Assembly (NCBI GenBank): GCA_027343665.1
Contig: DAHWKL010000001.1
Span: 1 to 46,769 of the forward strand
Source of the DNA: an archaeon
GTDB taxonomy: Archaea > Nanobdellota > Nanobdellia > Pacearchaeales > GW2011-AR1
Length of the DNA: 46,769 nt
Reading direction: 5' to 3'
Shown: positions 1-46,769 of the stretch, piece after piece
Numbering within the stretch: the first letter of the stretch is position 1
How the letters are laid out: each line of letters opens with the position of its first letter
Position numbers and translations under genes: made by a program
The notes under the pieces: model-generated
Database searches by the model: none
Seen by the model: the letters and a program-made list of their open reading frames with translations, nothing else
What the model was told of the DNA's origin: nothing

Positions 1-1
1 A

Positions 2-211
2 ACTTACGCTGTGAATACAACGGATCCGACGGTATTAAATTCGCCGAAAAAAACAATGTCTACAAATTATACCCTTATAGGAAATGGTATGGGTGACAAT
101 TCTGTCCTTTACATGAAGTTCTATCTTGATGCTCCATCGAGCCAACCTGCCGGAGTTTATACAAATAACCTGAGCTTTGTAGCGGTCAGACATGGTCAGA
201 GTCCTCCTTAG
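2..211 (+). CDS. Surface protein, C-terminal part only (window edge)
   Basis: The reading frame is open from the first bases to a TAG at 209-211, so this is the 3' end of a longer gene. Its last 30 or so residues (Y-KFYLDAPSSQPAG-YTNNLSF) match the ends of the two following genes (W-FWLDIPASQPAG-YNNTVSF). That makes it the third member of a tandem paralogous set. The visible part is beta-rich with Asn-X-Thr/Ser sequons, which fits a secreted glycoprotein. The function is unknown. A GTG at 11 lies in frame but is an internal codon, judging from the paralogues. Confidence 0.7.
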   Translation, partial: TYAVNTTDPTVLNSPKKTMSTNYTLIGNGMGDNSVLYMKFYLDAPSSQPAGVYTNNLSFVAVRHGQSPP

Positions 212-237
212 TCTCTGAAAATTTTCGCGTGAGAAAG

Positions 238-246
238 TATTTAAAA
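238..246 (+). promoter_or_regulatory. TATA box for the surface gene at 267
   Basis: TATTTAAAA is centred 25 bases before the ATG at 267, and no Shine-Dalgarno motif lies between. This is the typical archaeal spacing between TATA box and transcription start, so the mRNA probably begins at or very near the start codon (leaderless). Confidence 0.6.
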
Positions 247-266
247 TTGATAAATTTTTATAATAA

Positions 267-851
267 ATGAGAATTTTCCGAGACAAAATAAATTTTTTTT
301 TGATTATAATTATAATTTTATGTGCTTCTCTTCTTCTTTTTGGCGGCGCTCTACTTACAGGCTATGCAACTCACGGGAGCACGCCTTCAAATGTAAGTGT
401 TTCAAGATACATTGCAATTTCTTTCGGAACTGGTCTTTCACAGGGAATACAATTCGGGACTGTCTCATTTCTTCCGGCAACGAATGTTAATGCATCGCAT
501 AATTATGATGGACTCTTGAACTCGACAACTTATATGATTTTTGTGTCAAATGACAGCAATTCCGATGTCGATTTTTGCATAAAAGCTAATCATGGGCTTC
601 AGGACCCTTCTCTTGATGTAATAGGTCTCGGAAATGAAACTTACTCCGCTTATAATAAGACTAATATAACTTATCCAAGATTAGCTTCAAAGATTTCCAT
701 GACTACCAGCTATGTAAAAGCACAAAGCAATATAGCAATTGGAAATTCAAGTTATTGGAGATTCTGGCTTGACATTCCTGCTTCACAGCCCGCAGGAAAC
801 TATAATAATACAGTCTCGTTCGAAGGAATTTTACCTCAGGGATCATGTTAA
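267..851 (+). CDS. Secreted/anchored surface protein, tandem paralogue A
   Basis: A 194-residue protein. Residues 8-31 form one hydrophobic segment (signal anchor) ending in the short motif LLTGYATHGST-SNVSVS. The rest is a beta-rich extracellular domain with many Asn-X-Ser/Thr sequons and two cysteines (one near the middle in DFCIKANHG, one at the C-terminal end). It is about 70% similar over its length to the next gene and ends like the truncated gene at 2-211. There is no C-terminal anchor, so it either stays tethered by the N-terminal helix or is released after cleavage. The start is supported by a TATA box 25 bases upstream. I recognise no domain; a surface-layer or pilin-like subunit is possible, but this is only inference. 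Confidence 0.75.
   Translation: MRIFRDKINFFLIIIIILCASLLLFGGALLTGYATHGSTPSNVSVSRYIAISFGTGLSQGIQFGTVSFLPATNVNASHNYDGLLNSTTYMIFVSNDSNSDVDFCIKANHGLQDPSLDVIGLGNETYSAYNKTNITYPRLASKISMTTSYVKAQSNIAIGNSSYWRFWLDIPASQPAGNYNNTVSFEGILPQGSC
591..683 (+). repeat. 93-bp near-identical tract, copy 1
   Basis: This tract matches 1299-1391 at 92 of 93 positions (the mismatch is T641 against C1349). The flanking parts of the two paralogous genes differ much more. It lies wholly inside coding sequence, in the same frame in both copies. The pattern suggests a recent gene-conversion tract and not a mobile element. Confidence 0.75.
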
Positions 852-923
852 TTTGGAATAGATGAAAATTTTTTCATAAGATCACTTAATTTAGTTTTCC
901 GAAAATGATTTTTTATCATGGCA

Positions 924-959
924 ATATTTAAATATGCTTTTTCATTTTAAAACAGGTGA
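924..959 (+). promoter_or_regulatory. TATA box and Shine-Dalgarno for the gene at 966
   Basis: ATATTTAAATAT at 924-935 is a strong TATA box. Transcription would start around 954, leaving a leader of about 12 bases that contains GGTGA (955-959), six bases before the ATG. Unlike its upstream paralogue this gene has a short leader with a ribosome-binding site, so the two copies are initiated differently. Confidence 0.55.
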
Positions 960-965
960 TCACAT

Positions 966-1559
966 ATGGAGAAGAATGGCAATTCAAGTAATGGATTGAA
1001 TGTATTTCTGGCTTTTGTCGTCTTTGCATCATTTTTCTTATTTCTTTTGGGCGGTGGGAGCCTTACGGGATACCTGACTCAGGGAAGTACGACATCAAAT
1101 GTCACAATTTCCAAATATCTTGCTATAGCTTTTGGGACTAACCTTTCACAGGGGATACAATTCGGGACTGTGAATACCTTACCCGCAACCAACATAAATG
1201 CTTCGCACAACTATGATGGTGTTAATTCTTCCACGACTTATAATATAATTGTTTCTACAGACAGCAACTCAAAAGTAGATTTCTGCATAAAAGCGAACCA
1301 TGGGCTTCAGGACCCTTCTCTTGATGTAATAGGTCTCGGAAATGAAACCTACTCCGCTTATAATAAGACTAATATAACTTATCCAAGATTATCTGCAGAA
1401 ACACCAATGACTACAGGTTACATAAAAGCACAGTCTAATATTAACGTGGGAAATTCAAGTTATTGGAGATTCTGGCTTGATATTCCTGCTTCACAACCCG
1501 CGGGAAACTATAATAATACAGTCTCTTTCGAAGGAGTTGTTGCAGGACTTGCCTGTTAA
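966..1559 (+). CDS. Secreted/anchored surface protein, tandem paralogue B
   Basis: A 197-residue paralogue of the preceding gene. Residues 13-31 form a hydrophobic signal anchor followed by LTGYLTQGST-SNVTIS. The extracellular domain is beta-rich, carries many glycosylation sequons, and ends in the same WRFWLDIPASQPAG-YNNTVSFEG block and a terminal cysteine. Parts of the DNA are almost identical to the upstream copy while other parts have diverged, which points to gene conversion. The gene has its own TATA box and Shine-Dalgarno site. The gene at 1598 starts 38 bases after its stop and may be co-transcribed. The function is unknown, presumably structural at the cell surface. Confidence 0.75.
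   Translation: MEKNGNSSNGLNVFLAFVVFASFFLFLLGGGSLTGYLTQGSTTSNVTISKYLAIAFGTNLSQGIQFGTVNTLPATNINASHNYDGVNSSTTYNIIVSTDSNSKVDFCIKANHGLQDPSLDVIGLGNETYSAYNKTNITYPRLSAETPMTTGYIKAQSNINVGNSSYWRFWLDIPASQPAGNYNNTVSFEGVVAGLAC
1299..1391 (+). repeat. 93-bp near-identical tract, copy 2
   Basis: This is the partner of the tract at 591-683, with 92 of 93 bases identical and the same reading frame. See that entry for the interpretation. Confidence 0.75.
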
Positions 1560-1597
1560 GGAAAACATTAAAAAGAGGAATTTACTTTAAAGATAAA

Positions 1598-2245
1598 ATG
1601 AAAAAAGTGGTGAGCTTATTCATACTTCTCATGTTAGCTGTGTCCGTTTTTCCTTTAGTTTCCGCAGGCGTAGGGCTTGCATGGAGCCAGGAGACAGCTT
1701 TAATCCCTGAAAATTCAAATGCATGTCTGACTTACGGGGTTTATAATCCCTGGCCGACCGATTCATATGTGAAAATAAATCTATCTGAATCTCTCCAAGG
1801 TATCGTCAGTTCTTCAAACGCTTCAATAAGTCATATTCCCGCTGAAACTTCAAGCAATGATTCAATCCCTGTTAAATTTTGTTTCAGGACGCCAAAAGTT
1901 TATCCTGAAAATTGTCTTCTTTTCAATACTTTCTTATGTAGTCAGAATTGCAGCTTGCCAATAAAGACTTATGAAGGTCAGGTTGAAGTTATGGAAGTAA
2001 GTGCATCGCAACTCAAGAGCGGCGGAAGCGGAGGATCTTCGACTCAGATGTCAATCTCTGCTCCTTTAAGAGTGAGAGTCGAGTGCATAAAACACGGAAC
2101 AGATTACTCAATAATTTATATCCTTGTCGGGATAATTGCTCTTGCAATACTTCTCTGGAGGATCCTCAAAAAAAGAAAAGGATCAGATAAAAAAGTGTCT
2201 TCAGAAAGAAAATCCGAAAAACCGCAATCTAAAAGGAAGAAATAA
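1598..2245 (+). CDS. Type I membrane surface protein, unknown function
   Basis: A 215-residue protein with a clear signal peptide (residues 1-23, MKKVVSLFILLMLAVS then FPLVSAG). An extracellular beta-rich domain follows, with sequons and six cysteines that could pair. Then come a glycine-rich linker (GGSGGSS), one transmembrane helix (about 173-190) and a cytoplasmic tail dominated by Lys, Arg and Ser. The architecture is typical of archaeal cell-surface proteins. The extracellular part resembles an immunoglobulin-like or CARDB-type fold in strand pattern only. It sits between surface-protein genes on the same strand. No specific function can be named. Confidence 0.7.
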   Translation: MKKVVSLFILLMLAVSVFPLVSAGVGLAWSQETALIPENSNACLTYGVYNPWPTDSYVKINLSESLQGIVSSSNASISHIPAETSSNDSIPVKFCFRTPKVYPENCLLFNTFLCSQNCSLPIKTYEGQVEVMEVSASQLKSGGSGGSSTQMSISAPLRVRVECIKHGTDYSIIYILVGIIALAILLWRILKKRKGSDKKVSSERKSEKPQSKRKK

Positions 2246-2299
2246 TTTAGTCTCTTAACTATTCGGAATAATTAAAAAGTATTTTTCATTCAGATTAAG

Positions 2300-3760
2300 A
2301 TGGGATTAAAAAGAGTTATAGATAGGCCTATTTTAGACAAAATACTCATTTTTATTCTGATAACCCTCGGTTTATGGTTTGTCTTTTCTTTTCCAACGAC
2401 AGGTTATGTCACGCAGCAGAATTTTCCGTCCAATGTGAGTATTGCACCTTTCAGAGTCTTAGCATATACTTTTAACGGCTCGACTACGAATTTTTCAGGA
2501 AGGAGTGAATCCACATATGAAAATTTTTCCAACGTTATCCTTGAAAAGACAAAATATGGGAAGATACAATTCACCCAGAATCTGAATCTTGTGAGCATGG
2601 CTACAAACAATACCGTTGATTTTGACAGCAATATTAATTTATCAAGCAACATAATCTACGTGAATAATAACAATCTTCCGGGAATAGACAAAAGTGTGAT
2701 CCTGTCTTTCTACGGAATTACCTTCACTTCTCCTCAGGTTTATCACGATGGTGTTTTGTGCGGCTCCGCATGTACTTTCATAAGCTATTCCGGCGGCGTT
2801 TACAAATTCAGCACAAATTCTTTCAGCGGCCTTTATTTCCTGAGAGAGTCATCTAATAATACGGGGGGCGGAACAGGCGGAGGCACCGGAGGCGGAGGTG
2901 GCGGAGGGGGCGCTTCAAATCAAACAAATGTGACTGTCAAAGGTTCTGATTTCAAGATAGACCCCACCTTTTTCACTCTTGAAATGAATAAAGGGACATA
3001 TTATCAAAAAAGAATAAATGTTACAAACAATGGAACAGTTCCTCTTACCATCTCAATTGCAGTCAACGGTCTTGAAAATTACATTTTCCCCGAGGTTAAC
3101 TCAATCAGTCTTAAACCTGGGGAATCAGGCTTGGTTATCTTTGATGTGTATGTGTCAAATTCCGTCCCTGCTGATGTTTATGTCGGGAAAATAATCTTTG
3201 CTTCAGGAGGAATAAAGAGAGAATCCGATGCGATACTTAAAGTTAACGAAGTTCCCGCTCTTTTTGATATTCGCGTGACAATGATTAAGAAATATATAGA
3301 ACCCCATGGAACAGCAGAAGCGAATATAACCATTATAAACAGGGGTGATTTAAGAGACTTTGATGTAAATCTTGAATATAAAGCTATAGACTTCAGCAAT
3401 AAAATTTACACTATAAAAAATGAGGCTTTTGCAATTAACCAATCATACAATGGTGTTTTCTCACTTGATCTCCCAAAGAACATGTCAATAGGAACTTATC
3501 TTTTTTATGCAAAAGTCAATTATAAGAACGTAAGCGCCTCGGGTTATGATACTTTTGTCGTTGAAGAGATATCCACCGTATCCTGGTTCATACTTATTTT
3601 AATTGTTCTTATAGCAATGTATCTTGCCTACAGAATTTACAAGAGGAAACAGGTCGAACTTGTAAATGAAATGAAGAAAGTTGTTGAGAAAGAAGAGAAA
3701 ATTCAGCAAAAGAAAGCTGAACTTCCCGTCGAGGTTCCAACTTTGCCCGATAAACCTTAA
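2300..3760 (+). CDS. Large anchored surface protein with glycine linker and beta-sandwich repeats
   Basis: A 486-residue protein. A hydrophobic N-terminal segment (about 13-34) ends in TTGYVTQQNFPSNVSIAP, the same TGY...SNV signature as the genes at 267 and 966. An N-terminal beta domain follows, then a glycine-rich hinge near residue 190-205 (GGGTGGGTGGGGGGGG). Two beta-sandwich modules come next; the first, with LKPGESG and VTNNGTVPLTI, looks like NEW3/CARDB-type domains that mediate adhesion. A C-terminal transmembrane helix (about 430-447) leads into a charged cytoplasmic tail that may form a short coiled coil. A possible TATA sequence lies just before 2280. Likely an adhesin or scaffold; substrate unknown. 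Confidence 0.7.
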   Translation: MGLKRVIDRPILDKILIFILITLGLWFVFSFPTTGYVTQQNFPSNVSIAPFRVLAYTFNGSTTNFSGRSESTYENFSNVILEKTKYGKIQFTQNLNLVSMATNNTVDFDSNINLSSNIIYVNNNNLPGIDKSVILSFYGITFTSPQVYHDGVLCGSACTFISYSGGVYKFSTNSFSGLYFLRESSNNTGGGTGGGTGGGGGGGGASNQTNVTVKGSDFKIDPTFFTLEMNKGTYYQKRINVTNNGTVPLTISIAVNGLENYIFPEVNSISLKPGESGLVIFDVYVSNSVPADVYVGKIIFASGGIKRESDAILKVNEVPALFDIRVTMIKKYIEPHGTAEANITIINRGDLRDFDVNLEYKAIDFSNKIYTIKNEAFAINQSYNGVFSLDLPKNMSIGTYLFYAKVNYKNVSASGYDTFVVEEISTVSWFILILIVLIAMYLAYRIYKRKQVELVNEMKKVVEKEEKIQQKKAELPVEVPTLPDKP

Positions 3761-3859
3761 TGATCCTAAAACTTACCCGGGACGATTGATAATTTTGCAG
3801 AATATCAGTTTTGAAACTGGACTTTTATCCGAAGAAAATATTATTTTTAAATCTTTTTG

Positions 3860-3909
3860 TCCTCGGAAAAACCTGAAACATCCTCGGAAAAGACCAGAAT
3901 ATTTAAATA
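3860..3909 (+). promoter_or_regulatory. Direct repeats plus TATA box upstream of a short transcript
   Basis: TCCTCGGAAAA occurs twice, at 3860-3870 and 3881-3891, exactly 21 bases apart (two helical turns). It is followed at 3899-3909 by the strong TATA box ATATTTAAATA. No long gene begins downstream on this strand; there are only a 10-codon ORF at 3935 and a 26-codon ORF at 3969. The arrangement looks like an activator-bound archaeal promoter for a short RNA or miniprotein. Confidence 0.4.
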
Positions 3910-3968
3910 GTTGAATGATATGCTAATAACATAAATGAGGGGCAAGCAAGGCTTGCATAACTTATAAA

Positions 3969-4049
3969 ATGGAGGAAAAAGAGGGGTTAAACGAAATTTC
4001 TGACTTTGATGCAGAAATAGACGAACTTGATCTTGATTCTGACTTTTAA
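3969..4049 (+). CDS. Possible 26-residue acidic miniprotein
   Basis: An ATG at 3969 opens a 26-codon frame ending in TAA at 4047-4049. The peptide is very acidic (MEEKEGLNEISDF, then DELDLDSDF) with 11 Asp or Glu residues. It lies downstream of a strong TATA box with paired direct repeats. A small inverted repeat (GCAAG, 5-base loop, CTTGC) sits in the presumed leader near 3943-3957. The last four bases overlap the convergent metalloprotease gene. I recognise no family. The transcript could instead be a non-coding RNA, or could encode the 10-codon peptide at 3935-3967. Confidence 0.3.
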   Translation: MEEKEGLNEISDFDAEIDELDLDSDF

Positions 4050-4960
4050 TTTTGCAGCGCGCTAAGCGTTACATTATTATTGTCCAGAGAAAGTTCACTT
4101 TCGTTGGTTTCGATCGATACTTTTAATTCATTTGTTTTTATCTTCGGGATGATTATATTTGTAAGTTTAATGTTCATCCCTTCCCCGATTCCCAGCCCGT
4201 CTATCCCAATACTTTTCACTTTTTCACCGTCGGCAAATATAATAATATTCCCTCCTGTTGAATTTGCCAACCCTTCATTTTCAACGGAAAGATTCATATT
4301 AAGATAAATTCCTTCCATTGATGCAGATACATTTGAAACTGCAAGGTCAGGATAAGATGGAAATGAATAAAGCTCAGCTATCTTTGAAGGTATATCACTT
4401 CCTAATGTCTGTGAGCAGTCACTTATAGGATACATTATATTTTGCGGATTTTTAGAGTGTGCGAATCCGAGGGCATGCATCAGTTCATGAATTTCAATGT
4501 TGGGATTTGGGCAATTTGAATCCCTCAAAAGAAGAACTTCACCATCAAGAATAACATCGAAATTTTTTTCTTCTATCACTTTGGTAGTTCCTCCCTCCCC
4601 GGCGACAAATGCCCCGTTTCCTGCAGGAATTGTCTTGTAGTTGCAGCTTATCGTTATCTCTGGGTTATAATCTGTCTTATAAAATTTCAGAATGGTAAGG
4701 TTTTCAACATAGCTGATTGCATTATCCATAGCATTTTTCCTTTGAAGTGAGCAATTATTGTCTATTTCATATGATATATTTGATGATGGATACCTCATAT
4801 TCTCATAAAATTGCATGTTGCTTGAGAGGTTTCCTATATTAAAATTAGGGTTTGTATTCTGTGAAAATCTTACTTCTCCGGATGCGAAAATCAAATAAAA
4901 CATCATCAAAGCTATGGCAAATACCGCAAAAAATGCGAGAAGAACCTTTTTGAATTCCAT
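4046..4960 (-). CDS. Secreted matrixin-like zinc metalloprotease
   Basis: From the ATG at 4960 the product has 304 residues. The N-terminal 27 are a signal peptide or signal anchor. The metzincin zinc site HELMHALGFAH is at residues 158-168, with the three His ligands and catalytic Glu159 present. A Met-turn, NIMYP, follows at 174-178. The spacing of only about 6 residues between site and turn is short but occurs in archaeal and bacterial matrixin-like proteases. From about residue 204 a CARDB-type beta-sandwich domain follows. The upstream ATG at 5008 is less likely, because a TATA box (4981-4989) lies 25 bases before 4960 and downstream of 5008. Probably a surface or secreted protease. Family assignment is firm, substrate unknown. 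Confidence 0.8.
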   Translation of the reverse strand: MEFKKVLLAFFAVFAIALMMFYLIFASGEVRFSQNTNPNFNIGNLSSNMQFYENMRYPSSNISYEIDNNCSLQRKNAMDNAISYVENLTILKFYKTDYNPEITISCNYKTIPAGNGAFVAGEGGTTKVIEEKNFDVILDGEVLLLRDSNCPNPNIEIHELMHALGFAHSKNPQNIMYPISDCSQTLGSDIPSKIAELYSFPSYPDLAVSNVSASMEGIYLNMNLSVENEGLANSTGGNIIIFADGEKVKSIGIDGLGIGEGMNIKLTNIIIPKIKTNELKVSIETNESELSLDNNNVTLSALQN

Positions 4961-4980
4961 TACATCGAAAAGCCGGTTTA

Positions 4981-5020
4981 TTATATAAAACTTCTTGGAA
5001 CCCAACAATTTATATAAATA
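4981..5020. promoter_or_regulatory. Divergent promoters between the metalloprotease and the Cys-rich gene
   Basis: On the minus strand TTTATATAA (4981-4989) lies 25 bases before the metalloprotease ATG at 4960. On the plus strand TTTATATAAATA (5009-5020) lies 25 bases before the ATG at 5040. Neither has a Shine-Dalgarno site, so both transcripts are probably leaderless. The minus-strand TATA box decides the metalloprotease start. Confidence 0.6.
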
Positions 5021-5039
5021 TTTTGAGCATTAAATAAGC

Positions 5040-6185
5040 ATGGAAAACACAGATGAAAGGTCATTTTTGAAGATAAATTTCAGTATCAATCCCTCAGATG
5101 AGTTGTTTAAACGCCTGTCTTTCCCGAATTCCGAAGTCAAAAGGATAGCTTTCAAGGAGAAAAATGGATTCTTTTATAGGTTCAATTTTGAAACCTCCTT
5201 TGATTATTTGGGAAAGACTGAGAAAATTCTGAATACAATATATCTTTTCAATGGAAAACCTATAAAAGGGGATCTTTCAGAATACTCAGTCACCGAAGGG
5301 AATGAAAAAGAAATAAAGGTTCCGGACTATAAGAATGATTATTTTCTTGCAAAAGAAGAATTGAAGAAGCTCGTTCAAGGGAAAACGAATGAAATATCAA
5401 GGATGCTTCGCGGTTATTTGGATAAAGAAAAGGAAAAGATAGAGGAGAATTTTATTTCGGAGACTAAAAAGTTCAGGAATAACTTAGGTGGTATTGCCGA
5501 AAAACTTATGGAATTTTCGAAAAGCGGAGATATAGAAAAAATAAAAGAACAAAAAAAACTTATAAACTCTCTTCGTGAAGAAATGAACTTTGATGAGATC
5601 GAAAAAGATAAAACCCGGGCGTTGCAGCTTGAGAGCCAAAAGCATCTTTTGAATGTTGAAAATAAACTGATAAAAACGACGATAATCTATTATCCAGTAT
5701 ACACCTTTTCTTTAGAAGCTGTGAAGGCTGGTATAAGGAAATCATTTAATCTGCAGTATGATCCTGTTTCAGAAAATGTCTCTGGCCTCTTATGTGAAAA
5801 CTGTTCTGATGAGATGCGCGAAGTTATAATATGCAATTCCGGACATGCTGTCTGCAAAGATTGTGTGAGACTATGTGATTCATGTAAAAAGGAGTTTTGC
5901 AAAAAATGTCTGCGGAATTCGTGTGAAATCTGCTCGAAGAAAATCTGCAAAGACTGTTCAGTAAGATGTTTTAGATGTTCAAGGGTGGTATGCAAGGATC
6001 ACACAAGGCAGGACAAGCTTTCAGGATATTTTTATTGCAAAGATTGTTCAAGACGCTGCGATAAATGCGGGAACCTGAAAGATCCGTTTACTTTCAAAGT
6101 GAGCAAGATGAACAATCGCGAGATATGTGAAGACTGTTTCAGGGAAGAGACAAAAGAAAGCATTGTTGGCGGAATTTTTGAGTGA
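5040..6185 (+). CDS. Coiled-coil protein with 22-cysteine zinc-binding C-terminus
   Basis: A 381-residue cytoplasmic protein with no signal or membrane segment. Residues 1-100 are a mixed alpha/beta domain of unknown type. Residues 100-215 are charged and helical, likely a coiled coil. From residue 252 to the end lie 22 cysteines plus His, mostly in CxxC pairs (CENC, CKDC, CDSC, CKKC, CEIC, CFRC, CDKC, CEDC). They form a chain of zinc knuckles resembling RING, B-box or LIM folds, though I cannot assign one. Such arrays usually mediate protein or nucleic-acid contacts. The leaderless start is supported by a TATA box 25 bases upstream. The next gene converges, leaving one base between the stops. 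Confidence 0.65.
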   Translation: MENTDERSFLKINFSINPSDELFKRLSFPNSEVKRIAFKEKNGFFYRFNFETSFDYLGKTEKILNTIYLFNGKPIKGDLSEYSVTEGNEKEIKVPDYKNDYFLAKEELKKLVQGKTNEISRMLRGYLDKEKEKIEENFISETKKFRNNLGGIAEKLMEFSKSGDIEKIKEQKKLINSLREEMNFDEIEKDKTRALQLESQKHLLNVENKLIKTTIIYYPVYTFSLEAVKAGIRKSFNLQYDPVSENVSGLLCENCSDEMREVIICNSGHAVCKDCVRLCDSCKKEFCKKCLRNSCEICSKKICKDCSVRCFRCSRVVCKDHTRQDKLSGYFYCKDCSRRCDKCGNLKDPFTFKVSKMNNREICEDCFREETKESIVGGIFE

Positions 6186-6186
6186 A

Positions 6187-6888
6187 TCATTTGTATCTCC
6201 AAAAGATCTCTTTGATCTTCTCCTCTCCGCATATTTTTGCGGTTTCCCATTTGGCTGTACTAAGATAAATCTCTTCTGGGCAAAAATTTTTTACAAAATT
6301 TGCAACTCCAAGAATAGATTCCCCTGTTGCGATTAAATCTTCCATGATCAATATCTCTTTATCTTTAATATCATTCTTCAAATCTTTCTTATAACACTCA
6401 GGGATGTATGGACTTCTGTCAGAATATTTCAGGACAGAATATCTTATAGGTATTATCCCCTGTCTTGAGTTTAAAAGAAGCGCAGGCTCGAATCCGCCGT
6501 TCATAACAGGTATGATCACATCAAATTCAGAAGTTTTCATTTCCAGCATAAATCTTTTTACAAGATCCTCATCGTCTTTAAGGTGTCTTTGATATATTGG
6601 ACGATATGATTCTAGGTTTATCTTTTTTTCAAGAAATTTCCTAATTTCTTTTTTGATTATCCCGAATTCAAGATTATCCTTATAAAAACCCATGACGCCA
6701 AACTTTGCTATCTCAATAAGCTCATCCATAGTCCTTCTTTCAAGGTTCAATGGATATTCTTTTCTTTCATTTTCGTCTGTTTCAGAAATCATCCTGAAGA
6801 CAGCACTCGAAAGGTTCAAAAGACTGTTTTTCATCTCTAAAGGACTGTCTTCTTCATCGAAAGTTTTGATCCAATCTGAATTATCCAT
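6187..6888 (-). CDS. Type I phosphoribosyltransferase-like protein
   Basis: A 233-residue protein. Residues 122-212 carry the phosphoribosyltransferase fold, with a beta strand FDVIIPVMNGG (residues 122-132) and the PRPP-binding loop ILIMEDLIATGESI (179-192). The usual Asp-Asp or Glu-Asp pair and the Thr-Gly-x-Ser phosphate loop are intact. The N-terminal 110 residues are helical and match nothing I know, so the substrate base cannot be named; salvage of a purine or pyrimidine, or a regulatory role, are both possible. The gene starts one base after the stop of the upstream helicase gene on the same strand, which indicates co-transcription and perhaps a role in DNA repair or nucleotide supply. 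Confidence 0.65.
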   Translation of the reverse strand: MDNSDWIKTFDEEDSPLEMKNSLLNLSSAVFRMISETDENERKEYPLNLERRTMDELIEIAKFGVMGFYKDNLEFGIIKKEIRKFLEKKINLESYRPIYQRHLKDDEDLVKRFMLEMKTSEFDVIIPVMNGGFEPALLLNSRQGIIPIRYSVLKYSDRSPYIPECYKKDLKNDIKDKEILIMEDLIATGESILGVANFVKNFCPEEIYLSTAKWETAKICGEEKIKEIFWRYK

Positions 6889-6889
6889 T

Positions 6890-8746
6890 TTATTCCATTA
6901 ATTTTTTCATCTCATCCGTTATGAAATAAGTGTGCTTTTTTCCGGAATACGTAAGATAAAGGTGATTTTTTGCACGACTGATGGCCACGTAAAAAAGTCT
7001 TTTCTCTTCCTCTTTCTCGTTATAGTCATAAATCTTAATCTTCTCTATTAAAGGATGTTCGCTGTATCGGGATGGGAAATTTGCCGGTGTGCAACCGATG
7101 ACGAAAACTATTGCTGCTTCAAGGCCTTTTATTGAATGTATTGTCGAAAGGGTAACTTCATCCTCTTTTGCTTCGATCTCATTCCTGTTTTCATTTCTCA
7201 AAATATGTTTTATCCCGAATTTTTTTAATAAACTTGATAGTTCCTGAAGTTCTTTGTTTGTCCTTGCAAGTACAAAAATCTCTTTTCTTTTAAGGTCAGA
7301 TTCACTTATGCAGTCTTTAACGAATTCGAATTCCTCTTTTTCAGACCCGAATGATAATAATTCTATCTTTTCCCCTCCATCAATGGTTGCCTCAATGCCA
7401 GGAAATCCCATCTCAATCGATGTCAAATTCATTAAACTGATTATATTTCTGCTGCTCCTGTAATTTTTTCTAAGGTATATCACTTCTGAGTCAGGATTGT
7501 TTTCTTTGAAATTCATTATGTAATCGACTTTTGATCCTCTCCATCCGAATATTGACTGGCGCGGATCACCTACACAGAAAAAATTTGCCGGATTGAGTAT
7601 TCTTAATAGCTCATTTTGCTTTTCGTTTACGTCCTGATATTCATCAACAAGTATATGCTCAAACTGAGGTATGGACTTTGGGTGCATGCTTAGAAAAATC
7701 ACTGCATCATTCACCTGATCAGCATAAGTCCGCAGCCCTGTTAAGGTCATATAGCTTCCAAGAAATTTTATTATTTCGTAAATCATCTTCTCTAATCTGT
7801 CATTTTCCATATTTTTGAAAAATCTTTTTCCGAAATCTTGTATTGTCAGGTTTGAGATCTTGAATTTTTCAAATATTTCAAATAAATCTGACATAAATGT
7901 GTTCTGAAGCTCATAGATATTTTTTTCAGACTTTCCGCTGTCTGGAAAATACAATTTAATTGCTTCTTCCAGTGTGATATTAATCTCATCAAGGGCTCTA
8001 AGCATAGCAATCATCTTATCTTCCTTATTCGCGACTTTCATCTTTCTGCCATAAATTTTAGCGGTGTTTCTTAAAAGAATTTTCTCGCAGAACGAATTAA
8101 AAGTTTCAATCACTACTGAAACTCCGGAAGTTTTGAGTCTTTTTTCCATCTCTTCTTTTGCTTTTCTTGTGAAGGTTATAGCAAGTATTTTTTCAGATTT
8201 CACCCTTTTCATCTTTACAAGGAATTCGACTCTTTTGGTAAGGACAAGTGTTTTTCCGGAGCCCGCGCCTGCTATGCACAGTATTTTTTTGCGCGGGCTT
8301 ACAATTGCCTTCTTTTGCTCATCATTCAATCCCGAAAGAAAATTATCAAGCATCTCGAAAGATTTCATCTCATCATCTGTTATAATTGTCTCATTTTTCG
8401 GAATATCTTTTTTCACATCCCTTCCATAGATTTTCATTTTTCCTTTCTCAGACAGAGAAAGAACTTTTGAGCCATTGTTGAAAACAGAAAGTGAAGAATC
8501 GATGAATCCTTCATCAGACAGTTTTTGGATCAAGTCATAGATTTCTTCCTTCTTCAGATGATTCATAGAACCAAAAGAGGTAAATTCAAAGAGCTTGTTT
8601 TTCTCTATAGAACTGTTGCCGTTCTCTCCGAAAAGAAAATCCGAAAGAAGATTTTTTCCGACCGGAAATGGCATTTGGCCCAATCCCCTGAGAAGGATTT
8701 TCTCATCTGCTGACTTATCTCTTTTGTATTCCGGGATAAAGACCAT
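6890..8746 (-). CDS. UvrD/Rep-type SF1 helicase with N-terminal RQC-like domain
   Basis: A 618-residue protein. Residues 130-618 hold the superfamily 1A helicase motifs: AGAGSGKT (Walker A, ending near residue 166), TFTRKAKEEM (Ia), DEYQD (II), GDPRQSIFGWRG (III), LRKNYRSS (IV), STIHSIKGLEA (V) and YVAISRAK (VI). It translocates on single-stranded DNA and unwinds duplexes using ATP. Residues 25-105 (FPVGKNLLSDFLFGENG, then FTSFGSMNH and an LSDEGFI helix) follow the pattern of the winged-helix RQC domain normally found in RecQ helicases. The helicase core is shorter than the usual 700 residues, so the 2B region is probably reduced. TATA AATATAAATA lies 24 bases upstream (leaderless). It is the first gene of an operon with the phosphoribosyltransferase. 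Confidence 0.85.
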   Translation of the reverse strand: MVFIPEYKRDKSADEKILLRGLGQMPFPVGKNLLSDFLFGENGNSSIEKNKLFEFTSFGSMNHLKKEEIYDLIQKLSDEGFIDSSLSVFNNGSKVLSLSEKGKMKIYGRDVKKDIPKNETIITDDEMKSFEMLDNFLSGLNDEQKKAIVSPRKKILCIAGAGSGKTLVLTKRVEFLVKMKRVKSEKILAITFTRKAKEEMEKRLKTSGVSVVIETFNSFCEKILLRNTAKIYGRKMKVANKEDKMIAMLRALDEINITLEEAIKLYFPDSGKSEKNIYELQNTFMSDLFEIFEKFKISNLTIQDFGKRFFKNMENDRLEKMIYEIIKFLGSYMTLTGLRTYADQVNDAVIFLSMHPKSIPQFEHILVDEYQDVNEKQNELLRILNPANFFCVGDPRQSIFGWRGSKVDYIMNFKENNPDSEVIYLRKNYRSSRNIISLMNLTSIEMGFPGIEATIDGGEKIELLSFGSEKEEFEFVKDCISESDLKRKEIFVLARTNKELQELSSLLKKFGIKHILRNENRNEIEAKEDEVTLSTIHSIKGLEAAIVFVIGCTPANFPSRYSEHPLIEKIKIYDYNEKEEEKRLFYVAISRAKNHLYLTYSGKKHTYFITDEMKKLME

Positions 8747-8765
8747 CCAATCTGGAAATATGAAG

Positions 8766-8775
8766 TATTTATATT
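8766..8775 (-). promoter_or_regulatory. TATA box for the helicase operon
   Basis: AATATAAATA on the minus strand is centred about 24 bases before the ATG at 8746. No ribosome-binding site is seen, so the transcript is probably leaderless. It supports 8746 as the start of the helicase. Confidence 0.55.
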
Positions 8776-8776
8776 A

Positions 8777-9100
8777 TTAACTTCTGCTTAATCTTTCTTT
8801 TATTTCTTCAGAAAGAACATACCCCAGGAAGAAGAATATTGCGGTCAAAAGGAATCCTATTATTTCTGCTAATATCACCGGAATCTTTATCAAAGTTATT
8901 ATCTGTTCTCCCAAGAAATTCGCTGCCTGAACAGGACTGAGAAGGAGATTCTCCAAAAGGCCTTTTGAGAAAAAATTAACAGCGAATATGCCTATAAAAT
9001 ACATAATCAAGCCCCAAAATACTTTTTCTCCTCTCGGAACAAAGTCCGGATTTTTTGATTTTAGAATCTCTTCTTTTCTAATCTGTTTCTTGGAGGTCAT
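8777..9100 (-). CDS. Small membrane protein with two transmembrane helices
   Basis: From the ATG at 9100 (MTSKKQIRKEE...) the protein has 107 residues: a basic N-terminal segment of about 30 residues, a transmembrane helix (GLIMYFIGIFAVNFF), a polar loop, and a longer hydrophobic hairpin near the C-terminus ending in LSRS. The ATG at 9115 is less likely, since the TATA box ATTTTTAATA at 9121-9130 is 26 bases from 9100 and only about 11 from 9115. No family is recognised. It stands alone, upstream of the helicase operon on the same strand, with its own promoter. Confidence 0.6.
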   Translation of the reverse strand: MTSKKQIRKEEILKSKNPDFVPRGEKVFWGLIMYFIGIFAVNFFSKGLLENLLLSPVQAANFLGEQIITLIKIPVILAEIIGFLLTAIFFFLGYVLSEEIKERLSRS

Positions 9101-9201
9101 TTTGAAGGGAAGCATAAGATATTTTTAATACTTGCTAAACTGTCAAAATCAAAACTTTAATAAATCTCATCTGCATATATAATGCATAAGGAGGTAACAC
9201 G

Positions 9202-9393
9202 ATGAAAAACGCTTTAGACATCATTGCTATGATCCTTGTCTTAATCGGTGGAATAAACTGGGGGCTTGTCGGGGCTATTGGGTTCAATGTAGTCTCCTGG
9301 ATTTTTGGAGGGGGAAGCATAGTAACGAATATAATATATATCCTTGTGGGAATCTCCGCAATTTACGGGATTTTTGTATTTTTTAAGGATTAA
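9202..9393 (+). CDS. DUF378 family membrane protein
   Basis: A 63-residue protein with two transmembrane helices (about 5-27 and 40-60). The signature IGGINWGLVGAIGFNVV identifies the DUF378 (YuzA-like) family of unknown function, found in bacteria and archaea, with a typical length of 60-75. It has an unusually strong Shine-Dalgarno site for this window, AAGGAGGT at 9188-9195, six bases before the ATG. A possible TATA sequence lies near 9174-9182. It is a single gene followed by a T-rich terminator. The strong translation signal suggests high expression. Confidence 0.85.
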   Translation: MKNALDIIAMILVLIGGINWGLVGAIGFNVVSWIFGGGSIVTNIIYILVGISAIYGIFVFFKD

Positions 9394-9403
9394 ATAAATC
9401 CAT

Positions 9404-9420
9404 TTATTTTTTTTATTTTT
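9404..9420 (+). terminator. Poly-T terminator after the DUF378 gene
   Basis: Eight T residues (9407-9414), one A and five more T residues begin about 14 bases after the stop at 9393. Oligo-T tracts without a hairpin are the usual intrinsic terminator in archaea. Confidence 0.5.
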
Positions 9421-9475
9421 AATTTAGATATTTTTCAATGAAAAAGATTATAAATAAGATTTTTTTGTTTTTTTT

Positions 9476-10885
9476 ATGAGAAAATTTATTACGGCAGCGG
9501 GACTTGGGACTTTGCTTGTTCTTGCAAGCCCAAGTGTAAATACAGTGAATTTTGCTGATGGGGAATCTCCAGCAGAAATAGGCAGGATTCTTTATGAGAA
9601 TAGCTTTGAGGGTTTTGGAAAACTTAAATATCCCACCGTGGAAGATTCAACTTCCGTGTTCAGCCTTTCTGATAATGGTTCTCTTGAAGAAGGCGGTGAT
9701 TTGAAATTCACGATGCCACCTCATTCAAGATTGAATCTTAATTCTAATTTTATAAATTATTCACCTGACTCTTTGGTGAGCGTGAATTATCCTTTTAATC
9801 CGCCTAAAGTATTTGACAAGTTTTCATATTTAATGAATAACACTCATTCCAAAAGCAAAATAAAACTGTCTTACAATGGCTCTGAGGTCGTTGTAACGAC
9901 TGACGGGATTTCAGAGGTGAGAAACGGGCCTTTTATAGTTTTCTCAGATGGAAAAAATCTTGAGATGAAGAGTGTTTATGGAAAATATGATGTCACTCCA
10001 ATGAAAGTCTTGCTTGAGAAAGAAGGTGTTAAAACAGATAGCATGAGGTTTGTCGATGAGTGGAATTATCCCCCTTATGCGGTATTTAGCAGGTTTGAAA
10101 AAAAGAATTCTATTGACTGGAAGGATGCCAAAAAGATACTCGGATTTTATGATAACCTTTATGGGGACTATTTCCAGGTAGATTACAAATCCTTGGTATG
10201 CTCAGATGTTGCGACGCTTGTCATGAAAACCGCTGGAATAAACCTTGGTGAAATATTGAAGAAAAATGGAATCGAAGGAAATAGTTATCTTGAGAGAAAC
10301 ATCCCTGCTTTGATGAACCTGATAAATAAAGAAGGTCTTTCAAATGATGTACATTTATTGTTTAAGGGAAATCTTGAGAAAATACTTAACTCTGACTATT
10401 CAAATCTTATTCCTGAGAATTTTGATTTGAAAAAATTTTCGCCTGGCCAGGTTTTGCTTTTTACCAGGTTTTATCTTGAAGGACCAATGAAAGGAAAAGT
10501 CCAAAGAGGAGATATACACCTTGGGATTATCTCTGGCACGAATGGAGAAAATATAGGTGAAGCTTCAATGACTACTTCACACATGACAGAGCCTCCTTAC
10601 AATGAGAATATAATGCTTACCAAAGTAAATTTCAAGAAATGGTATGATCACCTTAGGGATTACAGAGGATCTGATGAAACTTCTTATCCTTTAACTTATC
10701 GTGTTTTGGGTGTAGTGGATTGGCTTGACGTTATAAATCATCTCAAAGAAGATCAATCTCCTAGTCTCCCAAGGGACGAACTTGCCAAGTATAAGGATTC
10801 TGATAAAAAAGAATTATCTTATGTGCAACATCCGATTTATAATTCCTCAAAACCCGTTAAATCTTTGAGAAATTTCAGGAGATAG
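9476..10885 (+). CDS. Secreted NlpC/P60-like cysteine hydrolase (putative)
   Basis: A 469-residue protein with a signal peptide (residues 1-24 or so). The first 200 residues are beta-rich and unrecognised. The second half looks like a papain-like NlpC/P60 fold. A helix begins with the only cysteine of the protein (SLVCSDVATLVMKTAGI, Cys242), matching the DCSGFV nucleophile helix. Further on, RGDIHLGIISG (His348) matches the HVGIY strand that carries the catalytic His. NlpC/P60 enzymes cleave peptide bonds of bacterial cell walls or act as amidases. Archaea lack murein, so the target would be another microbe's wall or a pseudopeptide. TATA ATTATAAATA at 9447-9456 is 24 bases before the ATG. 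The alternative is an unrelated secreted beta protein. Confidence 0.45.
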   Translation: MRKFITAAGLGTLLVLASPSVNTVNFADGESPAEIGRILYENSFEGFGKLKYPTVEDSTSVFSLSDNGSLEEGGDLKFTMPPHSRLNLNSNFINYSPDSLVSVNYPFNPPKVFDKFSYLMNNTHSKSKIKLSYNGSEVVVTTDGISEVRNGPFIVFSDGKNLEMKSVYGKYDVTPMKVLLEKEGVKTDSMRFVDEWNYPPYAVFSRFEKKNSIDWKDAKKILGFYDNLYGDYFQVDYKSLVCSDVATLVMKTAGINLGEILKKNGIEGNSYLERNIPALMNLINKEGLSNDVHLLFKGNLEKILNSDYSNLIPENFDLKKFSPGQVLLFTRFYLEGPMKGKVQRGDIHLGIISGTNGENIGEASMTTSHMTEPPYNENIMLTKVNFKKWYDHLRDYRGSDETSYPLTYRVLGVVDWLDVINHLKEDQSPSLPRDELAKYKDSDKKELSYVQHPIYNSSKPVKSLRNFRR

Positions 10886-10895
10886 ACGATTTTCT

Positions 10896-11372
10896 CTACT
10901 TAGAATAAGACTGTGTATTTTTTTTGAGATTTTTTATTCTAGGCAACATTAGCGAGCTAATTTTTTCTTCAAGTTTTGAGTGAAGCTTGCTGACAAAGGT
11001 GTTTTCTTCTTCATTGAGATTTCCTTCATCGAATGCTAATATTTCTTCTTTCTTTTTTTTGATGCATATCCCAATCATGCTTTTTTCACGATTGTATAAA
11101 AAAGTAACTTTTATGCCAGATAATCTGGTTTTCCAGGTACTGTCAAATTCATCATTTACAGAATCCATTATCTTTTTCTCTTCATCTTTCAATGTGAGAT
11201 AATCGTCATAGCTGACTCCTGTTATGAAATAATCCTTCTTTTCTGTCATGCAAGAATAAGATTGGGGAAATTTATAGTATTTTGGTGTAAACTTCTTTAC
11301 ATCATCTTTTCTGTTTAGATAATCCACACATTCTTTATAGTCGATTTTTCTTTTTTTCACATGAAAGTACAA
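10896..11372 (-). CDS. Hypothetical cytoplasmic protein
   Basis: A 158-residue, Lys/Glu-rich soluble protein with mixed alpha/beta composition, no signal peptide and no motif I recognise. The ATG at 11372 would overlap the divergent dehydrogenase gene by 12 bases. A GTG at 11360 (VKKRKIDYKE) would avoid the overlap and may be the true start. The 3' end faces the NlpC-like gene, only 10 bases away, and a run of eight T residues on the plus strand (10918-10925) lies inside its end. Nothing in the context indicates a function. Confidence 0.5.
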   Translation of the reverse strand: MYFHVKKRKIDYKECVDYLNRKDDVKKFTPKYYKFPQSYSCMTEKKDYFITGVSYDDYLTLKDEEKKIMDSVNDEFDSTWKTRLSGIKVTFLYNREKSMIGICIKKKKEEILAFDEGNLNEEENTFVSKLHSKLEEKISSLMLPRIKNLKKNTQSYSK

Positions 11373-12053
11373 GGCAAGGTTGCGGTCGTTACTGGTGCAT
11401 CTTCAGGGATTGGCCTCGCGACCGCAAAATTATTATCTGAAAATGGCGCTAAAGTAGTTTTGGCAGCCCGCTCGGCCTCAATAAAATCCCTTGAAAGAGA
11501 TATTCCCAATTCTTATGCGGTCATAACTGACATGAGGCAGCCTGAAGATATAAAAAATCTTGTTAAAGAAACTCTCAGAAAGTTTGGCAGGATTGATATT
11601 TTTGTAAATAATGCCGGGCAGGGAATGCATGGTTTTTCGGTTGAAAAGACCCCTGTGGAGCAATACAAAGAAATAATGGAACTTAATGTTTTTGGGGTAC
11701 TTGAAGCGATGCAGGAAGTGATTCCAGTCATGAGAAGACAGGGCGGTGGGACAATTGTAAACATCAGCTCAAGGCTTTCAAAAATGTATATCCCTTACCT
11801 TGGCGCTTATTCATCGACAAAATTCGCTTTGAATTCATTGTCATTGACTGCACGGGAGGAACTTGCCAAGGAAAATATTGTTGTTAGTGTAGTTTTGCCC
11901 GGACTGACTGCGACAAATTTCTCTAATAACTCGATAAATACCCATGCTCCGTGGGGCTCTGGAAAGCAAATGCCTCGGGCTGATTCTGCAGAGAAAGTCG
12001 CTGATGTGATATTAAAGACGATTGAGACAGGTGGGGGGGAAGTTTTGGTTTAG
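11361..12053 (+). CDS. Short-chain dehydrogenase/reductase (SDR)
   Basis: A 230-residue classical SDR. The cofactor motif TGASSGIG is at residues 11-18, NNAG at 83-86, and the catalytic set Asn109, Ser136/137, Tyr150 and Lys154 (YSSTK) is intact. An Arg after the second beta strand (VVLAAR, residue 37) suggests NADP(H). The length is slightly below the usual 250 and the C-terminal substrate-binding part is short, so the substrate cannot be predicted. It oxidises or reduces an alcohol/ketone in the cytoplasm. The gene starts near the divergent hypothetical gene and ends 57 bases before msrA, which has its own TATA box. Confidence 0.9.
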   Translation: MKVQGKVAVVTGASSGIGLATAKLLSENGAKVVLAARSASIKSLERDIPNSYAVITDMRQPEDIKNLVKETLRKFGRIDIFVNNAGQGMHGFSVEKTPVEQYKEIMELNVFGVLEAMQEVIPVMRRQGGGTIVNISSRLSKMYIPYLGAYSSTKFALNSLSLTAREELAKENIVVSVVLPGLTATNFSNNSINTHAPWGSGKQMPRADSAEKVADVILKTIETGGGEVLV

Positions 12054-12110
12054 GGCTGAATTTTGAAGTAGTCCATAAGGTTTAATTAATCTGTTTTCTT
12101 TTTGATACCG

Positions 12111-12563
12111 ATGAAAGAGGCTTATTTCGGAATGGGCTGTTTCTGGAAACCTCAATATATCTTTTCCCAGATTGAAGGAGTCAAAACAGAGGCAGGCTAT
12201 ATGGGCGGACTAAACTCTGCGACTTATGAAGAAGTCTGCACGGGTAAGACCGGTCATGCCGAGGTTGTACGCTTATCTTATGATGAGAAAAAAGTTTCAT
12301 ATGCAGATCTTTTGAAGATTTTCTGGGAGAAACACAATCCTACTACAAAAGACAGGCAGGGACCGGACATCGGGAATCAATACCGCTCAGTTATCTTTTA
12401 TACAGATGATAATCAAAAGAAATTAGCTGAAGCTTCAAAAAATGGCGTCGAGAAAAACTTAAGGAAAAAGGTTGTTACTGAAATCAGGCCCGCTGGGGTT
12501 TTTTACAAGGCAGAAGATTATCATCAAAACTACTTCAAAAAAACCGGAAGAATGTGCAGTTAA
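12111..12563 (+). CDS. msrA: Peptide methionine (S)-S-oxide reductase MsrA
   Basis: A 150-residue enzyme that reduces the S epimer of methionine sulfoxide in proteins. The catalytic motif GCFW is at residues 9-12 with Cys10 as nucleophile. The conserved AGYMGG, TGHAEVV, NPT and HQNYF segments follow, and a cysteine near the end (RMCS) may resolve the disulfide. The ATG at 12111 is preferred over the in-frame TTG at 12102 because the TATA-like TTTAATTAA at about 12081-12089 is 26 bases away. It is the first gene of a three-gene cluster with a methyltransferase and msrB, a coherent methionine-repair unit. Confidence 0.93.
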   Translation: MKEAYFGMGCFWKPQYIFSQIEGVKTEAGYMGGLNSATYEEVCTGKTGHAEVVRLSYDEKKVSYADLLKIFWEKHNPTTKDRQGPDIGNQYRSVIFYTDDNQKKLAEASKNGVEKNLRKKVVTEIRPAGVFYKAEDYHQNYFKKTGRMCS

Positions 12564-12564
12564 A

Positions 12565-13263
12565 ATGCAGAACAGAAGATTGTACTCTGAATATTTTGCC
12601 CCGTATTATGATGAAATCTCTAAAAGATTCTTTGATTATGACAAGAAAGTCGCGTCATTTATGAATTTATTGAAGAAAGATGATCGGATTTTTGAAATTG
12701 GTATAGGCACTGGCCTTTTTGCAGTTCATTTGCATAATGAAGGCTTCCTGATAGAAGGAATAGACAAATCAAGGGATATGATAAAATTGCTGAAAAAGAA
12801 TTTTCCAGATCTTCCTGCTGGTTTTGGTGACATAAAAAGATATAACTTTTTCAGGAATTATGACGTGATTCTGATGCACAGTTCCGTCTTTCTTTTCACA
12901 AATATTAACGGAACTGTCGTTTTTGAAAGTTATCTTACATCCGAAGGAGATATGATTGGCGTTTTGGACAAATTATATGATTCACTCAATATCGGCGGAA
13001 GATTAATCATGAATATACAAAAAAATCCTAAAAAAATATACTTGAATAAAAACTTATTTTATGGTCTCATTTCTAAATATTATTTTGCAAAAAAAAGGGT
13101 TGTGAAAGAGCATTTCCTGATCAAATCCGGTGATGTTATTATGAAAAACCGTGTTAAAAAGTATACCTGCTTCTACAACCATTTTGTCGATCTTATTAAC
13201 CGATCAAAATTCAAAGATTCCTCTGTTATAAAAAACGACGAGTGGGTAATTCTGCAAAAATGA
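12565..13263 (+). CDS. SAM-dependent class I methyltransferase
   Basis: A 232-residue protein beginning at the ATG two bases after the msrA stop; the open frame extends upstream through msrA, but that part is a shadow. It has the SAM-binding glycine motif FEIGIGTGLFAVHL (near 45-58), the acidic end of strand 2 (IEGIDKS), and a further motif around YDVILMHSSVFLF, so the Rossmann methyltransferase fold is clear. The substrate is unknown. Its stop codon overlaps the msrB start (ATGA), so translation is coupled. A role in methionine or sulfur chemistry is suggested only by position. Confidence 0.85.
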   Translation: MQNRRLYSEYFAPYYDEISKRFFDYDKKVASFMNLLKKDDRIFEIGIGTGLFAVHLHNEGFLIEGIDKSRDMIKLLKKNFPDLPAGFGDIKRYNFFRNYDVILMHSSVFLFTNINGTVVFESYLTSEGDMIGVLDKLYDSLNIGGRLIMNIQKNPKKIYLNKNLFYGLISKYYFAKKRVVKEHFLIKSGDVIMKNRVKKYTCFYNHFVDLINRSKFKDSSVIKNDEWVILQK

Positions 13264-13628
13264 AAATAAATCCGAATCTCACCAGAGAAGAATATGATGT
13301 AATTGTCAAAAAGGGGACGGAGAAGCCTTTCACGGGGAAACTTCTTTATAACAAAGAGAAAGGCGTATATGTCTGCAAGAACTGTGGAGCCGAGATTTTC
13401 AGTTCGGACGCAAAATTCGATTCCGCTTGTGGATGGCCAAGTTTTGACAAGGTGAAAGATTCACAGAATGTAAAACTAAATGAAGATCTTTCTTTTGGGA
13501 TGAAAAGAATCGAAGTGACATGCGCGAAGTGCGGAGCTCATCTGGGGCATCTTTTTGATGATGGTCCTACAGATACCGGAAAAAGATATTGCATAAACAG
13601 TTTATCGATGGATTTTAAGAAAACCTAA
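13260..13628 (+). CDS. msrB: Peptide methionine (R)-S-oxide reductase MsrB
   Basis: A 122-residue enzyme that reduces the R epimer of methionine sulfoxide, complementing MsrA. Zinc ligands are Cys39/Cys42 and Cys88/Cys91. The catalytic Cys111 lies in RYCINS, and Cys57 in SACGWPSF is at the usual resolving position. It starts at the ATG that overlaps the methyltransferase stop by four bases (ATGA). An in-frame upstream start at 13242 would lie inside the previous gene and is unlikely. A run of eight T residues about 50 bases downstream probably ends the operon. Confidence 0.95.
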   Translation: MKINPNLTREEYDVIVKKGTEKPFTGKLLYNKEKGVYVCKNCGAEIFSSDAKFDSACGWPSFDKVKDSQNVKLNEDLSFGMKRIEVTCAKCGAHLGHLFDDGPTDTGKRYCINSLSMDFKKT

Positions 13629-13677
13629 TGTGGAATATTCAATTACCATTATAAAAATCTACGAGAACTTATCACTC

Positions 13678-13685
13678 TTTTTTTT
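13678..13685 (+). terminator. Poly-T terminator after msrB
   Basis: Eight consecutive T residues on the plus strand, about 50 bases after the msrB stop. This is the usual form of archaeal intrinsic terminator. The convergent small membrane-protein gene ends just beyond it. Confidence 0.45.
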
Positions 13686-13690
13686 GCGCG

Positions 13691-13858
13691 TCAATTTCCG
13701 GAGAAACTTCTCTCAGCGAAGAAGACAAGGGCGACCATTGCCATCAATGTTGAAATCAGGTAGTTCCCCCATATCGATGTTATGAGGACAACCACTGCGG
13801 CAATAGATGCAAAAACACCTTCTTCATACCTTGCGTTGTCTGACATTTTTTTTGCCAT
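13691..13858 (-). CDS. Small membrane protein, 55 residues
   Basis: An ATG at 13858 opens a 55-codon frame (MAKKMSDNARYEEGVF..., ending ERSFSGN). The middle, about residues 15-48, is strongly hydrophobic with a central WGNY, giving one long or two short transmembrane helices. A second in-frame ATG at 13846 fits an upstream TATA-like CATAAATAAAATA better. This ORF is the only candidate gene in the roughly 300-base gap between msrB and the subtilisin gene, and it follows the subtilisin on the same strand. No family is recognised. Confidence 0.5.
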   Translation of the reverse strand: MAKKMSDNARYEEGVFASIAAVVVLITSIWGNYLISTLMAMVALVFFAERSFSGN

Positions 13859-13931
13859 ATTATTTTATTTATGAGATTTCCGGAGTATAAAAATGTTTTT
13901 CATATGAAATGCTTGATCATATCATTCAGGC

Positions 13932-16757
13932 TTAATCTTCTGATTTATTTTTCTTTGTTTTTTTGCTGCTCTTTTCTTTCCTGCTTTTTTCATAAAAAGA
14001 CACTATAAAGATAATTATTAAAATAATTATAACCGCTGCTGCAAATTCTTCATTCTTGGTGAGTTGAGGAAATCTGAACTGAGAATTCTGCGGGCTTTTC
14101 TCTGTTGTATTTGTTCCATTTGACGGCCCCTGGTCAAAAGTATAAAAAATTCTATTGTTAGTCGTAACTTCCTTTATCGTCAGATTTGCGGAGTTTCCTT
14201 CTATGCTATTGAGCTTCAAGTAAAGATCATAATAATAAGGCGAGCTAAGGTTCAGGTATTTCGATTCTCCGACATTCAGTGTGAACTTTATAGGATTGCT
14301 TTCAACTGTTATTTCTACTGAAGAAGTGTTCACTTTATCTACAAAAATTATGTGACTTTGGTTGTTTGATAATCTGAATGACTGATAATTATATTGGGGG
14401 ATCTTGAGAGTATAACCTTCAGTGATATTTTTTGCAATTATTTGGGATCCCTGTGACGGTGACTGGGCGGGAGAGACTGAGCCTCCGCCGCCTCCGCCTG
14501 AAGATGCGGGAGGATTATTTACTGTTATGAATCTTAATGAAGTGTAGTTCAGGTTACCGGCCTTGTCATAACATTTTATGCTCCAGTTGTATTTTCCGGG
14601 GGACAGAACGTATCGGAAAGAGTTTTCTCCGCCGGAGAGCGTCAAGTTGGAATCTATTGCCTTACCATTAAGTATCAGGCTGCAGTTCCCAATTTTTATA
14701 TTATCTGATAGGTTATACAAGAATGGCACTTGCTGGGTGCCTGTTATTGATGAAAGGTTCGATGGTGAGAGTGCAGTTACCATCGGAGGTGTTGTGTCAT
14801 AATAAACTGAATAATTTCCGGATTTAACGGAAGTATTATTTGATGTGTTGAATGAGCAGCCCCATTTGTACTCTCCTTGTGATGTGAAATTATAATAGAA
14901 CTTTGAATAGTTTGAGTGGCCCGTTACGTTTTCAGTTAAATTATAGATAAGGTCTGTTGAATTGTAAATTCTGAAATTTATCCTTGATAAGGTCTCATTG
15001 CTGTAAGAGGAGTTGCATTCGAAGGTTTCATTCTTGTTTGTGTAAGTATTGTTTGAAGGAGAAAGGAAAAGCAGTTGCCTTGACAAAATGAAAGTTGAAT
15101 TTTGTGCTGAATATCCTATATTTCCGTTGCTGTCAGTGTAAAAGCAGTTCCACTTATATTCTGAATAACCCATTGAAGATAATCTAAACGATGAGGAGTT
15201 TTCATATCCTGTTGAACTTTCCGTCTTGTTATAATACAACCCTGTCGAGTTCCATATCCTGAAAGTCATGCCCTTGAGAGATAAATCAGTCGCGTTGCAT
15301 GAGAATGTCTGAGTTATATTGGTCGAAGATGAATTTGACTTGGGCGAAATGAGGGTAACTACCGGATCTTCATTGTCAATCGAGAGGAGAGCAGAGTAGG
15401 TATTTATCCTTGAAAAATTGAATCCGGTTAACGGGTCTGTTATTTTTTTTCCTGTTGTGTTTAGTGTAGCTTCTATCTCTTCGGGAGTCATCGTCCTTTT
15501 GTTTGATTTTAGGTATTGATTTATCACAGCTATAGCTCCCGCGACATGGGGCGCTGCCATTGAGGTCCCTCCGAGCTGGGCGTAGTTACCGGAGCATGTT
15601 CCTTCAGCGCATACAGGTGCTCCTGGATATTCAGTCGAATTTATCAATGCCCCCGGTGCTAATAGTTCAAGTACACTGTCCCGGTTGCTGTGGCAGACAA
15701 TCTGGTCCTGGCGTGGGTTGACATCACTGCAGACAAGAGGGCTTCCCCAGCTCAATGTTGTGCTGTAGTTCTGAACATAAGTGTCTCCTACGGGAATTGC
15801 GCTCTGTATACATGCAGGTGAGGGCATTCCTGATGAATTTCCGTCATTTCCTGACGCCACGACTACTGAGATATTTTTCGCGACTGCAGTATCTATAGTG
15901 CTTGCAAGTGGATCACTGTTACAATATCCTGGATAAGTCACATTTGTTCCTAAGCTCATGCTGATGACAGAGATATTAAACTTTGATGCATTAGTCGTAC
16001 ACCATTGTATTGCTTTCTGTATATATCCTTCATAGCAACTTCCTGCAGAATTGCACACTTCCATTGCTATTATCTTAGCTCCTGGGGCTACCCCTGTTAT
16101 TCCCCCGTGAGCTGCAATTATACCTGCGACGTGCGTCCCGTGTCCAAAATCATCCATTGGAGTTGCGGAAGTATTTAGGTAATTGTATCCTCCAATTACT
16201 GTACAATTTGATGATACATTATTATAACCATAGCATCCACCCAAGTCAGATAAATTATAGTCTACTCCACTGTCTATGACACAAACCGTTTCGCCTTTTC
16301 CTGTCAGGTTCTTGCCGTCGAAGATAGTCGTATGCGCAGAGGTCACATTGACCTGTGAAGTAGGAGACTCGTCATTTAGGTGGAAGACTCTTTGGAGAGT
16401 CACGGATTCGACTTGAGGATTATTCTCTATCGCGGCAAGGTCTGAGGAGTTCACTCTTGCGTAAACAAGGTTCTCATTTGAGAATTGGACTCTTTTGTTG
16501 CCGACAGTCTTTATCACGGAACTTGTGTTTGATGTGATATTTGCTGTCTGCATAGAGAAAGTAGAGAATGAAAAGAAATTTTTTTCCTGCATAGGTTTCA
16601 TCTTTATCAAGACATAAGCACTTCCGTTGGCGTTCACTTGGCTTGTCACAGCGATTGCAACATTCACCTTCGGAGCCGCACCTAAAGCGCCTGAAAGAAG
16701 AAATATCCCCAAGGCAAACGCAGTCAAGGTTATGGTGACAAAGACCCCTTTTTTCAT
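13932..16757 (-). CDS. Membrane-anchored subtilisin-like serine protease (S8)
   Basis: A 941-residue protein. A signal peptide covers residues 1-27, and an inhibitor-I9-like propeptide covers roughly 30-125. The S8 catalytic domain runs from about 150 to 450, with Asp162 (VIDSGVD), His206 (FGHGTHVAG), oxyanion Asn304 (ASGNDG) and Ser399 (GGTSMAAPHVAG) all present. Several cysteines probably form disulfides. Two or three immunoglobulin-like beta domains rich in Asn-X-Ser/Thr follow, then a glycine-rich linker, another beta domain, a transmembrane helix near 900-920 and a Lys/Ser tail. It would act outside the cell, tethered to the membrane, processing surface proteins or degrading external protein. 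A TATA-like AAAATTTAAAA lies about 28 bases upstream. Confidence 0.93.
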   Translation of the reverse strand: MKKGVFVTITLTAFALGIFLLSGALGAAPKVNVAIAVTSQVNANGSAYVLIKMKPMQEKNFFSFSTFSMQTANITSNTSSVIKTVGNKRVQFSNENLVYARVNSSDLAAIENNPQVESVTLQRVFHLNDESPTSQVNVTSAHTTIFDGKNLTGKGETVCVIDSGVDYNLSDLGGCYGYNNVSSNCTVIGGYNYLNTSATPMDDFGHGTHVAGIIAAHGGITGVAPGAKIIAMEVCNSAGSCYEGYIQKAIQWCTTNASKFNISVISMSLGTNVTYPGYCNSDPLASTIDTAVAKNISVVVASGNDGNSSGMPSPACIQSAIPVGDTYVQNYSTTLSWGSPLVCSDVNPRQDQIVCHSNRDSVLELLAPGALINSTEYPGAPVCAEGTCSGNYAQLGGTSMAAPHVAGAIAVINQYLKSNKRTMTPEEIEATLNTTGKKITDPLTGFNFSRINTYSALLSIDNEDPVVTLISPKSNSSSTNITQTFSCNATDLSLKGMTFRIWNSTGLYYNKTESSTGYENSSSFRLSSMGYSEYKWNCFYTDSNGNIGYSAQNSTFILSRQLLFLSPSNNTYTNKNETFECNSSYSNETLSRINFRIYNSTDLIYNLTENVTGHSNYSKFYYNFTSQGEYKWGCSFNTSNNTSVKSGNYSVYYDTTPPMVTALSPSNLSSITGTQQVPFLYNLSDNIKIGNCSLILNGKAIDSNLTLSGGENSFRYVLSPGKYNWSIKCYDKAGNLNYTSLRFITVNNPPASSGGGGGGSVSPAQSPSQGSQIIAKNITEGYTLKIPQYNYQSFRLSNNQSHIIFVDKVNTSSVEITVESNPIKFTLNVGESKYLNLSSPYYYDLYLKLNSIEGNSANLTIKEVTTNNRIFYTFDQGPSNGTNTTEKSPQNSQFRFPQLTKNEEFAAAVIIILIIIFIVSFYEKSRKEKSSKKTKKNKSED

Positions 16758-16858
16758 TGACTTTTCTAACCCAATTCATCTTTTAAATTTTAAGGACTTA
16801 ACCTTAAAGCGAACTTGAGCATAATAATTCTTATAAATAGATGCGAGCTGCTTAGTAA

Positions 16859-17269
16859 ATGAAGAATGATCTAGCAAGGAAAGTTGGAATGATGATTTCG
16901 CCACTTTTGTTTCTTGGTATGAGTTTTTCTCTTGAAAGCTGCGGCAAAGTAGACAAACCTGAAGTTATAGATTTTAAAGGGAGTCAGGTTTATGTCTCTC
17001 CAAGCTATATTGAAGGGGGCATGCTGGAAATTGCCCCTGATGGAAACAAAATAAAATACAATTTCTTGCCTTATGTAAGCATGGAGAAAGGGAAATTTTA
17101 TGGCAAGAACGCATACACCCTTTTAGGAATAGAAGTGAATGGTAAAGATGTCACAAGTGATCCTTATCTTTGGCGCCCTTTGAAGTTAAGATCAGATTCA
17201 ATACTCAGTGAAATAGATTCCATCATGAAGTCGCGAGATGAGGATACTCTTAAGAAAATTTTCAGATAA
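16859..17269 (+). CDS. Putative lipoprotein or secreted small protein
   Basis: A 136-residue protein. The N-terminus has positive charge, a hydrophobic stretch (about 9-25) and then SLESCGK, where Cys28 could be a lipid-attachment cysteine, though the Glu at position -2 departs from a standard lipobox. The rest is a soluble alpha/beta domain with no motif I recognise. The start is supported by CTTATAAATA about 24 bases upstream, so the transcript is leaderless. The next gene begins 38 bases after the stop on the same strand. The bacterial-looking signal hints at transfer, but this is weak. Confidence 0.5.
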   Translation: MKNDLARKVGMMISPLLFLGMSFSLESCGKVDKPEVIDFKGSQVYVSPSYIEGGMLEIAPDGNKIKYNFLPYVSMEKGKFYGKNAYTLLGIEVNGKDVTSDPYLWRPLKLRSDSILSEIDSIMKSRDEDTLKKIFR

Positions 17270-17306
17270 GTCGCAAAAATTAAACTTTATCAAGTTCAAC
17301 CAAATC

Positions 17307-17696
17307 ATGTCAACAAGCATTTCAGATTATCTTGTGAAAAGAATAGGAGAAGGGGCCCTTAAAGTTTCTGATGGGAAAATATGCAGGACTGATTCTGAAT
17401 GGCAGGAAATAGGTGCAAGAAATCTCAAGAGAAGACTTCTGGGATTTTGCGGCAGGGAATCTGCAAAATCTATAGATGAATTTGCCCGCATATTTATGGA
17501 TTTGAAAATTGTTGAGTCATATTCCGAAGGCATCAAGTTAGCTGAGTCCCTTGATGGAAAAAGTTTTCATTATGGGTATGATTCCAGAATCCATTTTTCA
17601 AGGATTAAGGATGAGAAAAATTTTATAAAAATCGAGAAGAAACATGCGGAATCTCAAAGTTACAGATTAAGCCCATATGCAGATGAACCCAATTAA
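17307..17696 (+). CDS. Hypothetical protein
   Basis: Taken from the ATG at 17307 (MSTSISDYLVKRIGEG...), 129 residues. The open frame extends to 17238, but that part overlaps the preceding gene and is unlikely to be translated. It is a soluble, basic, mostly helical protein with two cysteines and no motif I recognise. It probably shares a transcript with the putative lipoprotein gene upstream, and its 3' end faces the NRAMP transporter gene with a 3-base gap. Confidence 0.45.
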   Translation: MSTSISDYLVKRIGEGALKVSDGKICRTDSEWQEIGARNLKRRLLGFCGRESAKSIDEFARIFMDLKIVESYSEGIKLAESLDGKSFHYGYDSRIHFSRIKDEKNFIKIEKKHAESQSYRLSPYADEPN

Positions 17697-17699
17697 TTT

Positions 17700-18944
17700 T
17701 TAAAACGCAGTTGTTATGAGGTAAATATTAAGTCCGATTATGGCTGCTGAGAAAATCCATGCAAATATCGTCGTCCATTTTTTGTTCACCAAACTTCCCA
17801 TTATTCTTTTGTCTGATGTAAATAATATTATCGGGATCAAAGGAAGTGGTATTAATATGCTGAGAAGGACCTGACTGTAGACAAGAACTTTCAGCGGTTC
17901 AAGTCCAAGCAGGATAGCAACTGTTAATGGTATCATATTCACGACTCTTGTTATTATTCTTCTCGTAAGTGGGCTTATCCTGAAATTTGTCAGGCCTTCC
18001 ATTATGGATTGACCTGCAAGGGTCCCCGTTATTGAAGAAGCTATTCCGGATATCAAAAGTGCCCCCCCGAAAATTATCGCCGCGAATTCCCCGAAAAGAG
18101 GGATAAGTGTGTAATAAGCCTGAGATAAAGTCGCGATTATCCCTCTTTGATAGAAAGCGGATGCTGCCATTATGAGCATTGCGGCGTTAACTATCCCCGC
18201 GATAGTCAATGAGATTACGGTATCGGCAAGGTGAAATTTCAGGGACTTTTTCTTGTCTTTGTCTTTTGATTCCTTCATCTTGTTTTTTATGAGCCATGAA
18301 TGGATGAAAAGAGCATGAGGCATTATTGTTGCGCCAATTATACCTACGACGATAAATATTGTGGAAGCATTAAGAGTCGGAACAACTGAATGGAAGACTA
18401 TCTGTGACCATTCTGGTTTTGCAAGGAAAAGCTCATAGACAAATGCGAGGCTTATTATAGAGACAAACCATATGAAAGCCTTTTCTATGGATCTGAATGA
18501 TTTTCTTGTTACAACAAAAAAAAGCAAGATTTCAAGAACAGAGACAAACGAGCCTATCAAAAGAGGTATTCCAAAAAGTATATTCAATGCAACGACGATT
18601 CCGAGAAATTCAGCAAGATCCGTTGCGAGGATAGATATCTCGGCTCCGATCCAATACACTAAAATTTTCCATTTTTTCTTTATCTTTTCTTTTACAATCT
18701 CCGAAAGTGAGTATCCTGCGATTCCGATCTTCCCTGAAAGATACTGGAAAAACATTGCCATCCCATTTGCAAGCCATATTGCCCAAAGGAGAGCATAATT
18801 GAAAGTCGATCCTCCCTCAATGTTTGTTCCCCAATTTCCCGGATCCATATAAGCCATTGAGACTATAAGTCCGGAGCCGAAAAATATCCAGAAGTTCCTT
18901 GCCATCTTACTTGAGAAGAATCTTTTTATTTTTTCTATTTTCAT
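17700..18944 (-). CDS. mntH: NRAMP-family divalent metal (Mn2+/Fe2+) transporter
   Basis: A 414-residue polytopic membrane protein with about eleven transmembrane helices. The two metal-site signatures are intact: DPGN at residues 34-37 in helix 1 and MPH at 208-210 in helix 6. Proteins of this family import Mn2+ or Fe2+ with protons. It is the last gene of a three-gene minus-strand operon with a DtxR/MntR regulator and a 36-residue ORF. The gap to the small ORF is 18 bases. Regulation by metal through the upstream operator is strongly suggested, and manganese is the likely substrate. This is inferred from the family and not proven by sequence. Confidence 0.92.
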   Translation of the reverse strand: MKIEKIKRFFSSKMARNFWIFFGSGLIVSMAYMDPGNWGTNIEGGSTFNYALLWAIWLANGMAMFFQYLSGKIGIAGYSLSEIVKEKIKKKWKILVYWIGAEISILATDLAEFLGIVVALNILFGIPLLIGSFVSVLEILLFFVVTRKSFRSIEKAFIWFVSIISLAFVYELFLAKPEWSQIVFHSVVPTLNASTIFIVVGIIGATIMPHALFIHSWLIKNKMKESKDKDKKKSLKFHLADTVISLTIAGIVNAAMLIMAASAFYQRGIIATLSQAYYTLIPLFGEFAAIIFGGALLISGIASSITGTLAGQSIMEGLTNFRISPLTRRIITRVVNMIPLTVAILLGLEPLKVLVYSQVLLSILIPLPLIPIILFTSDKRIMGSLVNKKWTTIFAWIFSAAIIGLNIYLITTAF

Positions 18945-18962
18945 ATTATTTTTGTAAACAAT

Positions 18963-19073
18963 TTATTTATCTCTATTTGAATCAGAATTCTCTTTGGTAA
19001 TCAAGTCTATCGCGCTGCTAATCTTTCTTAGTGCCTGATTTGCCAATTTGATTAATTTTTGATTTTCCGCCAT
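18963..19073 (-). CDS. 36-residue protein in the Mn-transport operon
   Basis: An ATG at 19073 opens a 36-codon frame, MAENQKLIKLANQALRKI then a helix with SSAIDLITKE and a polar tail ending DSNRDK. It sits exactly between the regulator (19 bases before its start) and the NRAMP gene (18 bases after its stop), on the same strand and fitting the operon spacing. The peptide is amphipathic and helical, with no cysteine or histidine. By position it recalls MntS, the small manganese-regulated protein of Escherichia coli, but I see no sequence similarity. It could instead be untranslated spacer. Confidence 0.45.
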   Translation of the reverse strand: MAENQKLIKLANQALRKISSAIDLITKENSDSNRDK

Positions 19074-19092
19074 TTTGTTTTTTTCTTTTCAT

Positions 19093-19515
19093 TTATTTTT
19101 GTCTATCCTGCGGTATTTCTTTCCCATGAGGATCAGTTTTAGGGTTTCCCAGGATTTCTTTTAATTTTTCAAAAGTCTTTTGTCCTATATCATGTTCAAG
19201 TTTGTGAGCCTCTTCGTGTATCTCTTTCAGGTCAAGCTTCAGGAATTCATTCAGGAAAGTTTCTATGACTCTGTGTTTTGCCGTGAGATCACGACCTATT
19301 TTCTTGCCTTTGTATTTCAATTTTATCTCTCCGTATTTATCGAATCTCACAAGTCCTTCCTTCGAAAGTGATCTCATCATCTGGGATACGCTTGGTTTTG
19401 AGACACCGAGTCTCCATGCTATTTCAGTAACACTAGGGATTTCCCCCTTCTCTTCTATAACATAAAGCTCACGAAGATAATCTTCCTTATGAATCCCAAA
19501 AGAATTTTTCACCAT
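19093..19515 (-). CDS. mntR: DtxR/MntR-family metal-dependent repressor
   Basis: A 140-residue protein. A winged helix occupies residues 10-70, with recognition helix around SKPSVSQMMRSL. The dimerisation and metal domain follows, with HRVIETFL (His81) and EEAHKLEH, where His104, Glu107 and His108 correspond to the metal ligands of DtxR and MntR. The ending GNPKTDPHGKEIP is a hallmark of the family. When loaded with Mn2+ or Fe2+ it binds DNA and represses metal uptake. It is the first gene of the operon leading to the NRAMP transporter. A perfect palindrome overlaps its own promoter, indicating autoregulation. Confidence 0.92.
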   Translation of the reverse strand: MVKNSFGIHKEDYLRELYVIEEKGEIPSVTEIAWRLGVSKPSVSQMMRSLSKEGLVRFDKYGEIKLKYKGKKIGRDLTAKHRVIETFLNEFLKLDLKEIHEEAHKLEHDIGQKTFEKLKEILGNPKTDPHGKEIPQDRQK

Positions 19516-19518
19516 AAA

Positions 19519-19546
19519 TGTTAGGTGTTCCTAACAGTTTATAAAT
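19519..19546 (-). promoter_or_regulatory. DtxR/MntR operator overlapping the metal operon promoter
   Basis: TGTTAGG-TGTT-CCTAACA (19519-19536) is a perfect 7-4-7 inverted repeat whose TTAGG/CCTAA half-sites resemble those of the DtxR/IdeR box. It lies between the TATA box (ATTTATAAA on the minus strand, 19538-19546) and the regulator start at 19515, covering the presumed transcription start. Bound repressor would block initiation. The divergent surface operon begins at 19629, so its promoter is probably outside this site. Confidence 0.75.
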
Positions 19547-19628
19547 TTTGTGGAGCCTGAAATCTCAAATTGCTCAATTAGGTTCCCGAAACATTTTTAA
19601 ACATCCCTTTATATCCTTTGCATATCCG

Positions 19629-21476
19629 ATGAACGCCAAAAATTTTAATCTGCGTTACGGGGTGATTTTTTTAGTTGCTATTGCATTTATTTTTCTCATA
19701 AATGTCAATGTCGTGAGTGCGAGTCCTCAGATATATTATGCTAATATAAGTCAGAATTGCCCAGTTTTGACACCTTCATGCCCTTCTCTTAATTATGCTG
19801 TTGTGGGTGGAACATATGACATATGGGTTTTCGGAAATGATCTTCCTGATGTGAATTACTCTTTTGATGGATTTACGTTGGTAAGTAGGAGTAATGATGG
19901 GAGTATGGCTCATTATATATTTGTAGCCCCTATGAGCATAAACACTTCTCATATAAACATGACTTTTGGGATATACAAAGTTCCTGTTTGGAGTACTATT
20001 GGGGAATTTTTTAATTCAACGCATTTAAATTTGACAGTAACAGAAAACTCTTCGCAAGCAGCTTTTTATATGAATTTAGCTGGTACATCTTTGGATAACT
20101 TTAATATAACAAATGATGGAACTTTGCTTACTTATAAAATCTCAAATTTATTAAACCAGTTGAATGCACAGGTAAATATAAACAAGGGATGGAATTACCC
20201 TTACTTTACTAAATTTAATATAACAAAACCGAGTGATCCTAACTCCTTATCTTACGTATATAACTTAATGAAATTTGGCTTAAAAAATGATACGTTGTTA
20301 AATGACCTTACTGGAAATTTGGATTTTCTTAACAATTATATAAAAGACCATTCTTCAAAAATAAATTCTCCTGCGAATATCGAGTTCACAAAGCAAGATA
20401 ATAATTATATTCTGAATTACGGAGAAGGATATGGAAGTGTGTCAAGCGATCTAATGAATGAGATAAGGAATATAATTAACCAGAGTTTAATCTCCATGAA
20501 TATAAAGAGTGTCGCAAATCAGGTCATTCCAAATGTTGGAGGGGTGAACCTGAGTTTCCTCAATAGCGTGAACTTAAATTACACAGTTGGGATAATTAAC
20601 CTGAGTAATGTCAAATTAGTTGATGGAAATTATACAGTTGCAGTCTTCATAACAGACCCTCAAGGGGATACACTCACAAAGACCATAAATCTTCATCTTG
20701 AAGGATTAACAAATGTGGAAACGGGAAATACTATAAATGGCGGGACAGAATATAGTCCAATGCTCCCCGAGATAAATTATATTTTGAAGGAGATTAAAGG
20801 ATTGAACGGAAAGATAAAACAGATGAAAATAGCAGCATTCGATACTGTGAATATTCCCACACCTTCTGGATTGTCAAAAGTATACAAGTTTTTCAATATC
20901 TCAATAATCAACGGATCTGAGTCTAACGGAACATTTGTTTTCACAGTAAACTCAGCAAACCCCGGAAGAGTTCATTTGTGGGTAATGTACAACGGAGAAA
21001 ACAATTGGACTGAGCTTAATACAACTTACAATTCTTCAACTGGGGAATATTATGCTTCTCCAAAAGAATTCTGTTTATTTATGATAGCCGAAGATGCAGC
21101 TCCAAGCACACCATCATCTTCAAGCGGTGGAGGAGGGGGCGGAAGCGGCAGTTGGCAAAGCCCTCAGAATGTGACAATCCCATCTATATTTGTGAATCCT
21201 TTGAATTATACAAATGTAAATAATAACGGAAATTCGATCAATCTTACAGGAAACAATAATCCTCAAAACAGCAATGCTGGTGTTGGAATAACAGGTGCCG
21301 TAATTGGTGCGCTCTCATCACCTACTGGAATAGTTGTGGTTATTATCCTGGCTATAGGAATCATATCTCTTGGTATTATTATTGTTCTAAAAAACAGAAA
21401 AAGCAAAGTTGTGACAACCAAAAAGATGGAAAAGACAGGTTTAAACTCTGCGGGTGATGGGCTCGGTGGAGCATGA
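19629..21476 (+). CDS. Anchored surface protein with PGF-pre-PGF-like domain
   Basis: Taken from the ATG at 19629, 615 residues; the open frame starts at 19548 but its first 27 codons look non-coding. A signal peptide (about 10-32) precedes a large extracellular region rich in Asn and sequons. Near residues 400-500 a beta domain with NPGRVHLWVMY and NNWTEL resembles the PGF-pre-PGF domain found before C-terminal anchors of archaeal surface proteins. It is followed by SGGGGGGSGSW, a low-complexity Asn stretch, GVGITGAVIGAL, a transmembrane helix and a basic tail. It is the first gene of a four-gene operon, and its stop overlaps the next start (ATGA). Function: surface structure or adhesion. 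Confidence 0.65.
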   Translation: MNAKNFNLRYGVIFLVAIAFIFLINVNVVSASPQIYYANISQNCPVLTPSCPSLNYAVVGGTYDIWVFGNDLPDVNYSFDGFTLVSRSNDGSMAHYIFVAPMSINTSHINMTFGIYKVPVWSTIGEFFNSTHLNLTVTENSSQAAFYMNLAGTSLDNFNITNDGTLLTYKISNLLNQLNAQVNINKGWNYPYFTKFNITKPSDPNSLSYVYNLMKFGLKNDTLLNDLTGNLDFLNNYIKDHSSKINSPANIEFTKQDNNYILNYGEGYGSVSSDLMNEIRNIINQSLISMNIKSVANQVIPNVGGVNLSFLNSVNLNYTVGIINLSNVKLVDGNYTVAVFITDPQGDTLTKTINLHLEGLTNVETGNTINGGTEYSPMLPEINYILKEIKGLNGKIKQMKIAAFDTVNIPTPSGLSKVYKFFNISIINGSESNGTFVFTVNSANPGRVHLWVMYNGENNWTELNTTYNSSTGEYYASPKEFCLFMIAEDAAPSTPSSSSGGGGGGSGSWQSPQNVTIPSIFVNPLNYTNVNNNGNSINLTGNNNPQNSNAGVGITGAVIGALSSPTGIVVVIILAIGIISLGIIIVLKNRKSKVVTTKKMEKTGLNSAGDGLGGA

Positions 21477-22975
21477 AGTTATCTCTGGCAATATTATTTA
21501 TTTTTCTTTTGATAATACCCTTTGTAAGTGCTCAAGTAGGTTATATAACTCTTCCTTATAAGATGATTATGGCTCCTGACCATGTAGCGGGCACTGTAAA
21601 TGTAAACTTTCAGGTGAATGCATCGAACGGAACGCCAATAGAAAATGCCCTTATAATTCTTCAGGGGATATCAGATCAAAGTTTCAGCAAGAATCTTGTG
21701 ACAAATTCTAAGGGGTATGCATCAATTTCCCTCAATCAGAATGAAATTTTTGTTTACACCATATATAAAACTTCATATAAACCTTCCACCGGGAATTTTT
21801 TTACTAACTCGGGCAAAACAATTTCTGTGGCACTTCAGGGCATACCAAGTGATCAGTGGTATTTTTATTACGAGAATAACGGGGATATGTCTATCCAGAT
21901 GAGTAGCTCAGACTCTAGCGTGAATTACCTTCCCGGAGATTATGTAACTCAGACTGTTCAGGTGATGAATACGGCCGGAAGCAATCTTCTGTTACGCAGC
22001 AATAATGGAGAGTTTATTGTAGTTGATGGTTCAAATCTGCATCAGCTTGGGTGGTGGGGGAATCCACTTTATGGTCTTTCAATAAATCTTACTTTAAAAC
22101 CTGGAGGATGGGTTAAAGTCACTTCTACGAATACTTCACAAATTTGCGTATCAAACGCAGACGGAGAATATGGCGGACAGAAGTTTGACATCTCTGGAAG
22201 TGAATTTGTATGCCAAGATGGGGGGAGTGAGGCAGTTCCCGTACCTGTTCCAAACTGGGCTCCAAATGGAACTTATAAATTGGAATTCAACATATCTTAT
22301 TCGATAAATAATCAAAATAAGAATTTTGAACTTTTAACTCAAGGTTTTAATATACAGAATAGTCCCTGGCATCCGACTGTGACTTCAAGTCCGGTTACTG
22401 AAACAGATGTAAATAAATTATGGACATACCAAATGACAGTAGATACCTCAACAATAACAAATTACAATACGGGTTTTATAGCGTATAATCTCACGAAGCA
22501 TCCGATAGGAATGACTTTTAACAAAAAAACTGGTTTATTCAGCTGGACGCCAAAAGTTTCCGGTAATTATAATGTCACAGTGAGGGCATATCACCCCTAT
22601 TTTGTAGGTGACTCAAGGATGGGATACACAGATCAGAATTTCATCCTGGATGTAATAAATCCAGATGCGAATCTTTATGCTGACAAGCTTTATGCTTATG
22701 CAATACAGAACAGATTATATGTTAATTTCAATGTTCATAATGACGATGATAAATCAAACACTTTCCCTTATTTAATAAACTGGGAAGATGGAAGTTCAAC
22801 AGAATATAATATAACCAATCTGACTGCGGGAGGACAAAGGACAATATACACTTATCATAATTATAAAAATCCCGGGACTTACAATCCGGAATTAATAATC
22901 AATCCTGACAACACCGTTTATGAGAATAATACACAGGATAATATTAAATATTTCGGAAATGTCAATGTAAACTAA
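21473..22975 (+). CDS. Secreted multi-domain beta-sandwich protein
   Basis: A 500-residue protein with a signal peptide (residues 1-20, cut after FVSA). An N-terminal domain with GTPIENALIILQG and NSKGYASISL has the pattern of carboxypeptidase-regulatory or Big-type beta sandwiches. Near residue 340, GMTFNKKTGLFSWTPKVSG is the signature of a cadherin-like putative immunoglobulin domain (He_PIG). The final 100 residues resemble a CARDB domain. There is no C-terminal anchor, so it is secreted or held by its partner. Its ATG overlaps the stop of the upstream surface gene by four bases, and the next gene begins one base after its stop. Probably a binding or adhesion protein. Confidence 0.65.
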   Translation: MKLSLAILFIFLLIIPFVSAQVGYITLPYKMIMAPDHVAGTVNVNFQVNASNGTPIENALIILQGISDQSFSKNLVTNSKGYASISLNQNEIFVYTIYKTSYKPSTGNFFTNSGKTISVALQGIPSDQWYFYYENNGDMSIQMSSSDSSVNYLPGDYVTQTVQVMNTAGSNLLLRSNNGEFIVVDGSNLHQLGWWGNPLYGLSINLTLKPGGWVKVTSTNTSQICVSNADGEYGGQKFDISGSEFVCQDGGSEAVPVPVPNWAPNGTYKLEFNISYSINNQNKNFELLTQGFNIQNSPWHPTVTSSPVTETDVNKLWTYQMTVDTSTITNYNTGFIAYNLTKHPIGMTFNKKTGLFSWTPKVSGNYNVTVRAYHPYFVGDSRMGYTDQNFILDVINPDANLYADKLYAYAIQNRLYVNFNVHNDDDKSNTFPYLINWEDGSSTEYNITNLTAGGQRTIYTYHNYKNPGTYNPELIINPDNTVYENNTQDNIKYFGNVNVN

Positions 22976-22976
22976 A

Positions 22977-23675
22977 ATGAAAAGAATAAATTATCTTACT
23001 ATGGCAGCTGCATTTTGGACGGCTTTCCTGTCAGCGCCAAAGGCAAAAGCTCAAAATTATGATTCATTAAAAACTGTAGAAGTTGCTAATGATCTTGAGG
23101 GTAAGGGATTCAGGAATCTTAATGGTTACATTCTTGGCAAGCCTTTCCAGCTTCAAGTGGACTACAATGGAAATTCTGCAGTTGTGAACTGCCCCGTAGT
23201 AGGCCAAAGGCAGGATAATGATACATTAATGCAATATCCTTTTTTTGTTATATTCAATAAATCAGATTCTACTTCATTGGCAGATGCAAATTCTATAAAT
23301 GGTTTCGGAGCTTATGCGATAGTGCTCAACGATAATAAAATCTCCCCATTAACTTATGTAGATTCGATAGCAAAAGTTCTCAAAGGAACTCCGGATGCAG
23401 TTGTCGAGACTCCACGCAAAAAGAATCTTGAATCAAGACTTTTAGGAATATACCCTAATCCCACTAACGGAGAAATCAATGTTAATTACAACCTCCTTCC
23501 TAATTTAAGGAGTGTCAGGTTCACAGTCTACAATATTCTGGGTCAAGAGGTTTATCAAAAGGATGGGAAAGGTGAAGGAGTCGAGAATCTGGACCTGAAT
23601 GGCCTGCCCTCAGGAACATATTTCCTGAGGATGACTCCGTCAGATGATATTGAGAAATTTATGATCCTGAAGTAA
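22977..23675 (+). CDS. Secreted protein with Bacteroidetes-type T9SS C-terminal sorting domain
   Basis: A 232-residue protein. It has a bacterial-type signal peptide with an Ala-x-Ala site (residues 1-25, KAKA before QNYDS). The middle domain (30-140) is unrecognised. Residues 158-232 match the type A sorting domain of the type IX secretion system: IYPNPTNGEINV, VYNILGQEVY, a DLNGLPSGTYFLRM strand and a KFMILK end, all in order and spacing. In Bacteroidetes this tail directs export across the outer membrane. No T9SS component is seen here and archaea have no such membrane, so the domain is probably transferred and re-used. The gene follows the previous one by a single base, arguing against an assembly chimera. 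Confidence 0.75.
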   Translation: MKRINYLTMAAAFWTAFLSAPKAKAQNYDSLKTVEVANDLEGKGFRNLNGYILGKPFQLQVDYNGNSAVVNCPVVGQRQDNDTLMQYPFFVIFNKSDSTSLADANSINGFGAYAIVLNDNKISPLTYVDSIAKVLKGTPDAVVETPRKKNLESRLLGIYPNPTNGEINVNYNLLPNLRSVRFTVYNILGQEVYQKDGKGEGVENLDLNGLPSGTYFLRMTPSDDIEKFMILK

Positions 23676-23684
23676 ACTGTTTTT

Positions 23685-24788
23685 ATGAACATAATAAATA
23701 TGGCAAAGTCAATAAAATCTAAAATGAAAAAGCTGGGGTATCTTTTGCCTATTATTCTATTTCTGAATCCATCGAGTGCGAATGCACAATTCAAGTCAGA
23801 TGCAAATAGGTATAATTTTGACATTAAAAGCAAATACATTGATCTAAATGTCGGAGATCCTTTTGGCCTCAACGAAGGCGCAAACATAAGGGGAATCCTG
23901 AAGCTTAAATATAACGACAATTCAATTTATTTTATAAGGAATGGCTTGTTTAATTATTATTATGGCGGTGAAGCAGATATAAAGTGGTTTGATGCTTACC
24001 ATAACGAGTCCAGACAAAATTTGACGGCAGAGAACATAACCGCGCAAAGTTCTCCAATCGGAAATGTTACGACGAAAACGACGCTCCTCAATCATGATCG
24101 CGCCAATGAATCCGGGTTTATTCTTAAGTATGACACTTTTTTTGCTGGTTTTGAAAATTCAGCTGATAAAAACCATATAGATGGCGAGACAGTAGTAGAT
24201 TTTGGTGGACAAAGAAGTTCAAGTCAATATTCTTTGGATCTTGGGAGCATAACAGACATTTACGAGGCAGGATTTAAATACGGCTCTGCAAAACTTATAA
24301 GAAATGAGCAGAATGGAAATGTTTTTTACAATTATCTTCTGAAAGCTGATTGTGAAGGACTTAACCTTTACTACGGAAAAAGTCTTGCGGGTTTTTTGAG
24401 CGCCAGACTTTTCGACAAAGTTGATGTGGATGTAAGTTATGACAAGACTTTAAAATTCACCTTCGCTACTTCTGATTATTCAGAATTAAACAGGAGAGAT
24501 TTTGAGACTAATCTCGAGAACAGGCTTAGGGCAGTTCCAAGAATATATAACTCTAATCTCGAGACACAAAGATCTTATCTTGAGGATATGTTTTTCACGA
24601 AAGGATACAATTTCTCGATAAGCCAAGACAATGTAACCTTTAATGTAAGTTCTCCGGATTTAGGACCTGCAAAAGCGCTTTTTCATTATTCAAATGATAG
24701 TCAGCAAATTGGATTAAAGTTAGGGCCGGCGATTGCAACCTATGATTTTCATGATAGAAAAGCTATGGTTGGCGTTTTCATAAAGTGA
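23685..24788 (+). CDS. Secreted beta-strand-rich protein, possibly barrel-like
   Basis: A 367-residue protein with an N-terminal signal (cut after SSANA, near residue 34). The mature part is made of alternating polar/hydrophobic strands separated by short turns, from about residue 170 to the end (for example AGFKYGSAKLIR, GLNLYYGKSLAGFLSARLF and KVDVDVSYDKTLKFTFATS), recalling outer-membrane barrels of Gram-negative bacteria. It lies 9 bases after the T9SS-tailed gene and is probably the last gene of the operon. The archaeal context makes a true outer-membrane barrel unlikely. A secreted beta protein or a transferred gene are alternatives. No family is identified. Confidence 0.5.
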   Translation: MNIINMAKSIKSKMKKLGYLLPIILFLNPSSANAQFKSDANRYNFDIKSKYIDLNVGDPFGLNEGANIRGILKLKYNDNSIYFIRNGLFNYYYGGEADIKWFDAYHNESRQNLTAENITAQSSPIGNVTTKTTLLNHDRANESGFILKYDTFFAGFENSADKNHIDGETVVDFGGQRSSSQYSLDLGSITDIYEAGFKYGSAKLIRNEQNGNVFYNYLLKADCEGLNLYYGKSLAGFLSARLFDKVDVDVSYDKTLKFTFATSDYSELNRRDFETNLENRLRAVPRIYNSNLETQRSYLEDMFFTKGYNFSISQDNVTFNVSSPDLGPAKALFHYSNDSQQIGLKLGPAIATYDFHDRKAMVGVFIK

Positions 24789-24792
24789 TGCT

Positions 24793-25140
24793 TTAGCAAA
24801 AGATTTTCTCTGAATTAATTATTGTTCTGTAAATCCTGTCCATTTCAATTATGGTCTCAAAAACAGAATCCATTGCTGCAAGTTTTGCAAGCTTTCCTCT
24901 TTCTTCAATTGATTCATTGTTATAATTTCTGTAGTTGTTATTTACAAGATTCGCGAAATTATCATCTGAGGCCTTGAGATAATAATCAAACAATTCATTG
25001 CTCATAGGTTTTCCGAAAAGGCGTTCATGGAGATTCCAAAGGTAATCAAATCTTCCGTTCTCATTGAAACTTTTCCAGGCTCTTTCTATCTCTTGCCCCC
25101 AATCAAGGTATTTTACGCCTTCGTCAGTTTCTCCATGCAT
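24793..25140 (-). CDS. Tandem helical family, member 5
   Basis: A 115-residue soluble protein, the last of five consecutive minus-strand paralogues. It carries the family core RFDYLWNLHERLFGKPMS (about 35-52), preceded by an AWKSF segment matching the W of the other members. A helical C-terminal part (KLAAMDSVFETIIEMDRIY) corresponds to the AI-DTQRMMY segment of member 3. It overlaps member 4 by 17 bases. There is no catalytic motif, signal or membrane segment. The function is unknown. Confidence 0.6.
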   Translation of the reverse strand: MHGETDEGVKYLDWGQEIERAWKSFNENGRFDYLWNLHERLFGKPMSNELFDYYLKASDDNFANLVNNNYRNYNNESIEERGKLAKLAAMDSVFETIIEMDRIYRTIINSEKIFC

Positions 25141-25447
25141 AAATTTCCTCCATTATGCAATCATCATGCATCTCTTTTTCTGTCTGGATAATTGAAAGCC
25201 CTTTTGAAATGACTTCTCCTTCACCTCTGCCTCTGTAAAATTCATATCTTAATTCTGAAAATTTTACGTAATATTCTTTCAGTTTTCTGCCAAAAATTTT
25301 GAAATGAGCAGATGATAAATACCTGATGGCTTCGTCAAATTTTACAGCTTCCCATACATCAGGATTTGCCTGACGTAGCATCGCATTTCCGATTATATCT
25401 TTGAAATGATCCTCTTTTTTCGATTTTTTCTCAAGTCCGCCATTCAT
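25124..25447 (-). CDS. Tandem helical family, member 4
   Basis: A 107-residue soluble helical protein. Its core NPDVWEAVKFDEAIRYLS then AHFKIFGRKL (about 28-55) aligns with PDIW...L..KHKKLFGKDL of member 2 and PGIW...L..AHEDLFHEPL of member 3. The C-terminal SIIQTEKEMHDD helix matches as well. It is one base downstream of member 3 and overlaps member 5 by 17 bases, so translation is probably coupled. No function is known to me. Confidence 0.6.
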   Translation of the reverse strand: MNGGLEKKSKKEDHFKDIIGNAMLRQANPDVWEAVKFDEAIRYLSSAHFKIFGRKLKEYYVKFSELRYEFYRGRGEGEVISKGLSIIQTEKEMHDDCIMEEIYAWRN

Positions 25448-25448
25448 T

Positions 25449-25817
25449 TCATTTGCCTCCGTTAATATCTATGAAATGCGATATTGCTTCGGCATTGTCC
25501 CATATTTCCTGATACATCATTCTTTGAGTGTCAATTATTGCCCTGCATTTCGATAGTTTTTCTATCTTGCCGGTGGAATCGTAGATTATTTGGTAAAATT
25601 TCTTGTAAGAATTATATTTGTCCAAGAGGTAATTCAAATGCTCGTCGTTGAGTGGTTCATGGAAAAGATCTTCATGGGCTTTTTCAAGGGAACTTATCTC
25701 TTCGTGAGAATCTATCATCTGCCATATTCCTGGAACCCACTTCAGAAGTTTTTCATCTTCTTCAAATATTCCAGCACTATTTTCTTCAAGCTTCATAATA
25801 TCCTTCCATATCTTCAT
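25449..25817 (-). CDS. Tandem helical family, member 3
   Basis: A 122-residue soluble helical protein. It has the complete family pattern: WVPGIWQMI, then ISSLEKAHEDLFHEPLND, a YLLDKY segment, and the C-terminal helix with AIIDTQRMMYQEIW. The ATG at 25817 gives a 32-base overlap with member 2. An internal ATG at 25796 (MKLEENSAG) shortens this to 11 bases and may be the real start. It is followed after one base by member 4. Confidence 0.6.
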   Translation of the reverse strand: MKIWKDIMKLEENSAGIFEEDEKLLKWVPGIWQMIDSHEEISSLEKAHEDLFHEPLNDEHLNYLLDKYNSYKKFYQIIYDSTGKIEKLSKCRAIIDTQRMMYQEIWDNAEAISHFIDINGGK

Positions 25818-26166
25818 AATCCGGCCCGAAGATTCTCAGAAGATCATATTTTTCTTTTTTCATATGATGATAATCAAAATACATCTTTTCTTGGGCATCT
25901 CTTACAGCTTTTACCTTCGCCATCATTTCTATTTTTTCTCCAGACTCTGTAGGCGGATTTGCAATATATCCTCTGGAATATTCTTCCTTCTTGTCCAGAA
26001 TCAGGTTTACGTATCTATCATCCAAATCCTTCCCGAAAAGTTTTTTGTGTTTTTCATTCAGATAAGCAAATTCTTTCTTCTCTTGCACACAAAGCCATAT
26101 ATCCGGAAGATTCTTTTTGAGTTTTTCCCATTCCGGAACAGCTCTTGACCTCTTTTCAAGATTCAT
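25786..26166 (-). CDS. Tandem helical family, member 2
   Basis: A 126-residue soluble helical protein. The core is NLPDIWLCVQ, then FAYLNEKHKKLFGKDLDD with YVNLIL (about 20-55), followed by EKIEMMAKVKAVRDAQEKMY, which aligns with the end of member 3. The start at 26166 overlaps the stop of member 1 in an ATGA arrangement. The His in KHKKLF and the Leu/Phe pair after it are the best-conserved positions of the family. No known domain is recognised. Confidence 0.6.
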   Translation of the reverse strand: MNLEKRSRAVPEWEKLKKNLPDIWLCVQEKKEFAYLNEKHKKLFGKDLDDRYVNLILDKKEEYSRGYIANPPTESGEKIEMMAKVKAVRDAQEKMYFDYHHMKKEKYDLLRIFGPDYEDMEGYYEA

Positions 26167-26774
26167 CTGCGCTTTCTCAGGATATACTCCTTACCATCTT
26201 TTGATTGTCTGTCATGATCTTCTCCCATTTTTTTCAGGGTTTCAACAAGGGCTTTTTTCTTTGATTCAGCGTCGCTGTATTCTTTTTTTATATAAAAAGA
26301 CCAGCGGTTTAAGAGATGATTTATATAATCATCTTTAAGCTTGTTTTTGAACAGCCCATAATGGATGTCTTCAAGAAATTCAATCATCTTTCCTTTTGTG
26401 ACGCTCTCTTCTGCTGCGCTTTCAAGAGAGGCAGGTCTTTTTACTGATTTGGTGTGTTTTGCTGGGTTCTTTGATTTTAACCATCTCTCTATGAAATAGT
26501 CTTCGTTCATCTTTCTTATCGTATAATATGCAGCTTCTGATGACCTCAGACTTTTTTCTATCTCCGGTTTCATCTGCCTAAAGTACATTTCAAGGAAATA
26601 ATTTATGTACTCTTCCTGTATTGATGTTGAGAAAAGGCCTTCGTGCGTTTTATCAAGTAAGTCCAAAAGCTTATTTTCTTCTATGCTTTTTCTGATCTGT
26701 ATATTCAGTTCGCCGAGTTCTTTGGAGCTGAATTCAAAATGAACAGATTCATCAAGCTTCCTTTCGGTTGGCAT
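26163..26774 (-). CDS. Tandem helical family, member 1 (two domain copies)
   Basis: A 203-residue protein, the first gene of the five-gene set. It holds two copies of the family core, LLDLLDKTHEGLFSTSIQ with YINYFL (about 36-62) and MIEFLEDIHYGLFKNKLKDD with YINHLL (about 129-155). A basic, low-complexity linker around residues 100-115 joins them. A TATA-like AAAAAATTAAAAACT lies about 26 bases before the ATG at 26774 and could drive the whole group. The gene ends in ATGA overlap with member 2. There is no signal peptide, membrane helix or catalytic motif. The function is unknown. Confidence 0.6.
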   Translation of the reverse strand: MPTERKLDESVHFEFSSKELGELNIQIRKSIEENKLLDLLDKTHEGLFSTSIQEEYINYFLEMYFRQMKPEIEKSLRSSEAAYYTIRKMNEDYFIERWLKSKNPAKHTKSVKRPASLESAAEESVTKGKMIEFLEDIHYGLFKNKLKDDYINHLLNRWSFYIKKEYSDAESKKKALVETLKKMGEDHDRQSKDGKEYILRKRR

Positions 26775-26850
26775 TGTTCTATCTTGTTATTTAGAGTTTT
26801 TAATTTTTTATATTCTGACTGGAGACTTTAATCCGGTGATTTTACATACA

Positions 26851-26860
26851 ATTTATAAAT
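26851..26860 (+). promoter_or_regulatory. TATA box for uppP
   Basis: ATTTATAAAT is centred 26 bases before the uppP ATG at 26882, without a ribosome-binding site between them. The promoter is divergent from that of the tandem helical family. Confidence 0.5.
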
Positions 26861-26881
26861 GAATCTACTTTCATATTAATA

Positions 26882-27646
26882 ATGATTTCCTTATTAGAAG
26901 CTCTTATATTCAGTGTTGTTCAGGGGGTGTCACAGTGGCTTCCAATATCCAGTTCAGGGCATATCGCGATTCTGCAGAATATTTTTGGATTTCAAAGTTT
27001 GTCTTTTGTCGTGTTTTTGCAGCTTGCCAGTATATTAGCTGTTGTGGTCCTTTTCTGGAAAGATATAGTAAAGGTATTCACCTTTTCAAAGAAAGAGAAT
27101 ATTAAATATTTCTTCATGCTTGTCGTTGCAGTTATACCTGTTGCAATAGTGGGATATCTATTCCAAAAACAAGTGGCTGCATTTTTTGCCAGCCTGCTTT
27201 ATTTGGGGATATTTTTCATAATAAGCGGTCTTGTAGTTTATTCGACAAAATTTGTCAGACCGAAAAAGACTGAAATCGGATGGCTTGACTCCATATTTAT
27301 CGGCATCATGCAGGCAGTATCAATAGTTCCAGGGATATCAAGAAGTGGAGCGACAATTTCCGGGGGAATGTTCCGTGGGATCTCAAAAACCGAGGCTGTT
27401 AAATTCTCTTTCCTTCTTGCTGTTCCGACAATACTTGGTGCTTTCGTTCTTGAGCTGAGGCATTCATCAATTGCCGGAATATCAGCAAGCATGCTTGTAA
27501 TAACTTTTATTGCAACTTTCATTGTTAGCATTGTTGCGATAAAAGCATTGTTGAAGATTGTTAGAAGCGACAAATTCTATCTATTCGGAATATATAACTT
27601 TATTGTAGGTCTTGCGGTCTTAGTCTATTATCTTACTTTGCATTGA
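26882..27646 (+). CDS. uppP: Undecaprenyl-diphosphatase-like membrane phosphatase (UppP/BacA)
   Basis: A 254-residue protein with about seven or eight transmembrane helices. The two active-site signatures of the BacA family are present: QGVSQWLPISSSGHI near residues 15-29 and VPGISRSGATISGG near 147-160. The enzyme removes a phosphate from polyprenyl diphosphate carriers after sugar transfer. In archaea the likely substrate is a dolichyl-type lipid used for glycosylation, which fits the many N-glycosylation sequons of the surface proteins around it. It is a single gene with a TATA box 26 bases upstream. Confidence 0.92.
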   Translation: MISLLEALIFSVVQGVSQWLPISSSGHIAILQNIFGFQSLSFVVFLQLASILAVVVLFWKDIVKVFTFSKKENIKYFFMLVVAVIPVAIVGYLFQKQVAAFFASLLYLGIFFIISGLVVYSTKFVRPKKTEIGWLDSIFIGIMQAVSIVPGISRSGATISGGMFRGISKTEAVKFSFLLAVPTILGAFVLELRHSSIAGISASMLVITFIATFIVSIVAIKALLKIVRSDKFYLFGIYNFIVGLAVLVYYLTLH

Positions 27647-27695
27647 TTATCTTTATGGTGGAAAGGGTTTTAAAATTGGTTCATTTATAATTTAA

Positions 27696-29825
27696 ATGAA
27701 TAAAGGACTGCTTTCGGGGGTGATTATTTCTTTTATTTTAGTGATTTCTCTTTTTTCTGTTTTTGCGTTGAACTGGTCAAGGTTCCATAATGATCCTGGC
27801 AATTCCGGATACCAGAACGAGACCATAAGTCTTAACAATTTCGGGCTTGTATGGGTGCATCCTAATGTTAATGTTGATTTGTCTTCCCCCGCAGTCTCTA
27901 ACGGAATTATATATTTTGGGAGCGGGCTGGGAGTTAATGGAACTTTATATGCCCTGAATGCTACAAACGGAAGCATTATATGGAATTATTCTTTGGGAGA
28001 TATTATAGAATCTTCACCTGAAGTCTCGGGAGGAATAGTATATTTTAGCGGTGTTGATGGAAAGTTCTACGCTCTGAATGCCACAAACGGAAGCATTATA
28101 TGGAAGTATACCCTAAAAGATGCGGCTGTTTCATCGCCTTTAGTCTATAATGGGATTGTTTATTTCGGTGATGAGAGCGGATATATCTATGCTCTGCGTG
28201 CAGATAATGGAACACTTTTATGGATGAATTATTCTGGTGGTGCAATTGAAAGCGCACCTGCAATCTCGAATGGAATTCTTTATCTGAGCAATGTGTATAA
28301 CAAAGCAGTTTATGCACTCAACTCTTCGACAGGTGAAATACTGGGGGTTTCGAATCCTCTTGGTGAGAGAGTCTGGTCTTCCCCTTCAATTTCAGAAGGC
28401 CTTGTTTATGTTGGAAGCAGCAACGGGAGAGTTTATGCACTTAACGCAACTCCTAATATTTCATCTTCTGAGCTAATAACCAAGTGGAATTATTCTGCTG
28501 GCGGAGATGTCAATTCTTCACCTGCAGTTTACGATGGGATTGTTTATTTCGGAAGTGGGGACAAAAATATTTACGCCCTTAATGCGACGAATGGAGGTTT
28601 GATTTGGAAATCCCCAACAGGAAGTCCTGTTGGTTCTTCGCCCGCAATCTCGAGCGGATTATTGTGGGGAACAAATGGAAGGTCATCAGACGGTGTTTAT
28701 GCAATTAACCTTACTCATGGGAATATTTTGTGGGCTTATTATGCAGACGTCCCGTTCAGTTCTTCTGTTGCGATATCAAATGGGATGATTTATGCCGCAA
28801 ATGATAATCTTTATGCTTTTGGTGAGAGGAAGCTCGATTTTTCCTACAAAACAACTCATGGGAATGCAACCCAGAACTGGATATATGCAAACCTGACGAC
28901 TAATACTATGAACGGCGTTGATAACCTAACAATCTTTTTGTATAACACAACTTCCGTTGTAAGAAAAAACTTCTCAACGGATTCCCCTTTCTTTGTGAAT
29001 TTCACCAGTCTTCCTTATGGAAATTATTACTTAAATGCAACTGCAAATAATTCCCACGAACCAAACTCCGCTTTCTCGCAAACAGTTTCCATTAGCCTTT
29101 ATCCTTCTTCTCCTGTTGTAACTGTAAGTTCCGTTTCAACAACAGCAGGAAGTCTCGAAGTGTCTTTTAACTCGACGGAACAAGGGACAGCTCTTGAAGA
29201 ATGTTTTTTCAAAGTTTATAATTCTTCAGGCTCTTTAGTACGAAATCTGTCTAATGTACTTTTCAATTGTACCTCCGGAATTGAGAATAAAAATACATTT
29301 AATGTGTCTGAAACAGGAAACTACAGTTTGGTTGTCTATGCAAGAAATAAGTTCGGCAAAGAAGGCAATAAAAGCATTAATTTTTTGGTTTCTCTTGTAG
29401 CTCCGCAAAGTAGTGGTTCGACATCCGGAAGCACGGGGACTTCAGGCGGTGGTGGAGCTGTTTATTGCAACACTACTTGGACATGTACTTCATGGAGTTC
29501 ATGCATAAATGGAACTCAAACCAGAACATGCAGTTACCCTCTTGGTTCTTGTATTCCCATAAGTGGGATGCCATCCGAGTCTGAAAACTGCACACCGCCC
29601 AATCTCTCTGCAAGTTCTGTCACTCCAACTGTTGCAAAATCAGATTCAGCAAATTTCACAAATACTTCTTCAAGCGGAGCTCCTGTAACGGGTTATGTAA
29701 CATTTGGTAATCTATCAATAAACAGAAATTACCTAATTTATGGGGTTGTAGGGATAATTGTCATTATCTTAGCATTCAGTTTCCCAAGGATTAAAAGAAG
29801 ATTCAAAAAAGGAAGCAAAAAATAA
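27696..29825 (+). CDS. Anchored PQQ-type beta-propeller surface protein with thrombospondin-like domain
   Basis: A 709-residue protein. A signal peptide (about 1-24) is followed by a propeller of about seven PQQ-like blades to residue 375, each with a YALNATNGSIIW-type strand. Two neighbouring blades are almost identical in DNA (near 27945-27985 and 28070-28110), so recent blade duplication is likely. Beta-sandwich domains follow. Near residue 590 lies a thrombospondin type 1-like module (TWTCTSWSSCINGTQTRTC). The end has VTGYVTFGN, one transmembrane helix and a Lys/Arg tail. Propellers of this kind bind ligands or partners; the lack of a known cofactor site makes a dehydrogenase unlikely. 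A GTTTTAAAAT box lies 24 bases upstream. Confidence 0.75.
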   Translation: MNKGLLSGVIISFILVISLFSVFALNWSRFHNDPGNSGYQNETISLNNFGLVWVHPNVNVDLSSPAVSNGIIYFGSGLGVNGTLYALNATNGSIIWNYSLGDIIESSPEVSGGIVYFSGVDGKFYALNATNGSIIWKYTLKDAAVSSPLVYNGIVYFGDESGYIYALRADNGTLLWMNYSGGAIESAPAISNGILYLSNVYNKAVYALNSSTGEILGVSNPLGERVWSSPSISEGLVYVGSSNGRVYALNATPNISSSELITKWNYSAGGDVNSSPAVYDGIVYFGSGDKNIYALNATNGGLIWKSPTGSPVGSSPAISSGLLWGTNGRSSDGVYAINLTHGNILWAYYADVPFSSSVAISNGMIYAANDNLYAFGERKLDFSYKTTHGNATQNWIYANLTTNTMNGVDNLTIFLYNTTSVVRKNFSTDSPFFVNFTSLPYGNYYLNATANNSHEPNSAFSQTVSISLYPSSPVVTVSSVSTTAGSLEVSFNSTEQGTALEECFFKVYNSSGSLVRNLSNVLFNCTSGIENKNTFNVSETGNYSLVVYARNKFGKEGNKSINFLVSLVAPQSSGSTSGSTGTSGGGGAVYCNTTWTCTSWSSCINGTQTRTCSYPLGSCIPISGMPSESENCTPPNLSASSVTPTVAKSDSANFTNTSSSGAPVTGYVTFGNLSINRNYLIYGVVGIIVIILAFSFPRIKRRFKKGSKK

Positions 29826-29830
29826 ATTGT

Positions 29831-30196
29831 TTATTTTTTCCTTGCATTTTTTATTGACGCAGCACCTGATCCTGTCATGAAAAGTGCCGCGGCCACAAGT
29901 ATTATTCCAACAATCCATACAATCATCCTGCCATTTGACATCCCCTGAACTATAAAAATTGCTCCAAGTACAGCGAGGAGTGATCCAAAAAGCATAGCTG
30001 ATAATCCAATGACTTTTTTATCTTCAGGGGAAGCATTTTTGATCACATTGAAAAAAGTCCATTTTCCGCATTTTTGGCACTTCATATATCTGTAATTTCC
30101 GAGTCTCACGGCAGTCATGGACGCTCCCGGAATAAACTCATAGTCAAAAGTCTGATGACATTTCGGACAGGTCACTTTTGTTTTTATTCCAATCAT
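29831..30196 (-). CDS. Zinc-ribbon membrane protein
   Basis: A 121-residue protein. The N-terminus holds a zinc ribbon, with CPKC at residues 9-12 and CQKC about 30 residues later. Two transmembrane helices follow (about 60-83 and 90-110) with a small basic tail. Zinc-ribbon-plus-two-helix proteins are common and poorly understood in archaea. The gene converges on the beta-propeller gene with 5 bases between the stops. Upstream on the same strand is the unknown gene at 30221, 24 bases away. Confidence 0.65.
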   Translation of the reverse strand: MIGIKTKVTCPKCHQTFDYEFIPGASMTAVRLGNYRYMKCQKCGKWTFFNVIKNASPEDKKVIGLSAMLFGSLLAVLGAIFIVQGMSNGRMIVWIVGIILVAAALFMTGSGAASIKNARKK

Positions 30197-30220
30197 AAAA
30201 AGAATTCAACTTGAGAGTAT

Positions 30221-30874
30221 TTAAGGTTTGCCCGAATTTTCAGCAGATATCCCAATGAATCTGTCATACCCAAAAACTATCCTTCCATATATGCCGGATC
30301 TGCTCCCAAGACCGAATATTGTCCATTCTCTTATTTTCGGTCTTGCGCTTGGAGAATCAAGATGAACTCCCATGGCACTTTGATATCCAAATCTCTTTTC
30401 AACTGTTGAGAACACATAATCTACATACTCTTCAAGCAAAGATTGGTCTCTAGAGAGGATTTTCCAAACAAGACTGTTTTTTGCTTCATCTCTTGATAAT
30501 CTCTCATTTATCTTTCCAAGATCTTTTATTCTGAATTCCTGAGCTTCCAATGAATGATAAACATCTTCAATTATAAGCAAATCCCCCCCTATCCTTGGAG
30601 CTTCAGGTGTCATGTCCATTATATTTTTTGAGTTCAGAATTATTTTTACTCTTCCACTTGGATGATAAGCAATTGCGTCTCCTGTGCTTAAGGGAGTGCT
30701 CGTGTAGAAATCTCTTGGTCCTGCAGGCCCATTTACCAATTCGAGACGCCTTTGCATAAGTTGGGAGGTGCTCATAGGTATTCTTCCGTCAGCTTTGATT
30801 AATGGCATTTCTTCAGTATCCTTTCCATAAAATCCTTTGTAAGTCTCTCTTATTGGAGCTATTTTTAATGCCAT
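30221..30874 (-). CDS. Hypothetical soluble protein
   Basis: A 217-residue protein without signal peptide, membrane helices or cysteines. It is mixed alpha/beta, with PRIGGDLLIIEDVYHSLEAQ in the middle and an Arg/Gly-rich end (IFGLGSRSGIYGRIVFGYDRF). I recognise no family. A TATA-like CTTATAAT lies about 29 bases upstream. It is divergent from hypA, so it might share a control region with the hydrogenase maturation genes, but nothing else links it to them. Confidence 0.55.
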   Translation of the reverse strand: MALKIAPIRETYKGFYGKDTEEMPLIKADGRIPMSTSQLMQRRLELVNGPAGPRDFYTSTPLSTGDAIAYHPSGRVKIILNSKNIMDMTPEAPRIGGDLLIIEDVYHSLEAQEFRIKDLGKINERLSRDEAKNSLVWKILSRDQSLLEEYVDYVFSTVEKRFGYQSAMGVHLDSPSARPKIREWTIFGLGSRSGIYGRIVFGYDRFIGISAENSGKP

Positions 30875-30962
30875 AGCAAGAATGTTGAGGATTCAAGATT
30901 ATAAGCTTTTCTGGCTTGCACAGCTCAAATTATATAAACAGCTTTTCTTTTATACGTGCAGA

Positions 30963-31283
30963 ATGCATGATATAGCCTTTGTGCAAAATATAATGAAACA
31001 GGTGGAAGATTCTGAGAATGTCAAAGAGATATTTATTGAAGTTGGAGATCTATCCGGAATAGAAGCGGACCACCTGAAAGAGCATCTTGAGGAGGCTTCA
31101 GGCTGGAAAGTGAATGCTGTGACGATAAAATCCAAAATTGTCTGTAACTGCGGTTATGTCGGAGAAGCTAAAGTTAAAGAGAGGCTGCATGACCTTGTTA
31201 TATTCTCTTGTCCGAAGTGTGATATGATTCCTGAAGTTCTTGATGGAGACAAAATAAAAATAAAAAAGGTGGTTTATATATAA
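30963..31283 (+). CDS. hypA: Hydrogenase nickel-insertion chaperone HypA
   Basis: A 106-residue protein starting at the ATG at 30963 (MHDIAFVQNIM), whose His2 is the conserved nickel ligand. The open frame reaches back to 30882, but those codons precede the TATA box TTATATAAAC and are not part of the gene. Structural zinc ligands are Cys61/Cys63 (CNCG, spaced CxC) and Cys83/Cys86 (CPKC). HypA delivers nickel to the hydrogenase large subunit. It starts an operon with hypC, an unknown gene and a maturation protease; its stop overlaps the hypC start by one base (TAATG). Confidence 0.9.
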   Translation: MHDIAFVQNIMKQVEDSENVKEIFIEVGDLSGIEADHLKEHLEEASGWKVNAVTIKSKIVCNCGYVGEAKVKERLHDLVIFSCPKCDMIPEVLDGDKIKIKKVVYI

Positions 31284-31477
31284 TGTGCCTATCGATTCCG
31301 GGGAAGATAATTGAAATGAAAGGTGAAGATGTAGTTGTAGATTATGGTGCGGAAAAAAGGCAAGCCAAGAATTATATTGGCGCTAAGTTGGGAGAATGGG
31401 TCATAATAAGCAACAGAATCATTGTGATGAGAATCCCAAAAAAAGAGGCTGAAGAATTTTCGAGGCTATTAAAATGA
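31283..31477 (+). CDS. hypC: Hydrogenase maturation chaperone HypC
   Basis: A 64-residue protein of the HypC/HybG/HupF family. The N-terminus MCLSIPGKIIEM has the essential Cys2 that carries the Fe(CN)2CO unit between HypD and the large subunit. The family usually has 70-90 residues, so this copy is short at its C-terminal end. It overlaps hypA by one base and the following gene by four (ATGA). HypB, HypD, HypE and HypF are not in the window and must lie elsewhere if the hydrogenase is active. Confidence 0.92.
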   Translation: MCLSIPGKIIEMKGEDVVVDYGAEKRQAKNYIGAKLGEWVIISNRIIVMRIPKKEAEEFSRLLK

Positions 31478-32046
31478 TCGATCAAGAAAAACTTTTGTGT
31501 GCATTCATTTACTCCGCTTATGCTTCGGGATATTGCGGCTTGACTTTGGGCAATGAAAAAAAGAGGAACCATATGGAGCTTTACAAAAGTTATATTGCAA
31601 AAGGCGGATATTACCCCAAAAAGGAAATAGAAGAAACGCAGGAAGAGATAATGAATCACGTAAAGATTTCCAGTGTAAGAGATTATATCTATGATGAGCA
31701 CATAGATATTGTTACAAACAGGATAGAACAAGAGCACCAAAGCGATTTCAGAAAATTGATTAATTCCAAAAATCAATTCGTAGTTTACGCTGCAGTTAGC
31801 TGTCCCGTTAACTTTTATGAAGTAATAAAATTCAAGGATAGCAATCTTGTTGGCAAGAATATAATTTCGGGCATCGAAAAGGAGTTATTCATACTGGATG
31901 GGTTGGAAAAACCTAAGCTGGGGGATTTGGTCTCGGGTCATTGGTCTTATTTCCTTGAGATTGTAAACAGTCTCCCTGATTTTGAAAAGTACAAAAATAG
32001 GCTTTCATCGCATTATAAGACTATTAAAGAATCATTGAAAAATTAA
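31474..32046 (+). CDS. Unknown protein within the hydrogenase maturation operon
   Basis: A 190-residue soluble, mainly helical protein. It has two short Cys-containing patches (YCGL near residue 21 and VSCPVNF near 109) and several His, but no known domain. Its ATG overlaps the hypC stop (ATGA), and the maturation protease begins one base after its stop, so it is translated as part of the operon. That points to a role in hydrogenase assembly, perhaps metal delivery or large-subunit recognition, but this is inference from position only. Confidence 0.6.
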   Translation: MIDQEKLLCAFIYSAYASGYCGLTLGNEKKRNHMELYKSYIAKGGYYPKKEIEETQEEIMNHVKISSVRDYIYDEHIDIVTNRIEQEHQSDFRKLINSKNQFVVYAAVSCPVNFYEVIKFKDSNLVGKNIISGIEKELFILDGLEKPKLGDLVSGHWSYFLEIVNSLPDFEKYKNRLSSHYKTIKESLKN

Positions 32047-32047
32047 A

Positions 32048-32416
32048 ATGAAAATCCTCTCACTTGGGAATGAATTTATTGCTGAAGACAGTTTCGCCAA
32101 GAAAGTATGCAACGGTATGGATATAATAAATGTGAAAGGCAGTTTTGAACTTATGGATCTACTTAGGGGCGGGGATGAAATTATAATAATAGATGTTGTC
32201 AAAGGTCTTAATCATGTTGCCTTGATAAGGAAAGAAGACTTGAGGCAAGATTCAATTCTCAGTGCACATGATTTTGATGCCGGATTTTTGATAGGGCTTA
32301 TTGACCCAAATGTCAGGATAATAGGTGTCCCCGAGAATGGTGACCTTAACAAAATACGCGAAGAAGTTCAGAGTACTCTAAATCCAGTTAACTTTAAGGA
32401 AATGAGTCGAGCATGA
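32048..32416 (+). CDS. NiFe-hydrogenase maturation endopeptidase (M52, HycI/HybD type)
   Basis: A 122-residue protein. SLGNEFIAEDSF at the N-terminus (Glu13/Asp14), IIIIDVV (Asp49) and SAHDFD (His74) match the nickel-sensing acid, Asp and His of the M52 family. It cleaves the C-terminal tail of the hydrogenase large subunit once nickel is in place. The enzyme is shorter than the typical 150 residues. Its last 39 bases overlap, in antisense, the end of the large-subunit gene whose product it should process. Identification rests on motifs and context and is good, not certain. Confidence 0.8.
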   Translation: MKILSLGNEFIAEDSFAKKVCNGMDIINVKGSFELMDLLRGGDEIIIIDVVKGLNHVALIRKEDLRQDSILSAHDFDAGFLIGLIDPNVRIIGVPENGDLNKIREEVQSTLNPVNFKEMSRA

Positions 32417-33634
32417 GAAGCAAGGATCATAAGCTCTTATAAGCTTTTCAATTTCATTAACTATCTTTTCTTTTGGAACTTTTTTTTCAAGCAGAAGGTC
32501 TACATATCTTGTTATATCCTGTTCCATCATGCTAAGGTTCTGAACTGTAGGTGTTATGATGTTACAATAAGTTATTTTGCCTTCAGAACTGACTTTATAT
32601 TCATGAAAAAGGGTTCCTCGCGGGGCTTCGACGGCTGATACTGCATGACCGGGTTTTATTTTTATTTCTTCAGATTCATTTTCATTTATCCTTAAAATAA
32701 GATCTTTCACCCTGTTTACAATTTGGAGCATCTCTATGGCTTGGGCAAGGTTATTGTGGAAAGGATTGCTCATATCAATTTTTATGGTGCTGAGAAGTTT
32801 TCTTGATTCAAAATCAAGGTTTTCCTGATTATTCTTTATCCTTGCTATGGCTCCGACGACAAATGGCTTCCCGTCTTTCAGGGCGAACTTGGAAGTTGCA
32901 TATTCTTTTAAATCTTCTTTCAGGTGTTTTTTGTAATCTTCACTATCTATCAAACCCGAAGCTGACTTTAATCTTCCTGATGTTGCCGCATAACAATCAT
33001 TTTCATGCAAGGAGAAGTAATCCGTGTCCCTTTCAAGTTTTGGATAATCAAGAGAGGAGAATAATTTTATTGTCCTTATAATTATAGGCTTTACTTTTTC
33101 TATCTCTTCGACAGCTTCCTTTGCCTTCTCCAAATTTTTCATGGATTCCTTTATTTTTATAAAAGGGTGAATCTCTCTTCCTCCGACTATACTCACTATT
33201 CTGTTGCCCAAGGTTATCAGAGTAAGAGCATTATCAATTTTCTCTTTATGCTCTTTTGCCATGTCAAGGGCTGATGAGAATCCGTAATAATCCGGAAGGG
33301 ATAGAAAATAAAGATGTGTGGCGTGGCTCCTTAATCTTTCTCCGAGAATTAGAAGTTCTCTCAAAGCTTTTTGTGACTCATTTGGTTCTATACCTATGGC
33401 TTTCTCAAGAGCTTGTATTGCACATACAGAATGAGATGAACTGCATATTCCGCATATCCTAGATACTATCTCCTGAACATCATCAATATTTTTTCCCAGG
33501 ACAAGAGCCTCGAAAAATCTAGCTCCTTCTTGGGCTTCAAGTTCGCAGACTTTAACTTTATTTTTTTCTATCTTAAGTTTCAGGCTCGCATGCCCTTCTA
33601 TCTTGCATATTTGGTCTAAATTTATTTCTTTCAT
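32378..33634 (-). CDS. hydA: NiFe hydrogenase large (alpha) subunit, group 3b type
   Basis: A 418-residue catalytic subunit. The two nickel-site motifs are RICGICSSSH (Cys61, Cys64) and DPCFSCSTH (Cys405, Cys408, His411). After His411 a 7-residue tail (FLKVNWI) remains, which the maturation protease would remove. The subunit interconverts H2 and protons in the cytoplasm. With the delta, gamma and beta subunits it matches the tetrameric sulfhydrogenase I/II of Pyrococcus, which couples NADPH or NADH oxidation to H2 release. The gene is last of a four-gene operon and its start shares one base with the delta stop. No signal peptide is present in any subunit. Confidence 0.95.
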   Translation of the reverse strand: MKEINLDQICKIEGHASLKLKIEKNKVKVCELEAQEGARFFEALVLGKNIDDVQEIVSRICGICSSSHSVCAIQALEKAIGIEPNESQKALRELLILGERLRSHATHLYFLSLPDYYGFSSALDMAKEHKEKIDNALTLITLGNRIVSIVGGREIHPFIKIKESMKNLEKAKEAVEEIEKVKPIIIRTIKLFSSLDYPKLERDTDYFSLHENDCYAATSGRLKSASGLIDSEDYKKHLKEDLKEYATSKFALKDGKPFVVGAIARIKNNQENLDFESRKLLSTIKIDMSNPFHNNLAQAIEMLQIVNRVKDLILRINENESEEIKIKPGHAVSAVEAPRGTLFHEYKVSSEGKITYCNIITPTVQNLSMMEQDITRYVDLLLEKKVPKEKIVNEIEKLIRAYDPCFSCSTHFLKVNWI

Positions 33635-34407
33635 CAGTTTTCAAGCCATCTTGATGTTTTATTTTCTTCTTCAAGTTCTCCGAATCCGAGTCCTGCAAAA
33701 GTTCTCATTTTATCATGAAGTTCTTTTTTTGTGAAGCCTTTTTCTTTGAGTAGATTAATGAAAGCTTTAAGATTAGCTTCTTTTAATGGGCCGCGACATC
33801 CGTAACATGTCGTCTTGTTCGACGGGCAAAGTGCATTACATCCGCCGTTTGTTATCGGTCCTAGACAGAGTTTTCCCTCGTCAAGAAGGCATTTATTCCC
33901 TTTTTTCCTGCACTCAAAGCACACCGGATTTTCATAAGGTTTGAATTCTCGTCCGGTGAGGATGCATTGTATAAATTCAAGGATCTCTTTTTTATCGGGA
34001 GGACATTGGGGGAGGGAATAATCCACTTTTATATGCATACTTATTGGCTGGGGTAATGTCGACTTGAGTTGGTTGGTTTTTGGATAGACTAATTTCATGA
34101 CTTTTTCCTGATCAAGGAAATTTTTGGCAGATGGGACGCCCCCAAGCGCAGCGCATGAACCAATAGCGACGACTTTTTTGGTGCGCTTTCTTATCTCATT
34201 CAATTTCATTATGTCTTCGTCTGAGCATACTGTCCCTTCTATGAAAACATAATCGAAATCTCCGGTGTACTTATCCTCCTTTATTAACGGGAAAGATCTT
34301 AAATCAAGAAAGTTCGAAAGTTGTTTGAATGCATCTTCGTAAAGCATTGTCAACATACATCCTGCACAACCAGAAACTCCGAAGACTCCCACTACCGGCT
34401 TTTTCAT
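33634..34407 (-). CDS. hydD: NiFe hydrogenase small (delta) subunit
   Basis: A 257-residue electron-transfer subunit. The proximal cluster site begins with GVSGCAGC (Cys14, Cys17) and continues with the Cys of GTVCSDED and GSCAALGG. Additional cysteines (CFECRKKGNKC, then GGCNALCP and CYGCRG) coordinate further 4Fe-4S clusters. It relays electrons between the NiFe centre and the gamma/beta subunits. No twin-arginine signal is seen, consistent with a cytosolic complex. The gene overlaps the gamma gene by four bases and the alpha gene by one. Confidence 0.93.
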   Translation of the reverse strand: MKKPVVGVFGVSGCAGCMLTMLYEDAFKQLSNFLDLRSFPLIKEDKYTGDFDYVFIEGTVCSDEDIMKLNEIRKRTKKVVAIGSCAALGGVPSAKNFLDQEKVMKLVYPKTNQLKSTLPQPISMHIKVDYSLPQCPPDKKEILEFIQCILTGREFKPYENPVCFECRKKGNKCLLDEGKLCLGPITNGGCNALCPSNKTTCYGCRGPLKEANLKAFINLLKEKGFTKKELHDKMRTFAGLGFGELEEENKTSRWLEN

Positions 34408-35222
34408 TCTTTCACCTCGTTAGCATGCTCCTCATTCTCTATCCTCGGTTTTATAAAATCATACCTAAACACAGGACCGTTTTCGCACACATAAACATCC
34501 TGGATTGTACAACGTCCGCAGTTCCCAAACCCGCACTCCATTCTTCTTTCCATGCTCCAAAAGATCTTATTATTTTTCATTCCAAGTGAGTTCAGGCTTT
34601 TTGTTATTGCCTTCATCATAATTTCAGGCCCGCATATAAAAGCGACGGAATTTTCAACGTTTGGATGATCTTTTTCTATTAATTGATTTATGAATCCATT
34701 GAGATATCCCGGAGATTTTTGATCAAGTGTCAGCCTTATATTAAATTTCTTTTTCCACATTAATATCTTGTCTTTCAGAAGGATATAATCTTTATTTCTG
34801 AATCCAAAATAAATCGTAATTTTCCCGAATTTTTTCCTATTCTTTTCTATGTATTCTATAAATGAAGTCACAGGCGCAATTCCTGTTCCTCCTGCGGCGA
34901 GCAAGATATCTTTTCCGCATGTTTCCAGAGGAAAACCTTTGCCGTAAGGACCTCTGATGTAAATTTTGTCTCCTGCTTTGAGTTTGAAGATCTCTGAAGT
35001 CGTGTTTCCTGCATTTCTAAGTAAGATATCGACGTAATCTTTGTTGAATGAGCATGAAGCGAGAGGACACTCTCCGATTCCCGGGATTGAAACTTCTATA
35101 AATTGCCCGGGAAGAGGATTTATTTTGGAACTTACTCTTAAGAGTTTCACATCGGAAGTCATTTCTTTTACACTCTTTATATTATACCTTTTTGGCAGAT
35201 ACCCTGTTTCTTTTTGCATCAT
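34404..35222 (-). CDS. hydG: Hydrogenase gamma subunit, FAD/NAD(P)H-binding
   Basis: A 272-residue ferredoxin-NADP reductase-like protein. The FAD domain has PGQFIEVSIPGIGECPLA, and the NAD(P)-binding segment is LLAAGGTGIAPVTSF. The C-terminus has a 2Fe-2S site, ERRMECGFGNCGRC with a further Cys about 8 residues later. It passes electrons from NAD(P)H to the iron-sulfur chain. The start overlaps the beta gene by 41 bases. The N-terminal strand KRYNIKSVKEM belongs to the fold, so this overlap is probably real. Confidence 0.92.
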   Translation of the reverse strand: MMQKETGYLPKRYNIKSVKEMTSDVKLLRVSSKINPLPGQFIEVSIPGIGECPLASCSFNKDYVDILLRNAGNTTSEIFKLKAGDKIYIRGPYGKGFPLETCGKDILLAAGGTGIAPVTSFIEYIEKNRKKFGKITIYFGFRNKDYILLKDKILMWKKKFNIRLTLDQKSPGYLNGFINQLIEKDHPNVENSVAFICGPEIMMKAITKSLNSLGMKNNKIFWSMERRMECGFGNCGRCTIQDVYVCENGPVFRYDFIKPRIENEEHANEVKE

Positions 35223-36153
35223 GATTTTTCATCCCTGTGAGAATATTTATTGTATCTGTCCAGTCTATTTTCGGAGGGCAGGCTCTCAGGCATCTTCCGC
35301 ATCCCACACACATATATCTGCCGTTCCTTTTCTTGTAATAAACGATTTTATGGTATACAAACTGCTTGAATCTTGCAAGGCGTGAATTTCTGAAAGCTTT
35401 TCCGCCGGCGACAGTTGAAAAAGATTTGAGCTGGCATGAGGCAGCTCCTCTTTTTCTTGTCCCGTTTTTTAAATCCGGAGAAAGTTCATCATATATCTCA
35501 AAACATGTGCATGTCGGACAGTTGATAGTGCAAGCAGCACATGAAAGACAACGATTTGCATCCGATTCCCATATTTTATTTCTGTAATGTTTCTCTATAC
35601 TTTTGTCAGGAACTCTTTTGAAATTCTTAATAATTCTTATAATTTCTTTTTTTGCTTCCGGTAATTTGGCAACGAGCTTTTTACCTTTTTCTGATCCTAC
35701 AGAGATATAGTATTTATCGTCTTCAGGATAAAATAAAAGATCATAATAATCTTCCAGTTCCATCGAATTGCAGAAGCAATATTCATCTGGGTGTTCGCAA
35801 AAAATACCCATGAGGATTGTGTTTTTCCTCCTTGAGAGATAATTTTCATCTTTTATGATGCTGTCCATTATCTTTACAGCATTTAGGTCGCATTTTCTCA
35901 TTCCAAATATAATCCTTTTTTTGTTTTCCGGGTGCGTTTTGATGACTTTTTTGCCTTTGAATTCAATGAGGGTCTCACCTTCGGGAAGGAAAAATTCTTT
36001 TGCCGGAACTATTGTTATTTTTCCAAGTTCCATATTGGATGGATCTTTGATAATCTCAAACTTTCCGTTTTTTACAGGGGCTATTATCTCATAATTACTC
36101 ATGAGCTCCTTGATGAAATTATTCAGCTCTTTTTTCTTAAGGACTTTTTGCAT
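35182..36153 (-). CDS. hydB: Hydrogenase beta subunit, 4Fe-4S ferredoxin type
   Basis: A 323-residue iron-sulfur protein related to the anaerobic sulfite reductase A / sulfhydrogenase beta family. Two 4Fe-4S motifs lie in the second half, RCLSCAACTINCPTC (with an extra CFE) and CVGCGRCLRACP. A Cys cluster near residue 120 (CEHPDEYCFC) could hold another centre. It extends the electron path for NAD(P)H or sulfur species. It is the first gene of the structural operon. A TATA-like CTTAAATATATT at 36188-36200 lies about 41 bases before the ATG, leaving a leader of roughly 15 bases. Confidence 0.92.
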   Translation of the reverse strand: MQKVLKKKELNNFIKELMSNYEIIAPVKNGKFEIIKDPSNMELGKITIVPAKEFFLPEGETLIEFKGKKVIKTHPENKKRIIFGMRKCDLNAVKIMDSIIKDENYLSRRKNTILMGIFCEHPDEYCFCNSMELEDYYDLLFYPEDDKYYISVGSEKGKKLVAKLPEAKKEIIRIIKNFKRVPDKSIEKHYRNKIWESDANRCLSCAACTINCPTCTCFEIYDELSPDLKNGTRKRGAASCQLKSFSTVAGGKAFRNSRLARFKQFVYHKIVYYKKRNGRYMCVGCGRCLRACPPKIDWTDTINILTGMKNHDAKRNRVSAKKV

Positions 36154-36187
36154 TTTGACATCTCTTTATGGGCCCATTACGCCGGGA

Positions 36188-36247
36188 ATATATTTAAGAT
36201 TGCCGAATGAAAATTTTTTCATACTGGTTAGAAGCAAATGTTTAAAA
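36188..36247. promoter_or_regulatory. Divergent promoter region of hydB and the DUF4190 gene with a 16-bp palindrome
   Basis: A minus-strand TATA box (36188-36200) serves hydB, and a plus-strand box GTTTAAAATT (36238-36247) serves the gene at 36270. Between them lies ATGAAAATTTTTTCAT (36207-36222), a perfect 7-2-7 inverted repeat. The same 16 bases occur at 862-877, upstream of another gene. It might be a regulator site, though the A/T bias makes chance plausible. Confidence 0.35.
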
Positions 36248-36269
36248 TTCCGGGATCCCTAAAATAGGA

Positions 36270-36605
36270 ATGGCAAAAACACAACAAAATGCCAAAGATG
36301 ACGGAAACACTGTCGGATTAATAGGGTTCATCTTCTCAATAGTATCAATAGTCTTATTCTGGATCCCTTTTTTCGGAGCAGCTCTCGCAGTCACGGGAAT
36401 AGTCCTTTCAGCAGTAGGCCTTGGAAAGCAGAAATCCAACAGGGGTCTTGTCATAGCAGGACTTGTCGTCGGAATAGTCGCATTCATATTGTCGGTGATT
36501 GTTCTCTTGGGTATGTTCCTTTTCTTTGCAGGAATAACAAGCGCAGCCCACTCGATGAATTACACATTGAATTATTCTAATATGAACTTTTCAGGATATT
36601 TTTGA
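36270..36605 (+). CDS. DUF4190-like membrane protein
   Basis: A 111-residue protein. Two transmembrane helices with a hairpin of GLGKQKSNRGLVIAGLVVGI and an upstream VGLIGFIFSIVSIVLFWIPFFGAALAVTGI fit the DUF4190 family of small membrane proteins of unknown function. The Asn-rich C-terminus may lie outside the cell. The start is supported by a TATA box centred about 27 bases upstream. It is a single gene, separate from hydB (divergent) and from the helicase, which has its own promoter. Confidence 0.7.
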   Translation: MAKTQQNAKDDGNTVGLIGFIFSIVSIVLFWIPFFGAALAVTGIVLSAVGLGKQKSNRGLVIAGLVVGIVAFILSVIVLLGMFLFFAGITSAAHSMNYTLNYSNMNFSGYF

Positions 36606-36680
36606 ATAGATTTATAAATCTTGTTTTGGATTCATTTATGAATATTGATTATATTGATTGATAATTCTGTTGATACAAAA

Positions 36681-37907
36681 ATGGAAAAGTTCAGAGAACT
36701 GGGATTAAGCGAGGAAGTCGTGAAGACTCTTCACAGTATGGGCATCGAAACGCCTTCGAAGATTCAGGAAGAGGCGATACCTTATGTCCTTGAAGGAAGG
36801 GATATACTCGGCTCATCCATGACCGGAAGCGGGAAAACGCTGGCTTTCGCTTCAGCGATAATCGAGAAGATAGTCCCTGATAAGAAAGTAAAAGCGATAG
36901 TCCTCACACCCACAAGGGAGCTTGCTGAGCAGGTTTCAGATTCAATAAAGAAATTTTCAAAAGGAAACCTGAAAGTCGTTTCAGTATATGGGGGCGTGAA
37001 CATAGAAACCCAGATAAGAAGGATGTCGGGAGCGGATGTGATTGTCGGAACCCCGGGAAGAGTTCTCGATCACCTTAAGAGAGAGACCCTCAGCCTGAAA
37101 AAAGTCGAGATACTCGTGCTTGACGAATTCGACAGGATGCTTGACATGGGGTTCTCGCGTGATGTTGGCAGGATAATAGATGAATGCCCAAAAAAAAGGC
37201 AGACTCTGCTCTTTTCAGCCACAATCTCTCCTGACGTCGATCATCTCGCGAGAAAATATATAAAAAATCCCGTGGAGATAGAAGTGGAGAGCCAGGTGGA
37301 TCATAAAAAACTCGAGCAGGTCTATTATGACGTTCCGGACTCGATGAAGTTCTCGCTTCTTGTCCATCTCCTGAAAGAAGAGAAATCACACCTTGTCATG
37401 ATCTTCTGTTCTACAAGAAGGAATGCGGATGCTGTCACGATGAATCTCAACCGTGCCGGGATACCCGCTAAAGCGATACACGGGGGCCTTGAACAGAACA
37501 AAAGGATGAAGATACTTGAAGAGTTCCATAAAGACAATGACCTCAAAATACTCGTCTGCACAGATGTCGCCGCGAGAGGCCTTGATATAAAAGGCGTGAC
37601 TCATGTGTATAATTATGATCTTCCTGCATTTTCAAAGGATTACATACACAGGATAGGAAGGACTGCAAGAGCAGGCAAAGAAGGCAAAGCTATAAACATA
37701 CTCGCTTCAAGGGATTATGAGAATTTCTCAAATATAGTCAATAGGGAAGAAGTCGAAGTGAAAGCCATGGAACTTCCTTACATAAAAAAGATTGATATGA
37801 TAAGACCCTTAAGAAAATCAAGGGGCGGTCTGTCAAGAATGGGTGATCATTCAAGGAACAGGAGAATGCCCCAAAGGTCATCAGGAAGGAATTATCACAG
37901 GAGATAG
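36681..37907 (+). CDS. DEAD-box family RNA helicase
   Basis: A 408-residue protein from the ATG at 36681 (MEKFRELGLSEE...); the frame is open from 36645 but the Q-motif start fits 36681. Motifs present: SSMTGSGKT (I), PTRELAEQ (Ia), GTPGR (Ib), LDEFDRML (II, with DEFD in place of DEAD), SAT (III), ARGLD (V) and HRIGRTARAG (VI). The C-terminal 40 residues are rich in Arg, Ser and Gly and could bind RNA. Such enzymes remodel RNA and help ribosome assembly or cold adaptation. Codon use looks richer in G and C than in the neighbours, as for a well-expressed gene. The 3' end overlaps the GIY-YIG gene by 13 bases. Confidence 0.92.
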   Translation: MEKFRELGLSEEVVKTLHSMGIETPSKIQEEAIPYVLEGRDILGSSMTGSGKTLAFASAIIEKIVPDKKVKAIVLTPTRELAEQVSDSIKKFSKGNLKVVSVYGGVNIETQIRRMSGADVIVGTPGRVLDHLKRETLSLKKVEILVLDEFDRMLDMGFSRDVGRIIDECPKKRQTLLFSATISPDVDHLARKYIKNPVEIEVESQVDHKKLEQVYYDVPDSMKFSLLVHLLKEEKSHLVMIFCSTRRNADAVTMNLNRAGIPAKAIHGGLEQNKRMKILEEFHKDNDLKILVCTDVAARGLDIKGVTHVYNYDLPAFSKDYIHRIGRTARAGKEGKAINILASRDYENFSNIVNREEVEVKAMELPYIKKIDMIRPLRKSRGGLSRMGDHSRNRRMPQRSSGRNYHRR

Positions 37908-38164
37908 TCCCGGTTTTCGTCAAACCATCCCAGTTTTTCACTCCTTGAGAGCTGTTTTATCTCATATTCGAATCTGCATGCTTCTGATTTATCTTTGCAT
38001 TCCATTGATCTCAGGAGTTTTCTGAATCCTTTCTCACGCACATATTTGCTGCCTTTGCCTGATGCATGAATCCCCATCCTTTTATCAAGGTCATTCGTGA
38101 CACCTGTGTAGAAAGAGCCGTCAGAACACTCTAAGATATAGACAAACCACTTTTTCTCACCCAT
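37895..38164 (-). CDS. GIY-YIG nuclease-like protein (UPF0213/YhbQ type)
   Basis: An 89-residue single-domain protein from the ATG at 38164. WFVYILECSDGSFYTGVTND carries the GIY-YIG signature (YIL...YTG). It is followed by an Arg and the HASGKGSKYVREKG segment typical of the UPF0213 family, and a Glu (FEYEIKQLSR) at the usual metal-binding place. The open frame extends to 38353, but those codons overlap another gene and the TATA box (38182-38192) sits 23 bases before 38164. Likely a small DNA nuclease; its physiological role is not settled. Confidence 0.88.
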   Translation of the reverse strand: MGEKKWFVYILECSDGSFYTGVTNDLDKRMGIHASGKGSKYVREKGFRKLLRSMECKDKSEACRFEYEIKQLSRSEKLGWFDENRDYLL

Positions 38165-38181
38165 ATGGGGAAAAGCTTTTA

Positions 38182-38223
38182 TTTCTTTATAGAACTTGCC
38201 GAGCTGATACTTACTTATATATA
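38182..38223. promoter_or_regulatory. Divergent TATA boxes for the GIY-YIG gene and a small basic protein
   Basis: On the minus strand TCTATAAAGAAA (38182-38192) is 23 bases before the GIY-YIG start at 38164. On the plus strand CTTATATATA (38214-38223) is centred 25 bases before the ATG at 38244. The pair explains why both coding frames are leaderless, and it supports the 53-codon ORF. Confidence 0.55.
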
Positions 38224-38243
38224 CCCCATTTCTATAGATTATC

Positions 38244-38405
38244 ATGGGAAACAGAAGAAGACTCAGGCATAACAAACAACGGGGAATGACCAGGCGATTA
38301 ATCAGCGGGAAAAAACCCATGAGCCCTGAGCAGAAGAAATTTGAAAAACTCAAGAGAGAAAAGCAATCTCAAGAGCAGAAGAAGATCAATGAAATGAAGA
38401 AGTGA
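38244..38405 (+). CDS. Small highly basic protein, 53 residues
   Basis: An ATG at 38244 opens a 53-codon frame (MGNRRRLRHNKQRGMTRRLI..., ending QKKINEMKK). More than a third of the residues are Arg or Lys; the first 25 are Arg-rich and the second half is a Lys/Glu/Gln helix. TATA box CTTATATATA is centred 25 bases upstream, and T-rich tracts follow the stop. The composition suggests binding to nucleic acid or ribosomes. It is not one of the ribosomal proteins I know. The antisense frame of the GIY-YIG gene crosses it but is not coding there. Confidence 0.6.
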   Translation: MGNRRRLRHNKQRGMTRRLISGKKPMSPEQKKFEKLKREKQSQEQKKINEMKK

Positions 38406-38482
38406 AACGCCTCACCGAACCTGAACTATAATGCGTGACGCTTGACTTTTTATTATTTTGTTAAAACACCAACGATAAGCCC

Positions 38483-38489
38483 TTTTTTT
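38483..38489 (+). terminator. Poly-T tract downstream of the small basic gene
   Basis: Seven T residues at 38483-38489, preceded by ACTTTTTATTATTTTG near 38445-38460. These lie about 40-85 bases after the stop at 38405, consistent with termination of the small basic protein mRNA. Confidence 0.4.
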
Positions 38490-38535
38490 AAAACTTGTCG
38501 ACCACTGAATGGTTGCAGATTCCTTATAAAAGGTT

Positions 38536-38769
38536 TTATTTATTATTTAAAAAAGATGGTTTTCTTAAAGGGTAGGTAAATATTCTTACAATAAACCCGC
38601 TCAAAGCAAGGATTACTCCCCAACCAAGCACAATCCACCAGAAGTTGATCGGAGATTTATTAAGCATATAGATTGCAAATGCAATGTATGCAGCGGAGAA
38701 TGTTCCACCAAAAATCCCAAAATTCTTTGTAAGTTTCTGTTTTGCCAAGTTTTTGTGAAAGGATCGCAT
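38536..38769 (-). CDS. Small membrane protein, two transmembrane helices
   Basis: A 77-residue protein with a basic N-terminus (MRSFHKNLAKQKLTKN), helix 1 (about 18-35) and helix 2 (about 44-63, INFWWIVLGWGVILALSGFIV), ending in a polar tail. No family is recognised. It is the last gene on the minus strand before the GIY-YIG locus and lies 15 bases after the stop of the nucleotidyltransferase gene, so it could belong to the radical SAM operon. Confidence 0.55.
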   Translation of the reverse strand: MRSFHKNLAKQKLTKNFGIFGGTFSAAYIAFAIYMLNKSPINFWWIVLGWGVILALSGFIVRIFTYPLRKPSFLNNK

Positions 38770-38784
38770 TAAGTCTTAACTATA

Positions 38785-39765
38785 TTAGGACTTATCTTTT
38801 TTTAAATCAGATTCTAAAACTCCTATTTTTTTGAGCCATTCAAACCAAATATAATTTAACTTGTCTAATCCGGTTTTTCCATTGACGCTTAATCCCAGTA
38901 ATTCTGCGGCTTTGTGAGAGTATTTTTCTTCAAGATTTTTGTTTTTGTGATATCTGGAAGCATAACTTGCTCGGATGAATCTTTCAGGAGATCCGTCAAT
39001 TATACTTTCACAAAATTTATCTATGGTGGCCCCCATATGAAAAACCCTGTCAAGAGCCTCCTCTGAGAATATTGGAGAAATTTCATTGCCAAATATTTGA
39101 ACATTCCCGAATTCTCGGTTAAACCCTGTTAAATCAAGATTTTTTTTGAATTTCAAAGCTTTTTTCATAGGTGTTGACAAATATCCAAATTCCGGGAATT
39201 CTTTCACAAATTCTTCAAGTCTTTCAGAATATTTAGTTCTAAATTTCTCATGACCTATTAACCAGACTCCCATCTGACCATAAACTCCCTTCACCAGGCT
39301 ATTGATTTTTTCTTTTTCCATACCATTGCACATATCCATAAATGAAACTCCGCACAATCCAATTTGTGAATGCAATCCTATGGGCCTGTTCTTTATGGGA
39401 TCTAGAACATTGTCCGGTCCTTCTATTACTGAATCCAGTTCGACAATCTGATAGGGTGAAAGAGTATCTTTGGTTTCTGGATCATAAAATTCTTTATAAT
39501 CAATAACCCATATGCTTTTCGGGGGGTTTATGCTTAGCTCATTGAGCAGTCTTTGCACATCGTGTCCTATCTTTTCACCTTCTGATTTTTCTACATCCCT
39601 TTTAAGAACAACATAATAATCCACATCACTAAAATATTTCCCATCTCTCTTGGTTTCCTCACCTGCAGCGAATGATCCTATAAGCGCCAGAAAATGCATT
39701 TTGTCCCCGAAAGCTTTTTGAATAAACGGAACGCCTTCATACACTTTTTCGTCCAATTTTTTCAT
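38785..39765 (-). CDS. Nucleotidyltransferase-fold protein paired with a radical SAM enzyme
   Basis: A 326-residue protein. ALIGSFAAGEE (Gly30, Ser31) followed by SDVDYYVV (Asp47, Asp49) is the active-site signature of the nucleotidyltransferase (DNA pol beta-like) superfamily, which transfers a nucleotide to small molecules, RNA or protein. The remaining 250 residues are mostly helical and unrecognised. A third acidic residue may be in KSIWVIDYKEF. The start overlaps the stop of the radical SAM gene by four bases (ATGA), so the pair is translationally coupled. The substrate is unknown. Confidence 0.7.
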   Translation of the reverse strand: MKKLDEKVYEGVPFIQKAFGDKMHFLALIGSFAAGEETKRDGKYFSDVDYYVVLKRDVEKSEGEKIGHDVQRLLNELSINPPKSIWVIDYKEFYDPETKDTLSPYQIVELDSVIEGPDNVLDPIKNRPIGLHSQIGLCGVSFMDMCNGMEKEKINSLVKGVYGQMGVWLIGHEKFRTKYSERLEEFVKEFPEFGYLSTPMKKALKFKKNLDLTGFNREFGNVQIFGNEISPIFSEEALDRVFHMGATIDKFCESIIDGSPERFIRASYASRYHKNKNLEEKYSHKAAELLGLSVNGKTGLDKLNYIWFEWLKKIGVLESDLKKDKS

Positions 39766-40649
39766 TTTGTAAGATATCTTTTGAATTTTTCCCTGTTGTA
39801 TTTATGGTGATTTTCAATGAAGGGGTATTCTTCCCATTTTTCTCTCAAATTGTGATCCATGACTTTACATATCTCAATGAGTCCGTCGAACTTCTCATTT
39901 GGATTTTGCGGCGCACCAGTTAGCATGCCATCCGGCCTCACAAGAATGCATTGGCCTATATGGCTCTCATTCACATAAATATTCATAGAATCATATTTTT
40001 CTCTTAAACTATCCCTTATCGTAAGAAGTTTTTCTCTTGAAGGTTGTTCCTCATCAAGCAAATCTCCTCCTTTTCCTCTTCCAAAAAGAAGGTTCATGCA
40101 GTAAGATTTAACTCCTGAATCATAGCATAACTTGGCCATTTCCGGAGCTTCATTTACATTGTCATTAAGCATAACGGAAGAAACATGGACGTCAAACCCT
40201 TTGTTTACCAATAATTCAATGTTTTTCGTTATCCTTTGGTGCGATCCTGGAACATTCATATGATAATCATGCGTTTCTTCTTTTGCTCCGTGAAGACTGA
40301 CATTTACAATGTCCATATATGGTCTCACTTGATCAAGAAAACTTTCTGTTAAAGCAAGAGAGTTTGTTGATATTGAGGCCCTCGCACCTGCTTCGTTGGT
40401 TTTTTTTGCTATTTCAACAAGATCTTTCTTTCTTCTTCTGAGCGGGTCTCCGCCGTTAAGATCTATTATTTTTACTCCAAGGATATTCACAAGAGGATCA
40501 ATATAATCAATCAACTTCCCTAAATCTTCGTCTTTTTCAAGCCCCTGCTCACAGCAAAAATCACAATCAGCATTGCATTTCAGCGTCATAAGAAATAGTG
40601 CTTCAAACATATCCTCTTCATTCAGAGAATAATTTATTTTTTCGGCCAT
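39762..40649 (-). CDS. Radical SAM protein
   Basis: A 295-residue enzyme. The 4Fe-4S motif TLKCNADCDFCCE has Cys25, Cys29 and Cys32 in the CxxxCxxC pattern. NGGDPLRR corresponds to the GGE motif, and VNVSLHGAKEETHDYH continues the partial barrel. A few extra Cys (YCMNL, GQCILVR and EICKVM) might hold an auxiliary cluster, though no SPASM domain is clear. It would cleave SAM to a 5'-deoxyadenosyl radical; the target is unknown. TATA AATTTATAAATT (40669-40680) is 26 bases before the start. It heads an operon with the nucleotidyltransferase. Confidence 0.85.
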   Translation of the reverse strand: MAEKINYSLNEEDMFEALFLMTLKCNADCDFCCEQGLEKDEDLGKLIDYIDPLVNILGVKIIDLNGGDPLRRRKKDLVEIAKKTNEAGARASISTNSLALTESFLDQVRPYMDIVNVSLHGAKEETHDYHMNVPGSHQRITKNIELLVNKGFDVHVSSVMLNDNVNEAPEMAKLCYDSGVKSYCMNLLFGRGKGGDLLDEEQPSREKLLTIRDSLREKYDSMNIYVNESHIGQCILVRPDGMLTGAPQNPNEKFDGLIEICKVMDHNLREKWEEYPFIENHHKYNREKFKRYLTK

Positions 40650-40668
40650 ATAACTACTCTGAAGTTAT

Positions 40669-40680
40669 AATTTATAAATT
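40669..40680 (-). promoter_or_regulatory. TATA box for the radical SAM operon
   Basis: AATTTATAAATT on the minus strand is centred 26 bases before the ATG at 40649, with no ribosome-binding site. A leaderless transcript is likely. Confidence 0.5.
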
Positions 40681-40698
40681 TTACTAAGGAAATATTTT

Positions 40699-41262
40699 TT
40701 AGTCTTTTTGTGGATCTGCCTCTGAGACTTTTTCTTTAGGGTCATCAAGAAGTTTCTCTTCCAAATTCTCTCTTGCTTTTTTTGGAGCAGACTCAAGATG
40801 GAACAATTTCCTTACCCCTTCCATATATAATCCCATAATTGGTCCAACGAATGGAGAAATTGCGGTCAGAATTTCTGTACCATTTTTGACTTTGTCAAAA
40901 TCTATCTTGAATTGTCCCCGAGATAGATTATACATCAGGCTCCCAAATGTTAAAACCGTAGAATACAATGGCACCTGAAAAGTATCAAAAGCTAATAATT
41001 CAGTTAAATATTTTCTGAATTTTGGACTTTCATCTGTCGTTTTCGTCAATTTGTAAAGAAGATTTCTCCATTTTCCGTAAGGGGCGGCTGTTGGTATGTT
41101 AATACCCGTTCCATATGCTCTTGAAGCCAATATTCCGAGCCCCCTTAGTCCAGAGGCATAATCTGTGGCTGCACCTGCAATAAGTGAATATGTCAAAAGT
41201 CCCAAGGTATCAACTAAACTTTCTTTTCTTGATTTTTTCTTTTTCTCCTGGTCTTTTTCCAT
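40699..41262 (-). CDS. AlaE-like L-alanine exporter family protein
   Basis: A 187-residue membrane protein. A charged start (KDQEKKKKSRKES) is followed by four likely transmembrane helices. LVDTLGLLTYSLIAG, the PYGKWRNLLYK segment and LLAFDTFQVPLYS align with ADTFAMVVYCSVV, WPYGMYRDLFMR and ILAYVTFQSPVYVAI of Escherichia coli AlaE. That protein exports alanine and other amino acids. The C-terminal acidic tail of about 35 residues is extra. The family is mostly bacterial. A TATA-like GATTTTTAAGT lies about 27 bases upstream. Its substrate here is inferred only from family membership. Confidence 0.65.
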   Translation of the reverse strand: MEKDQEKKKKSRKESLVDTLGLLTYSLIAGAATDYASGLRGLGILASRAYGTGINIPTAAPYGKWRNLLYKLTKTTDESPKFRKYLTELLAFDTFQVPLYSTVLTFGSLMYNLSRGQFKIDFDKVKNGTEILTAISPFVGPIMGLYMEGVRKLFHLESAPKKARENLEEKLLDDPKEKVSEADPQKD

Positions 41263-41351
41263 AAGAAATCAAAACCAGCTGGACTTAAAAATCTTCCTAA
41301 TTGTATTTATTTAAAAATGACAACATATTTGAAATTTAAACAATTTCTATT

Positions 41352-41861
41352 TTACCTCAATTCTCTTTTTATTTTTTTCATTACTTCTTCATCAACCTTG
41401 ATTGACTTAACATATTCAGAGTCCTGCTTTTGCCCGGAACTTTCTCCCCAGATTTTTAATAACTCGTTTGGAGCTATGTTAAATTCAATATCATTAATTT
41501 TTCCTTTCTGGGGCTTTTCAAATAATTCTTTTGGAAACCTTGTGATTGCGATTCTGCCATAACTCACAGCTTCGTTTCCTTCAATTTCCAGCATCCCAAA
41601 ATCTATTTTCCCGCTGTCTTCACCGTAGACCTTGTACATGTTATTATGTTTTTCTCCGGAATATCCCAATTCTTGGATAATCCTTTCGATTTCTTTTATA
41701 TCTTCCTTTAAGCACAAGATGTCTATGTCCTGGTGTGATCTTGTTAAGAATCCTCTTCTTCCGTCTAATCCAAAACCGGCTATCACAAGATAATTTATCC
41801 TATGCGACTCTAATTTATCAATTATTCTCTTTAATATATCAGGAGTCACTTCACTTTTCAT
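41352..41861 (-). CDS. Nucleotidyltransferase, LnuA/aminoglycoside-adenylyltransferase-like
   Basis: A 169-residue protein. YLVIAGFGLDGRRGFLTRSH precedes QDIDIL, with Asp45 and Asp47 as catalytic metal ligands. This is the arrangement of lincosamide and aminoglycoside-2''-type adenylyltransferases (GGWALD...RxHxDIDI). The second half fits the family's helical extension, with IDFGMLEI as the third acidic strand. Substrates of archaeal members are not known, so antibiotic resistance should not be assumed. It is a single gene, separated from the AlaE-like gene by about 90 bases. Confidence 0.75.
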   Translation of the reverse strand: MKSEVTPDILKRIIDKLESHRINYLVIAGFGLDGRRGFLTRSHQDIDILCLKEDIKEIERIIQELGYSGEKHNNMYKVYGEDSGKIDFGMLEIEGNEAVSYGRIAITRFPKELFEKPQKGKINDIEFNIAPNELLKIWGESSGQKQDSEYVKSIKVDEEVMKKIKRELR

Positions 41862-41920
41862 CTCAATTTATCACATGAAGCAAAGAGATTTTATAAAATT
41901 AATTGGATATTAGGAAAGAA

Positions 41921-41992
41921 CGCCCACGCCGAGAGTCGGACTCGGGTTTCCAGCGCGACAGGCTAGCGTCATAGCCGTTAGACCACGTGAGC
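41921..41992 (-). tRNA. tRNA-Asp (GTC)
   Basis: A 72-base cloverleaf on the minus strand, plus a discriminator G and no encoded CCA. Acceptor stem GCTCACG/CGTGGGC has 7 pairs (one G-T). The D arm is GTC/GAC with a GG in the loop. The anticodon stem is CTAGC/GCTGG with loop CTGTCGC, giving anticodon GTC. The variable loop is AAAC and the T stem CCGAG/CTCGG. Discriminator G73 agrees with Asp. The T-loop reads TCCGACT, so position 55 is C where T (pseudouridine) is nearly universal. Confidence 0.92.
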
Positions 41993-42063
41993 ATCATATT
42001 CTTGTAAAATTGAATGCCGAATTTTATTTTTAAACCTTGTGATGATACAGAAAATATAAGATT

Positions 42064-44028
42064 TTATTTTTCCATCCCTGTCAATTTTTCGTATTTGTCA
42101 ACGTATTTTATTACAGCGATTATGAATCCTGCGTGGCTCCATGTCAATGGTGAGACAGACAAATGTTCGCCAGTGTAAGGATTAAGCTGCTCTGAAAGGG
42201 TCCCTGAAGGAAGTGCTCTTTCTGTCGCCCATTTTAAAAGATCTTCCGCAGGCTTTAAGTCTTCAACCTTTTTGGCTTTTGCAACATAATACTCTGCAAG
42301 CCAGAAGGTTGAGATGAACCAAGGATTAGGGGGAGCATTTTTAGATACCCGGTAATAATTATCATTCTCATATCTTGATATCCCTCCACAGGGGGTTATG
42401 CACCATAATTTATGCACAGTCTTCTCCATGGTTTTTATTATTTTTTCATCAGAAGCGTCTAATATTTTATACTCAAAAAGTCCATAAACAGTACTCATAT
42501 CAATTGTCTTGTCTTTTACCATTCCACCCTTCTCATCATAATATATTCTTTTTATGAAGAGATCTTCTTCCGGGTCGTAAAGATATTTTAATATCCCTTC
42601 TTTGATTTCATCCATCGCTTTTTTGTACTTCTCAGCATCAAGTTCGTTTCCAAAAACGTCTGCAAAGTTCCTTGCAGCATCAAGCCCGGCATAAACTGTC
42701 GCGCATGTGAAAGTATTCACACCAAGTTTTTCTTCCCACAGGTCATAGCTTTCTTTCGGAAGCCCTGTTTTTTCGTCCCTGAAGCTTGCAAGGAAATCCC
42801 CTGCATCTTTTATGAATATTTCATAATTCTCTTTCAGGTTTTGTGATTTGTGCCTTGTGTAATGCTTCCATAATGCATCCAGAACAAGTGCCGTTTCATC
42901 CTCCTGTATCGGAAGCTGTACTCTTCCATGGTTTAACCATGAATGCCATGAACTTCCGACAGAACCGTCCGGTCTGTACTTTGGAAGAAGGTATCCTTCT
43001 TTTTCAAGGACCTCAGCGCAAAAATCAAAAAATTTGTGTGTTATTTCAAAGTATCCTGCTTTGTCGAATGACCTTGCGACAAGAGCCCCATCTCTTGGCC
43101 ACATATAACTATAAGTGTCTTTTTTGAACTTGAAAGTGTGGGTGTCATTTGACGCGATAATTGCGCCATTTTTGTCAGTCTGCGCGTGTATTATCAAAAG
43201 TGATCTTTTGAAAAGGTCTTCTATCTTGTCATTAAGGTTATAAAATTTTATCGGGCTTTTCGAAAGCCAATCAATCCAGAACTTTTCGGTTTCTTCAATA
43301 AGCTTTTCCGGGGTTTTTTTTAATATAAAGTCTTTCAACTCCTCAATTTCACCATGATTCTTTCCTGCAATTATCCAGTAGTCTATATTTTTTGATTCAT
43401 CTTTTTTAAGATTTAGGGTGAATCCTATAACGGAATCCACAGATCCATGTTCTATAGCATTTTTGCTAAGAAAACCGTCTTCAGCGTCGATATAAGTACC
43501 TGTGGTGTCATCCCAGTTATTTACGCCGGTGGCGTAATCATCAAATGGTTTCCCGTCTAGCTCCCCGCCGATCAGGAAATACCTTCTTCCCTTATAATGC
43601 ACGATTGACTGGAGAAGAGGATCATAATAAACAGTATCACCAATGTTATTTTCTGAAATCTGGAATTCCTGTCCAAAAAAAACTTTCACTTCTTTCTGCT
43701 CCAAATTATTATTTTCAATCTTGAATTTCCTAAGATAGATATTTTTGTCATGATGGACAACCTCATTAAATGAAATTTTTATTTTCAGTTTCTTGCTGTA
43801 AGCAGTTATGTCGCTCGAAAGCGTATCTTTCTTATATTTCATAGAAAGATCCCATTCATCCTCTGAAATCCAGCTGAAATTCCCGTTCATCCATATACCT
43901 ATCCTGTGTGCTCTGCTCGAAACGTGATTTTCCTGACCTACATGCGGATAATAGAGGTCCCGGATCCTTGCATGCTTGTCGAGGCAAACAAGCATGTTCC
44001 CATTCCCAAGAATAATTGTTCGGGTCAT
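42064..44028 (-). CDS. Glycoside hydrolase family 15 glucoamylase-like
   Basis: A 654-residue cytoplasmic protein without signal peptide. An N-terminal beta-sandwich domain (about 1-260) is followed by the alpha/alpha barrel. SYMWPRDGALVARSFDKAG, QEDETALVLDALW with the catalytic general acid Glu, and the PLTWSHAGFII segment near the end, where the second Glu region lies, fit the archaeal/bacterial GH15 family. It releases glucose from the ends of malto-oligosaccharides or glycogen. It is the last gene of a five-gene operon beginning with a GH57 alpha-amylase, and starts four bases after the DUF5752 stop. Confidence 0.92.
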   Translation of the reverse strand: MTRTIILGNGNMLVCLDKHARIRDLYYPHVGQENHVSSRAHRIGIWMNGNFSWISEDEWDLSMKYKKDTLSSDITAYSKKLKIKISFNEVVHHDKNIYLRKFKIENNNLEQKEVKVFFGQEFQISENNIGDTVYYDPLLQSIVHYKGRRYFLIGGELDGKPFDDYATGVNNWDDTTGTYIDAEDGFLSKNAIEHGSVDSVIGFTLNLKKDESKNIDYWIIAGKNHGEIEELKDFILKKTPEKLIEETEKFWIDWLSKSPIKFYNLNDKIEDLFKRSLLIIHAQTDKNGAIIASNDTHTFKFKKDTYSYMWPRDGALVARSFDKAGYFEITHKFFDFCAEVLEKEGYLLPKYRPDGSVGSSWHSWLNHGRVQLPIQEDETALVLDALWKHYTRHKSQNLKENYEIFIKDAGDFLASFRDEKTGLPKESYDLWEEKLGVNTFTCATVYAGLDAARNFADVFGNELDAEKYKKAMDEIKEGILKYLYDPEEDLFIKRIYYDEKGGMVKDKTIDMSTVYGLFEYKILDASDEKIIKTMEKTVHKLWCITPCGGISRYENDNYYRVSKNAPPNPWFISTFWLAEYYVAKAKKVEDLKPAEDLLKWATERALPSGTLSEQLNPYTGEHLSVSPLTWSHAGFIIAVIKYVDKYEKLTGMEK

Positions 44029-44032
44029 GGGC

Positions 44033-44344
44033 CTAAGAGGATTTTAATTTTCTTTTTATTGAAGCAATTCTTGCCTTAATCTTCTTTTCAGTTTCTTTTT
44101 TGCTTGTTACATTTCTCAAACTTTCTGAAAGACTTATATCCCCTATGACATCATACACCCACTTTGCAAAGTCATTTTTCTCATTATTAACGTGTGATGA
44201 AAAAGTCTCTTCGCTCATAGATCTCAATGAATCTGCAAGTTCTGAAAGGTTTCTGAAAATCTTTCCGTCTGAAGACCAGAATTTTTTATCTTCAGGGACG
44301 TCATTTAGGTAAGCAGACAAAGTTTCTTTTGTTTCTTTAACCAT
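44033..44344 (-). CDS. DUF5752 family protein, copy 2
   Basis: A 103-residue soluble protein. FRNLSELADSLRSMSEETF then NEKNDFAKWVYDVIGDISLS is the DUF5752 signature, a small helical family known mainly from archaea and often found near alpha-glucan genes. The function is not established. It resembles the gene at 45147-45464 in the same operon, both with NDFA-W and a C-terminal basic helix. It starts 32 bases after the MinD-like gene. Confidence 0.75.
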   Translation of the reverse strand: MVKETKETLSAYLNDVPEDKKFWSSDGKIFRNLSELADSLRSMSEETFSSHVNNEKNDFAKWVYDVIGDISLSESLRNVTSKKETEKKIKARIASIKRKLKSS

Positions 44345-44376
44345 ATTTACAAAGATGGATTGGAGCGCTTACGTTT

Positions 44377-45150
44377 CTAATCCCCCTCTTCCACCTCCTT
44401 TTTCTTTAATCTCTCTTTTATTTTTGAGAATCTTGATTTCTTCTTTGGAATATCAAGAAGTGATGACGCAAGATCTCTGTATGCTTTTGAAACATCTTGT
44501 GACGGGTACTTTACAACAACAGGGGTCATAACAGAGAGAGAAGACAGGACTTTGATATTCTCAGGGAGGCTTGCGAGCACTTTAACCTCTGAAGCTTTTG
44601 CTACATCCCTTGAACTGATCTCGAATCTTTTATTTCTGACCTTGTTAAGTATAATCCCTCTTATCGGAGCATTTTGCTGTTTAGCCAGATTCACAGCATG
44701 TATTGTCGAACTTAAAGTGGGATAGTCCGGAGAGCTCACAACCAGAAGTTCATCAGATGCAAGCATTGTCGCAAGCATCTCTTTGTCTAAAGAAGGTGAA
44801 GAGTCTATAAGAATAACATCATAAATCTCTCTTAGAGGTTCTATTTTATCCTTTAATATTTTTACATTTGTCGGGGGAGAAGAAAGTTTTCCGGGTATTA
44901 TATGAAATCCCAGATCATGTTGATATATTGCATCATATACCGGATATTCACCATTAAGAACCGAATGTAAAGTGTGTGTCGGGTTTATCATACCGATATG
45001 CAACCCGAGATGAGGGGTTGAGAAATTAGCATCCACAACAAGTACTTTTTTCTGGAAATCTTTGACAAATGTGGCTCCAAGATTTTCCACAACTGTGGTT
45101 TTTCCGACTCCACCTTTCAAGGCAATTATCCCATAGACTCTAGAGCTCAT
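44377..45150 (-). CDS. MinD/ParA-type ATPase
   Basis: A 257-residue protein. The deviant Walker A motif LKGGVGKTTVVENLG (near residues 11-25, Lys12 and Lys18), a VVDANFSTPHLGLH segment and the Walker B-like strand VILIDSSPSLD are all intact. The C-terminal tail is rich in Lys and Glu, perhaps a membrane- or partner-binding helix. MinD/ParA proteins move or position cargo by ATP-dependent dimerisation. It overlaps the upstream DUF5752 gene by four bases and lies between two DUF5752 genes in a glycosidase operon, suggesting a role in locating a glucan granule or enzyme. That is inference; a division role elsewhere is possible. Confidence 0.88.
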   Translation of the reverse strand: MSSRVYGIIALKGGVGKTTVVENLGATFVKDFQKKVLVVDANFSTPHLGLHIGMINPTHTLHSVLNGEYPVYDAIYQHDLGFHIIPGKLSSPPTNVKILKDKIEPLREIYDVILIDSSPSLDKEMLATMLASDELLVVSSPDYPTLSSTIHAVNLAKQQNAPIRGIILNKVRNKRFEISSRDVAKASEVKVLASLPENIKVLSSLSVMTPVVVKYPSQDVSKAYRDLASSLLDIPKKKSRFSKIKERLKKKEVEEGD

Positions 45151-45464
45151 TTTGACAATGCCTCTTTGATCTCATTTATTATGGATTTTTTTTTGGATGG
45201 CTGGCGAAGAGATTTTTCCACTCTATCTTTGATTATCTTATACATCTCATCTCTTGTTTTTGCAGCATACATCTTATTCGCGAGTTGGTGGTCCTGAAGA
45301 GTATCATCTGTCCAGTTTGCAAAGTCATTTTTCTCCTCATTAAAATGGTGTGAAAATGTTCCATCATCTGCACGTTCCAGAAATTTGAGGAGATCTCCCA
45401 TATCCTTCAAGACTTCTCCATCTCTTGCGTAAAAATAATGCGAAGAATCCTTAATCACTTCCAT
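45147..45464 (-). CDS. DUF5752 family protein, copy 1
   Basis: A 105-residue protein from the ATG at 45464 (MEVIKDSSHYFYARDG...), which has a Shine-Dalgarno-like GGGGTGA a few bases upstream. The open frame extends to 45587 but those codons lie in the end of the GH57 gene. LLKFLERADDGTFSHHFN followed by EEKNDFANW matches DUF5752. It overlaps the MinD-like gene by four bases, so the two are translationally coupled. The biochemical function is unknown. Confidence 0.75.
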   Translation of the reverse strand: MEVIKDSSHYFYARDGEVLKDMGDLLKFLERADDGTFSHHFNEEKNDFANWTDDTLQDHQLANKMYAAKTRDEMYKIIKDRVEKSLRQPSKKKSIINEIKEALSK

Positions 45465-45489
45465 TTGTTTCACCCCTAATATTGAGTGA

Positions 45490-46743
45490 CTAATTTTCTT
45501 TATAAATGTTCTCTTTGAGATTCTCTGCAAGGAGAATTTTTTTCTTAATGACTTCGTCGGTCCTGAGTTCGAGGTCGTGAAGCACATTCATATAGCTTAT
45601 AAAAGCATCATAAGGACTCTGATAAGGGTTGAAGTATTTGTGCACATCACCATCGGAAAACCATTTTGTGCACATATAATAGAAATGGTCAGACGTTTGC
45701 AATTTTCTCCATTTTTCTGTAAGTTCAGGGTCCTGTGCTTTTAATATTTTGAATCCTAGAGAATAGACTTTCCTTATTGCGGCATTTTGAATTTCATTTC
45801 CTATCCAGGCGCTTAAATCCCTTTCTATGTCCGCCCAGGATATAAACCGTGGCGAATCAAAAACACCTCTTGCCGGATAAGAATCAATGACTTCTGAAGG
45901 TGTTTTGAAATTATTGTCTGGATTTTTCATAATCTCCTCTGGGAAATATCTCATAAATTCAAATATTCCTGTGTCCGCCCATTGGTGCTCACCGAAAGTT
46001 TCATAGTCCATAAAAAGATTTATCACTTCTCCTCCGCCGTTGACTGCATTAACCCATTGTGCATATTTTGGAACTGTGAGAGGCCATTCTTTCCAGCCTT
46101 TCTCGGAAAACCTGAATGCAATATCATCGCTCATCTTATAATTTTTCAAGAGGACTTTTATCCTGTCTGTTCCGGCAGGAGAATAAAGATAATTGGGCGA
46201 TCTCCATCCTAATATGAAAGGAGCTCCCTCGGCAATGATTCCCTTGTATCCCATACTCTCTATAACTCTTGCGAGTTCATTGTTGTAAATTAGTTCTGTA
46301 TTCCTGAAAACTTTCGGCGTCTGTCCAAATAATCTCTGTACCATTTCTTCATGTCTTTTTACCTGCTCATAAAATTCACCCCGGGAAAAGAGAAAAGAAA
46401 GTGAGTGATAATAAGTTTCGGCGAGTATCTCGACCCTTCCAGTGTCGACCAATTTTTTGAAAGATTCAAGGGCATCCGGAGCATATTTCTCAAGTTGTTC
46501 GAGATAAACCCCTGAGAATGAAAAACTTATCTTAAAATTTGGATGTTTCTCAAGAAGTTCGAGAAGAAGGGCATTCATGGGGAGATAGCATTTCTCAGAG
46601 ACTTTTTTCAATATACGTTCGTTGTTAAGATTTGTTTCTGAACTGTCAGAAAAATAGTTATCATTTTTACCAATGTCAAAAATTGAATATTTTCTTATCC
46701 TGAAAGGCTGATGAACCTGGAAATAAAAGCATATTGAGACCAT
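45490..46743 (-). CDS. Glycoside hydrolase family 57 alpha-amylase-like
   Basis: A 417-residue protein. The family signatures are visible in order: FYFQVHQPFRIRK (HQP motif), FSFSGVYLEQLEKYAP, GRVEILAETYYHS, VFRNTELIYNN with the likely nucleophile Glu, and NLFMDYETFGEHQW with the likely acid Asp. GH57 enzymes cleave alpha-1,4 glucans inside the cell and are common in archaea. There is no signal peptide. It is the first visible gene of the five-gene glucan operon, and a Shine-Dalgarno AAGGAG lies 9 bases before the ATG at 46743. A still earlier gene may lie beyond the window. Confidence 0.92.
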   Translation of the reverse strand: MVSICFYFQVHQPFRIRKYSIFDIGKNDNYFSDSSETNLNNERILKKVSEKCYLPMNALLLELLEKHPNFKISFSFSGVYLEQLEKYAPDALESFKKLVDTGRVEILAETYYHSLSFLFSRGEFYEQVKRHEEMVQRLFGQTPKVFRNTELIYNNELARVIESMGYKGIIAEGAPFILGWRSPNYLYSPAGTDRIKVLLKNYKMSDDIAFRFSEKGWKEWPLTVPKYAQWVNAVNGGGEVINLFMDYETFGEHQWADTGIFEFMRYFPEEIMKNPDNNFKTPSEVIDSYPARGVFDSPRFISWADIERDLSAWIGNEIQNAAIRKVYSLGFKILKAQDPELTEKWRKLQTSDHFYYMCTKWFSDGDVHKYFNPYQSPYDAFISYMNVLHDLELRTDEVIKKKILLAENLKENIYKEN

Positions 46744-46752
46744 TATTCTTTT

Positions 46753-46758
46753 CTCCTT
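46753..46758 (-). promoter_or_regulatory. Shine-Dalgarno site for the GH57 gene
   Basis: AAGGAG on the minus strand lies 9 bases before the ATG at 46743. Its presence, rather than a TATA box at -25, suggests this gene is internal to a longer transcript whose start lies outside the window. Confidence 0.5.
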
Positions 46759-46769
46759 AAAAGATCATT

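Follow-up and report, generated by a model that had tools for sequence, protein, structure and literature searches.

A tandem array of paralogous genes encoding a small helical domain without recognized relatives in DPANN archaea

Array genes and their repeated domain

The window (the whole stretch of DNA analyzed, 46,769 nt) carries five intact, tightly packed genes on the minus strand at 24793-26774, read from 26774 down to 24793; the first-pass annotation had named no strand. Their products comprise six homologous copies of a domain of ~90 residues, two in the first protein and one in each of the others, an arrangement that the open reading frames (ORFs) confirm as the first-pass annotation described it. 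The features are as follows, with the orthologs of genome G095 (L023), from the same genus.

26795..26815, minus strand: putative archaeal TATA-box region AATATAAAAAATTAAAAAC upstream of p1, from sequence inspection
26163..26774, minus strand: p1, ORF of 203 aa with two domain copies (approximately residues 17-101 and 117-202); ortholog L023 8305-8919
25786..26166, minus strand: p2, ORF of 126 aa, single domain (leave-one-out E 8e-15); ortholog L023 8916-9281
25449..25817, minus strand: p3, ORF of 122 aa as listed, single domain, modeled; ortholog L023 9262-9606
25124..25447, minus strand: p4, ORF of 107 aa, single domain; ortholog L023 9624-9968
24793..25140, minus strand: p5, ORF of 115 aa, single domain, the most divergent member (leave-one-out E 7.5e-7); ortholog L023 9958-10308

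As listed, neighboring genes share 4 to 32 nt, with the exception of p3 and p4, which are separated by one base; the gene spacing had been correctly noted from the outset. The p2 start codon lies within a 4-nt ATGA overlap with the p1 stop. For p3, an ATG at 25796 (MKLEE..., 115 aa) is a likelier start than 25817, because it is preceded by GGAAGGA and because the resulting N-terminus resembles those of other members (MNLEK, MSLEK, MGLEE). Shine-Dalgarno-like GGAGG sequences are located 8 nt before the ATG of p4 and 6 nt before that of p5. The overlapping genes, together with the Shine-Dalgarno-like sites before p3, p4, and p5, favor joint translation. The TATA-like stretch upstream of p1 is similar to one that precedes the array of another genome of the genus, G160 (GATATAAAATATTAAAAAC), which makes a single promoter for all five genes, as stated at first pass, plausible.

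Profiles built from five copies recovered the sixth in all six cases, which places the copies in a new domain family: held-out copies score 29.5-55.0 bits (E 8e-15 to 7.5e-7) in a search set of 20,006 sequences, including 20,000 shuffles, the best of which reaches 17.0 bits. The core [LMF]-x3-H-x2-[LI]-F-x3-[LMI]-x3-[YHL] matches all six window copies, and the rough consensus of 17 copies reads IW ... E-x3-L-x3-H-x2-LF-x2-PL-x3-Y-x2-Y-x-LD-x-Y-x2-Y ... G-x5-SK-x2-A-x3-T-x2-KM-x2-D. The first-pass annotation was right about a six-copy repeat in which strong divergence leaves a core intact, as sequence comparison bears out; the motif that it gave matches none of the copies as written. Three residues rather than four separate the L/M position from the Tyr, a place taken by His in p3 and by Leu in p5; the L/M position is Ile in p1a; and the Trp is missing from both p1 copies. 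The array proteins are soluble as judged from sequence, and no long hydrophobic or transmembrane segment is found in them (maximum Kyte-Doolittle mean over 19-residue windows, 0.66), in agreement with the absence of membrane segments claimed earlier.

The domain was said to be unrecognized, and it is so in every library searched. Membership in a known family was accepted for a whole-protein score above the curated cut-off, or for a consistent match common to several members; Pfam-A, NCBIfam, PHROGs, and PADLOC gave no credible match (best single E 0.0019 to 0.03), the best database matches nearly always fell in a different family for each array member, and all Pfam and NCBIfam matches in the first searches lay below the cut-offs. 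For known defense or anti-defense components, PADLOC returned only E 0.0047 and 0.0071, for one member each. A profile search of PDB sequences reached a best E of 0.18, Foldseek comparison of the p3 and p1 models with the PDB best E values of 1.0 and 1.6, and comparison of the p3 model with viral structures a best E of 0.32. A known domain or fold was rejected, the top fold matches being insignificant and unrelated to one another. Third in the fold list is 2pmr, a protein of unknown function that is small, all-helical, and archaeal, like the array domain; it too was rejected (E 2.4, TM-score 0.23/0.30) and was missed by the PDB sequence profile search. Literature searches found no published description of the array or the domain.

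In models that used the family alignment, p3 is predicted to be all-helical with one further N-terminal helix (pLDDT 84.4, pTM 0.72), and p1 to form two successive four-helix units (pLDDT 84.3, pTM 0.50), with helices at residues 17-32, 36-48, 54-66, and 74-101 in the first unit and 117-126, 130-142, 148-163, and 168-202 in the second. The low pTM of p1 means that the relative arrangement of its halves is not fixed by the model. Judged by secondary structure and model confidence, p3 and both p1 halves are predicted to have the same four-helix arrangement, so that the shared fold anticipated at first pass holds for the modeled members. Neither of the two outcomes named at first pass as refuting, a match to a known domain or the lack of a common fold, was observed. 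The all-helical fold, the basic second domain of p1 (pI 9.5), and a basic extra copy in G095 (g6, pI 8.9) would suit nucleic-acid-binding regulators, i.e., small helical DNA or RNA binders. We consider this improbable: the majority of members have an acidic or neutral pI (4.8-6.8), their Pfam matches include no recurring helix-turn-helix family, and Foldseek returns nothing significant.

Distribution, orthology, and selection

The same tandem array was sought in related genomes, as the first-pass annotation had proposed, and was found in three of the 11 genomes of the genus: the window genome (812 kb in 10 contigs, 88% complete), which has six domains at this locus and in which no further copies were found; G095, where six genes (L023 8305-10668) encode seven domains; and G160, whose array consists of three genes with one domain each (L024 1115-2100). 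Many of the compared genomes are incomplete (G160 is 75% complete), so single absences are weak. The domain was found solely within one family of DPANN (Nanoarchaeota) genomes, a span narrower than the archaeal proteomes named at first pass. Two genomes of another genus of this family encode a single, very divergent copy each:

L044:1480-1752: single-copy relative in G103, 90 aa
L085:1468-1959: single-copy relative in G062, 163 aa

A search of 200 genomes detected the first of these relatives at a per-genome E of 2.9e-4, and the reverse search from it returned a G160 array gene (E 0.0026) and the G062 protein (E 5e-9). The two share with the array domain the core order FLE ... P ... LD.Y ... 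G..D..S.K..AL.K.. and reciprocal profile or sequence matches, but differ in being one gene each, outside any tandem array, and in keeping the L-x3-H-x2-LF core incompletely. On these modest scores, they are likely to be homologous to the array domain. Searches at class and phylum level (378 and 371 genomes, in sets that may overlap) added nothing convincing. Weak profile matches in G074, G104, G091, G132, G150, G046, G028, and G439 were judged to be noise, because they are short and several cross stop codons, with others lying inside or antisense to long ORFs. Single-protein scans of public genome contigs matched the G095 contig alone.

A maximum-likelihood tree joins each window copy to the G095 copy at the corresponding position (w1a-g1a, w1b-g1b, w2-g2, w3-g3, w4-g4, and w5-g5), with bootstrap support of 83-100 for the pairs, two of which pass the strict double threshold. 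G160 copies do not group with particular window copies, and two of them pair together (86/88). The six one-to-one positional pairs indicate that the duplications predate the species split; most likely, the copies arose before the window and G095 lineages separated and have not been homogenized since, and the expansion is old, as had been proposed.

Array orthologs of the window and G095 share 27-53% amino acid identity, compared with 58-86% for the seven flanking orthologs taken as the baseline, and the array proteins diverge faster than all seven (Mann-Whitney one-sided p 0.003). Identity is 47% for p1, 53% for p3 over the full-length alignment, and 27% for p5; by local alignment, it is 62% for p1a, 57% for p3, and 26-31% for p5. 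In each of the five genes, differences are more frequent at third codon positions (0.52-0.68) than at first and second positions (0.24-0.47), which points to purifying selection on the frames and upholds the earlier view that the copies are selected. Because dS is saturated, positive selection cannot be claimed despite the fast divergence. An old tandem amplification that drifts near-neutrally, without a specific role, would account for an array that is lineage-restricted, fast-evolving, and dispensable; we regard it as extremely unlikely, given that all five frames stay open across two species despite saturated synonymous sites, and given the third-position excess in every gene.

Genomic surroundings and mobility

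A conserved block of four genes for secreted proteins (642, 500, 232, and 367 aa) faces the array tail to tail in both the window and G095; in the window, 4 bp separate the end of p5 from the stop codon of the 367-aa gene, which is convergent with it. This adjacency might suggest that the array proteins are cytosolic chaperones or partners of the secreted block. That model was rejected as very improbable, since array and block dissociate: G163 has the block without any array, and in G160 the array is present and the 367-aa gene was not found (in a genome 75% complete). The convergent orientation also means that array and block are not co-transcribed.

The secreted block and its surroundings have features of their own. 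The 232-aa protein (window 22977-23675, plus strand) has a C-terminal sorting domain for type IX secretion (Por_Secre_tail, E 2e-14), and its orthologs (G095 L023 11773-12471; G163 L082 6924-7628) without exception belong to the corresponding four-gene block; such sorting tails are known from Bacteroidota. The 367-aa protein (window 23685-24788, plus strand) has a likely signal peptide and no Pfam match; it occurs in three of the 11 genomes of the genus, with 58% and 47% identity to the other two, and is always last in the block. Elsewhere on L023, G095 encodes a 500-aa protein (5210-6712, plus strand) that combines one membrane-like segment with a TonB C-terminal domain (PF03544, E 2.5e-18), which would not be expected of a DPANN archaeon. 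Immediately upstream of the array in this genome is a gene for a 229-aa protein (L023 7568-8257, plus strand), possibly methyltransferase-like by eye and without a Pfam match, whose family occurs in six of the 11 genomes, with two copies in two of these. A link between this protein and the array was rejected, as it has homologs in five array-less genomes and none in the window genome.

G163 provides a natural empty site: the next gene starts 42 bp past the secreted block. In G160, the array is at another site, between tRNA-Asp and a glucoamylase-like gene; in the window and G095 this gene ends 63-70 bp from tRNA-Asp with no array between them. AATTTTATTTTTAAACCTTGTGAT, a conserved sequence that precedes the tRNA, is unbroken in G160, where the array follows it. 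A 16-nt piece of the tRNA-Asp 5' end (TTAGACCACTTGGGCA, L024 928-943) recurs 55 bp on (983-998) beside this array, and is possibly the trace of a recombination event. The empty site in G163 and the different site in G160 indicate more than one gain, loss, or move of the array among these genomes and, on this comparison of loci, mark it as an accessory, dispensable cassette. The array does not lie in a recognizable defense island or mobile element, the neighbors being NRAMP, DtxR, BacA, and secreted proteins, and no integrase was recognized beside it.

Patchy presence (three of 11 genomes), the empty and alternative sites, variable copy number, and divergence faster than that of all seven flanking genes would be expected if the members were separate binders or inhibitors, each with its own partner, that act in conflicts involving mobile elements, viruses, or the host cell, much as small, diversified interference proteins from an accessory cassette would. 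This explanation is possible, if on balance doubtful: the PADLOC and PHROGs matches are no better than noise, the queries tried returned no relative from viral contigs, phages, or plasmids, the GC content of the array (0.358) is close to that of the window (0.371), and order and orthology are stable between the window and G095.

Possible roles of the array

Both system-level readings offered by the first-pass annotation, a set of interacting subunits and a rapidly diversifying recognition family, are conjectural. We tentatively favor, at somewhat less than an even chance, a translationally coupled set of putative cytosolic protein-binding subunits that co-assemble. The four-helix domain would serve as a protein-binding module, duplicates of which became specialized subunits that are made together and might co-assemble, either as a small cytosolic hetero-oligomer or as a scaffold on a common partner. 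In this scheme, p3 and the two-domain p1 would represent the conserved core, and p4, p5, and the extra gene of G095 a variable periphery; the unequal conservation (highest in p1a and p3, lowest in p5) fits this division. Predicted helical bundles that lack a conserved catalytic set and a membrane segment suggest binding rather than catalysis. The largely conserved His, which may have a functional and not a structural role, counts against this explanation.

The one-to-one positional orthology in two genomes implies that each copy keeps its own identity, in the absence of homogenization or random turnover, and this ordered orthology between the window and G095 ranks a hetero-oligomer somewhat above independent binders. 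The variable gene set of G160 and the patchy presence nevertheless keep independent binders a strong rival. A complex of fixed composition fits poorly, as the G160 genes have no clear orthologs and the number of domains varies (six, seven, and three), and any complex must be dispensable, since most genomes of the genus yielded no such operon. A bolder version of the co-assembling subunits, which we hold to be rather unlikely, is an accessory molecular machine not described before: a relocatable DPANN operon that, by duplication, turned an ancestral four-helix domain into six to seven domains' worth of ordered, specialized subunits, which would act on or against a partner, for example the host cell or viruses that infect it.

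Lineage-specific orphan proteins that form tandem arrays of paralogs occur in archaea, and DPANN orphan genes are mostly unexplained. The array described here resembles this general class in its short, co-directional paralogs without a known domain, its narrow clade, and its patchy presence; it differs in the one-to-one gene order that two species have in common and in the second genomic site that the array of a third species occupies. Having a compact domain without a recognized relative, ordered ancient paralogs, a natural empty site, and a second-site array in a third genome makes the family testable. If the copies do not co-assemble, it would be another narrow orphan paralog array; if they do, it would represent an accessory multi-subunit assembly in DPANN archaea.
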